This document shows, piece after piece, positions 1-64,000 of a stretch of 64,000 nucleotides of DNA. The DNA comes from Longibacter salinarum (lineage in GTDB: Bacteria; Bacteroidota; Rhodothermia; Rhodothermales; Salinibacteraceae). Both the position numbers and the translations under genes were made by a program. Under the pieces are notes generated by a model. It saw nothing but the letters and a program-made list of their open reading frames with translations. It did not search any database and was not told where the DNA came from. Position 1 is the stretch's first letter. Each line of letters opens with the position of its first letter. The stretch is from the NCBI RefSeq assembly GCF_002554795.1, contig NZ_PDEQ01000003.1, positions 434,001 to 498,000 of the forward strand, read 5' to 3'.

Positions 1-923
1 ATCGGGGCCACGTCGTTCAGCGCGCTAAAGTCGAGCGTATCCTCCGAGTCGTCCGCGGAGCCCGATGGCCAGCCCTGGATCGATTTTCGACCCATGATCA
101 GTTGCATGGGGGATATCTCGATCGGATCTGCCGTTGCGGCGACCACCATCAGTTTGCCGTCGCGCGCGAGTCCGTCAGCAACGTCTGTAATCGCCTGCGA
201 GCTGGGCGCCGTGGCGAGAATGACATCGGCTCCCCCGAGGGCCTGAAGCTGCTCGGCCGTGTCTCCACTCGTCGTGTCGATGAAGTGGTGGGCACCGAGT
301 TTGTGCGCGAGATCTTTCTTGTCGGTGCCGCGCGACAGGGCGATGACTTCGCAGCCAAAGCTCGCGGCATACTGGATTCCCAGGTGCCCGAGTCCACCAA
401 CGCCCTGAACGGCCACCCGTGCGCCGGGTGTGAGACCGCTGTTGCGGAGTGCGTTGAAGGTCGTAATGCCCGCACACAGGAGGGGGGCCGCCTCATCGAA
501 GTTCAAATCGTCGGGCATGCGTGCGACAGCTTCCGCCGGGGCACACATGTACTCGGCATAGCCGCCGTCGAACGAGATGCCTGTGACTTTTCCATTCTGG
601 CAGTTAACGAAGTCACCATCGCGGCATGCCGGACAGGTGAAGTCATGGCCACCGTGCCAGCCGACGCCGACGCGGTCACCTTCCGCCCACATCTCGACAC
701 CGTCGCCGACGGCATCGACAATGCCGGTCACTTCGTGGCCCGGAACGCGAGGATACTCCAGTCCGGGAAACGTGCCCTCCTTCACGAAGGCGTCACTGTG
801 ACAGATGCCGCATGCCTTCACGTTGATGCGTACCTCGCCGGGACCGGGCTCGGGTACGTCGAGCTCGACAACCTGAAGATCACCACCGGCTTCTTGAACC
901 TGTACCGCTTTCATTTTGGCCAT
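1..923 (-). CDS. Zinc-dependent alcohol dehydrogenase (partial, C-terminus outside window)
   Basis: A medium-chain zinc alcohol dehydrogenase that would oxidise alcohols or reduce aldehydes with NAD(P) in the cytoplasm. The start is ATG at 923 (protein begins MAKMKAVQV) and the gene runs off the left edge after about 307 residues. Visible family marks are the catalytic-zinc segment CGICHSD, the PGHE segment, the structural-zinc loop GGHDFTCPACRDGDF and a Rossmann GVGGLGHLG. The first of the four usual structural-zinc cysteines is Asp here, a variant I recall from a subset of the family (GGHDGTC type). It is divergent from the RiPP-like cassette and may be unrelated to it. Substrate unknown. 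Confidence 0.9.
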   Translation of the reverse strand, partial: MAKMKAVQVQEAGGDLQVVELDVPEPGPGEVRINVKACGICHSDAFVKEGTFPGLEYPRVPGHEVTGIVDAVGDGVEMWAEGDRVGVGWHGGHDFTCPACRDGDFVNCQNGKVTGISFDGGYAEYMCAPAEAVARMPDDLNFDEAAPLLCAGITTFNALRNSGLTPGARVAVQGVGGLGHLGIQYAASFGCEVIALSRGTDKKDLAHKLGAHHFIDTTSGDTAEQLQALGGADVILATAPSSQAITDVADGLARDGKLMVVAATADPIEISPMQLIMGRKSIQGWPSGSADDSEDTLDFSALNDVAP

Positions 924-1056
924 AAGCTTTTACATAGATGTGCTGATGATAAACGCGGTTGTATGCGAGAACCGAGATGTGAGCGAGGCGGTCCCTTTCG
1001 TATCACTTTGTTTCGATTCGTTCAGAATCCTGTGATGGAATCCTGACGCGCTGAAG

Positions 1057-1248
1057 CTACTGCTCGGATGGGTCCAAAGGAGCATGCGCACTTTCAGGCA
1101 TAAATGGATGTTGCTTCCACCAATTCGGCGTTCCACACGTCATCTGTTTGATTCTGGTCTGGTCGCCCTGAGAGACGGGCACGTCTTCAGAGTCGCCCGA
1201 TCCCCCATTCACCGCCCCGCGTGTTTCTGCATAATATGGCGCTGTCAT
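1057..1248 (-). CDS. Small hypothetical ORF, candidate peptide precursor
   Basis: A 63-residue reading frame from ATG at 1248 to TAG at 1057, divergent from the exporter gene and overlapping its start by about 13 bases; the frame stays open upstream to 1317. The product is hydrophilic and rich in Pro, Gly, Asp and Glu, with an aromatic C-terminal half (MTCGTPNWWKQHPF). Codon and residue content look more protein-like than the opposite strand. Its position beside a lasso-like maturation cassette makes it a candidate precursor, but it does not fit lasso rules: the Gly following the Thr at -2 has no Asp or Glu at ring positions 7-9. It could equally be a chance ORF. Confidence 0.3.
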   Translation of the reverse strand: MTAPYYAETRGAVNGGSGDSEDVPVSQGDQTRIKQMTCGTPNWWKQHPFMPESAHAPLDPSEQ

Positions 1249-3206
1249 CTGCTTCCATTCGCGAAGGACTCCGCCGTCTAACGTACGTCCCGGACGCGCT
1301 TCGTCTCGTGTGGGCATCCGCCAAAGGATGGACGGCGGGATGGTCGGTTCTCCTCGTGCTACGCGGTATCATTCCTGCGGCGACCGTCTATCTAACGAAG
1401 CTGGTCGTTGATGCGGCCGATGCCGCGATCGGGCAGGGGCTCGGCTGGGAAACCGCGCAGCCGGTCGTGGTGCTGGCAGCGCTGATGGCCGCGCTCATGC
1501 TCCTGCAGGAATTGCTGGGGGGATTGACGACGTGGGTCCAGACCGCTCAGTCGGAGTCACTGACGGATTTTGTGAAGGCGAAAGTTCACGAGAAGGCCGG
1601 GTCCGTCGACCTCGCCTTTTTCGAAAGCCCGGACTACTTCGACCTGATGTCGCGGGCTAATGAGGAGGCGAGTAGCCGCACCCTCTCGCTGTTGCAGAAT
1701 ATTGGTGCGATGGTGCAGAACGGCATCACGCTGGCCGGTGTCGCCATCATCCTGATTCCATACGGCCTCTGGATTCCGATCGCTCTTCTCCTGAGCACGT
1801 TGCCTGCACTCTGGGTCGTCGTGCGCCACAAGCGGATCTACCATCAGTGGTGGAGCGACACGACGGAGGATCGGCGATGGGCGCAGTACTTCGACCGCCT
1901 ACTGACGTATCCGCAACCTGCACCTGAGGTCAGGCAGTTCGAGCTTGCACCCGCCATTCGGAGAGCGTATATCTCGCTCCGAAAAATGCTGCGCGAGAGC
2001 AAGATCCGGCTCATCGGGCGGCAGAATCTTGCCTCGTTCGGAGCTGCCACACTCGGCTTGTTTGTGACCGGCGGGGTGATGGTGTGGATGGGTGCGCGGG
2101 CTCTCTCGGGAACGGCGACACTCGGAGACCTGGCGTTGTTCTACCGCGCATTCAGCGAAGGGAGAGGGCTTCTACGATCGATGCTGGGCGGTCTTGGGAA
2201 TTTGTACGCCGACACGCTCTTCATCCATCACTTGTTTACGTTCCTCGAACTGGAGCCGACCGTCACCGAACCAGAGGAACCGGTCACCATTCCGTCTCGA
2301 GCCGCAGCCGCAAACGGTCGACCGATGTCGAGTCCGGGTATCACGTTCGAGAACGTGACCTTTCGCTATCCGGCCAGCGAAGAAAATGCGCTCGACGGTT
2401 TCGACCTGCGCATTGAGGCGGGGCAGACGGTGGCTATCGTGGGCCCGAATGGCGCTGGTAAGAGCACACTCACGAAGCTCCTCTGCCGGTTCTACGATCC
2501 GCAGGAGGGGAGCGTCCGGGTCGATGGAGTCGATCTTCGCGACATGTCGCTGGAGTCGTTGCGCCGGATGATCACGGTGATGTTCCAGCACCCGATTCAC
2601 TTCATCGCGACGGGCGTCGACAACATCCGGATGGGCGACGTCCGACAAGAGCCAGATCGACAGGATCTTGAGGCAGCAGCGCGTGCCGGCGGCGCACACG
2701 ACATTCTCAAGCGACTGCCCGAGGGCTATCAGACGCTACTCGGCAAACAGTTTCGCGGTGGGGTCGAGCTAAGTGGCGGGCAGTGGCAACGCGTTACCCT
2801 CGCCCGTGCGTTCTTCCGCCAAGCGCCCATCGTTGTGCTTGACGAGCCGACAAGCTTCATGGACTCGTGGGCCGAGACCAAATGGCTCAACCGATTCTGC
2901 ACGCTCGTTCAGGATCGTACAGCCATCATCGTCACGCACCGCTTCACGACGGCGATGAAAGCCGATGTCATTCACGTCGTAGACAACGGACGGGTCATCG
3001 AGTCTGGATCGCACGAAGAGTTGTTGGAGCAAGATGGTATCTATGCGGAATCCTGGCGTGCTCAGACAGCGACGTCGCGCCATCAGGTGACGCATGAACC
3101 GTCGGGAGACGGCGCGTCCACCATGCACGCCGATCCGATGGCTTCAGAGTCCGAACCTGCATCCACATCCCCTACTGTAGACGGCTCTTTTTCGTCAGCT
3201 ACGTGA
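1236..3206 (+). CDS. ABC transporter, fused permease and ATPase (exporter)
   Basis: A 656-residue half-transporter of the exporter class, expected to form a homodimer in the inner membrane. The N-terminal half (about 1-310) is a six-helix transmembrane domain. The ATPase domain follows a short linker and carries Walker A (GPNGAGKST, about residue 402), the signature LSGGQ near 512, the Walker B/D-loop VLDEPTS and the switch His in VTHR. It has no C39 peptidase domain, as is normal for lasso-peptide D-type exporters. ATG at 1236 is preferred to the in-frame GTG at 1221. It is the first gene of a tight operon with a nucleotidyltransferase, a B2-type protease and a PqqD-like protein, which suggests export of a modified peptide. 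Confidence 0.9.
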   Translation: MALSSASIREGLRRLTYVPDALRLVWASAKGWTAGWSVLLVLRGIIPAATVYLTKLVVDAADAAIGQGLGWETAQPVVVLAALMAALMLLQELLGGLTTWVQTAQSESLTDFVKAKVHEKAGSVDLAFFESPDYFDLMSRANEEASSRTLSLLQNIGAMVQNGITLAGVAIILIPYGLWIPIALLLSTLPALWVVVRHKRIYHQWWSDTTEDRRWAQYFDRLLTYPQPAPEVRQFELAPAIRRAYISLRKMLRESKIRLIGRQNLASFGAATLGLFVTGGVMVWMGARALSGTATLGDLALFYRAFSEGRGLLRSMLGGLGNLYADTLFIHHLFTFLELEPTVTEPEEPVTIPSRAAAANGRPMSSPGITFENVTFRYPASEENALDGFDLRIEAGQTVAIVGPNGAGKSTLTKLLCRFYDPQEGSVRVDGVDLRDMSLESLRRMITVMFQHPIHFIATGVDNIRMGDVRQEPDRQDLEAAARAGGAHDILKRLPEGYQTLLGKQFRGGVELSGGQWQRVTLARAFFRQAPIVVLDEPTSFMDSWAETKWLNRFCTLVQDRTAIIVTHRFTTAMKADVIHVVDNGRVIESGSHEELLEQDGIYAESWRAQTATSRHQVTHEPSGDGASTMHADPMASESEPASTSPTVDGSFSSAT

Positions 3207-3210
3207 TGTG

Positions 3211-4539
3211 ATGACGACACTTGTTATTACACATTCTTTTTCTCGTCCCGAAGCTCGGCTCATCCAGCTGTGTACGCGGACACAGATGACCTCGGACATT
3301 GAGCGAGAGGTTCAGGACATCGTGTCATCCTCTCTCGATTGGATGTGGCTTGCACGGTTCGCCCGACGTCACGGAGTGGCCGCGTTGCTCGTTCATCATC
3401 TTCATCGCCTGGAACTGGGTGGACACATCCCGGATCAGGTTCGGGACATGTTGTGGTCGTATGGAAAAGCGGTGCTGACGCATAACGTACAGGCGATGGG
3501 GGAGTTGATACGCGTGATTGAGGCTTTCGACGCGGAAGGGATTGACGCAATGCCGATCAAGGGACCCGTTCTGGCGAATCGGTACTATGGGAATCTCGCA
3601 TTCCGCAGGTTCGTCGACCTGGACATCGTTGTGCGGGAAGAACGGGTCCACGATGCTCTCGACGTGCTCGACCGAATGGGATACGAATTGGGCTATGAGC
3701 GCACGCCGGACGAACTTGAAAGCGCCATTCGCGGTCAACTCGGGATTGAGATGGTGGAGCGTGAGCGTCGAATGGTCGTGGAGGTTCATTGGGCGCTCTT
3801 AAACCGAACCTACAACATCCCGCTCGATCCGCCATCCGTTTGGGGACGGGTGCGACACCTCGCACTCGGAGACAAAACCGTAGCTGCGCTTTCGACCGAA
3901 GACCTATTGCTCTACCTCTGCGCGCATGGCACGAAGCATCACTGGGCCGGGTTGAAATGGGCATGTGACGTCGCGGAGGTGCTGCGTTCGGCAGATATCG
4001 ACTGGGACGCACTCAATCGGCTGGCTCAAGAGCATCATTGCACCCGGATTTTACATCTTGGTCTTGCGCTCGCCTACCGATGGCTCGACGCTCCAGTACC
4101 GGAGCGGGTAATCGAGGCGGTGCGTGATGACAGCGGCATCAATCGGCTCATTCGCCAGATTGAAGATGGATGGCTGTGGACGGATCAGCCGCTTGAGCCG
4201 GAGGCCAGTCCACGAAAAGTCGCGTTCACGCTTGGGACGCGTACGCGCGTCAGGGACAACGCACGCTTCTTCTGGCACAACGTCGGCCTAATGGTCGGTC
4301 CGAACAAGAAGGATCGCGCCGTTGTGGACCTGCCGGGGTGGCTGGCGTGGGCCTACGTCGTCATCCGTCCATTTCGTGTGATCACGGATTGGCTAGAGGC
4401 AGATTCTGGGGAAGAGACGACCATCCGGAATGAATACGTGGACAAGCCCATCGACCGCCGGCCGGCCGCCCCCAGCAGTGAAAATGAGCAGTCTCGGGGA
4501 TCGTCCTCGACCATACTCGTCGAAGAGGCCGCCTCATGA
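3211..4539 (+). CDS. Nucleotidyltransferase family protein (PF14907 type, RiPP-associated)
   Basis: A 442-residue protein resembling the uncharacterised nucleotidyltransferase family often encoded beside lasso-peptide B1/B2 genes. Recognisable pieces are the N-terminal helical part (DWMWLARFARRHGVAALL), the KGP segment near residue 117, and the nucleotidyltransferase-like RRFVDLDI with two aspartates that would bind metal, followed by EVHWALLNR. The start lies 4 bases after the exporter stop (GTG 3208 or ATG 3211), and the 3' end overlaps the next gene by ATGA. Its activity is unknown; in such clusters it may nucleotidylate or phosphorylate a peptide, which is inference. The C-terminal 60 residues are polar and probably disordered. 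Confidence 0.8.
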   Translation: MTTLVITHSFSRPEARLIQLCTRTQMTSDIEREVQDIVSSSLDWMWLARFARRHGVAALLVHHLHRLELGGHIPDQVRDMLWSYGKAVLTHNVQAMGELIRVIEAFDAEGIDAMPIKGPVLANRYYGNLAFRRFVDLDIVVREERVHDALDVLDRMGYELGYERTPDELESAIRGQLGIEMVERERRMVVEVHWALLNRTYNIPLDPPSVWGRVRHLALGDKTVAALSTEDLLLYLCAHGTKHHWAGLKWACDVAEVLRSADIDWDALNRLAQEHHCTRILHLGLALAYRWLDAPVPERVIEAVRDDSGINRLIRQIEDGWLWTDQPLEPEASPRKVAFTLGTRTRVRDNARFFWHNVGLMVGPNKKDRAVVDLPGWLAWAYVVIRPFRVITDWLEADSGEETTIRNEYVDKPIDRRPAAPSSENEQSRGSSSTILVEEAAS

Positions 4540-4997
4540 CACGACTTATTTCGACATCACGACTTCGTCGACTGGTCTCCCGTTTTCGGCGACGGTCCTG
4601 GGCAGAGAGAATGGCCCTCGCCGAGGCATTCGTGGTTGTGCCGGCGGCGTGGGCGGCGCTACGACTCGTGTCCTTTCGCCGGCTTCTCCGTACGACACGT
4701 CCGCCAGACGGTCACGTGCAGTGGACTGCGCAACACCAGCGAGTATGCTGGGCCGTTCAGGCCGTCGCGAAACGATGGTTTCCATCTCGGCCCTGTCTCG
4801 TTCAGGCGCTTGCTGCCCTGTGGTTGTTGCGACCGCGGGGTGTCCGGCCGGACCTTTTTCTTGGCGTTGTACGCGAAGATGGGTTGTTTCGGGCACATGC
4901 CTGGCTCGAAGTCGACGGTGACGTTGTCCTCGGTGGACGGCGGTCGCCGGACGTATTCCAGCCGTTTCCTCCTCTCGTTCACTCCCCTTACGTGTAA
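4536..4997 (+). CDS. Lasso-peptide biosynthesis B2-type protein (transglutaminase-like leader protease)
   Basis: A 153-residue protein of the size and pattern of lasso-peptide B2 proteases, which cut the leader from the precursor. The expected catalytic Cys is C87 in RPCLVQALA and the His is H121 in RAHAWLEV, followed by acidic residues at 125-128 that would complete the triad. The basic N-terminus (RRLVSRFRRR) is common in the family. It overlaps the upstream nucleotidyltransferase by 4 bases (ATGA) and is followed after 8 bases by the PqqD-like gene, so B2 and its recognition partner are translationally linked. No asparagine-synthetase-type cyclase, the usual third enzyme, is encoded nearby. 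Confidence 0.85.
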   Translation: MTRLISTSRLRRLVSRFRRRSWAERMALAEAFVVVPAAWAALRLVSFRRLLRTTRPPDGHVQWTAQHQRVCWAVQAVAKRWFPSRPCLVQALAALWLLRPRGVRPDLFLGVVREDGLFRAHAWLEVDGDVVLGGRRSPDVFQPFPPLVHSPYV

Positions 4998-5005
4998 CTC
5001 CACCT

Positions 5006-5314
5006 ATGTCTTCGAACCCCATGACGACTCAGAGCCCGAACCTGAATACGTGTCTCAAGGCTGACAGCCAACACGTTTCGTCTGATCTAGCTGGCGAGCA
5101 GGTCATCCTCAACCTCGACAACGGCGTGTACTACAGCCTGAACGAGGTCGGTAGCCAAGTCTGGTCGCTACTGAAGCAGCCACGTACGCTCCATGAAGTT
5201 GTGGACGACATCGCAGGCGATTATCCGGTCCCGCGCGACCGGATCGAAGCGGACGTCGTCACGCTTGCTGGAGATCTGCTTGAGGCCGGACTTGTCTCTG
5301 TCATCGAGGATTAG
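5006..5314 (+). CDS. PqqD family peptide recognition protein (lasso B1-like RRE)
   Basis: A 102-residue PqqD-fold protein. The segment VILNLDNGVYYSLNEVGSQVWSLL is the classical RRE strand-turn-helix, followed by the helical second half that ends DLLEAGLVS. In lasso and other RiPP pathways such proteins hold the leader peptide and deliver it to the protease or other enzyme. It is the last gene of the exporter-nucleotidyltransferase-B2 operon, directly behind B2, as expected for a B1 partner. ATG at 5021 is an alternative start. Confidence 0.88.
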   Translation: MSSNPMTTQSPNLNTCLKADSQHVSSDLAGEQVILNLDNGVYYSLNEVGSQVWSLLKQPRTLHEVVDDIAGDYPVPRDRIEADVVTLAGDLLEAGLVSVIED

Positions 5315-5323
5315 GAGCTGGCG

Positions 5324-5437
5324 GTGCACATCGCTTCGCTCCGTTCTTTCCGCTCCGTGTTGCGGGGCGAAGGCAGTGAGCGGCTGTTGGCGTGGTGTGC
5401 CGTCCCGACGCGTGTGATGCGCGCCGGGGATCCGTGA
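5324..5437 (+). CDS. Very small ORF after the PqqD-like gene
   Basis: A GTG-started frame of 37 codons with an AGGAG six bases upstream, beginning 9 bases after the PqqD-like stop and ending TGA at 5437. The product is basic (begins MHIASLRSFR, ends RAGDP) and contains one Cys. The well-placed ribosome site and operon position are the only arguments for it. I see no leader motif or core typical of a lasso precursor, so it may not be translated. Confidence 0.2.
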   Translation: MHIASLRSFRSVLRGEGSERLLAWCAVPTRVMRAGDP

Positions 5438-5467
5438 GGGTGTTCGTACCCTTCGGATGTCCGTAAA

Positions 5468-5511
5468 AAGCCGGTCGGCCGCCATCGTGAAGATGTGCAG
5501 CCGACCGGCTT
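5468..5511. terminator. Hairpin between convergent PqqD-like and HNH genes
   Basis: Perfect 12-base inverted repeat (AAGCCGGTCGGC at 5468-5479 and its complement at 5500-5511) with a 20-base loop. It lies between the ends of two convergent genes and probably terminates transcription from both sides, although neither flank has a long T-run. Confidence 0.6.
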
Positions 5512-5550
5512 CAATGTGTGGTGAAAGCGAACGAAGCGAGGTGGGTGAGG

Positions 5551-6051
5551 TCAGGAAAGAAAGAGGTATGGCTTCCAGGTATCGTCCACACTCCCGACGA
5601 AGTCACGGATGAACATGACGTAGCTCGGGCGGAAAGGGTCTCGATCGAGTTCCATGCCGACCTCTTCCGGCGTACGGTCTCCCTTTGCGTTATTACAGGA
5701 GACGCAGGCCGTGACGAGGTTCTCCCACGTGTCGCGCCCACCGCGAGATTTCGGCAGGACGTGATCAATCGTGAGGTCGTCCCGAGAGCCGCAATATTGA
5801 CAGGTACTACGGTCGCGCTTGATAATATTCTTGCGCGACAGCATCACACGCTTGTACGGCACACTCGCGTACTGCTTCAACCGGACGATGCTCGGCGAAG
5901 GATAGCGAAGGTTCGGCGACCGGATGTATTGATCCGGTACGGCCTCCACAAGGTGGACTTTCTGGAGGTGCATAAGGATGACGGCTCGCTGAACGCTACA
6001 TACCGTCAGCGCACTGTAATCCTGATTGAGAACGAGTACGTGACCGGTCAT
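5551..6051 (-). CDS. HNH endonuclease family protein
   Basis: A 166-residue HNH nuclease of the common free-standing bacterial type. The N-terminus VLVLNQDYSALTVCSVQRAV and the C-terminal zinc/HNH core (CQYCGSRDDLTIDHVLP, then NLVTACVSCNNAKGDRTPEE) are typical. The two CxxC pairs bind structural zinc and DHVLP carries the catalytic His. I chose ATG at 6051 because family homology begins at MTGHVLVLN and a GGGGG stretch precedes it; an upstream in-frame ATG at 6141 would add 30 atypical residues. It is a single gene, convergent with the RiPP-like cassette. Biological target unknown. Confidence 0.88.
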   Translation of the reverse strand: MTGHVLVLNQDYSALTVCSVQRAVILMHLQKVHLVEAVPDQYIRSPNLRYPSPSIVRLKQYASVPYKRVMLSRKNIIKRDRSTCQYCGSRDDLTIDHVLPKSRGGRDTWENLVTACVSCNNAKGDRTPEEVGMELDRDPFRPSYVMFIRDFVGSVDDTWKPYLFLS

Positions 6052-6141
6052 ACGGGGTGACCCCCTGCCGACCTCGTAGGACGACGATTCGAACGAGGGA
6101 GGAACGGCGTCGGGGCGCGTCGCGGTCGCGTAACGTTGCAT

Positions 6142-6539
6142 AGGCTAGTTGTTCTGAAGGAGAATTCCTCTCCCCGAAATCGGGGGATTGTGAGATGTCA
6201 ACGAGTACAAAGCGGCAGGAAACCGTCAAGGATCATTCCGGATGGGCCTGCCATCAGCTATCTCGCATATCTAAACTTTCACCTTTTGTTTCCAAAATCT
6301 CCGTGGCACAGGCCTCCTGCGCTCTTAATCACAGTTGTATAACAGTACAAAGAGGGTGCCACGTCAGAGATTATCTGCTGAGGACGCTCATCCATCCACC
6401 ACAAGAAGCTCATCCAAAAGACGATGAGTCTAATGAGCGATGAGCAAGGATGGGGGTCCTTTGGTTTGTATCTTTTAGTCGGTTTGTCGTGTGCATCTGC
6501 GACGCCCCCACGGTTTGTTGATCGCCCCTGCTAGGAGCA
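6142..6539. other. Intergenic region, promoter-bearing
   Basis: A 398-base spacer between the divergent HNH gene and the secreted protein at 6540. It contains a small G/C hairpin at 6172-6185 (CCCCG-AAAT-CGGGG). T-rich segments near 6460-6490, including TTTG and TATCTTTTAG, resemble Bacteroidota-type promoter elements. No gene is supported. Confidence 0.4.
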
Positions 6540-7139
6540 ATGGCTCTTCCGTCACATCTTGCCATCATGCCGTTGAACTGGCGTCTGCACTCGGTCGCCT
6601 GGGCTGGGATTTTATTTGTCAGCAGTCTCGTTGGCGGTGGCATGACCTCTGGATCTGCGATTGCACAGGCGGGCGATCGTACATGGGTCGACACAACGGA
6701 GGGTACGGATGTCGCTCCCTATGCAAAAATTTGTGCGTCACGCACAGGCACCGACGCGACCATCATTTTTCCCGACACGGCCCGCGTCGTTGTTGACGGT
6801 GCACCGATCGAGCCAGGGGACCAGATTGCTGTTTTTACAAGCGAAGACCGCTGTGCGGGATACGTCACTTGGTCTGGATCATCCGTTGCTCTCGCAGTCT
6901 GGGCTGATGATCCGATGACGGAGGAGGTCGAAGGGATGAGGGCGGGGGAGAAGATGCGTTTTCGCATTCGCACAAAGGCCTCCCGGGTCAAAGGTGGGGA
7001 TGACAACCGGAGGTTTGCTATTGCGCTCTCGGATGCGAAACCGTACCTAACATCCACGGAGACCTTCGTGCCAAACGGCATTTATGTCGTGAGAGAACTG
7101 AAATTCGGCCGGTTGGAGCATGCAGAAGCGGGCGACTGA
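6540..7139 (+). CDS. Secreted hypothetical protein with a Rhodothermia-type beta domain
   Basis: A 199-residue protein with an N-terminal signal peptide (hydrophobic WAGILFVSSLVGGG, likely cleavage after AIAQA). The mature part contains a beta-rich segment with VVVDGAPIEPGDQIAVF, CAGYVTW and LAVWADDP. I associate this pattern with a repeated domain of Bacteroidota secreted and type IX cargo proteins. No catalytic motif is visible and no type IX C-terminal sorting domain follows. AGGAG lies only 2 bases before the ATG at 6540, so the later ATG (MPLNWRL) could be the true start. It precedes an integral-membrane protein by 14 bases and is probably co-transcribed. Confidence 0.7.
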   Translation: MALPSHLAIMPLNWRLHSVAWAGILFVSSLVGGGMTSGSAIAQAGDRTWVDTTEGTDVAPYAKICASRTGTDATIIFPDTARVVVDGAPIEPGDQIAVFTSEDRCAGYVTWSGSSVALAVWADDPMTEEVEGMRAGEKMRFRIRTKASRVKGGDDNRRFAIALSDAKPYLTSTETFVPNGIYVVRELKFGRLEHAEAGD

Positions 7140-7153
7140 TCCACCTGTACTCG

Positions 7154-7756
7154 GTGGCTTCACGCCAAATCATCGGGGAGCGGCAGATCCTTGGCGCCAC
7201 GCTTCCGTTTACGGTTTCAAATACCCTCTCGCCAAACCGTTTGCGTCCCGTGACTCGCCTCGTTGCTCGCGGTGCCTGGATCGTTCCGCTCTTCTTCTTT
7301 GTTATCGCCCTTCATCAATCAAAGACGGCTGTCGACCTCCAAGCGACGCTTGAACGTGGCACGCCGGCTACGGCTGAAGTTCTGGAGGTGCATGAAGAGA
7401 ATCGCGTCGATGTTACCTACGACTGGATCTCAATCCGCGTCCCGCTAGACGACGGGCGTGTGATTACGAAAGAGGAACTCGCACTTCCCCACTCTCTGAT
7501 TCCGCTCGTCGCGGATAAGGAAACCATTGATGTCCGGGTCAACCCCGGCGCGAACCAGGAGGTGGTGATCACATCTATCGTTAACACGCAGTGGCGAATT
7601 GCCGCCATGAACGCAGGCATCGCATTCGTGGCAGCCCTGTTGTTCGGTGGAGGCGTATGGTACTGGAATCGCAGTCTAAAAGAGGAAGGGGATCCAGCGG
7701 AGCGAGGTGTCGAAGAACCGGATCCGGACCACCCCGCGCGACAGGTGGCTCGGTGA
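7154..7756 (+). CDS. DUF3592-like membrane protein
   Basis: A 200-residue protein starting at GTG 7154 (or GTG 7250). It has a transmembrane helix near residues 40-55 (WIVPLFFFVIAL), a soluble beta domain beginning GTPATAEVLEVHEENRVDVTY, and a second helix near 150-172 (AGIAFVAALLFGGGVWYW) followed by an acidic tail. Two helices flanking a small periplasmic beta domain is the DUF3592 layout. Function unknown. It sits 14 bases after the secreted protein gene and is followed by a strong hairpin. Confidence 0.65.
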   Translation: MASRQIIGERQILGATLPFTVSNTLSPNRLRPVTRLVARGAWIVPLFFFVIALHQSKTAVDLQATLERGTPATAEVLEVHEENRVDVTYDWISIRVPLDDGRVITKEELALPHSLIPLVADKETIDVRVNPGANQEVVITSIVNTQWRIAAMNAGIAFVAALLFGGGVWYWNRSLKEEGDPAERGVEEPDPDHPARQVAR

Positions 7757-7815
7757 TCATCTGCACGCGCTATCGACGCCGACGAGTACGGCTCAAGCAT
7801 CGTATTGCGAACAGA

Positions 7816-7850
7816 ATGCCCCGCCCCTCAAATGAGAGGGGGCGGGGCAT
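7816..7850. terminator. Bidirectional GC-rich terminator hairpin
   Basis: ATGCCCCGCCCCTC at 7816-7829 pairs with its complement at 7836-7850 (one extra G bulged) across a 6-base loop. It separates the convergent DUF3592-like and M56-TonB genes. Confidence 0.75.
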
Positions 7851-7900
7851 CTAACGTTAAATGCACGTGCTTGAACGAGCGTCAGGGTTGACGGCGAACA

Positions 7901-9325
7901 CTACGACGCATCATCGTCCAACCGGTATGTGATCGGTAGCGTCATCTTAACCGGTACCGCTTCGCCACGGTCACGCCCGGGTTCAAACGTCATCGAACGG
8001 ACGGCCTTGATCGCCTGAGCATCTAATTCTGGCGACAGGCTGCGAACGACCTCCGCATCGCTTATCTCACCGGTTTTCGTCACGACGAATTGCACGAAGA
8101 CGCGCCCCTCGATGCCCTTCTCGGCTGCTTCTTTCGGATACTTAATTTCTCCTTGTAGAGCGGCGATTCCGCCCAGCAGCTTCGGTGGAGTATCAACTTT
8201 GACGAAGACGTCAGAGTCTGAGGGGGAGCTAGAGGTCGGGGGAGCCTGCTGCTCGGTTTTGTCATTGGCGTCCGGCGCCGTCACCTCGCCGTCTGACGAC
8301 TCGGTACTACAGGCGATGATGCTCGTGACGAGCACGATGAGCAGGCTGAACGACAGCGTGCGTAGAAGACGAGGCGATGGAGAGAAGAGGGAGTGATGAG
8401 TCATCATTCGAAGTCGTTGCTCTAGGGAAGAAGTAGATTCGGATAGAGCAACAGCAGGAACGCTTGGAGACTTTGTGGCGACATCCGTGAGTAGACGGGC
8501 GTAGGCACCGCGACGGCACCGAAGCACGTCCAGGACACGCGCGTCACAGGCCGCCTCACGATCGACTTCAATCTGGCGGACGAGGAACCGAACCATCGGC
8601 AGTCCCGCGGCAATCGCCGCGATGACCTGCTCGAACAGAGCGGCATAGTCGTCGTAGCGGTCGAGGTGAACGAGCTCGTGGGTCAACGCCATGTCCAGTC
8701 GGCGGTCCGTGACTTCACCGTCCAGCATCCACGAGGGGAGGACGATGCGTGGCGGGCGACCGGGAAGAAGCATCGGTACGTCGCCGTCCGAGGCGTACAC
8801 GGGGATGGCATACCGGGAAATGCGAGCCTGTCGTGCTAGAGTGGATAGTCTCTGCATCAGTCGGCCGCTTCGCGGAGCCCGCATCGAGTGCCAAGAGAAC
8901 CGGTATAACCGGCCCATCTCGATGCCCAGTCGAGTCAACTGCATGAGAGCAGCCCCTATGGCGACGACCGTGACCACGCCAAGAACAGCGTACGCGGACA
9001 ACTCGACCGACACCTCGGGGGAAACGGTCAGGGTAGGCAGTGTGATGTGGGCCGGATTAAGCGCCGAGACGGTAGGCAGGGGTGCAGTCGTGAACGGCGA
9101 CTCGATTAGCCATGTGCCGACGACTCCCGCCGGCAGGGCCGCGAGAACTGTCTGACGGATCCTGTAGCGCACGAGTGCAGGCAGCGTCGGCAGCAATCGC
9201 AAGACGCCTTCCGTGAGTATGGCAGCCACGGTCCAGAGCAGAACCGGCAACCAGAATACCGGCCAGATGGATTGGCCGAATTCCCCAAGCCGACTCACAA
9301 TCATCGGTAGATTAGGCATGGTCAT
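7901..9325 (-). CDS. BlaR1-type M56 peptidase fused to a TonB C-terminal domain
   Basis: A 474-residue inner-membrane protein. N-terminal transmembrane helices (about 5-130) and a cytoplasmic loop carry the M56 zinc-protease motif HELVH (about residues 215-219) with a downstream EVDREAACDARVL. Another transmembrane helix ends in IIACS, followed by a disordered Ser/Asp linker. The C-terminal 80 residues are a TonB C-terminal fold (GRVFVQFVVTKTGEI, then AVRSMTFEPG). BlaR1-M56 proteins cleave a BlaI repressor on signal sensing; the TonB module replaces the usual beta-lactam sensor. The start overlaps the blaI-like 3' end by 14 bases (ATG at 9325; ATG 9319 also possible), so the pair is coupled. 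Confidence 0.88.
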   Translation of the reverse strand: MTMPNLPMIVSRLGEFGQSIWPVFWLPVLLWTVAAILTEGVLRLLPTLPALVRYRIRQTVLAALPAGVVGTWLIESPFTTAPLPTVSALNPAHITLPTLTVSPEVSVELSAYAVLGVVTVVAIGAALMQLTRLGIEMGRLYRFSWHSMRAPRSGRLMQRLSTLARQARISRYAIPVYASDGDVPMLLPGRPPRIVLPSWMLDGEVTDRRLDMALTHELVHLDRYDDYAALFEQVIAAIAAGLPMVRFLVRQIEVDREAACDARVLDVLRCRRGAYARLLTDVATKSPSVPAVALSESTSSLEQRLRMMTHHSLFSPSPRLLRTLSFSLLIVLVTSIIACSTESSDGEVTAPDANDKTEQQAPPTSSSPSDSDVFVKVDTPPKLLGGIAALQGEIKYPKEAAEKGIEGRVFVQFVVTKTGEISDAEVVRSLSPELDAQAIKAVRSMTFEPGRDRGEAVPVKMTLPITYRLDDDAS

Positions 9326-9749
9326 CGGAGGAGTCGTTGGCGTCGTCAGAAGCATCGCGCTCGGCGTCAAGGTCATCAAGCTGGTCCAGAAGGGAGCGAA
9401 TGGCGTCCTGTTCATCGCTCTCCAGCGACTCTCGCTGAATAAGCGTCTGTACCAGAGCTGACGGTGAACCGTGGAATACCTTCTCCATTAGCCTTCGAAG
9501 CAGCGTATGCTGCACCTCGCGCTGCGGGACGGCGGCAGCATAAACATACGACCGGCCCTCCTTTCGGTAGTCCAGGTAGCCTTTCTCGGCCAGTTTCTTG
9601 AGGACGGTCATGACCGTGGTGTATGCGACGTCGCGCTCGTCCAGGATTCTCTCCCGAACATCGGCGACGGTCGCCTCACCCAGGTCCCACACGTGGTGGA
9701 GGACTTCCATCTCCGTTTCACCAAGAGAGGTAAGCGATTTTTTGCGCAT
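9312..9749 (-). CDS. BlaI/MecI/CopY family transcriptional repressor
   Basis: A 145-residue winged-helix repressor. The N-terminal DNA-binding domain (LGETEMEVLHHVWDLGEATVADV, VAYTTVMTVLKKLAEKGYL) is characteristic, followed by the dimerisation and cleavage region and an Asp/Ser-rich tail. It is encoded directly upstream of, and overlapping, the M56-TonB membrane protease that would inactivate it. A dyad at 9787-9802 upstream of its start is the probable autoregulatory operator. It presumably controls this two-gene unit and other genes elsewhere; the inducing signal is not evident. Confidence 0.93.
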   Translation of the reverse strand: MRKKSLTSLGETEMEVLHHVWDLGEATVADVRERILDERDVAYTTVMTVLKKLAEKGYLDYRKEGRSYVYAAAVPQREVQHTLLRRLMEKVFHGSPSALVQTLIQRESLESDEQDAIRSLLDQLDDLDAERDASDDANDSSDDHA

Positions 9750-9786
9750 GTCTCAGAGCTTTGATCTGCTGTTGCTATTTAGATAG

Positions 9787-9802
9787 TACTACGTAGGTAG
9801 TA
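9787..9802. promoter_or_regulatory. Probable BlaI-family operator
   Basis: Perfect dyad TACTAC-GTAG-GTAGTA located 38 bases upstream of the blaI-like start codon. BlaI-family repressors bind TACA/TGTA- or TACTAC-like dyads upstream of their own genes. Assignment to this repressor is inference from position and symmetry. Confidence 0.6.
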
Positions 9803-9847
9803 TAAAGTCAAATGCCGCTATGGAGGCCATGAATCCAGCCTTCTGGT

Positions 9848-10555
9848 CTATTCCACGTGCTCAGAGGGAGATGGATACTCATAGAGGTCGGCAAGCGTAT
9901 CGGGATGCGTGCCCGTGATATACTGGAGCCAGAGCCGCAGATTCAGCATCTGCTGTCGGACGATGCCTGTGCTTCGGAAGCGCCGCGCGGATGTCGTGAC
10001 GACCTCATCGAGGAAGTGGAATGAGCCGGCCTCGTGAAGTCGCCTGGCGAGTTCGAGGTCCTCGAAAATGAGCCAGTCCGGGAAGCCGGCGACCTGTTCG
10101 AATGCGTCACGCGTGCAGAAGAGGCCGCGGTCCCCGAAGCAGATCCGAATCCACGGGATGCGCGTGCAGGCGGCATAGAATCGCAACATCGGTGACGGCA
10201 TGTCGAACTGGAGCTGAAAAGTCCCGCTCGTGGCACCACGTTCGAGGGCCGAAACGGCCGCTGTGATCGCCGACGGCGGGCACAGGGTGTCGGCGTGGAG
10301 GAAGAGGTAGGCTGAGCCGGTCGCCACCTCCGCTCCGGCGTTCATCTGCCGAGCACGACCGCGGGAGCCATGGTGGACCGTCGCATGTCGGGCTGCAATC
10401 TCCGTGGTTGCATCCGACGAGCCCCCGTCAACGACGATCACTTCGTGCACGAGGTCCGAGCGACGGAGCGTGCGAAGCGTGGAGTCGATGACGGCGGCTT
10501 CGTTCAGCGTGGGGATGATGACAGAAAGAGTCACCAGATCATTTGCTTCATGCAA
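9848..10555 (-). CDS. Family 2 glycosyltransferase, TIGR04283-like
   Basis: A 235-residue GT-A glycosyltransferase. The N-terminal SVIIPTLNEAAVI, the VIVVDGGSSDAT loop and LFLHADT (the DxD-equivalent) match the TIGR04283 group, sometimes named arsenosugar biosynthesis glycosyltransferase. The pattern RGRARQMNAGA and the later FGDRGLFCTRDAFEQVAGFPD support this. It overlaps the upstream amidinotransferase-fold gene by 25 bases, so the two are co-translated. No arsenic genes are in view, so the arsenosugar name should not be taken as function. Confidence 0.85.
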   Translation of the reverse strand: MHEANDLVTLSVIIPTLNEAAVIDSTLRTLRRSDLVHEVIVVDGGSSDATTEIAARHATVHHGSRGRARQMNAGAEVATGSAYLFLHADTLCPPSAITAAVSALERGATSGTFQLQFDMPSPMLRFYAACTRIPWIRICFGDRGLFCTRDAFEQVAGFPDWLIFEDLELARRLHEAGSFHFLDEVVTTSARRFRSTGIVRQQMLNLRLWLQYITGTHPDTLADLYEYPSPSEHVE

Positions 10556-11424
10556 AAGACCGAGCCGCCCGATTTGAGAAATTCGCTGGTGTCCAGCTCT
10601 ACGGGACGGAAGCCTGCTTCGCGAAGTCGCTTCATGGTCACCGTACAGCCTTCCTGAATGAATACATGATCGCCGTCCGGGCAGTGGGCGTTACACGCAA
10701 ACTGATGACGAGCTTCGCCTTCGGGGGCGTCCACGACGGTGTCGAAGAACTGCTCGATCATAGCGATCCCGTCCGTGTCGAACGCACCGGGATAGATCAG
10801 GACACTGTTTTCATCGAGCACCGAGAAGCAGGTGTCGAGATGGTAGAACTCGGGATCCGAGAGTGCGAGAGCGAGCACGCGAACGCCGAGCAGGTCGGAT
10901 AGCGCTTCGTACGTATCGCGATCCGTTCGAAAGCCGTAGCCTCCCCAGAGGAGAAAGCGACCGGGGTGCCAGATGGCGTCGCCCATGCCTTCGAAGTCGG
11001 TGTCGAGCCCGTCGGGCAGATTCAGCACCTCATAATCGACGGAGCGGAAGAATTGCTCGTAGTGCGGCACCTCGTTCTGACGCTCCGGCGCGTGCATGTT
11101 GCTGAGCACCACACCGGAGGTGTCCGACATCGGATTGTGAAACGGCAGTGTCTGGTTCGCACAGAAGACCATATCGGGCAACCCGGACTGCCCGTCAACG
11201 ATGAGCGGCTCGATGTCAAGGGCGCTGTAGGCGGCGCGGAGCGCTTTCCATTGCTGCAGGGCGGCCGCACGATTCACCCCGCCGATGTTGCCACTCATGT
11301 GCGGATTGATGACGTACTGAACGTCGAAGTGGTCGGGAGACGTTAGCACGACCCGCTGCGGACGGGAGAGGGGAGGGCAATCGTCGAGCGTAAAGTCGAT
11401 CGCATCGGGCGACGTGTAAACCAT
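10531..11424 (-). CDS. Dimethylarginine dimethylaminohydrolase/amidinotransferase family protein
   Basis: A 297-residue protein of the guanidino-group-modifying alpha/beta-propeller superfamily, whose members hydrolyse or transfer amidino groups from arginine derivatives. Seen are the substrate-site acidic segment (GLPDMVFCANQT), EGMGD, the catalytic His segment (FYHLDTCFSVLD) and a C-terminal catalytic Cys in GGSVFCM. This order matches the DDAH/arginine-deiminase-like group. Exact substrate (methylarginine, arginine or ornithine precursor) cannot be told from sequence. The last 25 bases overlap the glycosyltransferase gene. Confidence 0.85.
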   Translation of the reverse strand: MVYTSPDAIDFTLDDCPPLSRPQRVVLTSPDHFDVQYVINPHMSGNIGGVNRAAALQQWKALRAAYSALDIEPLIVDGQSGLPDMVFCANQTLPFHNPMSDTSGVVLSNMHAPERQNEVPHYEQFFRSVDYEVLNLPDGLDTDFEGMGDAIWHPGRFLLWGGYGFRTDRDTYEALSDLLGVRVLALALSDPEFYHLDTCFSVLDENSVLIYPGAFDTDGIAMIEQFFDTVVDAPEGEARHQFACNAHCPDGDHVFIQEGCTVTMKRLREAGFRPVELDTSEFLKSGGSVFCMKQMIW

Positions 11425-11792
11425 GCAGTGTCGGGTAGATAGCCGAAAGGACGTATGGAAAAGTGACGCACGGCGTAAGATGCGTTAGACGCAGCGAGAT
11501 CACACCTGTGCGACCGTGAACATAGCGATTCTTGTGTGCAAAATAAATTGACGCACGGAATTAGAGTTGCACCCGAATCGACGGAACTAAGCATTATTCC
11601 CTATTGCGTGTTACCTTGAAGCGCCTGAGCGCGTCTAACAAACTGAACAACGCTCCGATTCTGGGTTCTTCCCGGTTTCGATAGACGCGTTCCGGCGGTT
11701 CGCAGCCGGCGTATCCCGATGGGCAGGCATCGGCCCGAAGCAGGAGACACCGGCTGCCGCTGTCGGCCCCTTTTCCAAAGCCCCCTTTACCC
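11425..11792. other. Divergent promoter region
   Basis: A 368-base AT-richer spacer between the amidinotransferase-family gene (minus) and the secreted protein at 11793 (plus). A 10-base direct repeat TGACGCACGG occurs at 11464-11473 and 11549-11558. No gene is convincing; regulatory sites are likely but not identifiable. Confidence 0.4.
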
Positions 11793-12458
11793 ATGAAACG
11801 ATCCATCTCTCCATTATCCGCCCTGAAGCGCTGGGCGTCCGTAGGCTTCATCATTCTCGCAGTCTCGCTGGCGTTTGGTCCGCGCGATGCGCACGCACAG
11901 CGGTGGCTCCAGACCACGCAGGTTGTGGCTCCGGTTCAGGCTGAAACAGCCACCCGGGCTCTGCTTGACACGCTAGTCAACGTGATCGACCGTTCCGACT
12001 CGCTGGTCGTGAAACGCTCGCCTGATGCACGAGAGAGGATGCCGGTTGAAGACCTCCGGAATATGCTGATCGACACGGAAGGAATCGGCCTTGCGAGCGC
12101 GAACAAGGTGTTTATCGACTATCGCTTTGAGGTCAACCGTGACGGTTTCGAGGAGTCTGTGACGGAGCTCTTCTTCATTTACCGTCCGCCGGGCGCGGGC
12201 GAGGAAGATATCCCGATCATGTACCTAAGCGCGAAGGATGAGTGGGTGAAGTCTGTTTTGCAGGAGAAGGGAACCGCGATGGTGACCAACGAGGCCGCGA
12301 TCAAGCCGTTTGGTGACCAGATCGCCTTCGCAAAGCTGACCCGCGGTCAAGACGTTCAGGTTGTGGAAGTCGGCAACCGAACGGTCCGCGAGGGCTTCCG
12401 CACGAAGGAGCAGAACCTCATCGAACGAATCATGCGATTATCTTACTCCTCTCGATAA
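11793..12458 (+). CDS. Secreted hypothetical protein
   Basis: A 221-residue protein with a clear signal peptide (KRWASVGFIILAVSLAFG, likely cut after DAHA). The mature protein begins QRWLQTTQVVAP and has mixed alpha/beta composition, with no catalytic motif or lipobox that I recognise. It probably acts in the periplasm or outer envelope. It stands alone and is followed 30 bases later by a strong terminator hairpin. I do not recognise the family. Confidence 0.75.
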   Translation: MKRSISPLSALKRWASVGFIILAVSLAFGPRDAHAQRWLQTTQVVAPVQAETATRALLDTLVNVIDRSDSLVVKRSPDARERMPVEDLRNMLIDTEGIGLASANKVFIDYRFEVNRDGFEESVTELFFIYRPPGAGEEDIPIMYLSAKDEWVKSVLQEKGTAMVTNEAAIKPFGDQIAFAKLTRGQDVQVVEVGNRTVREGFRTKEQNLIERIMRLSYSSR

Positions 12459-12487
12459 ACACGTAGAGGGTGTAGGTAGAAGGATGG

Positions 12488-12521
12488 AAAGCGGCTCATT
12501 CCGACAGGAGTGGGCCGCTTT
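12488..12521 (+). terminator. Rho-independent terminator
   Basis: A 15-base-pair hairpin with two G-U pairs and a GACA tetraloop: left arm 12488-12502, loop 12503-12506, right arm 12507-12521, followed by TATTTG. It ends the secreted-protein gene at 12458. Confidence 0.8.
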
Positions 12522-12552
12522 ATTTGCTGAACGCTGATGGCGTACAATGCAA

Positions 12553-12586
12553 GAGACGCCCATCCCTGGAGTGGGGAGGGCGTCTC
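12553..12586. terminator. Hairpin downstream of the lipoprotein gene
   Basis: GAGACGCCC at 12553-12561 pairs with GGGCGTCTC at 12578-12586, and the inner CCC/GGG can extend it. It lies just beyond the 3' end of the minus-strand lipoprotein gene at 12613 and likely terminates it. Confidence 0.6.
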
Positions 12587-12612
12587 GCTAATACACAAGA
12601 ACGTATCGGTGG

Positions 12613-13671
12613 TTAGAGCGAGGACATCTTCGATCTCCGATTGAAGCGCTGCTCAATGACCGATGCCGGAACGTTGCCGGTCATGGTCACCTCTGCGTCC
12701 CGGCTTTCGATCTCGACGCTTTGCAGCACATCCTGCAGGTCCGGCTCATCGTTCACGCGTCGCTTGGACAGTCCGAGGAGCCCGCGCATAACATCAGCGA
12801 TGTTGCTGGCGGTTTCCGCATCGCCGGCCTGCACGAGAACGCGTGCATCAAGGTTGCCATTTTCAGCAAACGTGAGTGACATCGTGCCCGCTTCTGCAAC
12901 GGATGCGATCCGGTCCATTTTGTCGGATCCGCTCTGTTTCATATCGTCCGGGACGGACATGAGCGCAGCCCACATGCTCTGCCCACGGGCAGCCTCCCGA
13001 AGAAGCGCCAGTTTCTCTTCGGACGCCGCGAGGCTCTCCTCGCTGTCATCGTCCAGTCGGGCCAGACCGGCTTGTACCTGTTCGTAGCTTCCGGCCATGA
13101 TCAGCGACTCGTTTACCACGACCGCTGCGTAGGACCCGCGGTCATTGTCGGTTACGTATGCCGTGCGGCCGCCAATCTCGGTCGACCGTACCTTCGTGGT
13201 ATCGTTTTGCAGCTCCGATTGCACGTGATCGTTGATTGCCTCCGGATCGAACGAACCGTACACCAGCAGGATCGGGTTTTTGCGATCGTCGGTGAGTACG
13301 CCTCCCACGTAAATTCGTTGTACGTCCTCGCTCAGGTCGACATTCATCGCATCAAGATGGGCGCGAGCCTTTGGCGAGTCCCGCATGTCTGCCAGCATGT
13401 CGTTGAAACGAGCTGCTGCCGTCGGAGAATACGACCGAACATGTTCGACGTCCATCATAGCGACCATGTCGCTCGTGGCAGGCAGGAGCGTGGCGGCCTG
13501 TTCTGTCTCGCTGCTCAATGGCGGAGCTTCGTCGCTGCTGCAGCCTCCAGCAACGAGCAGAGTGGCAAAAAGCGAGAGTACGAAGAACAGCTTGGCACTC
13601 AGATTAGATAAAGAGCGGCCGATCATAGGGAGAGAAAAGGTCGTGTCGAAGGATAAGAGCGGGCGGCTCAT
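12613..13671 (-). CDS. Hypothetical lipoprotein
   Basis: A 352-residue protein with a lipoprotein signal: a hydrophobic stretch FFVLSLFATLLVAGGC gives a lipobox whose Cys would be lipidated. The true start may be the internal ATG at 13626 (MIGRSL). The mature chain opens with a Ser/Glu-rich linker, then an alternating alpha/beta body with segments like ATSDMVAMMDVEHV and MSLTFAENGNLDARV. The layout recalls DUF3352-like envelope proteins, but I cannot confirm the family. Likely anchored to an envelope membrane. Monocistronic. Confidence 0.75.
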   Translation of the reverse strand: MSRPLLSFDTTFSLPMIGRSLSNLSAKLFFVLSLFATLLVAGGCSSDEAPPLSSETEQAATLLPATSDMVAMMDVEHVRSYSPTAAARFNDMLADMRDSPKARAHLDAMNVDLSEDVQRIYVGGVLTDDRKNPILLVYGSFDPEAINDHVQSELQNDTTKVRSTEIGGRTAYVTDNDRGSYAAVVVNESLIMAGSYEQVQAGLARLDDDSEESLAASEEKLALLREAARGQSMWAALMSVPDDMKQSGSDKMDRIASVAEAGTMSLTFAENGNLDARVLVQAGDAETASNIADVMRGLLGLSKRRVNDEPDLQDVLQSVEIESRDAEVTMTGNVPASVIEQRFNRRSKMSSL

Positions 13672-13739
13672 GGTTCGAGCCGTTCTTCACTGGCATCACG
13701 TAACCGGACGTCAGAGTGTTACGCGATCGATGAGCAACT

Positions 13740-14561
13740 CTAGAAATCCCGTCGATTAAATTGAATACCGCCGATCAGGTAGCACGCGGCCCCAAACAGC
13801 AGCGAAGATATGAACGGATACCAGTTCGCCACAGGATCTCCTTGCGAGAGCTTCGAGACGATGGTCGTGACCTCCGCGAAATTGGGAAGCGTATGGTAGA
13901 GGACAAGAAAGACGGCTTTGCTGACCGCTCCCAGTTGCTCCGTAATTTGCTGCACGCCTGCAAGAGCGAGTGACGTAATGATGAGGCCGTAGGTGACGAT
14001 CAGGGACAGTGCCGTACTCCGCGTGAACGCGCCGATTGCCACGATCACGCCGTACATGACGCCAAACATCGAGAGAACGATGAGGATGGAAAAGAGGAAG
14101 CGTGGATTCCAGACCTCCGACTTAATCGACATGATGAGCCAGATGCCGCCGAGAAGGTAAATGCACAGGCCGAACATGGCGAGCCATACGCCGCCGACGT
14201 GTCCCGTTAGCAGTCGGGTTCGACTAATCGGTTTTGAGAGGAGAAGATCGATGTGACCTTTCGTCAGAAGGGTCGTGAAAATGGGGCCGGAGGCGAAGAG
14301 GGCGAGGAGAATGCCGAGCCAGTAGGCGGTGCCGGCCACGATGCTCTGGACCGCGAAGACGATGTTTTGAAGGTCGACGCCCCCGGACGTCTCAGCCCCG
14401 AATAGACGAGCACTCGCGAGCGTGCCGTCCACGACATCTAGGTTGAGGGCAAAGGTGACAACGAGGAGGACGAGGGAGCTGATCAGAAAGAGTCCCCAGA
14501 TCACCTTCTTGGCGCGCAGTTCGCGAATGGTGAGCTGGAGCATGCCGAGAAAAGGAAGCAC
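13740..14561 (-). CDS. ABC-2 type transporter permease
   Basis: A 273-residue integral membrane protein with six hydrophobic segments, typical of ABC-2 permeases. It begins LQLTIRELRAKKVIWGLFLISS, and the segment LTKGHIDLLLSKPISRTRLL is the hallmark cytoplasmic motif of the ABC-2 family. It is encoded 66 bases downstream of its ATPase partner on the minus strand. Substrate unknown; related systems export lipids, drugs or act in membrane protein assembly. Confidence 0.88.
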   Translation of the reverse strand: MLPFLGMLQLTIRELRAKKVIWGLFLISSLVLLVVTFALNLDVVDGTLASARLFGAETSGGVDLQNIVFAVQSIVAGTAYWLGILLALFASGPIFTTLLTKGHIDLLLSKPISRTRLLTGHVGGVWLAMFGLCIYLLGGIWLIMSIKSEVWNPRFLFSILIVLSMFGVMYGVIVAIGAFTRSTALSLIVTYGLIITSLALAGVQQITEQLGAVSKAVFLVLYHTLPNFAEVTTIVSKLSQGDPVANWYPFISSLLFGAACYLIGGIQFNRRDF

Positions 14562-14627
14562 GGGCAGCAGGAACTAGTGTAACGGATCGAAAGGGGACAG
14601 CGGGAGCCTTGGACTAGACGGCCCAGG

Positions 14628-15602
14628 TTAGCCTGTGACCGTTTGTTGTGGCTTGACCACGTCGACGAAGTAGTCCTCGAGTGTCTGGCGAACCGGAGAA
14701 ATGGAATCGATCTCCACGCCGGCATTGCGCAGGCGGTCGATCACATGGTTGAGGCCCGCGCGGTCCTCCGGGTGAACGCTGTAGCGCTGGAGCGAGGCTT
14801 CGTCCGCGCCCGAGCCGTTCTGCGACGCTACGGACGACACGTGCACGATATTTCCGAGTGCGGCGCGTGTCCCGTTTGGAATGGCTGTGCACACGAGCGT
14901 GTAGGTGCGATCGACAGCTGTGAGCTCGTCGATATTTCCCGTGCGGACGAGTTGACCGTCGTTCAGGATGGCGACCTCGGTGCAGACCTTTTCGACCTCC
15001 GACAGCAAGTGCGAGTTGATAAGGACGGTTTTGCCTTCCTCCTTGAGTTCGAGAAGGATGTCCCGGATCTCCCGACGCCCAACCGGGTCGACACCGTCCG
15101 TGGGTTCGTCGAGAATGAGCAGATCTGGCTCATTCAGGAGCGCCTGCGCGAGCCCGGCCCGCTGGAGCATTCCTTTGGAGAAACCGCTCAGCTTCTGTTC
15201 GCTCGCGTGGTCGAGACCGACGCGCTCCAGCAACTCCGGAATACGCTGGGCCCGAATTTCGTCGGGTACGCCGGCCATTTGGCCGTAAATATTGAGCATC
15301 TGCGGAGCCGTGAGGAAGTCCGGGAAGTCATGCTTTTCCGGGAGGTAGCCGACGCGCTCTCGGGCGACGGGATCGCCGGGTTCGTGACCAAAGAGGCGTG
15401 CTTCGCCTCCGGTCGCGTATGCCACGCCGAGGAGAATCTTTACCATGGTCGTCTTGCCAGCTCCGTTCGGTCCCAGCAGTCCGAAAATGGATCCCGGTGG
15501 AATGGTCATCGACACACCGTCGAGTGCACGGACGGCGCGTGATCGAAAGACCCCACTTCTGTACGTTTTCTCCAGCGAAGAAACAGAGACGGCAGGTTGC
15601 AT
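14628..15602 (-). CDS. ABC-2 transporter ATP-binding protein
   Basis: A 324-residue cytoplasmic ATPase. Walker A is GPNGAGKTT (about residues 44-52). The signature region is LSGFSKGMLQRAGLAQALL, followed by Walker B LLILDEPTDGVDP and the switch His in LINSHLLSEVE. The C-terminal 90 residues are the usual extra domain of ABC-2 ATPases. It is the first gene of a pair with the permease at 13740-14561. Confidence 0.93.
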   Translation of the reverse strand: MQPAVSVSSLEKTYRSGVFRSRAVRALDGVSMTIPPGSIFGLLGPNGAGKTTMVKILLGVAYATGGEARLFGHEPGDPVARERVGYLPEKHDFPDFLTAPQMLNIYGQMAGVPDEIRAQRIPELLERVGLDHASEQKLSGFSKGMLQRAGLAQALLNEPDLLILDEPTDGVDPVGRREIRDILLELKEEGKTVLINSHLLSEVEKVCTEVAILNDGQLVRTGNIDELTAVDRTYTLVCTAIPNGTRAALGNIVHVSSVASQNGSGADEASLQRYSVHPEDRAGLNHVIDRLRNAGVEIDSISPVRQTLEDYFVDVVKPQQTVTG

Positions 15603-15773
15603 ACGTCAGGGATATCACGGTAAGAGGACGGAAAATAGCGCGCGGCAGGATGAACCAAGGGGTACCCGTCGGAGTTCGGCCTGCCGGCCGATGGTACCAC
15701 GGCTCGGAGCCTGGCATCGTTACATCGAACGCTTGGCCTACAGCAACTTCAGCCGACGAGTCTCGGGGCAACG

Positions 15774-15807
15774 AAAAACGCGCATCCGGACGAATCCAGA
15801 TGCGCGT
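15774..15807 (-). terminator. Rho-independent terminator of pgk
   Basis: ACGCGCATC at 15778-15786 and GATGCGCGT at 15799-15807 form a 9-base-pair stem. On the minus strand it is followed by a run of five T. It lies about 58 bases after the pgk stop. Confidence 0.85.
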
Positions 15808-15864
15808 GGATGGTGTGACCACGCCTTTGCAGGCATCACCGGCCGGGAAGGACCGAGCGAATAC

Positions 15865-17061
15865 TTATTCGGCGTCGGTCAGTGCCTCGATTCCGGGAAG
15901 GGGAGCACCTTCGAGGAAGGCGAGCATTGCTCCCCCGCCGGTTGAGACGTGACTGATTCGGTCGGTGTATCCGGATTTCGCGAGGGCAGAGACAGAGTCG
16001 CCGCCGCCCACGACGGAAAACGCGCCGTTGTCGGTTGCTTCCGCGACGGCTTCGGCGATTTCCATCGTGCCCTCCGCAAACTTCTCCATCTCGAACACGC
16101 CCATGGGACCGTTCCAGACGATTGTATCGGCGTTCAGGATGGTCTCGCGATAGGTCTCAACGGTTTTCGGGCCAATGTCTAGGCCCATGTATCCGCCGTC
16201 AATGCCCCCCTCGACCACTTTCGATTCGGCATTGGCGTCGAACTCCGCTGCGACGACGTGGTCGCTCGGTAGGACGATGGCGCCATCCGCCTGCTCGTAG
16301 AGTTCCTCTGCGGTGTCGAGGCGGTCATCCTCCACGCGAGAGTCGCCGACCGCGTGTCCCAGCGCTTTGAGGAACGTATAGCTCATTGCTCCACCGATGA
16401 GGATGTTCTGGTACGAATCCATCAGGCGGCGCACCGTGCCGATCTTGTCCGAGACTTTCGCACCGCCGAGAATCGCGACGGTTGGAGGATCCGGCTCGTC
16501 TCTGACTTTCGTTAGAGCCTCGATTTCTTCCTCCATAAGGCGTCCCATGGCACACACGTCGACGTGCTCCGCGACTCCTGCTGTCGAGGCATGAGCGCGG
16601 TGTGCGGCGCCGAACGCATCGTTTACGTACACGTCGGCGAGTTCAGCGAGCGCAGCTGCAAAATCCGGGTCGTTTGCTTTTTCGCCCGACTCAAATCTGG
16701 TGTTTTCGAGCAGGATCACGCTGCCGTCGCCCATGCCGTCCACAACCTCACGGACGGTGTCGCCGACGGTGTTGCTCGAAAAGCGGACGCGCTCCTCAAG
16801 TATGCTTCCCAGGTGATCGGCAACGCACGCCAGGCTTAGGTCTGGGTTGGGTTGTCCACCTGGGCGACCGAGGTGACTGATTAATATGGCTCGCCCACCG
16901 TGGTCGAGGATGTGGCGGATGGTCGGGAGAGCCGCGCGAATGCGTGTGTCGTCGGAGACGGTTGGCCGCCCGTTCCCGGAGGAGAGCGGCACGTTAAAGT
17001 CCACGCGTACGAGCACGCGCTTACCGCGCACGTCGATATCGTCAAGCGTCAGCTTTTTCAT
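15865..17061 (-). CDS. pgk: Phosphoglycerate kinase
   Basis: Cytoplasmic glycolytic enzyme converting 1,3-bisphosphoglycerate and ADP to 3-phosphoglycerate and ATP. The 398-residue protein begins MKKLTLDDIDVRGKRVLVR, then VDFNVPL (substrate-binding N-domain), the basic patch HLGRPGG, and VGGGDSVSAL and STGGGAML near the C-terminus. I use ATG at 17061, since the upstream 20 codons are not family-like. It lies downstream of gap on the same strand with a 144-base gap, so the two glycolysis genes may be co-expressed. It has its own T-run terminator. Confidence 0.97.
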   Translation of the reverse strand: MKKLTLDDIDVRGKRVLVRVDFNVPLSSGNGRPTVSDDTRIRAALPTIRHILDHGGRAILISHLGRPGGQPNPDLSLACVADHLGSILEERVRFSSNTVGDTVREVVDGMGDGSVILLENTRFESGEKANDPDFAAALAELADVYVNDAFGAAHRAHASTAGVAEHVDVCAMGRLMEEEIEALTKVRDEPDPPTVAILGGAKVSDKIGTVRRLMDSYQNILIGGAMSYTFLKALGHAVGDSRVEDDRLDTAEELYEQADGAIVLPSDHVVAAEFDANAESKVVEGGIDGGYMGLDIGPKTVETYRETILNADTIVWNGPMGVFEMEKFAEGTMEIAEAVAEATDNGAFSVVGGGDSVSALAKSGYTDRISHVSTGGGAMLAFLEGAPLPGIEALTDAE

Positions 17062-17204
17062 GCGTACAGAGAGTTCGGCCTGGCGGAGAGAAGCAGACGT
17101 GCCGGAGGCGCTTACGCACACGGCGAAGCGGCGCCCCCGCGCTTATCTGCACAGAAAAGGATGCCGCGCCGGGGAAAACAGTGCGTCCCCGGACGGCCGG
17201 AGGC

Positions 17205-18221
17205 TTACGCCGTAGCCGCAGCCTTCATGAGGCGTTCCACGACGTCCACAGTGCGATTCGAGTAGCCCCACTCGTTATCGTACCAACCGACAATCTTAAC
17301 CATCGAGCCGGCTGCCATCGTCGACGGTGCGTCGTAGATGCAGGAGTGCGGGTTATGAATGATATCCCGCGAGACGAGCGGCTCTTCGCTGTACTGAAGG
17401 ACACCGTTCATCGCGCCATCCGCAGCTTCTTTGTACGCGGCATTGACATCATCGATCGTGACGTCCTGGTCCAGATTCGCCGTCAGGTCAACGATCGATC
17501 CGTCCGGTACAGGCACGCGCATCGCCATACCGTCCAGTTTGCCGTCGAGGTGTGGAAGTACGAGACCGACGGCTTTCGCGGCTCCGGTTGTGGTCGGAAT
17601 GATCGACTCCGCGGCCGTACGTGCGCGACGGAGATCTTTGTGCGGACCGTCGACAATGTTCTGCGACGATGTGTAGGCATGCACCGTCGTCATGAGGCCA
17701 CTTTTGAGCCCGAAGCTGTCATCGAGCACCTTGACCATCGGGGCGAGGCAGTTGGTCGTGCAACTCGCATTCGAGATGATTTCCTCGTCGCCGGTCAGGT
17801 CGCCGTCGTTTACGCCCAGCACGATCGTGGCGTCCACGTCGCTTTTTGCAGGAGCGCTAATAACGACCTTGTCGGCGCCGGCCTCCAGGTGCTTTGCTGC
17901 CCCCTCGCGGGTACGGAAGAAACCGGTGGCTTCGATGACAACGTCGGCGCCGAGTTCGTCCCACGGCAGATTCGACGGATCCTTTTCCTGCAGAACCGGG
18001 AAGCGATCGCCATTTACGACGAGCGTGTCACCATCCAGCTCGACCGTGCCCGGGAATTGCCCATGAACGGAGTCATACTTAAAGAGGGTGGCCAGCGTAT
18101 TCGCATCGGTCAGGTCGTTCACGCCGACGATGTCGAAGTCGTGGTCCTCCCGCTCAAGGATAGAGCGGAAGACGAGACGGCCGATGCGGCCGAATCCGTT
18201 GATGCCGAGTTTGATAGACAT
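17205..18221 (-). CDS. gap: Glyceraldehyde-3-phosphate dehydrogenase
   Basis: A 338-residue tetrameric NAD(P)-dependent enzyme of glycolysis. Seen are the Rossmann start MSIKLGINGFGRIGRL, the catalytic Cys near residue 154 in SNASCTTNCLAP, the His-containing TVHAYTSSQN, and the C-terminal WYDNEWGYSNR. ATG at 18221 is chosen because homology starts there; the longer frame from 18260 adds 13 codons. It is followed by pgk on the same strand. About 690 bases without a gene lie upstream, probably including its promoter. Confidence 0.97.
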   Translation of the reverse strand: MSIKLGINGFGRIGRLVFRSILEREDHDFDIVGVNDLTDANTLATLFKYDSVHGQFPGTVELDGDTLVVNGDRFPVLQEKDPSNLPWDELGADVVIEATGFFRTREGAAKHLEAGADKVVISAPAKSDVDATIVLGVNDGDLTGDEEIISNASCTTNCLAPMVKVLDDSFGLKSGLMTTVHAYTSSQNIVDGPHKDLRRARTAAESIIPTTTGAAKAVGLVLPHLDGKLDGMAMRVPVPDGSIVDLTANLDQDVTIDDVNAAYKEAADGAMNGVLQYSEEPLVSRDIIHNPHSCIYDAPSTMAAGSMVKIVGWYDNEWGYSNRTVDVVERLMKAAATA

Positions 18222-18913
18222 AGAGCGAGTTCGATTCGAGTTTAATGTCAACGAGGTCAATCACAACGAGCCTTGATGATTGCGGACGCAACCGTTAGGC
18301 GGTCGGGTCTCGTGCGGTCCCGGGTCGTTGTGTGCTACTCTATTCTGCTACACTCTGTCCTGCATACCGCTTTCGTATGGTTGGTTGTCCTCTCTAGACG
18401 ATCATTCCTGTCTGCTGGAACGACGTGCTTCGGGCAAGTTGCACCCGTTGTGAGTCTAAGGTGCGGCTGAGGACGACCGGCTCGCGGCACCCGCATGTAT
18501 GAGCAAGCACGGGGCGTGTGCCGCAACCAGCCGGTTGTTATTGCAACTCCTTCCGAAAATCGTCTGTAAATAACGGGGTGGCGAGGACACGAACAAGCAC
18601 CGGAAGCGCTTTTGTAATCACGCTCGTGGCTTCTTCGGGTCTTTCTCATCCAGAGACGCATTGTTTGGCGCGGGAGATGCGTCAAAATCGTCGGAAAGAT
18701 GCAAAGCCGGGCCTGTCTCCGTAAAAATCACATGCAAAAGCCACGGCTCGCATCGTCGAGCGTAAAGGTTCGGAAACGATCCCGCATCGCTGCGTACAAC
18801 AGCCGCTCTGGTTCAGGTAGAACCCTGTCCACCCTGCACGGACGCACGAAGATCAATTTCGACATTGCGCCCGGGCGGATCCCTCCGTAATCCCTCGACC
18901 GTACGTATTCCTC
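18222..18913. other. Long divergent intergenic region
   Basis: A 692-base region between gap (minus) and the TPR protein gene (plus). Two short overlapping frames near 18700-18940 (plus 18699-18890, minus 18728-18937) give protein-like stretches but no recognisable family, and I do not call either. No tRNA or small RNA signature was recognised. Confidence 0.4.
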
Positions 18914-19672
18914 ATGTCTTCCGTTCAGACGCCGCAAAAGCCGTCCTCCACCTCTGATTCGAGCGGAAATGCGCTGCTCGATCTAACGGCTCGATCGGTC
19001 ATGTACTACCAGGAGAATAAAACCACCGTCTATGGTGCTATTGCCGTCGTCGTCCTGCTGGCGCTCGGTGTCGGCGGCTACTTCATTTACATGGAGCAGC
19101 AAGCAGATGTGGCCGCCGAGAAGCTGGGCCGCATCATGCCGGTGTACGAGCAGGGCGACTACCAACGGGCCCTGGATGGCGTCGAGGAACTCAGTCCCGC
19201 TGACCCACGCGCATCGCAGCCCGGTCAGGCGGAGCCCCGCATTGGACTGGTTGAAATAGCCGATCAGTACAGTGGCACGCCGGCCGGCAATCTTGCTGCA
19301 TTCTACGCTGGAAACGCGTACTTCAACATCGGCGATTACGACCAGGCGCTCGAGATGTACGAGTCGTTCGATAAAGAGTCGAACTTCATCGGAGCGAGTA
19401 CCTACGCGGCCGAGGCGACCATTTACGAATCCCGCGGAGAATTTGAACGCGCTGCCGATCTGTATCTTGAGGCGGCGGACGCGTTTGAAAGCGAGACGCG
19501 AACGCCGGAGTATCTCCTGGACGCTGCCCGCGCCTTCGAGAGTGCGGGGAACCTCTCTCGTGCCGAAGAACTGTATTCCCAGGTGACCGACGAGTATGCT
19601 GATTCGGCGGCGGCATCCGAAGCCCGCGTCTTCCTCGCGCGGCTGAAAGCGAAACAGGCAACGAATTCCTGA
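18914..19672 (+). CDS. Membrane-anchored tetratricopeptide repeat protein (YfgM-like)
   Basis: A 252-residue protein with a Ser/Thr-rich cytoplasmic N-terminus, one transmembrane helix (about 42-60, YGAIAVVVLLALGVGGYF) and a TPR-rich periplasmic part. TPR-like helices include NLAAFYAGNAYFNIGDYDQALEMYESF and later AADLYLEAADAF and AEELYSQVTDEY. The single anchor plus TPR layout resembles YfgM-type ancillary chaperones of the Sec translocon, but the assignment is by layout only. It is followed by a large hairpin. Confidence 0.8.
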   Translation: MSSVQTPQKPSSTSDSSGNALLDLTARSVMYYQENKTTVYGAIAVVVLLALGVGGYFIYMEQQADVAAEKLGRIMPVYEQGDYQRALDGVEELSPADPRASQPGQAEPRIGLVEIADQYSGTPAGNLAAFYAGNAYFNIGDYDQALEMYESFDKESNFIGASTYAAEATIYESRGEFERAADLYLEAADAFESETRTPEYLLDAARAFESAGNLSRAEELYSQVTDEYADSAAASEARVFLARLKAKQATNS

Positions 19673-19712
19673 TTCGCCGTCGACGGTTATTTTCTGCCTG
19701 CACGGACAATCA

Positions 19713-19765
19713 CTGAACGCCGCCACTCGCTTGCCGGATCTTGTCGGCGGGCAGGCGGCGTTCAG
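19713..19765 (+). terminator. Large terminator hairpin
   Basis: CTGAACGCCGCC at 19713-19724 is the exact complement of 19754-19765. An inner GCCG/CGGC stem lies between them, and TATGTTTT follows. It separates the TPR gene from the regulator gene at 19824. Confidence 0.7.
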
Positions 19766-19823
19766 TATGTTTTGCGCATCGCAACCCTATCGCTTTTTTC
19801 CTCACTAATCCACGCATCCGCTC

Positions 19824-21203
19824 ATGCCGACGATCCTGATCGTGGATGACGAGCCGAGCATTCGGCGCACGGTCCGTGAGATTTTGGAGTACGAGGACTA
19901 CGATGTCGAAGAAGCCGAAGACGGGCACGAGGCGCTCGAGAAAATCCGGTCGTCATCGCTCGATATGGTGCTGCTCGACATCAAAATGCCAGAAATGGAC
20001 GGGATGGAGGTGTTGAAAACGTGTGCGGACGAATCGATCGAGGTCCCCATTGTGATGATTAGTGGGCATGGCAACATCGAGACGGCGGTCGAGGCGACCA
20101 AGCTCGGGGCGTTCGACTTCATCGAGAAGCCGCCGGACCTGAACCGCATGCTGGTCACGGTTCGTAACGCGCTGGATCACGGCCAGCTGGAGACGCAAAA
20201 CCGCCGGATGCGTCAGGCGATCACCGAGCACAGCACGGGGGATCTGACGCCGATCATTGGGTCGAGTCCCGCGATTACGGAGATCAAGGAAACGATCGAA
20301 CGTGTCGCTCCGACGGAGGCCCGCGTTCTCATCACCGGGGAGAACGGGACAGGTAAGGAACTGGTCGCTAAGTGGATTCACCACGAAAGCCCGCGTGCCA
20401 GTGGCCCGATGGTCGAGGTGAACTGCGCGGCCATTCCGAGCGAGCTCATCGAGAGTGAATTGTTCGGCCATGAGAAAGGAGCGTTCACCGGTGCGACGCA
20501 GCAGCGGATTGGAAAATTCGAGCAGGCAAACGAAGGAACGCTCTTCCTCGATGAAATCGGGGACATGAGTCTGTCGGCTCAGGCGAAAGTGCTCCGAGTG
20601 CTTCAGGAAAGCCGAATTCAGCGTGTCGGGGGAGATCGCTCTATCGAAGTCGATGTCCGTGTGGTTGCAGCGACGAACAAGGACTTGCTGGATGAAATTG
20701 AGGAGGGCAACTTCCGGGAGGATCTGTATCACCGGATCGGCGTCATCCTGATCAATGTGCCGCCGCTGCGGAAGCGCCGAGAAGACATTCCGCCGATCAC
20801 ACAGCACATCGCGCAGCGGGTGGCCAGCCGGAATGCACTACCGAACCGGGAGTTTTCTGACGAGGCGCTCGATCACCTGAAAAAATACGACTGGCGGGGA
20901 AACGTCCGCGAGTTACACAACGTGATCGAACGCGTCCTCATTCTGGCGGATGGCGACCGTATCGAGAAGGCGGATGTCCAGCGGTTCGTGACGCCAGGGG
21001 CGGAGGCGACGAGCGCGTCATCCGACCTGTTGTATCAGTACGAGGACTGGAATGAGGCACGGGACGCATTCGAAAAGCGTTTTCTTGAACACAAGCTGCA
21101 CGAGTTCGAGTGGAACGTGACGCAGACGGCCGAGGCGATCAATATTCAGCGTTCGCATCTGTACAATAAGTTGAACAAGTTCAATATCGAACGCGAAGGC
21201 TAA
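19824..21203 (+). CDS. Sigma-54-dependent response regulator, NtrC family
   Basis: A 459-residue cytoplasmic regulator in three parts. The receiver domain (1-120) has VDDEP and phospho-acceptor D52 in LLDIKMP. The AAA+ domain (about 145-375) has Walker A GENGTGKE near 172 and the sigma-54 contact loop GAFTGA near 217, with [10 protein letters not shown] as Walker B. The C-terminal Fis-type helix-turn-helix includes [19 protein letters not shown]. No sensor kinase gene is adjacent, so its partner is unknown. The LolD-like ATPase lies 100 bases downstream. Confidence 0.95.
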
Positions 21204-21303
21204 CCTTGCTGTCGCAATCCGCCCAGCCGTAACGATTCTTGTTGCGACCGACCTGACGCGTCGTTCTCCTACTTCTTACCGTTTCAGATCGAGCTTACCT
21301 CCG

Positions 21304-22059
21304 ATGTCCGACCCCCTGCTGCGTGCGTCCAGTGTGACGAAAGAATATGATACCGGTGGGGAGACGCCGTTGGAGGTCCTGCGCGGTGTGGATCTGGACG
21401 TCGTGCCTGGCGAAATCGTTGCCGTTATGGGCGAGAGCGGGAGCGGGAAGTCTACGCTTCTCCACATTCTTGGTGCGCTGGAACGCCCGACGGCTGGAAC
21501 GGTGGCGTTCGAAGGCCGAGATCTGTCCACCGAATCCGACGACGACCTTGCAGCGTTTCGAAATCGATCGATCGGCTTCGTCTTTCAATTTCATCACCTG
21601 CTGCCAGAGTTCACGGCGCTGGAGAACGTGGCGATGCCCGCACTCATCCAGCATCGGGGACTCGATGCCGCCGAGCCGCGAGCGCGGAAACTCCTGGATA
21701 TGCTTGGATTGTCCGGTCGTGTCACGCATCGGCCGAACGCACTATCAGGCGGAGAGAAGCAGCGGGTCGCTGTGGCACGTGCTCTCATGAATGAGCCGGC
21801 CCTGGTGCTTATGGATGAGCCGACCGGAAACCTCGACGCGCAGACAGCCGAGCCTCTGCACCGTGAGATCCAGCGGCTGAGCGACACCATGGATCAGACG
21901 TTTGTCATCGTCACACATAACCCCAATCTCGCGGCGATCGCCGACCGCGTGCTGAAGCTTGAACATGGTGTTTTGCACGAAGTCGACATGGATGAGGGCG
22001 CATCCCTCATGCCCGGCACCACAGGCGAAGACCACACCGCCGAACAGGCGGAGCACTGA
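21304..22059 (+). CDS. ABC transporter ATP-binding protein, LolD/MacB type
   Basis: A 251-residue ATPase of the group that powers lipoprotein release or MacB-type export. It shows Walker [10 protein letters not shown] near residue 43, the Q-loop region [17 protein letters not shown], the signature [15 protein letters not shown], Walker [13 protein letters not shown] and VTHN. The [14 protein letters not shown] stretch is typical of LolD. No LolC/E-like permease gene is in the window, so the partner must lie elsewhere. The 30-residue C-terminal tail is acidic. Confidence 0.9.
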
Positions 22060-22196
22060 GCCACATCTGGGAACATTCGCGTTCCTTCTGCGAACGGATT
22101 TACGCGAGCATACGACCCGTTTGCTTCTCGATAGCCCTCTCCGGCAGGCGCGACTCAAGCCGTCTGTCTGACACCTCCCTCGCTGCACCCGATTTC

Positions 22197-23189
22197 ATGA
22201 CAGACGTAGCTGTACTCGATCCCGCGATCGGTTTTGTCGACGAAGACATTGATCCTACGATCGATCTTTTCGACGAGATCGAGCGGCTGAAGGTTGAAAA
22301 GAATGCGATCCTCCTCGCGCACTACTATCAGGAGGCCGCCATTCAGGATATCGCGGATTACATTGGCGACTCCCTTGGCCTGGCCCGTGAGGCCTCCGAG
22401 ACCGATGCCGAGATTATCGTTTTCGCCGGTGTTCACTTCATGGCGGAGTCCGCCAAAATTCTGAATCCGGAGAAGAAGGTCATCCTGCCGGATCTCAATG
22501 CTGGATGTTCGCTGGCTGACACGTGTCCTCCAGATGCTTTCGAAGCGTTCTGCGATCAGTATCCGGATCACACGGTCATCACCTACGTCAACAGTTCCGC
22601 CGCGGTGAAGGCCCTTTCCGACATCATCTGCACGTCGTCCAGTGCGGCGCACATCATTAACCAGCTCCCCGAGGACGAGAATATCATTTTCGCCCCGGAC
22701 CGAAATCTCGGCGAGTACCTGATCAAGGAAACGGGCCGAGACATGGTGCTGTGGGACGGCGTCTGCATCGTGCATGAGACATTTAGCGAGAAGAAACTGC
22801 TGCGTCTCCAGGCTCAGCACCCAGATGCAGAAACGCTCGCTCATCCGGAGTGCCGGGACGCCGTGCTGCGGCATGCAGATTTCGTCGGGTCAACGAGTCA
22901 GATTCGACGGTACGCGAAAACGAACGGTCCCGCCAAGTTTATCGTGGCGACGGAGGAGGGCATTCTCCATCAGATGGAAAAAGACCAGCCTGGTAATACG
23001 CTGATTCCAGCGCCACCGGAGAGTGGATGCAACTGCAGTCAGTGCCCTCATATGCGGCTCAACACGATCGAGAAGCTGTACCTGTGTCTCAAGCACGAAG
23101 CGCCTGAGATCACGATGGACGAGTCGCTTCGTACGGAAGCACTCAAACCGATCGAGCGGATGTTGTCGATGAGCGAGGGTGTAAAGTAG
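22197..23189 (+). CDS. nadA: Quinolinate synthase A
   Basis: A 330-residue cytoplasmic [4Fe-4S] enzyme that condenses iminoaspartate with dihydroxyacetone phosphate to quinolinate in de novo NAD synthesis. Diagnostic parts are [39 protein letters not shown], the cluster-ligand cysteines in [10 protein letters not shown] and [11 protein letters not shown], and [10 protein letters not shown]. Length matches the family. nadB and nadC are not in view. Confidence 0.96.
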
Positions 23190-23302
23190 CCGTTTGCGAT
23201 GCGAACCCATCGCGTTACGCCGCCGTTAGGAAGATTGCAAATCCGGCTTGCCCGGCCGGTCCCGACCTCCTACCCGTCTGAAGCAAACTGGACGTGACTC
23301 CT

Positions 23303-23806
23303 ATGAACGTCGAACTCCTCGAAAGTGTACGGCAGGCGATTGTATTCTATCCGCGCCGTTTCTCGGCCGCGCAATGGGCTTTCGCCCGAAATGCGGATGC
23401 GGTGATTGAGAATGATGTTTCTCCGGAAGGATTCAAATGTTGTATTGCCGGGCACGTCCTGCTCGAATCTGACCGCATGACCGAACGAGAACTCTTGCGC
23501 GTCGGTGGGTTTCACACGGGCGGTGAACTGTGGGACGAGGCGGCACGCGCACTCAGCCTCACGGAGTCCCAGTGCCGCGAACTCTTTTTCCCGAGTCAGT
23601 GGGACAAGCCGTACAAGCAGAACTATTACCTCTGCTCAAGTGACGATGAAGCAGAGGTGGTGGCATCGTACCTGGAGTACTTCGTCCACAAGTACGGAAC
23701 GGATGTCGAGCGCGAAGCTGCGACCCGTCTGGCCGCCGCGGCGGAACGTCCGATGCCAGTCCACGAGCCCAACCCGGTTGCTCCGCACGCCCGCGCAACG
23801 GTGTAA
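23303..23806 (+). CDS. Conserved hypothetical protein
   Basis: A 167-residue soluble protein (ATG 23303; GTG 23294 also in frame). It contains FKCCIAGHVLLESD, DEAARALSLTESQCRELFFPSQWDKPY and an acidic helix. I recall a loosely similar pattern (a CIAGHA-like motif, then a helix and LF...W) in uncharacterised bacterial proteins, but no function is known to me. Three cysteines occur, two adjacent. It stands between nadA and the symporter with no obvious link. Confidence 0.65.
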   Translation: MNVELLESVRQAIVFYPRRFSAAQWAFARNADAVIENDVSPEGFKCCIAGHVLLESDRMTERELLRVGGFHTGGELWDEAARALSLTESQCRELFFPSQWDKPYKQNYYLCSSDDEAEVVASYLEYFVHKYGTDVEREAATRLAAAAERPMPVHEPNPVAPHARATV

Positions 23807-24060
23807 GGCCGTCAAGGGAGATGTTCTAAATGTCGCCGTCGTCCTGATGCCAGCGGTGCCCGCGTCGTCGAGCCCGCTGGCATTCGTGTGTTTGGGCGAG
23901 AGGAAGAGGCACGATGGTTGACGCTGATGTGTTGCTGTACCGCCTTGATGTATTGGAGCACTCGTTGGATGACAATATCCAGCGACGCCTCCGCACTTCC
24001 TGCCAGTCTCTGTGAGATTGTCGTCGTTTCGATTTACTGACCCGCCCTTTTCTTCGCCTC

Positions 24061-25935
24061 ATGCAGACGATTGATTGGATCATCGTCGTGGCCTATATGG
24101 TCGGCGCGCTTGGCCTTGGCGCCTATCTTTCGCGTCGGGCCTCCGGTTCGATCGAGGACTTCTTCGTGTCTGGACGGTCGCTACCGTGGTGGTTGGCCGG
24201 CACGTCGATGGCTGCGACCACGTTTTCGATCGACACGCCCTTGTACGTTGCAGGGGTCGTCGGGACGCGCGGAATCGCCGGCAACTGGGAGTGGTGGGCC
24301 TTCGGGACCGGCCACGTTGTCTTGATTTACGTCTTCGCACGGTTGTGGCGGAGGAGTGAGATCGTCACGGACGCAGAGCTTACGGAAATTCGCTACGGTG
24401 GGAGGTCGGCAGCGATACTGCGAGGCGTCAAAGCCTTTCTCTTCGCGATTCCGATCAACTGCATCGGTATCGGCCTGGGTATGCTGGCAGCCGTGAAGGT
24501 TGTCGGCGGGCTCGAGATCTGGCAAAATCTTGGTTTTGTCGAGGGGCAACTCATTCTCGGTGCGGATCCGAAGCTCCTGAGCATCGTGGGTGTGTCGATG
24601 CTCGTACTGCTTTACGCGGGGTTGTCCGGTCTCTGGGGCGTCGTGGCGACTGATTTCTTCCAGTTCTTTCTCGCCCTCTTCGGGGCCGTGCTCGTAGCCG
24701 TATTCGCGATCGCGAGTCCAGAAGTTGGCGGCCTGAGCGGCCTGGTGTCGAAGGCGCAGTCCTTCACCGACTTCGATGTGCTTGCGTTCACACCGCTGAC
24801 CTTTGATCCAGGAGCGACAGGGTGGTGGGGCATCGGGTGGAGCGCGGTTGCCGGAATTAGTGCGACATCCTTCATGGCTCACGTCTTCCTTCAGTGGTGG
24901 ACGTTCCGACGAAGCGACGGAGGAGGAGAGTTCATTCAGCGCCTGGCCGCATCTCGTGACGAGGCGAGCGCCGAGAAAGCCGCATGGTTTTTCAACATCA
25001 TGCACTACGTGATTCGGACGTGGCCATGGGTCCTCGTAGCTCTAGCAGCCGTGGTGCTCTACCCGGACATGACTGATCCCGAGCTGGCCTATCCGCGGCT
25101 CATGCTTGACTTTTTACCTGCTGGATTGCTCGGCATTGTCGTCGCCTCGCTCGTGGCCGCATTCATGAGTACCGTATCGACGCAGATCAATTGGGGCGCA
25201 TCGTATCTCACGAACGACATTTACTGCCGCTTTCTCCGTCCGAATGCATCTCAGGCAGAGCTCGTAGCGTTTGGGCGACTCGCATCTGTTGTGATCACCG
25301 TGCTCGGGGCAGCTGCGGCCTTCTATGCCGATAGCGTGCAATGGATTTTTCAACTCGTGATCGCGGTTGGGACCGGTCCGGGCGTTGTCCTTATTCTCCG
25401 CTGGTTCTGGTGGCGTGTAAATGCCTGGGCGGAACTTGCTGCGATGGGAGCAGGAATGGCCGTCGGTTTGTTAACCTCATTAGGGCCCGCCACGATTAGC
25501 CTCTACGGTGCCGGCATCCCGGTCGAGATTCCCATTCTCGTTACGGACTTCGGACTTCGTCTTACCATGATTACGCTCGTGACGACGGGGATCTGGATTC
25601 CTGTGATGTATCTCACAGCGCCGGAAAAGCCAGAAACGCTGAACCGATTCTATCGGCTCGTGCGGCCGGGAGGGCCAGGATGGAAAGAGCAGCGAGAGGC
25701 TACGGGTCTGTCGCCAATTCAATCGTTGCGCGATAGCCTGATCCGTGCCGCTGCAGCTGTGCTGGTCTTGTACGGGCTCATGTTCGCGATTGGCGCTGCC
25801 CTGCTGCTGCGGCCCCTTCTCGCTGCTGGACTTGCCGCCGTGGCTGCGGTCGGAGGAGCGGTCCTGTACCAGCGACGCGGTGGACCCGAGGAGGCTTTGG
25901 CAGGAACTCAGAGCGAGATGTCCGGGCAAGGGTAA
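24061..25935 (+). CDS. Sodium:solute symporter family transporter
   Basis: A 624-residue inner-membrane transporter of the SSS family, with about 13-14 hydrophobic helices. The N-terminal DWIIVVAYMVGALGLGAYLSRR, GRSLPWWLAGTSMAATTFSIDTP and the later FMSTVSTQINWGASYLTNDIY are typical of SSF proteins, the last carrying the sodium-site serine/threonine pair. The C-terminus has an extra helix pair and a short soluble tail. The substrate (sugar, amino acid or organic acid) is not predictable. It may share a transcript with the LON-domain gene 69 bases downstream. Confidence 0.92.
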   Translation: MQTIDWIIVVAYMVGALGLGAYLSRRASGSIEDFFVSGRSLPWWLAGTSMAATTFSIDTPLYVAGVVGTRGIAGNWEWWAFGTGHVVLIYVFARLWRRSEIVTDAELTEIRYGGRSAAILRGVKAFLFAIPINCIGIGLGMLAAVKVVGGLEIWQNLGFVEGQLILGADPKLLSIVGVSMLVLLYAGLSGLWGVVATDFFQFFLALFGAVLVAVFAIASPEVGGLSGLVSKAQSFTDFDVLAFTPLTFDPGATGWWGIGWSAVAGISATSFMAHVFLQWWTFRRSDGGGEFIQRLAASRDEASAEKAAWFFNIMHYVIRTWPWVLVALAAVVLYPDMTDPELAYPRLMLDFLPAGLLGIVVASLVAAFMSTVSTQINWGASYLTNDIYCRFLRPNASQAELVAFGRLASVVITVLGAAAAFYADSVQWIFQLVIAVGTGPGVVLILRWFWWRVNAWAELAAMGAGMAVGLLTSLGPATISLYGAGIPVEIPILVTDFGLRLTMITLVTTGIWIPVMYLTAPEKPETLNRFYRLVRPGGPGWKEQREATGLSPIQSLRDSLIRAAAAVLVLYGLMFAIGAALLLRPLLAAGLAAVAAVGGAVLYQRRGGPEEALAGTQSEMSGQG

Positions 25936-26004
25936 CGAGGTGGTCGGACTGAAACACCGCTTTGCGGCGGATGGTTGTTTCTAGGCCCCGTTGAAGTATA
26001 CAGA

Positions 26005-26652
26005 ATGCGTCTCATGGCAACGTTTGAGTCCCTGCCTCTTTTTCCTCTTGGTCTCGTTCTTTATCCGAACGAGCAGCTCCCTCTACACATCTTCGAGGAG
26101 CGCTATAAGGATCTAACCGCCTACTGCCTCGAACATGATGTGCCGTTTGGGGTCGTACGTGTTGATGACGGGCGGCTCGCGAACGTCGGAACCACGGCTC
26201 GCATCGAACGGGTCGTGAATCGATACGAGGACGGACGCCTCGACATCATCGTGCGTGGCGAAGAGCGGTTTGCCCTAAACGCGGTTTACGAGCGAAAAAG
26301 CTACATGACGGCGGATGTCGAGGTCTTTGACATCGCACCCGTCCCGTTGGAGTCGAACCTGAGGGAGCGGGTGATCACGCAGCACATGAAGCTTCTCGAA
26401 CTAGCCGGGCGAACCGTCCGCCCGGACCTGTACGTCGATGTGGAGGACTTAAGCTTCATTCTGGCACAGAACGCGGGACTAAGTGATGAGCAGAAGCAAG
26501 AGGTCCTCGAGATTCAGGATGAACCGGACCGCATTCGATATCTGATTCAGCACTTCGAGTCCCTCATTCCTCGCGTCGAACAGAAGGAAGATTTTCGGCG
26601 CAAAATCCGGTCAAATGGTCACTTCAAAGACTTTCCGCCAGAGCAGGTTTAA
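26005..26652 (+). CDS. LON substrate-binding domain protein
   Basis: A 215-residue protein consisting only of the LON N-terminal (PUA-like plus helical) domain, without ATPase or protease. Signature parts are LPLFPLGLVLYPNEQLPLHIFEERY near the N-terminus, and VGTTARIERV and VRGEERFAL in the beta barrel. Stand-alone forms are common and of unknown role, perhaps substrate recognition. ATG at 26005 or 26014 is the likely start; a TTG-started extension to 25975 is not needed. Confidence 0.88.
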   Translation: MRLMATFESLPLFPLGLVLYPNEQLPLHIFEERYKDLTAYCLEHDVPFGVVRVDDGRLANVGTTARIERVVNRYEDGRLDIIVRGEERFALNAVYERKSYMTADVEVFDIAPVPLESNLRERVITQHMKLLELAGRTVRPDLYVDVEDLSFILAQNAGLSDEQKQEVLEIQDEPDRIRYLIQHFESLIPRVEQKEDFRRKIRSNGHFKDFPPEQV

Positions 26653-27048
26653 AACAGTATCACGTGGTTCCCCAGCCGGCTGAGAGGACAGAGAGCGTGA
26701 ATTAAGGACCCTAACAAAACGTGCTTCGATGAGCGAGGGCGAGCGAGTCGGGCGGGATCCAGGCGCCTGAAGCAGGTGAACCCGAAGTGGTTCAGCGACG
26801 CAGCGGCGCGAAGCTAGTGCCTGTGGTGCGACGCGAAGCTAGTGTCCATGGCGCACAACGCCGAGCCCGGTTCAGACGCATGCAGTTCGGATGAGGTATT
26901 GTTAGGGCCTCGCAGTCCGATTAAGCGTTGGTCTTCCGTGCAACGCCTGAACGAGCGATCGACTCGGGTTTGGATTTCAGTTGTGCTTTTCGGATGTTAG
27001 GCGCGTCCGGTTTCTCCTTCACTTTTCTCGCCTTGCGCGCCTACCAAC
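26653..27048. other. Intergenic region with a short tandem repeat
   Basis: A 396-base region without a supported gene. It carries two copies of CGCGAAGCTAGTG at 26807-26819 and 26832-26844, spaced 25 bases apart, with similar flanks ending in TGG. A related GCGAAGCTAG occurs near 63978. The remainder shows no clear structure. Confidence 0.5.
26807..26844. repeat. Two-copy direct repeat, 25-base period
   Basis: CGCGAAGCTAGTG is found twice, offset by exactly 25 bases, inside the spacer before the MBL hydrolase gene. Two copies only; no CRISPR-like array. Confidence 0.6.
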
Positions 27049-27906
27049 ATGACCACAATCGGCGATTACACACTTCACGCGATTGAAACCGGCCGATTTG
27101 GTCTCGATGGTGGAGCCATGTTTGGGATCGTTCCGAAGCCCCTCTGGGCGAAGCGGATCGATCCCGATGAGCAAAACCGCATCCCGCTGGCCATGCGGTG
27201 TCTGCTTTTGCAATCCGAGTCCAGGACAATCCTCATCGACTGCGGGTTGGGGGATACGTTTGACGGCACGAAGTACCGGGAGATATATGCCGTTGATACC
27301 GAACACTCAGATCTTGAACACTCGCTAGCCAACGCTGGCGTTTCGCGCGAAGAGATTACGGATGTAGTATTGACGCACCTCCACTTCGATCATTGCGGTG
27401 GAGCGACGCGGGCTGCGGGTGATGAGAGAGAGCCAACGTTTCCGAATGCTGTCTATCACGTGCAGCGGGATCACTGGCAGTGGGCGATAGAAAGCAATCC
27501 GAAAGAGCACGGGTCATTTCGGACGGATACGTTCAAGCCGCTATCGACCAGCGGTCAGGTTGACTTTGTGGATGGGGAAAAAACGATTTTTCCCGGCGTG
27601 GACGTCATGCTTGTGAATGGACACACTCATGCTCAGCAGATGGTGAAGATTACCGGGCCGGAAGGCGTACTTGTGTATGTTGCCGATCTGTTACCGACAT
27701 CCCACCATCTCGCTCCCGCGTGGACAATGGCGTACGACGTACGTCCACTGGTGACGATCGACGAAAAACAGTTATTCTTGGAGAAAGCGGTGGAAGCGGA
27801 ATGGAACTTGTTCTTTGAACATGATCCCGATATCCACGTGGCGTCGTTGAAGCGAACCGACCGTGGTATTACCACATGTGATCATCGCCCCCTTCGGAAC
27901 TTTTAG
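27049..27906 (+). CDS. MBL-fold metallo-hydrolase
   Basis: A 285-residue metallo-beta-lactamase-fold enzyme. The metal-binding HLHFDHCGG lies near residue 108, a further His occurs in VNGHTHAQQM, and later an Asp in VYVADLLP. The N-terminal IGDYTLHAIETGRFGLDGGAMFG resembles the family of secreted or cytoplasmic lactonase-like hydrolases. Substrate unknown. Monocistronic by spacing. Confidence 0.88.
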   Translation: MTTIGDYTLHAIETGRFGLDGGAMFGIVPKPLWAKRIDPDEQNRIPLAMRCLLLQSESRTILIDCGLGDTFDGTKYREIYAVDTEHSDLEHSLANAGVSREEITDVVLTHLHFDHCGGATRAAGDEREPTFPNAVYHVQRDHWQWAIESNPKEHGSFRTDTFKPLSTSGQVDFVDGEKTIFPGVDVMLVNGHTHAQQMVKITGPEGVLVYVADLLPTSHHLAPAWTMAYDVRPLVTIDEKQLFLEKAVEAEWNLFFEHDPDIHVASLKRTDRGITTCDHRPLRNF

Positions 27907-28073
27907 GTCGCTTTTCGCCTCGTCCTATCACGGATGGAGTCGTAGAGGCTCCCGAACGCACTTCCGAGGTATCGGGTCCCATTGCGCCATGTGATGACGG
28001 TTGTGCTTTACAACAAATGAAATGCATGACGTCATCCATCACTGTTTTGTCTCAACCTCACGAGCCGAGCCCG

Positions 28074-28325
28074 ATGAACGCAAAGGAAACGACTGATCCA
28101 TTGCCTGACGAGGCGCGCGAAGCCCTTTCGAAAGTGTATCATGACCTGAACAACCCGCTCTCTATTATTTCGGGCAATGCCCAGTTTCTCCTCGAAATTA
28201 GCCGGGATGCAGATTTAGACGATGCGTTCATTACCTCGGTCGAAGATATTCGGGAAGCTGCGGATCGAATGTCTGAGGCATTGAGACGTCTAACCGAAAT
28301 TCGTCAGGCGGGTACGGAGGAATAG
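28074..28325 (+). CDS. Stand-alone histidine-kinase dimerisation/phospho-acceptor domain
   Basis: An 83-residue protein made of little more than a HisKA (DHp) helix hairpin. The H-box VYHDLNNPLSIISGNAQFLLE carries the phospho-acceptor His at about residue 23, and the second helix is EDIREAADRMSEALRRL. No ATPase domain follows before the stop. It could be a phosphotransfer protein of the Spo0B kind, an antagonist of a full kinase, or a decayed kinase. The upstream ATG at 28017 would add 19 residues. Neighbours give no partner. Confidence 0.75.
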   Translation: MNAKETTDPLPDEAREALSKVYHDLNNPLSIISGNAQFLLEISRDADLDDAFITSVEDIREAADRMSEALRRLTEIRQAGTEE

Positions 28326-28962
28326 CGCCTGACTCATCGTATGTTGGAAAGACACCGTACGGACCGCACAAACGTCTTATGAGTCGTCCGATAGATGAGG
28401 GGAGCGCCTGCGATCACGAATGGCAGTCTCGGCATGTCAGCAGGCGGCCTCTTGCCTTGGACGACGGACGCGTTATAGCAATACGAATTCGCTCATCATC
28501 GACGTGGCACGGCTTGTGCGTCTGTTCTTTTTTGAATACCATTGGAGTGCGACACCACCTCTTTTATCTTTACTGTCTGCCTATCGGGGTATAACCGCTA
28601 CGGACCACCGCTCGACCATTTCACGTCCCGACGAAAGTTGGTCTGTGTCTTCCATGAATGGAGAAGGTAAACCTTCTTTTCACGGTCGCCAGATCGAACG
28701 AGAATAAAAAGGAATCGTGTTCTCGCTTATCAGAAACGGAGTTGCGAAGTAACCCGCCGCGACGGGTCAGTCCATAGACGAATCAACATTGGACCCTTGT
28801 CTCGTTTGCCTTGTTACCAACCTGAAACTGGTAGCCGAGTCCCCCCTTTCTTTTTTTGCGATCGTTGGGTCACATCATATCAGCGGCTGAATTCACCGTT
28901 CGGTCGGGTTCGCGCGGTCGGTTACCTAGTACCCCAATGTATTCATTGAATCACCACTCTCC
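28326..28962. other. Intergenic region before porV
   Basis: A 637-base AT-rich region with no convincing gene. It holds a small hairpin followed by T residues (AGAAGGTAAACCTTCT at 28662-28677, then TTTC). A sequence TGGCACGGCTTGTGC at 28505-28519 has the GG-N10-GC spacing of a sigma-54 promoter but is imperfect. T-rich promoter-like stretches lie near 28845-28860. Confidence 0.35.
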
Positions 28963-30132
28963 ATGACGTACGGACGCCTTTTACCTGGGCAGTCGACGCT
29001 ATCGGCAAGTCTCGTTGCATTGTTCTTGCTCCTCTTCGGACTTGCTCCCTCCGCACATGCCCAACTCGGGGAGTCGACGGCACTTTTTCTTCGCATTGAG
29101 CCCGATAGCCGCGCCGCCGGTATGGGCAATACCGGTGTAGCGCTTGCCGATAACGCGAACGCGATGTTCTGGAATCCTGCAGGTCTGGGTTTTCAGCGCG
29201 ACATGCAGGTCGGTTTCACGCATGCAAGCTGGCTTCCAGAGTTCGATGCTGGACTCTACTTCGAGTATCTAGCAGGAACAGCGCACTTTGATGGTATCGG
29301 CACTTTCGGTGGCCACGTGACCTTTTTGAACCTTGGTGAGATCGAGGTGAGAAATGGAAACGGTGATCCCCTGAAGGTCGAGCGGTCCTTTGAGCTCTCT
29401 ACCGGTCTTTCCTATGGTCGCCAACTCAATGATAATCTGGCCGTCGGCGGTGGTCTCCGGTTTATCTACTCGAAGCTCTCCCCGTCAACGGACGAGGTCG
29501 ATGGTCAGGCAAGTACAGCCGCGATGGACTTAGCGGGTCTCTACCGTACGGACCCATTTGTTGTCGGTGGTACGGACGTGACGGTGTCGACGGGGATGAA
29601 CATCTCGAATATCGGCGGAGGGATGAAGTATGATCGGGACCTCCAAGCGATGCCTACGATGCTCCGTCTCGGTTACGCCGTGACGATGGATTTTGACGAA
29701 TATAACTCGCTTACACTCGCCAACGACTTCACAAAGCAGCTATCCAACGTTGACTACGTGGACTGTGAGCGAGACTCCAATCCACAGACCCAGGAGCAAT
29801 GCTCGGACCCCGATACGTGGTTCACACCGATCTTCTCGTCGTGGTCCGCACAGCCGGGAGAACGTAACGCCGATGGCGATATAACCGAGTTGTCTGTGGC
29901 AGAGCAGGTTACCATGGGGGTCGGGCTGGAGTACTGGTACAGTCAACTCTTCGCCCTCCGCACGGGATACTACTATGAGGATCCTCAGAACGGGAATCGC
30001 GAGTTCCTTAACTTTGGCGCAGGTTTCCGATACAACATCATCGGTATCGATGTCTCATATATTTACACGCTTGAGCAAAATAACCCGCTCGCGAATACTC
30101 TCCGATTCTCGCTTCTTTTAGACATACGATGA
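28963..30132 (+). CDS. porV: PorV/PorQ-type outer-membrane protein (type IX secretion)
   Basis: A 389-residue outer-membrane beta-barrel protein of the UPF0164/PorV family, with a signal peptide ending in PSAHA. The N-terminal hallmark is FLRIEPDSRAAGMGNTGVALADNANAMFWNPAG, followed by alternating strands. The C-terminal strand LRFSLLLDIR ends in a charged residue rather than the usual aromatic. PorV shuttles type IX cargo at the cell surface in Bacteroidota. No other type IX gene is in the window, so the assignment to PorV rather than a paralogue is moderate. It is followed immediately by a strong terminator. Confidence 0.82.
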   Translation: MTYGRLLPGQSTLSASLVALFLLLFGLAPSAHAQLGESTALFLRIEPDSRAAGMGNTGVALADNANAMFWNPAGLGFQRDMQVGFTHASWLPEFDAGLYFEYLAGTAHFDGIGTFGGHVTFLNLGEIEVRNGNGDPLKVERSFELSTGLSYGRQLNDNLAVGGGLRFIYSKLSPSTDEVDGQASTAAMDLAGLYRTDPFVVGGTDVTVSTGMNISNIGGGMKYDRDLQAMPTMLRLGYAVTMDFDEYNSLTLANDFTKQLSNVDYVDCERDSNPQTQEQCSDPDTWFTPIFSSWSAQPGERNADGDITELSVAEQVTMGVGLEYWYSQLFALRTGYYYEDPQNGNREFLNFGAGFRYNIIGIDVSYIYTLEQNNPLANTLRFSLLLDIR

Positions 30133-30541
30133 CACCGAGCCTCACCCCAACGCAGGCGCTATACGTTGGGGTGAGGAATGTCTGTTGAGGATTGTGTACG
30201 ATGTGTTGAAACCTGGCACCGGTTTTGTTTACTTGAAGTAGACAGATTTAGCATCGGTCTAATGCAGTAAGTGACGCTACGAGCGCACCCAGATAAAAAC
30301 GTCGGCTGTATCAACTGATGCAAAAGCTTCCCACGCCTGATACAATACCATCGGACGTCGCGATGATGCGAGTCCAGCACATGCAGCGTTGGCCGATTGG
30401 TAGCTGCCGGATGGCCTCAGGTTGAAACAATTAAGTGTGTTTGGTGCAAAGGCGTCATTATTGATCGATGACGATCGACTACGCCTTGACATTTACGCCG
30501 AATGCGCGCATTCTTACCCCGAGTACCCTGCACTCAGATAT
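30133..30541. other. Intergenic region between porV and the PID-CTERM gene
   Basis: A 409-base region with the porV terminator at its start. AT-rich segments near 30220-30260 and 30420-30450 could hold the promoter of the downstream gene. No protein or RNA gene is supported. Confidence 0.4.
30140..30176 (+). terminator. Terminator of porV
   Basis: Perfect 13-base-pair stem: CCTCACCCCAACG at 30140-30152 with its complement at 30164-30176 and an 11-base loop, starting 8 bases after the porV stop. No T-run follows. Confidence 0.7.
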
Positions 30542-30910
30542 ATGTCAACCACTATGGCGGACATCCGTTACGACCGCATCACCTGGATCCTAAGCGCGGC
30601 GTTATTATCACTTATGCTGGTCGCGCAGCCGGTACAGGCGCAGCAGGATCGGCAAGACCCTTTCTCTAGGCAGCCAGCCGAGTCCGAGCGCGGCTCATCA
30701 ATGGGCCTCCCGTCGTGGGCCGAACCCGGAACGCGTTCTGCGATCGAGCCCCCTGATAATACCCCTGACGACACGCCACCGCCGCCCGGACCACCGACTC
30801 AGCAGGTACCAATAGACGGTGGGCTCGGGTTGCTTGCTGTTGCAGGGGCTGGCTACGCCGTATCACGGTTGCGACGAAAAGACGATGAGGACGAAGACGC
30901 GACTGCCTGA
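30542..30910 (+). CDS. PID-CTERM-type sorted small secreted protein
   Basis: A 122-residue protein starting at ATG 30542 (or 30554). The signal peptide is WILSAALLSLMLVAQPVQAQ. A Pro/Asp/Ser-rich disordered middle (PPDNTPDDTPPPPGPP) is followed by the C-terminal sorting tail VPIDGGLGLLAVAGAGYAVSRLRRK: a VPIDGG motif, a transmembrane stretch and a basic cluster. That tripartite end is the PID-CTERM type seen in Bacteroidota, thought to be handled by an exosortase-like enzyme; none is encoded here. Function unknown. Confidence 0.78.
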   Translation: MSTTMADIRYDRITWILSAALLSLMLVAQPVQAQQDRQDPFSRQPAESERGSSMGLPSWAEPGTRSAIEPPDNTPDDTPPPPGPPTQQVPIDGGLGLLAVAGAGYAVSRLRRKDDEDEDATA

Positions 30911-30974
30911 ATAAACCAGCAGCGCGTAAGGCGTCTGCCACGCCCGTTCCATAGGTAGTGGAGTGCAAACGAAA

Positions 30975-31007
30975 AGAGGCACGTGACATTTGTCGTCACG
31001 TGCCTCT
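30975..31007. terminator. Bidirectional terminator
   Basis: AGAGGCACGTGAC at 30975-30987 pairs perfectly with 30995-31007 across a 7-base loop. On the minus strand it is followed by TTTTC, and on the plus strand by TCGTCGTTT. It separates the convergent PID-CTERM gene and small membrane-protein gene. Confidence 0.85.
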
Positions 31008-31044
31008 CGTCGTTTACGTAGCTGTGATCGGTTGGTCAGCGGCG

Positions 31045-31335
31045 TTACTTAGGTTGACCAGGCAATGAGTCAGTGCCAGAAGGGTCCGGAGAGATCCTCG
31101 CAAGCGAGTCCGGCGTAGCCGTTTGCGTAGAATCCTGGGCGGCCGGAGACTGGTCGAGCGCCGTCTCGGCGACATCCACGAGAAGGAAAGCCCCAACCGT
31201 GCCGAGCCCGAAGATGAAGACAAAGGCACCGACGACGAACATTTTCGATGCCCGCTTGCTCATGGGTTTCGTGCGTGGTTCTAAGCGGTCGGAACCGTCG
31301 GTCGAATTCTGGGAGGTGGGGGGATCCTGAGACAT
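31045..31335 (-). CDS. Small single-pass membrane protein, hypothetical
   Basis: A 96-residue protein with a polar N-terminus, one transmembrane helix (about 33-52, FVVGAFVFIFGLGTVGAFLL) and a long Ser/Asp/Pro-rich outer tail. Conserved domains are not evident. It is the only product of its short transcript, which ends in the shared terminator at 30975. Unrecognised; the composition and good membrane segment support it as real. Confidence 0.65.
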   Translation of the reverse strand: MSQDPPTSQNSTDGSDRLEPRTKPMSKRASKMFVVGAFVFIFGLGTVGAFLLVDVAETALDQSPAAQDSTQTATPDSLARISPDPSGTDSLPGQPK

Positions 31336-31943
31336 GCGACTGTCGGGAGGGGAATAGGACGAGTGGTTCGCTTGAGACCGTCAATCAGCAGACATATACT
31401 AACGGCCGATGCATAAAACCAACGGCTGGCGTGATGGATGGATTCAGGCATCGGATGAGAGGGGCCGCAGGGGTCCGATTTCTCATTCAGCGGGCTGATT
31501 GATGCGGGTGGTGAATGGGTCTGAGTTTCCTCTATGCCGACAAGCTCGAGCATCACTCGGGTATGGCGTTCATTTCTGACGCGTTTTGGAGCTCGGTGAT
31601 AATGTGTCATGAAATTTCGTTTAGGGAGGAGGGAACGCTTTGTCGCCTCAGACATTGTGAAGAATACGTTTCCGACAACAGTTTGAAAACCTATTAGCTG
31701 CGGATCGATTCTGCGAGGCCCATTTGTGTTATGGGCGCCTGCATCTTGTCTCGACTCAACTCGCGCCCTCGCGTACGTTTTTGCCTCATGATTCGGCGTG
31801 CAGTCGCGCGTTAGGTATTGGAGCATGAGGGATGCGGCAAAGCAGGGTGACGTTGTCAGATAAACCCGCAATGCGCATCATGTGCGCCGTTTGCTCTTGA
31901 CAAGTTCTTGATCACGTGTTTACTTAACGCTGTTAACTCACGC
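31336..31943. other. Intergenic region upstream of the tetR gene
   Basis: A 608-base region with no credible gene. Its right end holds a TTGACA at 31897-31902 and, 17 bases on, TTACTT at 31920-31925, a candidate promoter overlapped by the palindrome at 31924-31936. The rest looks unstructured. Confidence 0.45.
31924..31936. promoter_or_regulatory. TetR palindrome, copy 1 (upstream of tetR)
   Basis: TTAAC-GCT-GTTAA, 8 bases before the tetR start. It overlaps a plausible -10 box, which would allow autorepression. The same 5-3-5 palindrome recurs upstream of fadN and fadE. Confidence 0.7.
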
Positions 31944-32570
31944 ATGGGAGCACCATCGAAAAACGCTCAGAATGGCGATCTGCGCCGGCTCATCCTCGAC
32001 ACAGCGCGCCACCTTCTCGTCCAAGATGGGTATAGCAATCTCTCGATGCGGAGGATCGCGAGCGAGATCGACTACAGCGCCACGAGCATTTATCTTTACT
32101 TTGACAACAAAGATATGCTCTTGCATGCCCTGATTGACGAGGGCATGAACCAGCTGTTTGATGCGCTATCGACGATCGCAAAGCAACACCAAAGCGCACC
32201 TATCGATCGGTTGGAAGCGCTTTGTGACGGGTTCATATCGTTTGGGTTGGACAACCCGGAGTACTACGAAATCATGTTTCAACTTCGGCCCGAGAGAATG
32301 GAGCGTTACCCGCCGGAGAAGTATCGAGAGGCCCGGCGGAACCTTGACTTTTTTCGTATGACCCTCGCCGAGGGCGCCTCCGCGGGTGTCTTCGACGTGG
32401 TTGATCCACGTGTGTGTGCTAGTTCTGTTTGGGCCTCGTTGCACGGGACCGTGTCTTTACTTCTCGCAGAACGAGTAGACGTTCGAATCGATCGTGCCGA
32501 CTTTATTCAAGCCGCCATTCGACAGACGCTAAGAAGTTACACCACATCGAAGACGGCGTATCACCCCTAA
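31944..32570 (+). CDS. TetR family transcriptional regulator of fatty-acid degradation (probable)
   Basis: A 208-residue repressor. The N-terminal helix-turn-helix (RRLILDTARHLLVQDGYSNLSMRRIASEIDYSATSIYLYFDNKDMLLHALI) is typical TetR, followed by a ligand-binding domain of the TetR_C_33-like type. ATG at 31944 is preferred to the start at 31908, which would lie upstream of the operator. It directly precedes the acyl-CoA ligase and is surrounded by beta-oxidation genes, so acyl-CoA is the likely inducer, as for FadR of Bacillus. The palindromes at 31924, 34727 and 38718 are its probable sites. Confidence 0.9.
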   Translation: MGAPSKNAQNGDLRRLILDTARHLLVQDGYSNLSMRRIASEIDYSATSIYLYFDNKDMLLHALIDEGMNQLFDALSTIAKQHQSAPIDRLEALCDGFISFGLDNPEYYEIMFQLRPERMERYPPEKYREARRNLDFFRMTLAEGASAGVFDVVDPRVCASSVWASLHGTVSLLLAERVDVRIDRADFIQAAIRQTLRSYTTSKTAYHP

Positions 32571-32648
32571 GTCCCCAGTGCATGTAACTCGTCACCGTCT
32601 GACCGCATTGCTTGCCAGTTTGAGGGTTTCCCCTATCTGGCACCTATC

Positions 32649-34580
32649 GTGGACCTTCCACCTGATCTCTCCTTCGGCTCTATGCCTGGTCCCATCTACA
32701 CCGCCCACGAATCTGCCGGACCACCCATGCTCGGCAAAACGCTTCCGCAACTGCTCTACGAAGCCTGCGAGGCGTATCAGAATCCACGAGCCCTAAATCA
32801 GCCGGAGGGAGATGGTTGGGCGCCAATGTCCCTTGATGATTTCCGCGAGCGTGCAGAATATACCGCGCTTGGCTTACTGGACGCGGGACTGAATCGCGGG
32901 GACAAAGTGGCATTCCTCCTCCACAGTGACGTGAACTTTTGCGTCTCTGACATGGGATGCCTGATCGCCGGCCTGATCGACGTTCCGGTGTATCTATCGA
33001 CGGCCCCGAATCAGATGCAGTACGTCATCGATCACGCCGAGGCGAGTGCTCTCGTCGTGGCGGACGAGGAGCAGTTGTCGGTGGCTGAGGAGATTCTTCC
33101 CCAACTCCCACGGATTCACACCCTCGTTCTGTGTGAAACCGATGGTGAGAAGCCAAGCCCGTCTCTTCCGGATGACGTGTCGTTCTTTACACTCGAGGAG
33201 ATTCAAGAGAAGGGGAAGACATCTACGTCGGACGTGGAGGGAGCGATTGACGACCTCCTTGATAAGGTTCATCCTCAAGATCTCGCAACGCTCATCTACA
33301 CGAGTGGGACGACGGGCAAGCCGAAGGGCGTGATGCTGTCCCACGAGAACATTTCGTACAATGCGACAACGTCCATTTCCGAACTCAGTGGGTTTGAGGC
33401 CGGGCCAGATGGCGAGGTCGCGATCTCCTTCCTGCCGTTGACGCACGTCTTCGCTCGGGCACTGCAGTATGCCTACATGTATAAGGGCATCAGCGTCTAC
33501 TTTTGCCATCCCGACAATCTCGTCGACGCCCTTCCGAAGGTGCAGCCGACCGCCTTTGCTTCCGTCCCTCGCGTTCTGGAGAAGGTTTACGCGGGCATCC
33601 AGAAGAAAATAATGGAGATGGAAGGGCTGCAGAAAACCATCGGCACGTGGGCGCTTGGTGTCGCACGGCAGTACCGAATGGGAGAGCATGCGTCGTTGCC
33701 ATTCACGTTGAAACGCAAGCTAGCGGATGCACTCGTGTTCAGTAAGTGGCGCAAGGCTCTCGGCGGACGCGTGAAGTACATCGTCGTGGGAGGCGCCGCG
33801 CTGCAACCCGATCTCGCGAATACCCTGGCGGCCGCAGGAATTGAGACGTTGCAGGGCTACGGTCTGACGGAAACCAGTCCGGTGATTGCGTTCACTCGGC
33901 CGGAGCGCAATAAGCCGGGAACGGTTGGAGATCCTCTTCCGGGCGTCGAAGTCCGAATTGCGGACGATGGCGAAATCCTGACGCGTGGGCCCCATGTGAT
34001 GCAGGGCTACTACAAAGCGGCCGAGAAGACGGAGAAGGTGATGAGTGAAGGCTGGTTTCATACGGGCGACATCGGGGAGTTCGACGGCAATTTCCTCAAG
34101 ATTACCGATCGGAAGAAGGACCTCTTCAAACTCTCGACCGGCAAATACGTGATGCCACAGCCGATCGAGAATGAACTCGGGAGTCAACCGCTCGTGGACA
34201 AGGCGATTGTGATCGGGAACGGCAGAAAGTTCTGTGCGGCACTCATCTTCCCGACGGAGGATCAGGTGCGAGCGCAAGCCCGACAGCTTGGTATCGACGA
34301 TTCCCAACCGTTCGAGGAGTTGTTGAAAGAACGGGCTATTGTCGATGTCTTCCAGGAGTTGGTCGACGACGCAAACGAAGGGATGGACCACTGGTCCACC
34401 GTGAAACGATTTGCCTTGATTCCGGACGAACTGACAGTCGACTCTGGCCTTCTCACACCAACGCTGAAGGTTAAGCGTCCGAAAATCCGTGACGCGTATG
34501 CTGATGAAATCGATGCACTCTACGAAGAGTCGCCATCACCGGAACGGGAAACCAAGCGGAAAGCAGTGATTGTGGCATAA
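32649..34580 (+). CDS. fadD: Long-chain fatty acid-CoA ligase (AMP-forming)
   Basis: A 643-residue acyl-CoA synthetase that activates fatty acids with ATP and CoA, the entry step of beta-oxidation. The AMP-binding P-loop LIYTSGTTGKPKGVMLSH is near residue 215. Other marks are the motif GYGLTETSPVIAF and the FHTGDIGEFD and KITDRKKDLFKLSTGKYV segments. It resembles the FadD15/ACSL-like group. The start is GTG at 32649, with ATG 32682 an alternative. It follows tetR by 78 bases with no operator between, so the two are probably one operon. Confidence 0.93.
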   Translation: MDLPPDLSFGSMPGPIYTAHESAGPPMLGKTLPQLLYEACEAYQNPRALNQPEGDGWAPMSLDDFRERAEYTALGLLDAGLNRGDKVAFLLHSDVNFCVSDMGCLIAGLIDVPVYLSTAPNQMQYVIDHAEASALVVADEEQLSVAEEILPQLPRIHTLVLCETDGEKPSPSLPDDVSFFTLEEIQEKGKTSTSDVEGAIDDLLDKVHPQDLATLIYTSGTTGKPKGVMLSHENISYNATTSISELSGFEAGPDGEVAISFLPLTHVFARALQYAYMYKGISVYFCHPDNLVDALPKVQPTAFASVPRVLEKVYAGIQKKIMEMEGLQKTIGTWALGVARQYRMGEHASLPFTLKRKLADALVFSKWRKALGGRVKYIVVGGAALQPDLANTLAAAGIETLQGYGLTETSPVIAFTRPERNKPGTVGDPLPGVEVRIADDGEILTRGPHVMQGYYKAAEKTEKVMSEGWFHTGDIGEFDGNFLKITDRKKDLFKLSTGKYVMPQPIENELGSQPLVDKAIVIGNGRKFCAALIFPTEDQVRAQARQLGIDDSQPFEELLKERAIVDVFQELVDDANEGMDHWSTVKRFALIPDELTVDSGLLTPTLKVKRPKIRDAYADEIDALYEESPSPERETKRKAVIVA

Positions 34581-34636
34581 AGGAAACGCGACAGCGTACT
34601 GAACACATGCTTGTGATATATCATACGATAGACGAC

Positions 34637-34674
34637 CTGCGGCGAGAGACATGTTCTCGTACATCTCGCCGCAG
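34637..34674 (+). terminator. Hairpin after fadD
   Basis: CTGCGGCGAGA at 34637-34647 pairs with TCTCGCCGCAG at 34664-34674 over a 16-base loop. It lies 57 bases after the ligase stop and before the fadN operator. No long T-run follows. Confidence 0.65.
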
Positions 34675-34726
34675 CGGCTCGGATGAAAGCGGTTCCAGCC
34701 CCTGAACTTCTCTTTTTGCGACCTGC

Positions 34727-34739
34727 TTAACACTGTTAA
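34727..34739. promoter_or_regulatory. TetR palindrome, copy 2 (upstream of fadN)
   Basis: TTAAC-ACT-GTTAA, 112 bases before the fadN start, identical in arms to the copy in front of tetR. It lies in the promoter region of the fadN-fadA unit. Confidence 0.72.
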
Positions 34740-34851
34740 CCGGCCGTGCTTCCGCTCATATCGATGTGATAACACGACTCGTGTCGTTGCATTCGCCTCC
34801 CCCGCCGGCTTACGCGGTCGCCTTTTTCACCATCATAACCAACATCAAAGT

Positions 34852-37263
34852 ATGGAAACGAAGGCTCTCGACACGCGCTCTCTACATCTTTCCGCACCAG
34901 CAACGCATCCGCCGTTTCGCACGGCTACGGTTCTCGGAGCCGGGACAATGGGTGCGCAGATCGCCGCACACCTCGCGAACGCCGGGTTGGAGGTTCATCT
35001 CCTGGACATCGCACCAGATGATGGAGACCCAAACAGCATCGTTAACAAAGGTCTGAAGGCTGCGAAAAAAGCGAGTCCCGATCCGTTTCATACGGATGAT
35101 GTCGCAGACCGGATTTATACGGGTAACTTCGAAGAGAACTTCGATCGGGTTGCAGAAGCGGACTGGGTGATCGAGGTGGTGGTCGAGCATCTGCCGATCA
35201 AGCGGGATGTTCATGCTCGGATCGAAAAGCATGCTCGCGAGGACGCGGTGATCTCGACGAACACGAGCGGCCTTCCGATTCATGAAATCAGCGAGGGACG
35301 GTCCGAGGCGTACAAGCGTCGCTTCCTGGGGACGCACTTCTTCAACCCGCCGCGTTACCTGAAGCTGCTCGAGATCATTCCCACGCAGCAAACGGATTCG
35401 GAGATCGTCGAACGGGTCGCGCAGTTTGGCCGAATTCACCTCGGCAAAGGAATTGTCGTTGCGAACGATGTGCCGTACTTCATCGGGAATCGGGTCGGCA
35501 TCTTCGCGCAGCTGCAGGCGATGCGATACTTCACGGAGGGCGACTACTCGATCGAAGAGGTCGATACGCTGACGGGTAAGCTGCAAGGACATCCGAAGTC
35601 GGCCACGTTCCGGACCGCGGACGTCGTCGGCTTGGACGTGTTGGTCGATGTCACGAAGAATCTCTACGAGAAGGCGGAGGAGGATGAGAGTCGGGAAGAG
35701 TTTCAGGTACCCGACGTCCTGCAAAAGCTCGTCGACAAGGATCGCAAGGGGGCAAAGAGTGGGGCAGGGTTCTATAAGAAGGTCGATGGTGAAATCAAGT
35801 CACTCGACCCGGATACCTTTGAGTACACGTCCGCCGAAGAGCAGGACCTCGGCGACATCAAGTCGATCAAGAAAGCCGGGGATCTCAAGGCTCGGCTCAA
35901 TGCTCTCTACGAAGACACCGGCCGCGCCGGAACATTCTTCCGTGATACCACGCTGTCGACAATAGGATACAGCGCGCGTCGCATCGGCGAAATTACCGAC
36001 AACCCGGCCGATGTGGACCGGGCGATTCGGTGGGGCTTTGGCTGGGAAATGGGGCCGTTCGAGAAATGGGATGCCCTGGGATTCGAGACGGTGCTCAACG
36101 GCATGAAGGAGCACGACGTTGAGATCCCGTCCTGGGTTGAAACGATGGCCGATGACGGTATCGACTCGTTCTATCGCGTCGAGAACGGCGAACGTCAGGT
36201 GTATCTGCCGTCGGAGGGCGGTTACGTCAGCGATCCGACGCCGAGTGACGAGCTGTCGCTCGACCGCGTCAAGGCGGAGTCGTCCAACGAAGTCTGGACG
36301 AACGGTGAGGCTGCGATGCTCGACATCGGTGATGATGTGATGCTCTTCGAGTTTCGGTCGAAGTCGAACTCGCTGGGTCGGGATGTCATGACCGGTCTCC
36401 GCGAGTGCATCGACCGTGTCGAGAACGACCCGAACGTTCGTGGTCTGGTAATCGGCAACGAAGGCAAGAACTTTTCCGTCGGGGCGAACCTCGGCGAGAT
36501 GGCCATGGCCGCCTCGCAGGGAATGTACGACCAGATCGGGGAGTACATCGCCGAGTTTCAGCAGACCATTCAGAAGGTCCACTACGCCACGAAACCCGTT
36601 GTTGTCGCGACACACCAGCGTGTCCTCGGTGGGGGCTGCGAGATGACGATGGCGTGCACCCACCCGGTGTGTTCAGCGGAAACGTACATCGGTCTCGTCG
36701 AACTCGGAGTCGGCTTGATCCCGGCAGGAACGGGAACGATGCGTATGGCGGCGTACGCTGCAGAGCGCGCCCCGGACGACCACCCGAGCAACATCCAGGC
36801 GTACCTGCGCAACTACTTTGAGACGATCGCGATGGCCGAGGTGGCAGAGAGCGCGCCACAGGCGATCGAGAAAGGCTTCCTTCCGGAGCACACGAAGATC
36901 GTTATGAATGAGGATCGCCGTCTCCACGTGGCGAAGGAAGAGGTGAAGAGCCTGAGCGAACAGGGCTACACTGCGCCTCCCGTGCGAAACAAGGTCCGTG
37001 TTCTGGGTGAGAAAACGCTCGCGGCAATCAAAGTCTCGCTCCGCGGCTATCGCGAAGGCAACTTCATCAGCGAGTACGACGAATTCCTGGCTACGAAGCT
37101 GGCGTACGTGATGTGCGGAGGCGATCTGTCAAGCCCGCAGGACGTGCACGAGGATTATCTACTCGAACTCGAGCGTGAGGTCTTCCTCAGTCTGCTCGGC
37201 GAGGAGAAGACGATGGCTCGCGTGCAGCACATCCTGGAGCACAACAAGCCGCTCCGCAACTAG
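34852..37263 (+). CDS. fadN: 3-hydroxyacyl-CoA dehydrogenase/enoyl-CoA hydratase (FadN type)
   Basis: An 803-residue two-function enzyme of beta-oxidation. The dehydrogenase is N-terminal: GAGTMG at residues 29-34 begins the Rossmann fold, with TNTSGLPIHEI and the catalytic-His segment THFFNPPRYLKLLEII. The hydratase lies at about 470-690 (GKNFSVGANL, then GGGCEMTMA and the acidic VELGVGLIPAGTG). This order is reversed compared with E. coli FadB but matches B. subtilis FadN. With fadA and fadE downstream it reproduces the B. subtilis fadN-A-E order. Confidence 0.94.
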   Translation: METKALDTRSLHLSAPATHPPFRTATVLGAGTMGAQIAAHLANAGLEVHLLDIAPDDGDPNSIVNKGLKAAKKASPDPFHTDDVADRIYTGNFEENFDRVAEADWVIEVVVEHLPIKRDVHARIEKHAREDAVISTNTSGLPIHEISEGRSEAYKRRFLGTHFFNPPRYLKLLEIIPTQQTDSEIVERVAQFGRIHLGKGIVVANDVPYFIGNRVGIFAQLQAMRYFTEGDYSIEEVDTLTGKLQGHPKSATFRTADVVGLDVLVDVTKNLYEKAEEDESREEFQVPDVLQKLVDKDRKGAKSGAGFYKKVDGEIKSLDPDTFEYTSAEEQDLGDIKSIKKAGDLKARLNALYEDTGRAGTFFRDTTLSTIGYSARRIGEITDNPADVDRAIRWGFGWEMGPFEKWDALGFETVLNGMKEHDVEIPSWVETMADDGIDSFYRVENGERQVYLPSEGGYVSDPTPSDELSLDRVKAESSNEVWTNGEAAMLDIGDDVMLFEFRSKSNSLGRDVMTGLRECIDRVENDPNVRGLVIGNEGKNFSVGANLGEMAMAASQGMYDQIGEYIAEFQQTIQKVHYATKPVVVATHQRVLGGGCEMTMACTHPVCSAETYIGLVELGVGLIPAGTGTMRMAAYAAERAPDDHPSNIQAYLRNYFETIAMAEVAESAPQAIEKGFLPEHTKIVMNEDRRLHVAKEEVKSLSEQGYTAPPVRNKVRVLGEKTLAAIKVSLRGYREGNFISEYDEFLATKLAYVMCGGDLSSPQDVHEDYLLELEREVFLSLLGEEKTMARVQHILEHNKPLRN

Positions 37264-37368
37264 CACACCGCACGACGACGCTCCTGAACCCGCCATGATC
37301 GGTACCTTCGTTCGTGGCGGGCGAGGAGTCCTACCTACGATTTCTACAGAACGCGAAGACGACAACTG

Positions 37369-38574
37369 ATGGAAGCAGATAACGCAGCATACATCGTAAG
37401 CAGCGTGCGGACTGCGGTTGGCAAGGCCGGTCGTGGAACGCTCAAAGACTATCGCCCGGAAGAGATGGGTGCACAGTCGGTCAAGGGCGCGATGGACCGC
37501 GTCAATGGTCTCGAGCCTGAGATGATCGACGACGTCATGATGGGATGCGCTTTCCCGGAAGGTCCGCAGGGCATGAACGTCGGGCGCATCATTGCCCAGA
37601 AGGCGGGTCTTCCCGATTCCGTCCCGGGCGCGACGGTCAACCGATTCTGCTCATCCGGCCTTCAGACGATTGCTATGGCCTCCCAGGCGATCGCGACCGG
37701 TACGGCCGATGTCGTGGTGGCAGGTGGCGCCGAGTCGATGAGTGCCGTTCCGATGAGTGGGTTCTTCTTTCAGCCGGATCCACAGCTGACCGAAGATGAC
37801 ATCGACTACTACGTGTCGATGGGCATCACAGCGGAAAACGTCGCAGACAAGTACGGCGTGTCGCGCGAAGACCAGGACGCGTTTGCGCTCCGCTCGCACG
37901 AGCGCGCTGTCGATGCGATTGAGAATGGACGGTTCGAGGACGAAATTATCCCGCTCCACGTCAAGCAGACGCACTACAACGGTGCGGACTTCGGCAAGGG
38001 AAGCACGCATACCCAGGAAACCACGTTCAACACGGACGAGGGACCGCGGCGGGATACCAGCATGGAGGCCCTCTCCGGTCTGCGACCCGCCTTTCGTCGC
38101 GGCGGCTCGGTGACGGCGGGCAACTCGTCACAGACGTCGGACGGCGGCGCTGCCTCCGTCGTTATGAGCCAGAAGATGGTCGATGATCTCGGTGTTGACC
38201 CGCTCGCTCGACTCGTCGGATTCTCCGTCGCCGGTGTTGCGCCGGAATACATGGGGATCGGACCGGTCGAAGCCATTCCGAAAGTGTTAAAGCAGACGGG
38301 CCTGTCGCTCAATGACATCGGACTGGTCGAACTCAACGAAGCCTTCGCTGCTCAGGCGCTCGCCGTGATTCGTGAGACGGGCCTCGATGAGGACATCGTC
38401 AACGTGAATGGTGGCGCAATTGCTCTTGGACACCCACTCGGGTGCACCGGTGCCAAACTCACGTCTACGCTTATCCACGAGATGATCCGACGCGACGTAC
38501 GCTACGGCATTTGCACGATGTGCGTGGGAGGTGGCATGGGCGCTGCCGGGGTCATCGAGAATCTCCGGCTGTAA
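37369..38574 (+). CDS. fadA: Acetyl-CoA acyltransferase (thiolase)
   Basis: A 401-residue thiolase that cleaves 3-ketoacyl-CoA to acetyl-CoA in the last step of beta-oxidation. Catalytic residues are C94 in NRFCSSG, the His at about 355 in GHPLGCTG and the second Cys at about 385 in [23 protein letters not shown]-like and NEAFAAQAL motifs are present. It starts 105 bases after fadN with no operator between and is likely co-transcribed. Confidence 0.96.
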
Positions 38575-38604
38575 ACATCCGTCGATTTACCCACCAACGG
38601 GTTG

Positions 38605-38623
38605 CCCGCACACGCGGTGCGGG
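38605..38623 (+). terminator. Short hairpin after fadA
   Basis: CCCGCAC at 38605-38611 and GTGCGGG at 38617-38623 with a 5-base loop, 31 bases after the fadA stop. No T-run follows, so termination is likely partial. Confidence 0.4.
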
Positions 38624-38717
38624 TGACTCGGACGTGGACAACTAGCCTCAGCCAGTACGATCTAAAAATGTTGCAGGTCTGTAAACAATTTTCGACTAAC
38701 GCTGTATACCCAGTAGG

Positions 38718-38730
38718 TTAACGGTGTTAA
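38718..38730. promoter_or_regulatory. TetR palindrome, copy 3 (upstream of fadE)
   Basis: TTAAC-GGT-GTTAA, 94 bases before the fadE start. Read on the other strand, its flanks (C before, C after) match the other two copies, giving the 17-base consensus RCTTAACRCYGTTAACY. Confidence 0.72.
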
Positions 38731-38823
38731 GTGGTCCATACGCTCCACCGAGGCGGTTACCTGCACCGCAGACCTCGAAATACGGAGTCCCCAAACGGCA
38801 ACAACCATTAGACGAACGTACTC

Positions 38824-41475
38824 ATGAACTTACCCTACTTCGATGCTTTCTCCAGCATGCCGACCGCCGGTGTGGTTGCCGGGGTGCTGCTGGTGCTATT
38901 CGTGCTTGGCTTCATGGGGGCTCCGCTACCAATCTGGGCTGTCGCTGGTGCGGCTGCTCTGTATGGATTTGGAGCTCCGATGTGGCTCTGGATCCCGTAC
39001 CTTGTTCTCGCAGTGATCTTTAACATTCCACCCATCCGGCGCGTCGTTAGCTCTGCCGTTATGAAGCTGATGGAAGCGCTTCAATTCCTCCCGGTGATTT
39101 CGGAGACGGAGCAGACGGCGATCGATGCCGGAACGGTTTGGATGGATGCCGAACTCTTCTCCGGCAAGCCGGACTTCAAGAACACGCTGGATCAGCTCTA
39201 TCCGGAGTTGTCCGACGAAGAGCAGGCATTTCTCGATGGTCCCGTCGAGGAACTCTGTGCAATGGTCGATGACTGGGACGTTCACCAGCGCGGCGACCTA
39301 CCACAAGAGGCGTGGGACTACATGAAGGAAAAGGGCTTCTTCGGCCTTATCATTCCGGAGGAGTACGGAGGCCTTGGGTTCTCCGCGGAAGGACGGAGCG
39401 CCGTCGTACAGAAGCTCGGGACGCGGTCGCTTCCGCTGTCGATTACCGTAATGGTGCCCAACTCGCTGGGACCGGGCGAACTGCTTCTTCATTACGGCAC
39501 GGATAAGCAGAAGGACTACTATCTGCCGCGCCTTGCCGACGGCACGGATATCCCGGCGTTTGCTCTGACGGAGCCGAATGCCGGCTCGGATGCCGGGGCG
39601 ATGACGTCGCACGGCGAGGTCTTCAAGAATGAGGACGGCGAGCTGATGCTGCGCCTGAACTGGGATAAGCGGTACATTTCGCTTGCCGCAATCTCGGGTG
39701 TCCTCGGCCTCGCGTTCAAACTAGAAGACCCGAACAACTACCTCGGCAAGGGCGAGGACCTCGGTATCACCTGTGCCCTCGTACCGTCCGATGCAGAGGG
39801 CGTCAAGCTCGGTCGTCGACATGACCCGCTTGGCATCGCGTTCTACAACTGCCCGACGGAAGGAGAGAATGTGGAGCTTCCCATCGATGCTATCATCGGT
39901 GAGAAAGACGGCGCCGGGCGAGGTTGGCAGATGCTCATGGATGCGCTGTCAGCAGGCCGAGGTATTATGCTTCCCGCGCAGTCGGCCGGTGGGCTCAAGT
40001 ACTTCACTCGCGTCGCGGGTGGGCATGCCGCTGTGCGTCAGCAGTTCGGTCTCTCGATTGGTAAATTCGAGGGTATTGAAGAGCCGCTGGCTCGTATCGC
40101 TGGCTTTACCTACACGCTCGAGGCGGCCCGGAAGTATACGAATGGTGCGATCGATAGCGGCGAGAAACCGTCGGTCGTGTCGGCCATCGCCAAGTACAGC
40201 TTCACGGAGCTTCAGCGGCAGGCTGTCAACGATGCGATGGACATCCTGGCCGGTAACGGCATCTCGCGCGGCCCGAAGAACCTGCTCGCGAATGCGTACA
40301 TCGGTACGCCGATCAGCATCACCGTGGAGGGGGCGAACATCCTGACGCGGACGATGATGATCTTCGGACAGGGCGCCATTCGCTGTCACCCGTACGCGCT
40401 GACGGAGATTGAGGCGCTGATGGAGGGCGATGTGAAGAAGTTCGACGGTGCATTCTGGAGTCACATCGGACACGTGGTCCGCAATGGTTTCCGCGCGTTC
40501 GGGCTCAGCATCTCGCGCGGACTCCTTGCTGGTTCGCCGGTTAGCGGTCCACATTCGAAGTATTACCGCAAGCTCTCCTGGGCCTCGGCAACCTTCGCTT
40601 TCATGGCTGACCTGGCCATGGGAAGTCTCGGCGGTGCGCTCAAGCGGAAGGAGAAGATTACCGGCCGCTTTGCTGACATCCTGATCTGGATGTACCTCGC
40701 CACCGCGACGCTTGCCCGTTTCGAGAAAGAAGGTCGTCCGAAGGAACAGGAAGACTTCATGCACTGGTCGCTCCAGTACGCATTCGCGCAGATTCAGGAA
40801 GCGTTCGACGGACTGTTCGCCAATATGAAGGTGCCGGGCCTGACCTGGCTCTTCCGTGGTGTGATCGGTCCGTGGTCGCGTTTCAACACGATCGGTTCGA
40901 TGCCGAGCGACCACCTCGGAGGCAAAATCGCCCAGGCCGTCCAGGAGAAGGATGGTGCCCGCGACTGGATGACGGAAGGCATCTACGTCACCAAGGAAGA
41001 GGGTGAAGCCCTTGGCGATCTCGAGATTGCCTTCGAACTCAGCCGCGAGTCCTATCACATCGGTCAGACGATTAAGGACGCCGTGCGCGCCGGTCGCCTG
41101 CCGAAGAAACGTCCGCATGCTCTCCTCGATGAGGCGCGCGAGAAAGGTATCATCTCGGACGAGGACTATGAAACCGTGCAGCGCGCAGAAGAAGCACGTA
41201 GTCGCTACATTGCGGTTGACGAGTTCGAACTTGAGGAATACCGCCAGAACCGCGATATGCCGGGTGAACCGGTGGGTCGTGGGGCCCTCGCGTCTAGCAT
41301 CGCCGATGAGGTGGACCGTGATCTCACGTCCACGGATACGTCTGGCGATCCCACGCCGAACGTGCCAGGTGCAGACACCGATGCTGAAGGCGTTCGTGGC
41401 GACGGAGCGCGCGGTGACGGTGCCGCGGGTCTGGAAGCGACGGATGACGACGCGGAGGAAGCGTCGAAAGCGTAG
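38824..41475 (+). CDS. fadE: Acyl-CoA dehydrogenase, large FadE type
   Basis: An 883-residue FAD enzyme for the first step of beta-oxidation. Residues about 14-62 form two to three transmembrane helices. The acyl-CoA dehydrogenase core follows (GFFGLIIPEEYGGLGFS, FALTEPNAGSDAGAM, then MLMDALSAGRGIMLPA). The C-terminal third (about 540-810) resembles the DUF1974 part of E. coli FadE, which is about 814 residues. The last 60 residues are a low-complexity acidic Gly/Asp/Ala tail. It has its own operator-bearing promoter and terminator. Confidence 0.94.
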   Translation: MNLPYFDAFSSMPTAGVVAGVLLVLFVLGFMGAPLPIWAVAGAAALYGFGAPMWLWIPYLVLAVIFNIPPIRRVVSSAVMKLMEALQFLPVISETEQTAIDAGTVWMDAELFSGKPDFKNTLDQLYPELSDEEQAFLDGPVEELCAMVDDWDVHQRGDLPQEAWDYMKEKGFFGLIIPEEYGGLGFSAEGRSAVVQKLGTRSLPLSITVMVPNSLGPGELLLHYGTDKQKDYYLPRLADGTDIPAFALTEPNAGSDAGAMTSHGEVFKNEDGELMLRLNWDKRYISLAAISGVLGLAFKLEDPNNYLGKGEDLGITCALVPSDAEGVKLGRRHDPLGIAFYNCPTEGENVELPIDAIIGEKDGAGRGWQMLMDALSAGRGIMLPAQSAGGLKYFTRVAGGHAAVRQQFGLSIGKFEGIEEPLARIAGFTYTLEAARKYTNGAIDSGEKPSVVSAIAKYSFTELQRQAVNDAMDILAGNGISRGPKNLLANAYIGTPISITVEGANILTRTMMIFGQGAIRCHPYALTEIEALMEGDVKKFDGAFWSHIGHVVRNGFRAFGLSISRGLLAGSPVSGPHSKYYRKLSWASATFAFMADLAMGSLGGALKRKEKITGRFADILIWMYLATATLARFEKEGRPKEQEDFMHWSLQYAFAQIQEAFDGLFANMKVPGLTWLFRGVIGPWSRFNTIGSMPSDHLGGKIAQAVQEKDGARDWMTEGIYVTKEEGEALGDLEIAFELSRESYHIGQTIKDAVRAGRLPKKRPHALLDEAREKGIISDEDYETVQRAEEARSRYIAVDEFELEEYRQNRDMPGEPVGRGALASSIADEVDRDLTSTDTSGDPTPNVPGADTDAEGVRGDGARGDGAAGLEATDDDAEEASKA

Positions 41476-41502
41476 ACGCGCGAACATCATTTCTTCAACG
41501 TC

Positions 41503-41543
41503 ACGCCCGCCCGGAGACGAAATGTTCTTCGGGCGGGCGTTTT
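41503..41543 (+). terminator. Rho-independent terminator of fadE
   Basis: ACGCCCGCCCG at 41503-41513 pairs perfectly with 41530-41540, and TTTT follows. It starts 28 bases after the fadE stop. Confidence 0.9.
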
Positions 41544-41698
41544 GATAGCCACACGGAGTGAAACGTTTCGTTGCGCCGGGCAACGGTCAGACGCGAGGCA
41601 ACGCAGTTTTGCGCGTGCTTTTGTTTACTGTTCATGCCCGATGATCTGATTCGACCTCGCATACACTGACGATCGACCTTCTCTAAATCAACAGATTC

Positions 41699-42556
41699 AT
41701 GAGTGAACCTTATTCCAGCACGCTGCTCGAAGACACACATATCGTCGTTACCGGCGGAGGAACGGGTCTCGGTCGAGCGATGGCCATGCGGTGTGCCGAG
41801 CTCGGAGCGAAAGTAACCATTAATGGCCGACGGGAAGAGCCGCTTGAAAACACGGTGACGGACATCCGGGACGCAGGCGGAACAGCCGAAGGGATTTCCT
41901 GCAACGTTCGGGATGTCGACTCCGTCAACACCTTCTTTGACGAGGCAGAAGATCGTCAGGGGCCGGTGACTCATCTCGTCAACAATGCTGCTGCAAACTT
42001 CCTCGCGGCCGCGGAAGACATATCACCGAACGGCTTCGACGCCATCATCAAAACGAACCTCTATGGGTCGTTCTACTGCACGCAGGCCTGCGGCAAACGG
42101 TGGATCGAAAGGGAGGAGGAAGGTGTCGTCCTCTCGATTGCGACGACCTACGCGGAGACAGGGAGTGCGTTCGTCCTCCCAAGCGCGATGTCAAAGGCGG
42201 GGATTGTTGCGATGACGCGATCGCTCGCGGCCGAATGGGGGGCGGCAAACATTCGGTTGAATGCCATCGCGCCCGGTCCCTTTCCGACGGAGGGTGCGTG
42301 GGAGCGCCTTGTGCCCGGAACGGACATGGAGGAGCAGATGAAGCAACGTATTCCGCTGCGGCGTTTCGGTGAACCAGAGGAGCTCGCCAACCTCGTCGTT
42401 TTCATGCTGAGCGATCTGGCGAGCTATATGAACGGCGAACTCGTTACCTTCGACGGAGGCGAGGTGCTAACTGCCGGTGGCCAGTTCAACGATTTCACGC
42501 GGATGTCCCGCGATACGGTAAAATCGATGATGGAGATGATGAAGCCGAAAAAGTAG
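41699..42556 (+). CDS. Short-chain dehydrogenase, 2,4-dienoyl-CoA reductase-like
   Basis: A 285-residue SDR. The cofactor loop TGGGTGLGRAMA, the NNAAANFLAAAEDISPNG segment and IAPGPFPTEGAWERL are typical of the dienoyl-CoA reductase group that removes double bases of unsaturated fatty acids with NADPH. The canonical catalytic Tyr-x3-Lys is Ser-x3-Lys here (PSAMSKAG), as in mitochondrial DECR enzymes. It lies beside fadE but has its own upstream region and no palindrome, so co-regulation is not shown. It likely aids oxidation of unsaturated fats. Confidence 0.85.
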   Translation: MSEPYSSTLLEDTHIVVTGGGTGLGRAMAMRCAELGAKVTINGRREEPLENTVTDIRDAGGTAEGISCNVRDVDSVNTFFDEAEDRQGPVTHLVNNAAANFLAAAEDISPNGFDAIIKTNLYGSFYCTQACGKRWIEREEEGVVLSIATTYAETGSAFVLPSAMSKAGIVAMTRSLAAEWGAANIRLNAIAPGPFPTEGAWERLVPGTDMEEQMKQRIPLRRFGEPEELANLVVFMLSDLASYMNGELVTFDGGEVLTAGGQFNDFTRMSRDTVKSMMEMMKPKK

Positions 42557-42600
42557 TCGCTGAGCGTCATTAGGCTCAACCATTTTGCGACAGGACAGGA

Positions 42601-42629
42601 GGCAGGTGCCGGAAAGGCATCTGCCTTTT
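42601..42629 (+). terminator. Rho-independent terminator of the SDR gene
   Basis: GGCAGGTGCC at 42601-42610 pairs with GGCATCTGCC at 42616-42625 (one G-U pair), loop GGAAA, then TTTT. Confidence 0.88.
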
Positions 42630-42861
42630 GTCGTTTCATGACGATCATTGCGTACTCCTAGCCCCGACTCAAACCGGTTACCGTTAGCAGCCAATTCCGA
42701 TGAGTGATAACAAATGCTGTGTGATAATTGAGGTGTAGAGAATGCGTATAAATGTGAATTCGACCTCGGAGGTGTGCTGCGTGTGTCTAAACCGTTGATG
42801 TTGCGCCGAGGGCGTGTTAGATTTCTGTGAACCACATTGGCAGATCATCCCCCCGTAGCAT

Positions 42862-43587
42862 ATGCCATTAAGCGTAGAATTATTTACCGGTGCCGTCCAC
42901 GATGTCGAGCGGACGCAATACGAGATTCTCGGTGGCCTGAAAACCGCGCGCGATGCCTTCTCAGATAACCGAATCTATCCTCATCTCGGACAGCTCGTTA
43001 AATTCTATCGGGCGATTACGACGATGCTCGAAACGAGCGAACAGATGCGATCCCAACGAAACGGCACGCTATCGGGTGTCGACTGGGACGACATGGAACT
43101 GACGTATGAATGGCCGCAACTGGACGGAGATGACATGTCGGTGGTCGCAGACCTAATCGAATGGGCACTCCCCTACGTTCAAGACACACTCAATGAGGGG
43201 AAGTCCGTGTTTGAATTCGTAGATGAGCAACTGGAGGTGGAGACCGTCGGCATTGTCCCGTCCTATCTAAAGGAGGGCTACCTTATGGTGCCGGATCGGA
43301 CCGACCACGAGTTTCGGGTTTTTCGCTACACGATGTCCATCGTGCACGACGAGGGAGAGAAGGCGCGCATGCTACGGACGACGCTGTGCCGGTCTGTGTC
43401 CTGCGAAGACGTAGAGCCGCATCCGAGCACCATCAAGCTGGAACTGGTGAAGGAGCGTCGAGACCTGCCGAATCCCGCAACGTACTTCTTCGATAGTGGG
43501 GTGCCGTTTCCCTATGAGGAAACGATGTTGCCGGTCGTAAAGCGACGTCTGCTCCGTCACCTGACGCGCGAAACCGGTCGCGCGTAG
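42862..43587 (+). CDS. Hypothetical protein
   Basis: A 241-residue soluble protein without signal peptide or membrane segment. The N-terminal half is helical (GGLKTARDAFSDNRIYPHLGQLVKFYRAI) and the C-terminal half is mixed, with TTLCRSVSCEDVEPHPSTIKLELVKE and a Pro/Tyr-rich end. I do not recognise the family. It stands alone, convergent with the porphyrin oxidase gene 50 bases away. Confidence 0.7.
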   Translation: MPLSVELFTGAVHDVERTQYEILGGLKTARDAFSDNRIYPHLGQLVKFYRAITTMLETSEQMRSQRNGTLSGVDWDDMELTYEWPQLDGDDMSVVADLIEWALPYVQDTLNEGKSVFEFVDEQLEVETVGIVPSYLKEGYLMVPDRTDHEFRVFRYTMSIVHDEGEKARMLRTTLCRSVSCEDVEPHPSTIKLELVKERRDLPNPATYFFDSGVPFPYEETMLPVVKRRLLRHLTRETGRA

Positions 43588-43637
43588 TGCGGCGCGAAAG
43601 TCGAATGCGGGCGCGAAACCGTAGTGCGACACGACGG

Positions 43638-45020
43638 TCACGATGCCCCTGTCACGACGGACCGTGCGCTATGCATGGTCTCTTCGGCTGCGGCAACACC
43701 TGACTGCATCGCGTCACCGACGGAAATGCCAGAGCGATAGTTTCCAGCGAAATGGAGCCCAGGATGGCGCGTCTCGAGACGATCGAGAACAGCCTTGACG
43801 TGCCCGTGCTGCAGCGTGTACTGCGGGATGGCTCGTTGCCACTGGATGTGCCGAGTGAACGATGGTGCGCCCCGGATGCCGAGCAGCTCGTCCAGGTCTT
43901 GCAGAACCGTTGATCGAAGTTCTGCTGTCTCTTCCATCCCTAGCTTCGGGTGGCGTGCGCCGCCCGCAAAGGTTGTGAGCAACACCTGACCCTCGGGCGC
44001 CCGGTTTGGGAATAAGGTGGACGAGAAGAGGCAGCCGAGAAGTGAGTAATCATCTTCGACTTTCGGGACAAGCATCCCGAAGCCGTCGAGTGGGTGGTCA
44101 ATGTCGCTGCGGTCAAAGCCCATCGCTAGGACGCTCACTGGCGGGTATGGAACGCGCTCGAGTGGCGCGAGATCGATCTCCGACGTGAGATCGATCCCAG
44201 GCAGTCGGTGCAGGGGGATGGTGCTAATTACGGCGTCAAAGAACCGCATCTCGGTTGCTCCGTCCGGCTCGCGGGTTGCAACGTGCCAGCGCCGGTCGTC
44301 GAGGCGAAGTGAAGTCACGGGCGTGTTGACATGCACACAATCGCCCAGGGCCTGTGTGAGAGCGCGAGGTAGCGTCTCAAGCCCATTCCGAAACGAGTAG
44401 ATGGAGCGAGACCGGTTGCCTCCGTCGGACCGATTTCGGAATGCATGGATCAATCCGCGAAACAGCGAGCCATGCTCCTTCTCCATCTGGTGCAGGCGAG
44501 AGAAGGCGTGGGCGACGGAGAGGTCCGCCGGATCCCCGGCGAAAATGCCCCCAACAAACGGGTCGACTGCATAATCGAGAATCTCCCGACCGAGTCGCCG
44601 TCGTACGAAAGACGCGACGGTTTCATTCTCCTGAGCGTTGCCCGAACGAACGAACGGTTCCATGAGCAGGCGCAATTTACCGCGTGTACTCAGGAGAGAT
44701 GTCGTCAAAAATGACAACGGCGAAGAGGGAAGGGGTTCGGGCTTGCCGTGTTTGACCACATATCGTTTTCGAGCAGACGCTGAAGCCTCGACAATCTCCT
44801 CCGTCAGATTGAGATCGCGAATGATCTCCGGGAGCAAGTCGTTCGTGTCGCGGAGCGAGTTGGGGCCGTGTTCAACGAGATACCCGTCGATGGATTCGCT
44901 ACGGATCATTCCGCCCGTAGCGCTCGTCGCTTCGAGAACCGTGACCGGAATGCCTGCCTGTTTTAGATGATAGGCTGCGGTCAAGCCGGAGATACCTGCA
45001 CCGATGATGCCGACAGACAT
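43638..45020 (-). CDS. hemY: Protoporphyrinogen (or coproporphyrinogen) oxidase, FAD-dependent
   Basis: A 460-residue flavoprotein of heme synthesis. The N-terminal dinucleotide motif GIIGAGISGLTAAYHLKQAG and VLEATSATGGMIRSE are typical, with the C-terminal FAGNYRSGISVGDAMQSG closing the FAD site. It oxidises porphyrinogen to porphyrin using oxygen; whether the substrate is the proto- or copro-form cannot be told from sequence. No other heme gene is next to it. Monocistronic. Confidence 0.92.
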   Translation of the reverse strand: MSVGIIGAGISGLTAAYHLKQAGIPVTVLEATSATGGMIRSESIDGYLVEHGPNSLRDTNDLLPEIIRDLNLTEEIVEASASARKRYVVKHGKPEPLPSSPLSFLTTSLLSTRGKLRLLMEPFVRSGNAQENETVASFVRRRLGREILDYAVDPFVGGIFAGDPADLSVAHAFSRLHQMEKEHGSLFRGLIHAFRNRSDGGNRSRSIYSFRNGLETLPRALTQALGDCVHVNTPVTSLRLDDRRWHVATREPDGATEMRFFDAVISTIPLHRLPGIDLTSEIDLAPLERVPYPPVSVLAMGFDRSDIDHPLDGFGMLVPKVEDDYSLLGCLFSSTLFPNRAPEGQVLLTTFAGGARHPKLGMEETAELRSTVLQDLDELLGIRGAPSFTRHIQWQRAIPQYTLQHGHVKAVLDRLETRHPGLHFAGNYRSGISVGDAMQSGVAAAEETMHSARSVVTGAS

Positions 45021-45242
45021 AGAGGCAGACTGATTTAGATCAGAGAAGCGAAGAGATACATGATGCCCGACGTGATGGCAACGTCGAGAGGTCGGTCCTG
45101 TTCACCGTGAAATGAATCAAAAAAGGTCGGATCTCACGTGACTTACAGGGGCCCAAGACAGGGAAAATACGAAACCAGGATAGGGCTTATTCGGTAAATA
45201 ACTGAGTGCGAACCTGAAAATAAGGCCCAAAGAGGTTGTACG

Positions 45243-45437
45243 ATGGCAACAAAAGCAATGAACGAGAGCTGGCGCCGTGTCCGCGATCAGATCAAAGCGA
45301 TCTGGGATGACGCGGAGTTTGACGACAAAGAAATGAAACGTGCGCGCGGCGAAATGCACAAGATCGTGGGTCTGATCCACGACAAGACGGGAGAATCGCC
45401 GGAGGAGATTCGCCGTAAGATGAGCGCGATCTTGTAG
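45243..45437 (+). CDS. CsbD-like small stress protein
   Basis: A 64-residue hydrophilic helical protein. The pattern ESWRRVRDQIKAIWDDAEFDDKEM, then IVGLIHDKTGESPEEIRRKM, follows the CsbD/YjbJ layout of a Trp-containing helix, acidic turn and Gly-Ile-rich second helix. CsbD proteins are induced by general stress; their function is unknown. An AGAGG sits 9 bases before the start. A GC-rich hairpin follows. Confidence 0.7.
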   Translation: MATKAMNESWRRVRDQIKAIWDDAEFDDKEMKRARGEMHKIVGLIHDKTGESPEEIRRKMSAIL

Positions 45438-45743
45438 GGCCATATGGTCCGCACCGCCGGCCCGAGTAGAGGTCTCCGTTTTCGTTCAACCGCTGCTCAC
45501 GTCCGGTTTAGATATCCAGCAGCATCCGGCGCCGCCTGTCCCCCATGGGATGGGGCGGCGTCGTCCGTTTTGGATGACTTCGGGCATCCCCACATGTGTT
45601 TCGTCAGCTCAAAAAAGCGAGCGTAGAGGCGAAGATACGATGCAATTTGCGGAGACTCCGTCGTTTTGAGGTTTCGTTTGGAGACGGCGCAAACTACGTT
45701 GAAGTCCCTTCGCTTCCCTGTGTCCTTATCTTCGATCTGTATG
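45438..45743. other. Intergenic region before the carboxylase gene
   Basis: A 306-base spacer that contains the hairpin at 45530-45560 and an upstream in-frame extension of the carboxylase reading frame. No separate gene seen. Confidence 0.4.
45530..45560 (+). terminator. Hairpin after the CsbD-like gene
   Basis: CGCCGCC at 45530-45536 pairs with GGCGGCG at 45554-45560, with an inner CCCCAT/ATGGGG stem. TCGTCCGTTTT follows. Confidence 0.6.
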
Positions 45744-47426
45744 TCCTCGCCGATCACGTCCATTGGCTCTAGCGCCGATCCTGAAAGCGCTTCCTATCAG
45801 AAACGAGCGGCCCACTACGAGGCGCTCCTCAAAGAGCTTCGAGATCGCGAAGCAGAAATCCGGAAAGGAGGTGGCGAACGTCGCCTGCAGCGCGAGCACG
45901 ACCGTGGCAAGCTGACCGCCCGGGAGCGCATCGATGCGCTGGTCGACGATCCAGATGCGTTCAAAGAGGTTGGCGTATTTGCCGGCGACGGCATGTACGA
46001 AGAGGAGGGAGGATGCCCGGCCGGCGGGACGGTGATGGGCCTTGGCCACGTCAACGGTCGCCGTGCCATGATCGTCGCCAACGACGCCACGGTGAAGGCA
46101 GGTGCGTGGTTTCCGATCACGGCAAAGAAAAACCTCCGTGCGCAGGAGATCGCGCTAGAGAACCACGTCCCGATCATCTACCTGGTTGACTCTGCAGGTG
46201 TTTTCCTGCCGAAACAGGATGAGATCTTCCCCGACAAAGACCACTTCGGCCGCATCTTCCGCAACAACGCGATCCTGTCCAGTCGCGGCATTCCGCAGAT
46301 CGCGGCGATCATGGGGAGCTGCGTTGCAGGGGGAGCGTACCTTCCGATCATGAGCGATGAGGCCATCATCGTGAATGGTACGGGGTCGGTCTTCCTCGCT
46401 GGGCCGTTTCTTGTGAAAGCCGCGATCGGGGAAGATGTCGATGCTGAGACGCTCGGAGGCGCGACCACGCACTCGGAAATCTCCGGAGTGACGGACTATG
46501 AGGCGGATGACGACGAAGAGGCGATCGAGATCATTCGCAATCTGATGGGGCACATGGGACCGGAGCACCGGTTCGGATACACGCGGGACGAGCCCCAGGC
46601 ACCGGCCTTCGATCCGGAGGATATCTACGGGTTGTTTCCCGACCAGGGGACATCGCAGTATGACATGCACGAGATCCTTGCGCGTATTGTAGACGAGGAC
46701 TCGTGGACGGAATACAAGAAAGGGTATGGACGCTCGCTGCTGACGGGTTACGCACGGATCGACGGTTGGAATGTCGGAATCGTCGCCAACCAGCGGTCCG
46801 TTGTTCGAAATCGAACGTCTCACGAGAACCGGGGTGAGATTCAGGTAGGTGGCGTGATTTACGCCGATGCAGCAGATAAGGCCACGCGCTTTATCATGAA
46901 CTGCAACCAGAAGGAGATTCCGCTGGTCTTTTTCCAGGATGTGACCGGCTTCATGGTTGGGAAGCGCGCCGAGCATGGTGGCATCATCAAGGACGGCGCA
47001 AAGATGGTGAATGCCGTATCCAACTCTACTGTCCCGAAGTTCACCGTCGTAATGGGCAATTCCTACGGCGCCGGCAACTACGCCATGTGCGGTCGTGCGT
47101 ACGATCCACGGATGATGCTGGCATGGCCCACAGCCAAGATCGCCGTGATGGGCGGGACGCAGGCGTCCAAGGTCTTGAAGCAGATCCAGGTTCGTAAGCT
47201 CGAGAAGCAGGGCAAAGAGCTATCCGCTGAAGACGAGAAGGAGCTGCTCGATAGGATCCAAGATCGGTACGAGGAGCAGACGACGCCATACTACGCGGCG
47301 GCCCGTCTCTGGGTGGACGCGATCATCGATCCGGTGAAAACGCGGGAGTGGATCTCTGCCGGAATCGACACCGCAGACCTCAACCCGGAACTACCCAAAT
47401 TCAATGCGGGCGTCATTCAAACCTGA
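45744..47426 (+). CDS. Acyl-CoA carboxylase carboxyltransferase (beta) subunit
   Basis: A 560-residue carboxyltransferase that moves carboxyl from biotin to an acyl-CoA. The N-terminal half has REHDRGKLTARERIDALVD and VPIIYLVDSAGVFLPKQDEIFPD; the C-terminal half has VFFQDVTGFMVGKRAEHGGIIKDGAKM and MGNSYGAGNYAMCGRAYDPR. The PKQ and GNYAMCGRAY patterns fit the methylcrotonyl-CoA carboxylase beta group better than propionyl-CoA carboxylase, which would place it in leucine breakdown; that is a soft call. ATG at 45744 is preferred to the frame start at 45666. The biotin-carboxylase alpha subunit is not in the window. Confidence 0.92.
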   Translation, partial: SSPITSIGSSADPESASYQKRAAHYEALLKELRDREAEIRKGGGERRLQREHDRGKLTARERIDALVDDPDAFKEVGVFAGDGMYEEEGGCPAGGTVMGLGHVNGRRAMIVANDATVKAGAWFPITAKKNLRAQEIALENHVPIIYLVDSAGVFLPKQDEIFPDKDHFGRIFRNNAILSSRGIPQIAAIMGSCVAGGAYLPIMSDEAIIVNGTGSVFLAGPFLVKAAIGEDVDAETLGGATTHSEISGVTDYEADDDEEAIEIIRNLMGHMGPEHRFGYTRDEPQAPAFDPEDIYGLFPDQGTSQYDMHEILARIVDEDSWTEYKKGYGRSLLTGYARIDGWNVGIVANQRSVVRNRTSHENRGEIQVGGVIYADAADKATRFIMNCNQKEIPLVFFQDVTGFMVGKRAEHGGIIKDGAKMVNAVSNSTVPKFTVVMGNSYGAGNYAMCGRAYDPRMMLAWPTAKIAVMGGTQASKVLKQIQVRKLEKQGKELSAEDEKELLDRIQDRYEEQTTPYYAAARLWVDAIIDPVKTREWISAGIDTADLNPELPKFNAGVIQT

Positions 47427-47458
47427 TGGCCCGCGGGATAAAAATGGTAGCAGTACAG

Positions 47459-47492
47459 AAACGGCTCGTCCATCGTTCGGCGAGCCGTTTTT
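47459..47492 (+). terminator. Rho-independent terminator of the carboxylase gene
   Basis: AAACGGCTCG at 47459-47468 pairs with CGAGCCGTTT at 47481-47490, followed by TT. Classic hairpin and T-run 33 bases after the stop. Confidence 0.92.
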
Positions 47493-47634
47493 CTGTCCCG
47501 GAGACACCTTGCTCGGTCGAGTGGTTCGTACTACGTGCGCGTTTTCGCACGAGCCGTTGCGATTGCCCCGTAACTCTGACGACCGTTGTGGCGTACGATG
47601 CGCGAGCAGTTCCCTAACAAGCGCCGAAGATGCC

Positions 47635-48231
47635 ATGCCCTCAGAATCTTCCCGCATGCGTGATCGAATCGCGCAATTCTTTCGTCGAGGACGCAGCCGC
47701 GTTGAGTCCCGTGCATCCTCTGTACGGAATCGAGTGGCTGAACTGGACGCGGCCGACGTGCGACGCCGTCTGGAAGCGATGGATACCGACACGGTTCGCG
47801 AACAGCTGAATCGAATCGACCCCGGGTTTTTGTCGAAAGGGGCCGACCAGATGACAGACGCCGATATCGATCGCGTCATTCGCGAGGCGGATGACGTGGA
47901 GGCGTCCTTCGATCGGTCAGGGGCGCTCGGTCGTCTTCTCGACGATGGACGGTTGCTGCTGAACCTGGTTCGCGATGCGCGAACAGGGCGATACCGAAAG
48001 CTGCCGAGGTGGTCGCTCAGTGCGGCTGTATTCACGCTGCTCTACGTGCTCAATCCGATGGACCTCATCCCCGACGTGATTCCGGGCATCGGCGCGCTGG
48101 ATGATGCAGCGGTCGTCTCTCTGTGCCTGATCATGATGGAGCAGGATTTGCTTGCATATCGGTCGTGGCGGCGGAAAATGATTTCGAATGGAAATCGTCC
48201 TGCAGAAGACACAGACGTAACCACGGGATAA
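47635..48231 (+). CDS. DUF1232 (YkvA-like) membrane protein
   Basis: A 198-residue protein. A basic N-terminus and an acidic helical middle precede the DUF1232 core, with the segments LPRWSLSAAVFTLLYVLNP, MDLIPDVIPGIGALDDAAVV and SLCLIMMEQDLLAYRSW. This short hydrophobic motif with the conserved D-IPD pattern defines the family; function is unknown. ATG at 47635 is chosen because the longer frame from 47404 overlaps the carboxylase terminator. Confidence 0.85.
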   Translation: MPSESSRMRDRIAQFFRRGRSRVESRASSVRNRVAELDAADVRRRLEAMDTDTVREQLNRIDPGFLSKGADQMTDADIDRVIREADDVEASFDRSGALGRLLDDGRLLLNLVRDARTGRYRKLPRWSLSAAVFTLLYVLNPMDLIPDVIPGIGALDDAAVVSLCLIMMEQDLLAYRSWRRKMISNGNRPAEDTDVTTG

Positions 48232-48573
48232 AAACCGGGGCAGCCCGAGCTGGTTAAGGCGAAAAAGCCGCAACGATCAGCATAGCTTCGGGCCGGCGGC
48301 TGTATTTCTTCACTTCGGGTGCTATGATTTATTTGCAGGACGGACTTCTGCGTGCGTTGTACTGACGATAATTTCATCGCGAAGTGTGAGCCGGTGACGA
48401 GAACATGGGCGATTGAGTCAAAATCTCGACCGAATGCTTTCGCATTGCCGCCGTAAGAGGAACTCCCCAGGAGAGCTGCCGTCACGTTTCCTGCATTTCA
48501 GATCCATTGTTCGGGACTGCACTGGATCCTAACCCTCAAGTAGTCCTACACGCTTGACCGATTCTACATTTCG
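48232..48573. other. Intergenic region before hemolysin III
   Basis: A 342-base spacer with AT-rich promoter-like stretches near 48320-48340 (TATGATTTATTTG). No gene supported. Confidence 0.4.
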
Positions 48574-49215
48574 ATGGACGACGCTGCACGACAGACATAC
48601 GCAGAAGAAGTACTTAACAGCATTACGCATGGGATCGGTCTCGTGCTCAGCGCAGCCGGATTGGCGGTGCTCGTCGTGCTTTCCACATTGTTCGGCGACG
48701 TCTGGCACGTTGTGAGTAGCGCCATTTTCGGCAGTACGCTTGTCTTTCTGTACGGGGCGTCGACGCTGTACCATAGCGCGCGGACCCGGCGCATGAAGCG
48801 CATCCTCCGGATCGTCGACCATATCGCCATTTTTCTGCTCATTGCCGGCACGTACACGCCGTTCACGATGGGTTTGATGCGCGACGGTTGGGGGTGGATG
48901 TTGCTCTCGATCGTGTGGGGACTTGCCGTGATCGGCCTGCTGTTTAAACTATTCTCGCAGCACCGATTCCACTGGGCGGCCACCTCCATTTACCTTCTAA
49001 TGGGCTGGATAAGCGTCTTTTTTATGGAGCCGATGGCGGCGGCCATTCCGTTTGGTGGCCTGATGCTACTCGTGGCGGGCGGCGTTGCGTACACCGCCGG
49101 CGTCGTTTTTTATGGTTGGCACTCGCTTCCGTATAGCCACGCCATCTGGCACGTCTTCGTACTGGCGGGAAGCATTTTCCATTATCTCGCCGTGGCATTC
49201 TACGTTCTGCCGTAA
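48574..49215 (+). CDS. Hemolysin III (YqfA/PAQR) family membrane protein
   Basis: A 213-residue seven-helix membrane protein. Family signatures are EEVLNSITHGIGLVLS at the N-terminus, GSTLVFLYGASTLYHS, RIVDHIAIFLLIAGTYTPF and the C-terminal HAIWHVFVLAGSIFHY. The His/Asp/Ser residues in these motifs form the presumed zinc site of PAQR proteins. Function in bacteria is unclear despite the name. It has a strong terminator. Confidence 0.92.
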   Translation: MDDAARQTYAEEVLNSITHGIGLVLSAAGLAVLVVLSTLFGDVWHVVSSAIFGSTLVFLYGASTLYHSARTRRMKRILRIVDHIAIFLLIAGTYTPFTMGLMRDGWGWMLLSIVWGLAVIGLLFKLFSQHRFHWAATSIYLLMGWISVFFMEPMAAAIPFGGLMLLVAGGVAYTAGVVFYGWHSLPYSHAIWHVFVLAGSIFHYLAVAFYVLP

Positions 49216-49277
49216 CCCGTCCGATTCGGAGCCGGACCCTTCGCGGTTAAGGTACTGAGACATTTCGAGATTATAGG

Positions 49278-49312
49278 AAAGCCATCTGGCCATCGCGACT
49301 GGATGGCTTTTT
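49278..49312. terminator. Terminator after hemolysin III gene
   Basis: AAAGCCATC at 49278-49286 pairs with GATGGCTTT at 49302-49310, then TT. It may also stop the minus-strand RNase Z-like gene, whose end is at 49325. Confidence 0.88.
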
Positions 49313-49324
49313 GATGGAAGTCGC

Positions 49325-50086
49325 TCAAATATCATATCGACCGAGCTCCGTTCCGAGTTCAGTCGCCGGAAAAATCTCCTGTGCAGCGCGGAGGTCGTCC
49401 ACCTTATCTCCATCGGGCAGGTGAACCAGGATGAGACGCTTCGCCCCTGCCTTTTTTGCCGCTTCAGCAGCTTGAACAGCAGAGGAATGGCCTTCCGTCT
49501 CACCGGTCGCTTCATGCACCAGCAGGTCGGCGTCGCGGCCCAGTTCAACCACAGCCTCACACGGCTCCGTATCGCATGAGTACGCGATCACTCGCCCCGA
49601 GGGGACATGTTCAAAACGAACGCCGATATTGTCGATTCCGTGGTCGACGGGCCTGGACGTCACCTTCCACGTCGGGTCATGCCACATGACCGCCTCCGGC
49701 TTGTAGTCAACTTCTCGGATGTCGATGCTCGGCGTGTCCCACTCTTCTGTGATCTGGGAAAACGCCTCCCAGCTTCTCTCGACCTGGGCAAGAGCGGCTG
49801 GAATACCGAGTACGGGAATCTCCGTGTGGTGACCGTGGAGCCACAGTCGTTCGATGAACAGGGGGAAGCCACTACAGTGGTCCGGGTGGGCGTGCGTCAC
49901 GATGAGTCCGGCCACGTTCTGTACGGAGGCCCCGGCTTCCCGGAGCCGCTGCAACGCGTCTCCGCCGCAGTCGACCATCAGCGTGGACCGTTCTTCGGTC
50001 GTTTCATCGGTGACGGCAAGCATCGTAGCGGTGCGGTGCGGGTCGCTGACGGCGGCGCCTGTGCCGAGAAGGTAGAGGATGGGCAT
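49325..50086 (-). CDS. MBL-fold hydrolase, RNase Z-like
   Basis: A 253-residue metallo-beta-lactamase-fold protein. LLGTGAAVSDPHRTAT at the N-terminus, IVTHAHPDHCSGFPLF (metal ligands), AYSCDTEPC and DLLVHEATG follow the RNase Z/ElaC layout, and the C-terminal His in LILVHLPDG fits. The long exosite arm of true tRNase Z is not seen, so it may be a related phosphodiesterase rather than the tRNA 3' processing enzyme. Confidence 0.82.
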   Translation of the reverse strand: MPILYLLGTGAAVSDPHRTATMLAVTDETTEERSTLMVDCGGDALQRLREAGASVQNVAGLIVTHAHPDHCSGFPLFIERLWLHGHHTEIPVLGIPAALAQVERSWEAFSQITEEWDTPSIDIREVDYKPEAVMWHDPTWKVTSRPVDHGIDNIGVRFEHVPSGRVIAYSCDTEPCEAVVELGRDADLLVHEATGETEGHSSAVQAAEAAKKAGAKRLILVHLPDGDKVDDLRAAQEIFPATELGTELGRYDI

Positions 50087-50205
50087 AATCGGACGGGTTC
50101 ACGTGATGATTGCAGGACGAGGTTGGGCGCTTGATGGCGCCGCATGGCTCGGGGAGATGTGGCCGGCCTTATTGCAGCGTTTCCAAACAACGAATGAGCC
50201 TAAAT

Positions 50206-50239
50206 AAAAACACCCGCTCTCTAGAACAGAGAACGGGTG
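50206..50239 (-). terminator. Rho-independent terminator of the prenyl synthase gene
   Basis: CACCCGCTCT at 50211-50220 and AGAG..CGGGTG at 50228-50239 form a hairpin with a two-base bulge. On the minus strand TTTTT follows (50210-50206), 29 bases beyond the stop at 50268. Confidence 0.88.
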
Positions 50240-50267
50240 GGCGTGCGGTTTATCCGCGAGACTAGCG

Positions 50268-51383
50268 TCAGCGTTTGCGCCGGATGGTGTACTCGGTCAG
50301 GCCGATCAGTGCGTCGCGCGAGGGTGAGGACGAACTGGCAGAGAGCGCCTGTCGCGCTTCATTTGCGAGGCCTTCCATTCGTCGCCGTGCGTAATCGAGA
50401 CCGCCGTGATCTGCGACGAACGTTCCGACCTCTCGGAGATCGGACCGGCTCTTTTCATCCTTCTTGATGATTTTCATGATGCGCTTTCGATCTCGTGAAC
50501 TTGCTTCACGAAGAGCGACGATGACGGGAAGCGTCAGCTTTTTCTCCTGCAGGTCAATGCCGATCGGTTTCCCGGCGTCCTGCATGCTAAAGTCGAAGAG
50601 GTCATCTCGAATCTGGAAGGCAAGGCCCAGTTTCTCGCCGAAGATCCGCATGCGCTCGACGTCCTCCTCATCATCGGTGGCGCTGAGCGCACCTGCCTTT
50701 GTGCAGGCGGCGATGAGCGAAGCGGTCTTGTCGGAAATGATGCGAAAGTATGTCTCCTCGTCAATATCGAGAAACCGCGACTTCTCGATTTGTAGCAGCT
50801 CACCTTCGCTCATGCGACGCACCGCATCCGACAGCGTGTGCAGCATGTCGTAGTCGTTGTGGTCGAGCGAAAGCAGCAGGCCGCGGCTGAGAAGGAAGTC
50901 GCCGAGGAGAACCCCAATTTTGTTCTTCCACAGTGCGTTGATCGAGAACATCCCCCGTCGCGTCTCCGCGTCGTCGACGACATCATCGTGGACGAGCGTT
51001 GCAGTGTGAAGGAGTTCGACAAGGGCAGCGGCCCGATAGCTCGTCTCGGTCACATCGCCGAACTGCTTGGCCGAGAGCAAAACGAGAACCGGGCGGATGC
51101 GCTTGCCCTTCTGACGGAGCACGTACTGCGTGATTTTGTCCAGCAGCATGTGATCCGATCGCATTGACTCCCGGAAGTAATCCCGGAAATGGTCGAGCTC
51201 GGACGCGACCGGCTCGCGGATCGCGTCCAGGGACGTCGGAATCGCGCGGTCCGCGACGGCGAGTTCTGGAGACGGGCCGGACGAGGAGTCTCCGGAGCCC
51301 TCGGTCAGTGCCTCATTGGGTGGGGAGGGAAGACCGTCGGGCGTACCGTCACCACGCTGTAAGTACTGGGACGCGTCGGGCAT
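50268..51383 (-). CDS. Polyprenyl diphosphate synthase
   Basis: A 371-residue trans-prenyltransferase making long isoprenoid chains, probably for quinones. The first Asp-rich motif is in LVHDDVVDDAETRRG and the second in GLAFQIRDDLFDF, both magnesium-binding. The first 55 residues are a disordered Ser/Pro-rich extension before the family start (LDHFRDYFRESM), so a later start is possible. Product length is not predictable here. Confidence 0.93.
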   Translation of the reverse strand: MPDASQYLQRGDGTPDGLPSPPNEALTEGSGDSSSGPSPELAVADRAIPTSLDAIREPVASELDHFRDYFRESMRSDHMLLDKITQYVLRQKGKRIRPVLVLLSAKQFGDVTETSYRAAALVELLHTATLVHDDVVDDAETRRGMFSINALWKNKIGVLLGDFLLSRGLLLSLDHNDYDMLHTLSDAVRRMSEGELLQIEKSRFLDIDEETYFRIISDKTASLIAACTKAGALSATDDEEDVERMRIFGEKLGLAFQIRDDLFDFSMQDAGKPIGIDLQEKKLTLPVIVALREASSRDRKRIMKIIKKDEKSRSDLREVGTFVADHGGLDYARRRMEGLANEARQALSASSSSPSRDALIGLTEYTIRRKR

Positions 51384-51563
51384 CGCGTATTTTCAGTCAT
51401 CATTGAAAGATTCGGAGCCTGTAACGGCACCAGCCCCCAAAAGTTTGGCTACCGCGGAAATAATCCGAACCGGTCGTGAGTTGTGCCTACGAAGAAGAGG
51501 CGAGGCAGGAAATTGTCAGCCCTTTCTTGTTTTTCTGCCACACAACCGGCATCCATTCCTGGG

Positions 51564-52589
51564 TTACGACGACGTGGTGCCGCGTTGACGAAGCAGCCAC
51601 AAGAAGAAGGGGACACCACAAAGAGCCGTAAGAATGCCGACAGGAAGTTCTTGAGCGGGCAGGAGGGTTCGGGCGGCGAGGTCTGCCCACACCATGAAGA
51701 GCCCCCCAGTCAGAAAGCTTGCCGGTACGAGCGTGCGGTGCGTGACGCCGGCGACCATGCGTACGGCGTGCGGGATGATGAGCCCGACAAAGCCGATCGC
51801 ACCAGACGTGGATACGAGGACGCCGGTCACAAGGGCTGCAAGAACGAGGAGTCCCCGCTTTAGCGACTCGACCGGGACGCCAAGGTGGTACGCTGGTTCT
51901 TCTCCCATGAGCATCGCGTCAAGGGGACGAGCGAGCGCAGTCAGAAGGATGGCTCCGACAACAGAAACGACTGCTGCGCCGGGAATGAGCGCCCACCGTG
52001 CACCGCTAAAGGATCCGAGAAGCCAGAACAAGACGGCTCGAAGCGCATCGGGCTCCGGGGAGGAGAAGGTGATAAAGGAGGTGATCGACGAGGTGAGGGC
52101 TGACATGGCGACGCCTGCAAGAAGGAGGCGGGCGACCGATACACGCGATTCGGTCCGCGCGACCAGGTACACGATGACAATCGTAGCAAGTCCGCCGGCG
52201 AAGGCAGCGACTGGCATCGAGAGCGTTTTCGAGATCACCGGGGGAAGGAAGCCCAAGTAGAACAGAGATGCCCCGGCTGTAGCGCCTCCGGAGATGCCAA
52301 GGATGTAGGGCTCCGCGAGCGGGTTGCGAACAAGCGTTTGCATCGCAACGCCGATAATCGAAAGTCCTCCGCCGACAAGCATCGCGAGCACCACGCGTGG
52401 CATTCGCAAATCCCAGATGATTCGGTCGATCGTGGCTGGCGGGGCTGCATCCGCGACGCCGAGTCGCGACGCGATCACACGGACAACGTCCAGTAGGGCA
52501 ATGTCCGTGCTTCCGATTGCTACGCCGCAGGCCACCGTCACAGCAACGGAGACGACGAGGACGAGACCGATGAGCCACTTCCGGATCAT
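51564..52589 (-). CDS. FecCD/BtuC-type ABC transporter permease
   Basis: A 341-residue membrane protein with about ten helices, of the family importing iron-siderophores, heme or cobalamin. The RMPRVVLAMLVGGGLSIIGVAMQTLVRNPLAEPYILGISGGA segment is diagnostic, as is SGAIGFVGLIIPHAVRM. It lies 39 bases downstream of its binding protein and in the same operon. No ATPase gene follows within the window, unlike the usual three-gene unit. Confidence 0.93.
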   Translation of the reverse strand: MIRKWLIGLVLVVSVAVTVACGVAIGSTDIALLDVVRVIASRLGVADAAPPATIDRIIWDLRMPRVVLAMLVGGGLSIIGVAMQTLVRNPLAEPYILGISGGATAGASLFYLGFLPPVISKTLSMPVAAFAGGLATIVIVYLVARTESRVSVARLLLAGVAMSALTSSITSFITFSSPEPDALRAVLFWLLGSFSGARWALIPGAAVVSVVGAILLTALARPLDAMLMGEEPAYHLGVPVESLKRGLLVLAALVTGVLVSTSGAIGFVGLIIPHAVRMVAGVTHRTLVPASFLTGGLFMVWADLAARTLLPAQELPVGILTALCGVPFFLWLLRQRGTTSS

Positions 52590-52628
52590 GGGTAGCGGGA
52601 CGGGAGGTGAGGTCGGCGGGGTTCGTTA

Positions 52629-53654
52629 TTACTGCGTGTTTCGGCGTGAGCGAACGATTCGGTCGGAATGTATAATCTGTGCCAAACGCCGTGTACCCTG
52701 AACGAGACGTGGCCCGGGCCGAAAAATCAGATCGCCGGATATGCTATATACCTGCCCGTTCCGTACCGCAGGGAGTGCATCGAACGCTGGATGGTGGTCA
52801 AGCAAGGTCTCTGGCATGGGCGCGTCGCCAAACGCACCGACAATAACGTCCGGTTCAGCCGTCAGGACGAATTCCTCGCTGAGCGTCGGAGCGCTTGCAT
52901 CCATGTCCGCAGTGATGCTCTGACCTCCGGCTGCATCGACCAGCGTGTGAACGTAGCTGTCTTTCCCAAAGGAGTAGAGGACGTCACTTCCAGCGAGAAC
53001 GAGAACGCGGGGCCGATCCGATGCCGTTCGGATCGTTTTTGCACGTTCCCGTCGGATGTCTCCGAATGCCGAGGCCAGTGCGTCAGCAGAGTCCGTCGCC
53101 ACCCGGGAGGTACCGGCCAGCGTTCCGAGCACTCTGATCCCCTCGAACACACTCTCCACGGTCGGGAAGGAGAAGTAATAGACGGGAATGTCGAGTGCGT
53201 CGAATGTCTCAGCATCTCGCGTGGCATTCACCTGTGTTGTTGCGAGAACGAGATCCGGTTGTAGCGAGACGACCGACTCGAAGTCGACCGGCAGCACACT
53301 GACGTGCGGAAGCGAGTCGACGGCTGGTGGAAAGTTATCAGAGGGGCCGACCGCGACCACTTGTTCACCCGCCCCGGCTGCAAACGCCATCTCCGTGAGG
53401 TTCGGTGCGAGGGGAAGGAGGCGCCGGGTCGGTGGGGAATACGTCACCGAACGATCAAGATCATCCGTGACGACGTGGGTGGAGTCAGATGCTTGATTAT
53501 CTGGTGGCGCGGCCTCGTTTCCACAGCCTGACACGACGCAAAGGAAAAGAAGGGCGGTCGCGACGATTCGTGTAAATGGTGCTGAAGGGGAAGACGACGT
53601 AATCAAAATGGACGGACGAAGTATCTGCAGGGACATTTGAAAGACAGGGATCAT
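52629..53654 (-). CDS. BtuF-like ABC transporter substrate-binding lipoprotein
   Basis: A 341-residue periplasmic binding lipoprotein. After a long N-terminus the hydrophobic segment VATALLFLCVVSGC forms a lipobox. The mature domain (RLLPLAPNLTEMAFAAGAGEQVVAVG, then VDFESVVSLQPDLVLATTQVN) matches BtuF and other class III binding proteins for cobalamin or iron complexes. ATG at 53636 (MSLQIL) is an alternative start. The ligand is not certain, and no cobalamin riboswitch is visible upstream. Confidence 0.9.
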   Translation of the reverse strand: MIPVFQMSLQILRPSILITSSSPSAPFTRIVATALLFLCVVSGCGNEAAPPDNQASDSTHVVTDDLDRSVTYSPPTRRLLPLAPNLTEMAFAAGAGEQVVAVGPSDNFPPAVDSLPHVSVLPVDFESVVSLQPDLVLATTQVNATRDAETFDALDIPVYYFSFPTVESVFEGIRVLGTLAGTSRVATDSADALASAFGDIRRERAKTIRTASDRPRVLVLAGSDVLYSFGKDSYVHTLVDAAGGQSITADMDASAPTLSEEFVLTAEPDVIVGAFGDAPMPETLLDHHPAFDALPAVRNGQVYSISGDLIFRPGPRLVQGTRRLAQIIHSDRIVRSRRNTQ

Positions 53655-54035
53655 CCGACATTCTTTTCGGGCTCGACCGGACGAGTCGAGGTCGTGTTCG
53701 ATGACTCATATTAGGTAGAAAGTCTCCAAACAAGAAAGATGAGTGGTCAAACTTTCCACGTCATGTCGATTAACTCAGGTGAAATCGACGGCTCATTACA
53801 CTTTGGCGGGTCGCGAGCTTGGTTTTCTCTTCCGCGCTAATGTAGTTTCTACCACATGAGCAATTTGCTACTCCTTCGATACGAGAGTCCAACCTCCGGA
53901 GGAGTGTCTCTAATCTCGGACCGGCACCTGTACACAGCTACGCCGTCGCCGTTCGTTTTCGTCACGCTCGTCGAAGGCTGTTGTCGTGTGAATTTGTCGG
54001 AATGCCTCTCCTTGTTCGAATAGGTCCCATCCGCC
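53655..54035. other. Divergent intergenic region
   Basis: A 381-base spacer between the binding protein (minus) and the second sigma-54 regulator (plus). A short hairpin CTCGAC-N7-GTCGAG lies at 53672-53690. I looked for a cobalamin riboswitch or Fur-like site and saw none that is convincing. Confidence 0.4.
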
Positions 54036-55421
54036 ATGAAGAAGAAAATCTACGTTGTCGACGACGAGCCGAAGATCGGTAAGTTATTTACCAACGTTCT
54101 CGAGCGGGACGGATTCGAGGTGATGGCGTTTATGAATCCGGTCAAGATGTTGAAGAAGCTCGAGGAAAAGAATGCCGTTCCGGATGTCATTCTTGCAGAC
54201 ATGATGATGCCGGAGATGAACGGGGTTGAACTCCTTGAAACTCTGACCGATCGGGGAGTGAACGTGCCGGTGATCATCATGACCGCTCACTCGTCGGTAC
54301 AGACGGCCGTGGAGGCGATGCGGCACGGAGCGTTCCACTATCTCCAGAAGCCCGTTAACCTGGAGGAAATGCGGGCGCTGCTGGATAAGGCCCTGAAGCT
54401 GTATGGTGCGCAGCAGGAGCTTGAGGAAATCAAGACCAAGCAGAAAGCGAAGTATCCGATTGAAGGGATTCTCGGGACCAGTGATGCCATCGTCCGGGTC
54501 CGAGAAACGATCCAGACGCTGTGCAACGCTTCGAATACGACCGTTCTCTTTTCCGGGGAAACGGGCACGGGGAAGAACCTTGCGTCGAAAACGTTGCACT
54601 ACAACTCGCCCCGGGCGAAGAAGCAGTTTACTGAAATTAACTGTGCGGCTTTGCCGGATAACCTACTTGAGGCTGAGTTATTCGGATACGAGGAGGGCGC
54701 ATTTACGGACGCTCGCGACTCGAAGCAGGGACTCATCGAGGTGGCGGACGGAGGCACCCTGTTTCTCGACGAGATCGATTCGATGAGTATGGCGCTCCAG
54801 GCGAAATTGCTTTCATTTCTAGAAAGCCGTCAGTTCCGTCGTCTCGGTGGCGTGGAGGACCTCACGGTCGACACGCGCATCCTCTGCGCGACGAACGCGA
54901 ATCTGGAGGAGAGTGTCAAGGACAAGCGGTTCCGGAAGGATCTGTTCTTCCGTATCAATGTCGTGAACGTCAAGCTTCCCGCGCTCCGTCATATGGACGA
55001 GGACGTTCTGGTTATTGCCGACCAGCTGATTCAACACTTCAGTCGTGACCTTGGGCGCGAGGTTGCGGGCCTTACCGAGGCAGCCGAACAGAAGCTACTG
55101 GATCATATGTGGCCCGGTAATGTGCGCGAGCTTCGAAATGTGCTGGAGCGCGCCATGATCTTCGCACGAGGAGATCACATTACAGCTGAGGACCTCACGC
55201 TTGCTCCTCCCGGGCGTCTGGGCGAGATGCATGCAGCGGGAGAGGCCTTTCAGTTCCCCATGAACCGTACGCTGAAGGACCTGGAGAAGGCTTACATCCA
55301 ACGCACGCTCGAGACAAACGACAGCAGTTACGCCGACATTGCCGAGACGCTTGGGATTTCTAAGAAAACACTCTGGGATAAGCGGAAACGGTACAACCTT
55401 GATGAGGTGGTCGATCGTTAA
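54036..55421 (+). CDS. Sigma-54-dependent response regulator, NtrC family (second)
   Basis: A 461-residue regulator with receiver (phospho-acceptor D55 in LADMMMP), AAA+ domain (Walker A SGETGTGKN near 173) and Fis-type helix-turn-helix (ETLGISKKTLWDKRKRYNL). The sigma-54 contact loop reads GAFTDA instead of GAFTGA, a variant that occurs in some active regulators. No sensor kinase is adjacent. deoC follows after 44 bases and may be on the same transcript. Confidence 0.95.
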   Translation: MKKKIYVVDDEPKIGKLFTNVLERDGFEVMAFMNPVKMLKKLEEKNAVPDVILADMMMPEMNGVELLETLTDRGVNVPVIIMTAHSSVQTAVEAMRHGAFHYLQKPVNLEEMRALLDKALKLYGAQQELEEIKTKQKAKYPIEGILGTSDAIVRVRETIQTLCNASNTTVLFSGETGTGKNLASKTLHYNSPRAKKQFTEINCAALPDNLLEAELFGYEEGAFTDARDSKQGLIEVADGGTLFLDEIDSMSMALQAKLLSFLESRQFRRLGGVEDLTVDTRILCATNANLEESVKDKRFRKDLFFRINVVNVKLPALRHMDEDVLVIADQLIQHFSRDLGREVAGLTEAAEQKLLDHMWPGNVRELRNVLERAMIFARGDHITAEDLTLAPPGRLGEMHAAGEAFQFPMNRTLKDLEKAYIQRTLETNDSSYADIAETLGISKKTLWDKRKRYNLDEVVDR

Positions 55422-55465
55422 CCCAACTGCAACTTCTCCGACCGGACTGACGAACATTTTTTGCT

Positions 55466-56311
55466 ATGGCTCTTCCTTCTCCTGACGCTGTCATCGACGA
55501 GCTAAACGACCTTCGCTCTTCCGTTAGTAAAGCGGGTGAGGTTCATGTCGATGCCGCCATTGCTGCTCTTCAGTCGCCGGCATCCCCGGGACTGGCAGGC
55601 CCCGAGCCGCAACCCTCGCTCTCCGTGAAGGGCCTTGCTGCGCGGATCGACCATACGCAATTGCGTCCCGAGGCGACCGACGCCGACATTGAGGCGGTGT
55701 CTCATGAGGCGATCGAGCATGCGTTCGCGAGCGTTTGCGTGGCTCCGACGTACGTCCCGCTCGTCAACGAGCTGCTTGAGGATTCCGGCGTTGCGGTCTG
55801 CACGGTGATTGGCTTTCCGCATGGAGCCAACCGCCCCTCCACGAAGGCGCATGAGGCCATGCAGGCCATCCGGGATGGTGCTGTTGAACTCGACATGGTG
55901 CTGAATATCGGTGCCCTCCGCTCTGGTGCGGTCGCGGATGTCGAGCAGGACATCGCGGAAGTCGTGAATGTGGCGCGGCGAGCCAGGGACGGCGGTCGCG
56001 ATGTCATCGTCAAAGTCATCCTGGAAACGGCGCTCCTTTCCGACGCGGAGAAGGCCGTGGCGTGCATTGCCGCGAAGCAGGCCGGTGCGGACTTTGTCAA
56101 AACGTCTACGGGGTTTGCCGATGGCGGTGCTACCTTGCGTGACGTGGCGCTCATGCGGCAGGTTGTGGGTCCAGACATGGGCGTGAAAGCATCTGGAGGG
56201 GTCCGTTCAGCAGACGACGTCGAGGCTATGATGGCACACGGTGCGACTCGCATCGGCGCGAGCGGATCGGTCGCTATCGTCACGGGGGCGAAGACGGAGG
56301 CCTCCTACTAA
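55466..56311 (+). CDS. deoC: Deoxyribose-phosphate aldolase
   Basis: A 281-residue TIM-barrel aldolase cleaving 2-deoxyribose 5-phosphate to glyceraldehyde 3-phosphate and acetaldehyde. Diagnostic parts are IDHTQLRPEATDADI, CTVIGFPHGA, ELDMVLNIGALRSG, the Schiff-base Lys near 211 in DFVKTSTGF, and VKASGGVRS. The first 55 residues form an N-terminal extension beyond the usual core of about 220. The TSTGF and GVKASGG signatures make the assignment firm. Confidence 0.95.
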   Translation: MALPSPDAVIDELNDLRSSVSKAGEVHVDAAIAALQSPASPGLAGPEPQPSLSVKGLAARIDHTQLRPEATDADIEAVSHEAIEHAFASVCVAPTYVPLVNELLEDSGVAVCTVIGFPHGANRPSTKAHEAMQAIRDGAVELDMVLNIGALRSGAVADVEQDIAEVVNVARRARDGGRDVIVKVILETALLSDAEKAVACIAAKQAGADFVKTSTGFADGGATLRDVALMRQVVGPDMGVKASGGVRSADDVEAMMAHGATRIGASGSVAIVTGAKTEASY

Positions 56312-56502
56312 TCGGATCGGTCCCGTGCGAATGATACGATCTCTTTCGGCTCGGCCTGCGGGACGGTACAGCAGACCGGGCCCGCGCCGGGCAAGAAACG
56401 CCGCTCGTGTCCGGTCGTAGCACGTGCAGACCGGCCATCGTTCCCGTCGTCCACGTGCGACTGATTCCGCTCGCTCGACTCTTCGCGATTCGCTTTCGAT
56501 CT

Positions 56503-57066
56503 ATGCTTTCACGTCTTTCGCTGTTCACTCTCGCTCTTGCATTGATTCTTACCGCGTGCAGCGGTCCGCCAAAGACGGCGGATTCGGGTGATGACTCGTC
56601 GGATCGCGGGCCCCGGCCGGTCGATCGTCGTGATCGAGAAGAGCGCCGTGCGACGCTGGCCAGTGTGGAGACGTTTGATGTGTCTCAGTACCCGACACCG
56701 GCCGCGGCCCGCGAACTGGATCTGCGCCACCAGGTGCCGACGCAGTTGATGCAGGGACGCGCCGACGAGGGCGTGACGCAGACGATTGAAGGATTCCGTG
56801 TCCAGGTTTACTCCGCGCAGGACAAGCAGGCTGCCGAAGAATTTCGCGAGCGTGTGCGTCAGTGGTGGGCCGAGGTTCAGGACGACGCACCGGACGACGT
56901 TTTCCGCGGACGATTGCCCATCCTTGTCGAATACGGGCAGCCGTATTACCGCGTGCGCGTAGGTGCATTTGCGGATCGGGAGGAGGCTGCAGAGGCCCTC
57001 GAATTCGTGAAGCAGGAGTTTACAGATGCGTTCGTCGCCCGAAGCACCGTAACCGTCACCCGATAA
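56503..57066 (+). CDS. SPOR-domain lipoprotein
   Basis: A 187-residue lipoprotein. The start at ATG 56503 gives a signal LSRLSLFTLALALILTAC with lipobox Cys. A polar Asp/Arg-rich linker follows, then a SPOR-like domain (FRVQVYSAQDKQAAEEFRERV, then YYRVRVGAFADREEAAEALEFV). SPOR domains bind septal or denuded peptidoglycan, so it is probably tethered in the envelope at the division site. The in-frame ATG at 56407 would spoil the signal peptide. Confidence 0.85.
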   Translation: MLSRLSLFTLALALILTACSGPPKTADSGDDSSDRGPRPVDRRDREERRATLASVETFDVSQYPTPAAARELDLRHQVPTQLMQGRADEGVTQTIEGFRVQVYSAQDKQAAEEFRERVRQWWAEVQDDAPDDVFRGRLPILVEYGQPYYRVRVGAFADREEAAEALEFVKQEFTDAFVARSTVTVTR

Positions 57067-57142
57067 GGTCGGTCGGCTTTTCGCGGCCATGCGACCCGTC
57101 CTGGTTGTACGGACGCAGGCGCATGCATCTTCGTGCGACGGT

Positions 57143-58579
57143 CTATACTACGCCTCGGGCGATGGTAGAAAGATGGTCGACAATGTCGGCTGCGTAGGTT
57201 TCGTGTTCGGGTTTCATCAGCACGCTTCGAAGAATGGCAGCGTCTTCCCGATCAGCGGTTAGATGTGGGAAGCGCGCAGATAAGCGCTCAGCGGAGAGGC
57301 GGTAGAGGCTGAGAAATACAGGTTCTTCCTCGTGATTCATCGCTGCATCGAACACCGCGCGACTCGCCGCATCCAGGGCGCTGAGCGACGATTCGCGGGG
57401 GACAGGAATGTAGCTCACAATGTCCGTTTCCGGCGCCGTGTACAATTCGAACGCGGCTGAGGCGTCGATCGTATCTGCCCACGTCCGGGCGGCCCGCATG
57501 CAGGCGGCGAGAATGGCACCAAGGCCATCGCTCGGCTCGAGCGGAAGGGCGCGAAGTGTCGTCCAGAGGGCCCCCGCTGCTGCTCCTGCGCGAGAGCATT
57601 CCAGCGAGATTTCGCCGAGGTGAAGGTCGTCGGACGTGAAGTACGTGTACGGCGAGTCGTGTTTGTAGAAGCGACCGACCGACGGATCACGAAAGAGCAC
57701 GGCGCCACAACCGTACGGCTGTAGACCGTGCTTGTGAGGATCAATGGCGACTGATTCTGCATCTTCGATCGCGAGGAAATGACGGGCCGGAAATCCGTCG
57801 AAGGATTCGCTGTCGCCGTTCGCGAGAAGGCGGAAGAATCCACCGTAGGCCGCGTCCACGTGGACACGCACACCGGCTTCTCGGCATCGATCGACCACAT
57901 CTGCGATTGGATCGACCGTGCCGAGCCCGGTCGTGCCGGCCGTCACCACGACGGTGCCAACGTCCTGCTTCGCGAGAATCTCCTCCAGCTTCTCCAATCG
58001 CATCCGGCCGTGGTTGTCCGTCGGGATGACGACCGGATTGACGTCCAGTACACCGCACATGCGTCCGTGTGTGTAGTGAGCATCGGCGCTGAAGGCAATC
58101 GTCTGGTTCGGGTGTTCTTCGCGCGCCACCCAGAGGGCTTCCAGATTGGCGATGGTGCCGCCGGCGGTGAGGTGACCCAGCGACTCTGCCGGAAATCCGA
58201 GCATGTCCGCAAGGTCCTCAATCACCTCTTTTTCCATCTCGCTCGTGGGAGGGCCTCCGTCCAGCGCGTGGTTATTCGGGTTCACGCACATGGCGGCCGC
58301 GTAGGCGGCGATAGCGACCGGGTGAGGCGGTTTGAGCATCTGACCCGCATATCTCGGGTGCCCGAACGGATAGTTTCCGCTCATTCGATCGGTGAACTCA
58401 CCCAGCGCCGACCGGAGCCCAGCTCCATCTACGATGGTCGAGGGATGTGCCTCATACGGACCCCATCCGTCCGACCACTCTTGTATGGCTCCGACGGCCT
58501 CGCTGATCAACTCGTTCAGCGCCGGCTGTGTCGATGTCGTCGTCGATAATGAGAAGGGGGAGGAGGTATTGCCAGACAT
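57143..58579 (-). CDS. Pyridoxal-phosphate-dependent decarboxylase (group II)
   Basis: A 478-residue PLP enzyme of the aromatic/glutamate-type decarboxylase family. The Lys in AIDPHKHGLQPYGCG (near 282) would bind PLP. HLTAGGTIANLEALWVAREEHP, VHVDAAYGGFFRLL and VVTAGTTGLGTVDPI are family hallmarks. The substrate could be aspartate, glutamate, tyrosine or tryptophan and cannot be set from sequence. ATG at 58579 is the likely start. It is divergent from the MarR gene, with 216 bases between. Confidence 0.9.
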   Translation of the reverse strand: MSGNTSSPFSLSTTTSTQPALNELISEAVGAIQEWSDGWGPYEAHPSTIVDGAGLRSALGEFTDRMSGNYPFGHPRYAGQMLKPPHPVAIAAYAAAMCVNPNNHALDGGPPTSEMEKEVIEDLADMLGFPAESLGHLTAGGTIANLEALWVAREEHPNQTIAFSADAHYTHGRMCGVLDVNPVVIPTDNHGRMRLEKLEEILAKQDVGTVVVTAGTTGLGTVDPIADVVDRCREAGVRVHVDAAYGGFFRLLANGDSESFDGFPARHFLAIEDAESVAIDPHKHGLQPYGCGAVLFRDPSVGRFYKHDSPYTYFTSDDLHLGEISLECSRAGAAAGALWTTLRALPLEPSDGLGAILAACMRAARTWADTIDASAAFELYTAPETDIVSYIPVPRESSLSALDAASRAVFDAAMNHEEEPVFLSLYRLSAERLSARFPHLTADREDAAILRSVLMKPEHETYAADIVDHLSTIARGVV

Positions 58580-58739
58580 AGGCGATCGATGGACAAACGT
58601 GGCTGTGAGTTCTTTCGAAGGTACGTGGCGGAGCATGAAAAATCACTTGCCGTTGTCTCGGCGTTTTCTGACACCGACTGTGAACTCGTGACGTTCATGT
58701 GAGCCCGAACGGGTCGCGGAACCACCATTCACCAAAATG

Positions 58740-58761
58740 TGTGTTACACCACGCAACTTAG
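58740..58761. promoter_or_regulatory. Shared motif upstream of MarR gene
   Basis: A 22-base element opening TGTGTT and closing CAACTTAG, containing the small palindrome GTGTTACAC (58741-58749). It matches 16 of 22 positions with 59332-59353 before the SnoaL-like gene, making it a candidate MarR operator. Confidence 0.45.
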
Positions 58762-58795
58762 ATGAGGACATCGATATTCATCGGCGACAGCAGGT

Positions 58796-59266
58796 ATGGG
58801 AAGCATTTTGAAGCAGCGAATCAAGCAGGCGAAAGACTTTGAGTCGCTGGCGCAAGAGGCCATGCTCAACCTATTCGTTGCCGCAGCGCGGAGCCGCCGT
58901 GAGATGGAGACTGTGTGTCAGAATCACGATCTTCAGTTCAGTCACTACAACGTGCTCAGGATTCTCCGCGGAGTCCATCCCGACGGACACGCTCGGTGTG
59001 ACATCATTGAGCGAATGATCGATCCGTCTCCAGACGTGACCAGGCTGATGGATAAGCTCGTTGAGCGAGACCTGGTGTCGCGGTCGAGAAGTGAGGAGGA
59101 TCGACGCATGATGATCCATACCATCACGCCGAAGGGCCTTGACCTGCTGGAGCGAATGCACCCTGATGTTCAGGATGTGCAGAACTGGTTCGATGAGCGC
59201 GTCTCTGACCGTGATCTGCGACACCTGTCGCGTATATGCGAAGGAATCTACGGCAACGACGAGTAG
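58796..59266 (+). CDS. MarR family transcriptional regulator
   Basis: A 156-residue winged-helix regulator. The helix-turn-helix region is FSHYNVLRILRGVHPDGHARCDIIERMIDPSPDVTRLMDKL, followed by the wing VSRSRSEEDRRMMIHTITPKGLDLLERM, both characteristic of MarR. Its ligand is unknown. It lies upstream of a SnoaL-like and a DoxX-like gene, a combination typical of MarR-controlled redox or stress genes. Confidence 0.93.
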   Translation: MGSILKQRIKQAKDFESLAQEAMLNLFVAAARSRREMETVCQNHDLQFSHYNVLRILRGVHPDGHARCDIIERMIDPSPDVTRLMDKLVERDLVSRSRSEEDRRMMIHTITPKGLDLLERMHPDVQDVQNWFDERVSDRDLRHLSRICEGIYGNDE

Positions 59267-59331
59267 TTGCTGTCAAAATAAGGCTCGACTTGATCTTGCT
59301 GCGAGACAGCAACGGTTTGTGTCCTCATATA

Positions 59332-59353
59332 TGTGTTGCGACGCACAAATTAG
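59332..59353. promoter_or_regulatory. Shared motif upstream of SnoaL-like gene
   Basis: A second copy of the element at 58740, opening TGTGTT and closing CAAATTAG, about 72 bases before the SnoaL-like start. Likely bound by the adjacent MarR protein. Confidence 0.45.
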
Positions 59354-59425
59354 CAGTTAGAACGGGCGCGCACTCAGCGCCCACCACCGAAGCAACCTGT
59401 TTTTCACCAAAACGAGTAACCGATT

Positions 59426-59785
59426 ATGGCTACGTTTGCCGAACTTGATGCACAGCTAAACGATATGATTCTCCAGGGTAAGATTCTGGAGGCCTTCGAG
59501 AAGTTTTATGCCGAGGACGTCGTGATGGAAGAAGGAGACCAACGGCGGGAAGGCAAGGAGGCGAATCGAGAGTACGAAGAGCAGTTTGTTGGCGCGCTGA
59601 CGGAGTTTCGTTCCGCAGAGATTCACTCGCGGGCGATAGATGAAGAGAACCGGGTCACCCTCTCCGAGTGGGAGAACGACTTCACGCTCGAGGGCGTCGG
59701 AGACGTGCTGCAGAAGCAGGTGTCGGTTCGCACCTGGAACGAAGACGGTCAGATCACGCACGAGAAATTCTACACGCTCAGTTAG
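59426..59785 (+). CDS. SnoaL-like/NTF2-fold protein
   Basis: A 119-residue protein of the NTF2-like cone fold. FAELDAQLNDMILQGKILEAFEKFYAEDVVMEEGD at the N-terminus and the beta-strand rich remainder fit the SnoaL-like group; no catalytic residue set can be assigned. It follows the MarR gene and precedes a T-run hairpin and the DoxX gene. Confidence 0.82.
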   Translation: MATFAELDAQLNDMILQGKILEAFEKFYAEDVVMEEGDQRREGKEANREYEEQFVGALTEFRSAEIHSRAIDEENRVTLSEWENDFTLEGVGDVLQKQVSVRTWNEDGQITHEKFYTLS

Positions 59786-59874
59786 CGCAGCTTCCGGCGG
59801 CTTCATACAGGGGGACACGCGTGTCCATCGAAAGCACCCTGACTTGATTCCGTTGGAAAAGGGGGCGGGCCCGT

Positions 59875-59894
59875 AAGGGCTCGTGCCCTTTTTT
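59875..59894 (+). terminator. Rho-independent terminator of the SnoaL-like gene
   Basis: AAGGGC at 59875-59880 and GCCCTT at 59885-59890 with a TCGT loop and a six-base T-run. It sits just upstream of the DoxX gene, which therefore needs its own promoter or read-through. Confidence 0.88.
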
Positions 59895-59918
59895 ATTTTG
59901 CCACTCTCTCACTCGTGC

Positions 59919-60332
59919 ATGCAGATTGATATGAACGCCTACTTCCCAACGATCGGTCGTATCCTTCTGGGTCTCATTTTCGTAGCCTCCGGGTTTAATA
60001 AGGTCATGCAGTTCGAGGGGACGCAGCAGTACATGGAGGCGAATGGTCTTCCCGCCACGGCTATTTTACTTGTGGGAGCCATCATCTTCGAACTTGGAGG
60101 CGGACTCATGGTGATCCTGGGGTTCAAAGCCCGCACCGGATCGCTGGCACTGGTACTTTTTCTGATTCCCACCACGCTTGTTTTCCACACCAACTTTGCC
60201 GAACAGACGCAGGTAATTCAGTTCATGAAGAACCTTGCTATCATGGGAGGACTTCTTTATGTGGCTGCCCACGGTGCAGGGCCGGCTGCGATCGAGAACG
60301 ATTCGGTGTCATCGGACGTGGCGCCGTCGTGA
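59919..60332 (+). CDS. DoxX family membrane protein
   Basis: A 137-residue four-helix inner-membrane protein. IGRILLGLIFVASGFNKVMQF is the classical DoxX opening, followed by helices at about 45-65, 70-90 and 105-125. Related proteins take part in respiratory or thiosulfate oxidoreductase complexes and oxidative-stress resistance. ATG at 59919 or 59931 is the start; the upstream frame runs into the terminator. Confidence 0.9.
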   Translation: MQIDMNAYFPTIGRILLGLIFVASGFNKVMQFEGTQQYMEANGLPATAILLVGAIIFELGGGLMVILGFKARTGSLALVLFLIPTTLVFHTNFAEQTQVIQFMKNLAIMGGLLYVAAHGAGPAAIENDSVSSDVAPS

Positions 60333-60635
60333 TATTGGAAGCGTGCGCGTCATCTCGGATAGACGATTTACCACGTCGCGAGTCGGCTCCAACATCGGGG
60401 TCGGCTCGTCGCTTTTGGTGAGGTCGATCCGGCCGTCCAAAAAAAGTTCAAGATCGGGGAACGTGCTGGAGGTTGCATTCGTGCATCCCCCGATGATGCC
60501 GTCCCAGTGTGGCTTGACGGTTGTATTGGGATTCTTCGGAAACGCATTTCCATGTCGGGGCATGACGTATCCGGAGGCATCGTCTCTGCGAGGACGTACA
60601 CAGCGGCTCAAGCGATCATCGGTCGCTGTGTGCAA
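60309..60635 (-). CDS. Possible small protein or gene remnant
   Basis: A 108-codon minus-strand frame in the gap between the DoxX and DUF2231-like genes. The part after an internal ATG (MPRHGNAFPKNP) is Asp/Glu/Pro-rich and protein-like, with balanced codons (FPDLELFLDGRIDLTKSDEP). It overlaps the DoxX 3' end by 24 bases. No homolog or domain is recognised; it may be a remnant or spurious. Confidence 0.3.
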   Translation of the reverse strand: MHTATDDRLSRCVRPRRDDASGYVMPRHGNAFPKNPNTTVKPHWDGIIGGCTNATSSTFPDLELFLDGRIDLTKSDEPTPMLEPTRDVVNRLSEMTRTLPISRRRHVR

Positions 60636-60721
60636 AGGCCGTCACCACTTTGCGAGCTTCGTCCCGATCGGTCGAAGTACCTTCACGTTCCCCCACGTCC
60701 CGAGCGATCCCACCTCTGATT
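60333..60721. other. Gap between the DoxX and DUF2231-like genes
   Basis: A 389-base stretch holding only the uncertain minus-strand frame described at 60309-60635. No RNA gene or clear terminator was seen. Confidence 0.35.
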
Positions 60722-61807
60722 ATGCTGCCTGAATGGGCTCCGAACCTTCTCGTCTTTGCCGGTCACGCGCCACTCGTCCTCCTCGCGACCGGTCTAGTGA
60801 TTGATCTTTTCGTTCTCCTTCGCCCGAAATGGGACGCGGGTCCGGCCGCTGCGACGAGTGTATATGTCGCCGCCGGTGTCGCTGCGGTCATTGTGTATCT
60901 GGCGGGGCCCGATGCCGTTGCCAGTGTGTATCAGGTGGACGGGGTGACGACGGTCTTCGAACAGCATGTAACATTTCGGTGGTACACGCTGCTTTTTGCA
61001 ACCATCTACGGCCTGGTACGACTCGGTTTGTCATTTCTACCTGCGGTGCAGGAATTGATGATCACGCAGGTCATCCTCGTTCTCGTCGCAGCCGGCGGAA
61101 TCTATCTGTCCTGGCAGACGACCACGGCGCAGGCCGAGCTGGTTCATCGATATGGTGTGGGTGTCCAACCCGTTGCGGAGGTGCGTCAGCAACAAGCAGA
61201 GGAAGAGGAAGCGACGCCGCAGGGCTTCACGGAACGGGAAGATGCATGGAGCTGGACCCCGACAACGCCCGGGGCCTGGAAGGATGCGATGACATGGGTC
61301 GATGGAGCCCCAACCGACGTTCAGAGCTTCATTTTTCAACCGGAAGGCGACGGTCCGCCCGGTCTCGCGCTGTATCTTCGTGACGCCACCGTTCTGTTCA
61401 CGGCACCGGTCGAAATGAGAACGGCAGACATTCGTGCGTCACTAAACGTCGACGCATTTGATGGAACGGTTTCGATCGTCCACAACGTACGCGGGGCCGC
61501 CTTCTACGACTACTTGCAGCTCGACGAAAATCGACTCCGGCTCGCTCGCCGCGAGGGGAGTGCCGTTCGAGTTCAGGACGCGGCCGACTACGGACTGCAG
61601 GGCTGGCGCTCCTACCGGCTGATCGTGGAACGGGCCGACCGCAGCGGGTTTGTCGGCGACCAGATGGTGGTCTCAGGAAGTGACACGCCGGCCTCTCCCG
61701 GCACCGTTGGGCTGAGGCTAAGTGGGACCGGACTGGTGCGCCTTCGCTCGATGGCGGTGCAACCGATCCCTGTGGAGGCGACGGAGGATACCACCGACCA
61801 GCAGTAA
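60722..61807 (+). CDS. DUF2231-like membrane protein with extracytoplasmic domain
   Basis: A 361-residue protein. The first 140 residues form four transmembrane helices that begin WAPNLLVFAGHAPLVLLATGLVIDLFVLL, a DUF2231-like arrangement with the HAPLV motif. After an acidic linker (QQQAEEEEATP) comes a beta-rich domain of about 190 residues (VSIVHNVRGAAFYDYLQLDENRLRLARREG), perhaps laminin/lectin-like. ATG at 60722 is preferred to the longer frame at 60650. Function unknown. Confidence 0.78.
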   Translation: MLPEWAPNLLVFAGHAPLVLLATGLVIDLFVLLRPKWDAGPAAATSVYVAAGVAAVIVYLAGPDAVASVYQVDGVTTVFEQHVTFRWYTLLFATIYGLVRLGLSFLPAVQELMITQVILVLVAAGGIYLSWQTTTAQAELVHRYGVGVQPVAEVRQQQAEEEEATPQGFTEREDAWSWTPTTPGAWKDAMTWVDGAPTDVQSFIFQPEGDGPPGLALYLRDATVLFTAPVEMRTADIRASLNVDAFDGTVSIVHNVRGAAFYDYLQLDENRLRLARREGSAVRVQDAADYGLQGWRSYRLIVERADRSGFVGDQMVVSGSDTPASPGTVGLRLSGTGLVRLRSMAVQPIPVEATEDTTDQQ

Positions 61808-61848
61808 GCCTCGGAGACATGGCGGCAATTATTATGAGCCCCGATCGT

Positions 61849-62880
61849 CTATGTCATGGCTTCACGGAGAACGTCCGCGTCGCGCTCCGGCAGTGAGGGA
61901 TTGATCTTCATACCGGTCCCGATCTCGAAGCCGGCGTCGATGGACATACGTGGCCGAATTCGGAGACTCCAGTGTAGATGTGCGGCCTCTGATTCGTACG
62001 CGAGAGCGGTCCGGACGAAGAAGTTATAGTCTGGACCGCCAAGCGCCCGTCGAAGAGCACGAAGCGTGTCGCGCAGAATACTAGCTAGCGCGCCCTCCGT
62101 GCCGTTTATTCGCCCGAACTCAGGTTCGTGCGTCGTCGGCATAATCCACACTTCGTACGGGGATCGGGCTGCGTAAGGGACGAATGCAGCATATGCGTTA
62201 TTCTCGCGAATGAGTCGCGTGCCACTGGTCCGTTCTTCGTTGAGCATTTCGCAGTACGGACATTCGCCTGTTTCATGATACTGTGCTTCGGCTCGTCGCT
62301 CTTCTTCGACGACCATCGCCGGCTCGATCGACGGAGCGATAATCTGGCTATGCGGGTGAGGAAGGGAAGCCCCGGCGCTCGCTCCGTGATTGTGGAAGAT
62401 GAACGGTATCAGTTCATCCCCATCGGTGCGGAGCGTGTGATACCGAGACTGGTAGGTACCGATCAGGGCCTCGACGTGCTCGACCGACATCTGAGAGACG
62501 GCTTCGTGGTGTCGCGGTGTCGCGATGATGACTTCCTGTCGACCGAATCCGCTCTGCCAGTTGAACATCTGGCACGAGTACAGATCCGGCTCACCATTCG
62601 TCGTCAGCGCCGGGTATTTGTTCGGAACCGAGCGCGTTAGCCACGAACCCTCATCGCGAGGTGGCGGAGCGCCATCGCCACGGACCGACGCATTTTCGAA
62701 CAGCACCTCGGGCAGCATATGTTCATGACCTGGGCAGAAGGGGCAGCCTTCGACGGGCCCGTCCGTCTCTTTGACGCTGGTATCGTCCTCAAACTGCTTC
62801 GGGCGGTCGCTTCGACCCGGCGCGCAGACGACCCACTGTTTCGTGATCGCGTCCTGGCGAAACTCGGAAGGGTAGGACAT
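61849..62880 (-). CDS. galT: Galactose-1-phosphate uridylyltransferase
   Basis: A 343-residue Leloir-pathway enzyme exchanging UMP between UDP-glucose and galactose 1-phosphate. CPFCPGHEHM and CPYCEM are zinc-type cysteine pairs, and GASLPHPHSQII carries the catalytic His triad (near residue 173). HWSLRIRPRM at the C-terminus is also typical. No other galactose gene lies next to it. Confidence 0.94.
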   Translation of the reverse strand: MSYPSEFRQDAITKQWVVCAPGRSDRPKQFEDDTSVKETDGPVEGCPFCPGHEHMLPEVLFENASVRGDGAPPPRDEGSWLTRSVPNKYPALTTNGEPDLYSCQMFNWQSGFGRQEVIIATPRHHEAVSQMSVEHVEALIGTYQSRYHTLRTDGDELIPFIFHNHGASAGASLPHPHSQIIAPSIEPAMVVEEERRAEAQYHETGECPYCEMLNEERTSGTRLIRENNAYAAFVPYAARSPYEVWIMPTTHEPEFGRINGTEGALASILRDTLRALRRALGGPDYNFFVRTALAYESEAAHLHWSLRIRPRMSIDAGFEIGTGMKINPSLPERDADVLREAMT

Positions 62881-63004
62881 TCAATGGAGCGGTGTACGGG
62901 CGGAAAATGAACTCGGACCCGGAAAAAGAACAAACCGCACGCCACATGTAGGATGCAGACGCGCGGTTTGCTCAACTCGAAGCCGATGCTTGTGCGGTGG
63001 ATGT

Positions 63005-63841
63005 CTACCGAAGAGCGTCCTCAAGTACCGTGGCAGCATCCGTTTTGGCGTCGCGGTATTTCACGATGACTGGAGCGTAGAGCGACAGGCCGTGTTCATC
63101 GCCGAAGTCAGAGTCTACCGATCGTGAACCCGGAACGACGACGGCACCCGAAGGCACTTCGAGCGGATCCTCGTTCGTGCCTCGGATAACCGTTTCATTC
63201 ACGGTGTCATAGAGGCGCGTAGAGGCGGTGAGCGTGACGCCAGATGCCAGAACAGCGCCTTCGCGAACCACGCAGCCTTCGTAGACCCCGCACCCACCGC
63301 CGACGAATACGTCATCTTCGATCACGACGGGGGCGGCATTGACCGGCTCGAGGACGCCTCCAATTTGTGCTGCTGCGGATAAGTGGACGCGTTTCCCGAT
63401 CTGCGCGCAGCTGCCAACCAGGGCGTGCGAGTCGACCATCGTGTTCTCGTCAACGTAGGCCCCGACGTTAATGTACATCGGCGGCATGCAGACGACACCG
63501 GACGCCAGATACGACCCGGTTCGGACCGACGAGCCACCCGGGACGATCCGCACGTTTTCCGATTTCAGCACCGGGCGTGGCGGGTAGGTGTTCTTGTCGA
63601 AGAACGGGAACCGTTCTGTCGAATAGTCGACAATTTGTCCGATCCGGAAGCCGAGCAGGATGCCTTGTTTGACCCAGGCATGGGCGGCCCAGGAGCCGTC
63701 GTCCTGACGGGAGGCCGCGCGAACATCGCCGCGATTGAGGGCGCGAACGAGATCGGCGACGGCATCGCCGGCGGACCCCCGGGCGACGTCGTCGCCCTGT
63801 TCTACGAGAGATTCGATGCGTTCACGGAGCGTCTCGGACAT
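63005..63841 (-). CDS. dapD: Tetrahydrodipicolinate N-succinyltransferase
   Basis: A 278-residue left-handed beta-helix enzyme that adds succinyl to tetrahydrodipicolinate in the lysine/diaminopimelate pathway. The N-terminal domain (SETLRERIESLVEQGDD) is followed by hexapeptide repeats, e.g. VRTGSYLASGVVCMPPMYINVGAYVDENTMVDSHALVGSCAQIGKRVHLSAAAQIGG. I chose ATG at 63841 (start MSETLRER), since the longer frame from 63886 adds 15 unlike residues. The length matches the family. Confidence 0.95.
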   Translation of the reverse strand: MSETLRERIESLVEQGDDVARGSAGDAVADLVRALNRGDVRAASRQDDGSWAAHAWVKQGILLGFRIGQIVDYSTERFPFFDKNTYPPRPVLKSENVRIVPGGSSVRTGSYLASGVVCMPPMYINVGAYVDENTMVDSHALVGSCAQIGKRVHLSAAAQIGGVLEPVNAAPVVIEDDVFVGGGCGVYEGCVVREGAVLASGVTLTASTRLYDTVNETVIRGTNEDPLEVPSGAVVVPGSRSVDSDFGDEHGLSLYAPVIVKYRDAKTDAATVLEDALR

Positions 63842-64000
63842 AAGTTGATCGATGGCTGGGAGAAAACGGGTGTTGTACCGTATCAACCATTCCGTCGAGG
63901 GTCAAGCGAGCGACGGGAAAAATACAACTCGTCGCCCGAATCCACCGGAAATACGATCGATCGACTGTGCAATGCGAAGCTAGAATGCCGGAGCAGGTCC

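Follow-up and report, generated by a model that had tools for sequence, protein, structure and literature searches.

A lasso-type leader-peptidase and export cassette in Longibacter salinarum, probably working with cyclases encoded at unlinked loci

The lasso peptide genes of Longibacter salinarum are not co-located, co-location being no biochemical necessity, and occupy three unlinked loci: one in the window, meaning the whole stretch of 64,000 nucleotides analyzed (G000:C3:434001-498000, from a 4.41 Mb genome in 22 contigs), and one on each of contigs C5 and C6. It is highly probable that the window cassette encodes the leader recognition (B1), leader peptidase (B2), serine-tailoring and export half of a lasso pathway whose remaining functions are provided in trans, with the C6 unit as its matching half and the C5 unit probably served too. 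Split lasso operons (the cebulassopins, as far as their title indicates) and distant tailoring genes are known already; here, it is the leader-peptidase module that is unlinked from the cyclases and probably shared.

The four cassette genes (Table 1) are arranged in tandem; the nucleotidyltransferase and B2 genes overlap by 4 bases, and an 8-base gap separates B2 from B1. A previous sequence-only reading had described this layout, including the overlap and the gap, and had recognized an exporter, a PF14907 nucleotidyltransferase, a B2-type protease and a PqqD-fold protein at 1236-5314, all of which are confirmed by matches to PF00005, PF14907, NF033537 and PF05402. An alternative GTG start at 1221 would extend the exporter frame to 1221-3206. 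The catalytic residues of B2, Cys87 and His121, are at the positions given by that reading and are kept across 32 aligned homologues. B1 reaches 67.9 bits against the lasso model NF033536 (lasso_PqqD_Bac), under the cut-off of 80, and its relatives in the PDB are TbiB1 (5v1u) and further lasso PqqD chaperones. A PDB search returned no relative of the nucleotidyltransferase, and the single match of B2, 6een (a designed pentatricopeptide protein, 34 residues), was rejected as spurious. PADLOC gave only generic ABC/AAA matches. A strong hairpin that separates B1 from the convergent HNH gene probably ends the cassette transcript. The cassette itself contains neither a kinase nor a precursor gene; in line with the sequence-only reading, no cyclase or YxxP-type precursor is found near it, and the same holds for the ~10 kb upstream (L011), while a precursor profile had no match on this contig. 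A search for direct repeats at the cassette borders returned only a chance 8-mer.

Table 1. Coordinates of the window cassette, its flanks and the lasso-related loci elsewhere.
Feature	Position	Strand	Evidence or remark
Zinc alcohol dehydrogenase (ADH), left flank, outside the system	3-923	-	Adjoins HNH gene in G001
ABC exporter, MsbA/McjD-like, permease and ATPase in one gene	1236-3206	+	PF00005, 7.5e-32
PF14907 (NTP_transf_5) nucleotidyltransferase-like protein	3208-4539	+	PF14907, 6.2e-62
B2 leader peptidase, Transglut_core3	4536-4997	+	NF033537 lasso B2, 80.3 bits vs cut-off 33
B1 recognition protein, PqqD fold, discrete RRE	5006-5314	+	PF05402, 4.9e-19
Strong hairpin, probable terminator	5468-5511	not assigned	RNA fold -34.8 kcal/mol, z -4.4
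HNH endonuclease, right flank, housekeeping-like, outside the system	5551-6141	-	Kept in nearly all relatives
C6 lasso-type cyclase	L010:8175-10286		NF033535 best model
C6 HprK-like kinase	L010:10283-11224		
C6 precursor, 52 residues	L010:11467-11625		
C5 HprK-like kinase	L009:7006-7983	-	
C5 phosphoribosyltransferase-PqqD fusion	L009:7980-9194	-	
C5 precursor	L009:9302-9466	-	
C5 lasso-type cyclase	L009:9463-11403	-	
Rhodothermus loci	L076-L079, L082-L085, L107, L108, L113, L114		

The cyclases and precursors, for which a whole-genome search had been proposed, are both present away from the window. An asparagine-synthase search of the genome gave two strong matches, one on C5 and one on C6. 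For both, the lasso cyclase NF033535 is the top NCBIfam model, with scores of 325 and 346 bits that fall under the cut-off of 525, as do those of several cyclases of relatives with contiguous clusters. Both proteins retain the SGGxDS motif and, judged by distances to contig ends, both genes lie >230 kb from the window cassette. A profile built from 12 precursors of this order has exactly two matches in the whole genome, on C5 and C6, weak matches on C2 and C4 being rejected as chance. The leader Y-E-(S/P)-P-R-L...G-x-V-x-D-(L/I)-T-A is common to the two precursors, with A-G coming next. Both have a YxxPxL leader, a Thr at position -2 and a C-terminal Ser, which is where lasso kinases act (PMC9266682). 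Assuming cleavage after T-A, the ring Asp is core position 9 in both. PF13471 has a single match in the genome, the window B2, and neither the C5 nor the C6 unit possesses a B2 gene; PqqD proteins are limited to the window B1 and the phosphoribosyltransferase (PRTase) fusion of C5.

How the window cassette relates to the C6 unit was examined in a set of 100 relatives. In G017, a member of the same family assembled in few contigs, the cyclase, precursor, kinase, ABC, nucleotidyltransferase, B2 and B1 genes are contiguous in that order. In single-gene trees, a well-supported grouping joins the window exporter and nucleotidyltransferase to G017, G003 and G010 (and the nucleotidyltransferase also to G006); support is weaker for the placement of B2 and B1 in the same G017/G003/G010 grouping. 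Similarly, the C6 cyclase, which has a long branch, and the C6 kinase group with G017 and G006. Separate concatenated trees of the window half and of the C6 half both recover the G017 and G006 grouping (100/100 each), and the core end TPxx(D/E)LTFS is common to the precursors of C6, G017 and G006. The two halves have a common ancestry; given the contiguous set of G017, the agreement of the trees and the common core end, sequence comparison indicates that they are most likely one lasso set cut in two. Of the possibilities raised by the sequence-only reading, the one that is well supported is a split cluster whose cyclase lies far away. In the draft genome G006, a lone B2 is found on another contig (L095:6398-6865) with unrelated genes on either side, which suggests that B2 became separated in that genome as well.

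For the C5 cyclase and kinase, the sister genes are those of the second cluster in G012 (support 100), where an own B2 adjoins the cyclase. Since the C5 unit is devoid of B2 and the window B2 is the sole copy in the genome, the window module probably serves C5 as well; if C5 makes a lasso peptide, the window B2 is its only known candidate peptidase. In G009, the sister of the C5 unit (L168:7843-10966) has its PRTase-type lasso cyclase broken by ~1.2 kb of unrelated sequence, and B2 was not detected in this 88% complete genome; with that degree of completeness in mind, the pair of observations fits a dependence on B2. The PRTase domain of the C5 fusion carries a PRPP-type VIVDDCVITGAR motif, and relatives of the fusion occur in four of the 245 genomes of the class (G000, G012, G009 and G013), all of which encode lasso-type cyclases. 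The fusion is possibly a new lasso tailoring enzyme; no literature joining lasso peptides, an RRE and a phosphoribosyltransferase was found in a search that covered mostly papers outside subscription. The fuller proposal, that one unlinked B1/B2/nucleotidyltransferase/exporter module serves two cyclase-precursor-kinase units while the PRTase-RRE fusion gives a new phosphoribosyl-type tailoring, is put forward tentatively, at rather less than an even chance. A gene for a DUF5117/DUF4953 met-zincin protease (L009:4368-6920) follows the C5 kinase after 85 bases on the same strand.

A pathway can be proposed by homology with characterized systems, in which a serine kinase, leader binding by B1, B2, ring closure, PsmN-like addition to phospho-Ser and ABC export are documented (PMC9266682, PMC13381572, PMC5067487). 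The HprK-like kinase would phosphorylate the C-terminal Ser of the precursor, and B1 would bind the YxxPxL leader and hand the precursor to B2, which would cut the leader after the Thr-x dipeptide. The cyclase would link the Ala1 amine to Asp9, the nucleotidyltransferase-like enzyme would decorate the phospho-Ser and the ABC protein would export the product. We infer that the three loci work in trans in this process. By analogy with PsmN, which decorates a phosphorylated C-terminal Ser (PMC9266682), the window nucleotidyltransferase is likely a tailoring enzyme of the same type, and the kinase expected to make its substrate is also remote from the window. It had been suggested instead that the nucleotidyltransferase replaces cyclization; the activity of PsmN and the presence of PF14907 proteins inside ordinary, cyclase-containing lasso clusters of relatives speak against such a substitution.

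The gene set is reminiscent of paeninodin/pseudomycoidin-type clusters (A, B1, B2, C, HprK kinase, nucleotidyltransferase and ABC), which hold the same seven functions, with discrete B1 and B2 proteins, kinase and nucleotidyltransferase tailoring and precursors ending in Ser (PMC9266682). In contrast to these clusters, the genes here are dispersed over unlinked loci, and there is a single B2 for two cyclase-precursor units. Cebulassopins are, by the title of their report, lasso peptides from a split operon (JACS 2026, 10.1021/jacs.5c14658, cited in PMC13352647 and PMC13381572), and their host bacteria differ from the present ones as far as the citation shows. In the case of citrulassin, the PAD gene lies far from the lasso cluster, a remote tailoring as found here; however, only a tailoring enzyme is remote in that system, whereas in the present genome it is the core leader peptidase that lies far from the cyclase.

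Across the 100 relatives, B2 and a lasso cyclase (threshold of at least 240 bits) occur together in 30 genomes, with B2 alone in five, a cyclase alone in two and neither in 63 (Fisher value 5e-18, to be taken as a guide only since the genomes are related). Among the five B2-only genomes, G057 and G063 each encode a diverged cyclase nearby and the B2 match of G022 is weak; G044 and G054 have cyclase-less cassettes with their own precursor. These HprK-nucleotidyltransferase-B1-B2 cassettes (L100:3844-6973 and L101:9065-12556, respectively) come with a precursor combining a lasso-like leader and the conserved core LT(Q/K)AEYGGLD...LLFAMASP, and are possibly a linear RiPP family using B2. They lend some weight to the idea that the window cassette is itself a cyclase-free linear system, which cuts, tailors and exports its own linear peptide like the systems for linear polyphosphorylated peptides (LPP), whose core consists of an RRE, an NTP transferase and an MsbA-like exporter without a local cyclase (PMC13381572). 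We nevertheless regard this as improbable: the window cassette has neither precursor nor kinase, while LPP clusters include both, together with a signal-peptidase-I-like leader peptidase beside the RRE in place of B2 (PMC13381572), and the four window genes group with cyclase-containing lasso clusters and not with G044, G054 or G022. That the cassette is what is left of a decaying cluster, as the sequence-only reading also considered, appears just as improbable. The absence of the whole set from the genus mate G001, by loss or from the start, would fit decay, but all four window frames are open and tightly spaced with catalytic residues kept, and the matching cyclases and precursors are intact. 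In G001, the ADH and HNH genes are neighbors 277 bp apart (an empty site), and the cassette, B2 and cyclases were not detected in this one draft, which is 83% complete and from which gain in the window genome and loss in G001 cannot be told apart. This neighborhood also bears on an assembly artefact, by which the cyclase half would really adjoin the window cassette. Such an error is conceivable in a genome of 22 contigs but very improbable, as the cassette sits between these two neighboring genes and each locus is at least 79-175 kb from its own contig ends.

A closer competitor, which we consider somewhat unlikely but a real possibility, accepts the split and restricts the window module to C6, C5 being inactive or relying on another protease. 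Common ancestry with the window module is indeed limited to C6, the C5 unit has its own RRE within the PRTase fusion, so that another, unrecognized peptidase is possible, and its G009 sister has an interrupted cyclase. Against this restriction, the C5 frames are open, the cyclase motif is kept and the precursor leader motif matches that of C6. A leader-peptidase module that serves C6 and probably also C5 remains the preferred reading.

Genome mining expects compact lasso clusters, so cyclase loci that lack B2, like B2 loci that lack a cyclase, may be filtered out or taken for a new class. On the best explanation, the B2-only and cyclase-only pieces described here belong together as the two halves of a single pathway. 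Confirmation of this would mean that a leader peptidase and a cyclase can act from unlinked loci, and such genomes would offer natural test cases for one B1/B2 pair serving several cyclases.

B2 is also found apart from the cyclase elsewhere in the order: in Rhodothermus and G033, 0.16-1.7 Mb separate it from the one strong cyclase. In Rhodothermus, for which the literature on lasso peptides gave passing mentions only in a search covering mostly papers outside subscription, the sole B2 belongs to a separate nucleotidyltransferase-B2-HprK-B1 locus next to an HNH gene, 0.16-0.88 Mb from a cyclase-HprK-precursors-ABC-B1 locus. At the B2 locus of G052 and G067, the nucleotidyltransferase and kinase are broken or gone, and B2 and B1 are still open. 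In the one-contig genome G033, a lone B2 (L080:9696-10223) stands among unrelated genes, 1.7 Mb from a B1-cyclase-kinase-ABC-nucleotidyltransferase cluster. Both in the window (5315-6141) and in Rhodothermus (L078:7943-8980), a B2/B1 cassette lies directly beside the same HNH gene. A common ancestral locus was considered on this ground and rejected, since the B2, B1 and nucleotidyltransferase of the Rhodothermus locus are placed apart from the window genes in the trees. In the genus of the window genome, the orientation of the HNH gene with respect to its neighbor (window 7154-7756) is reversed as well.
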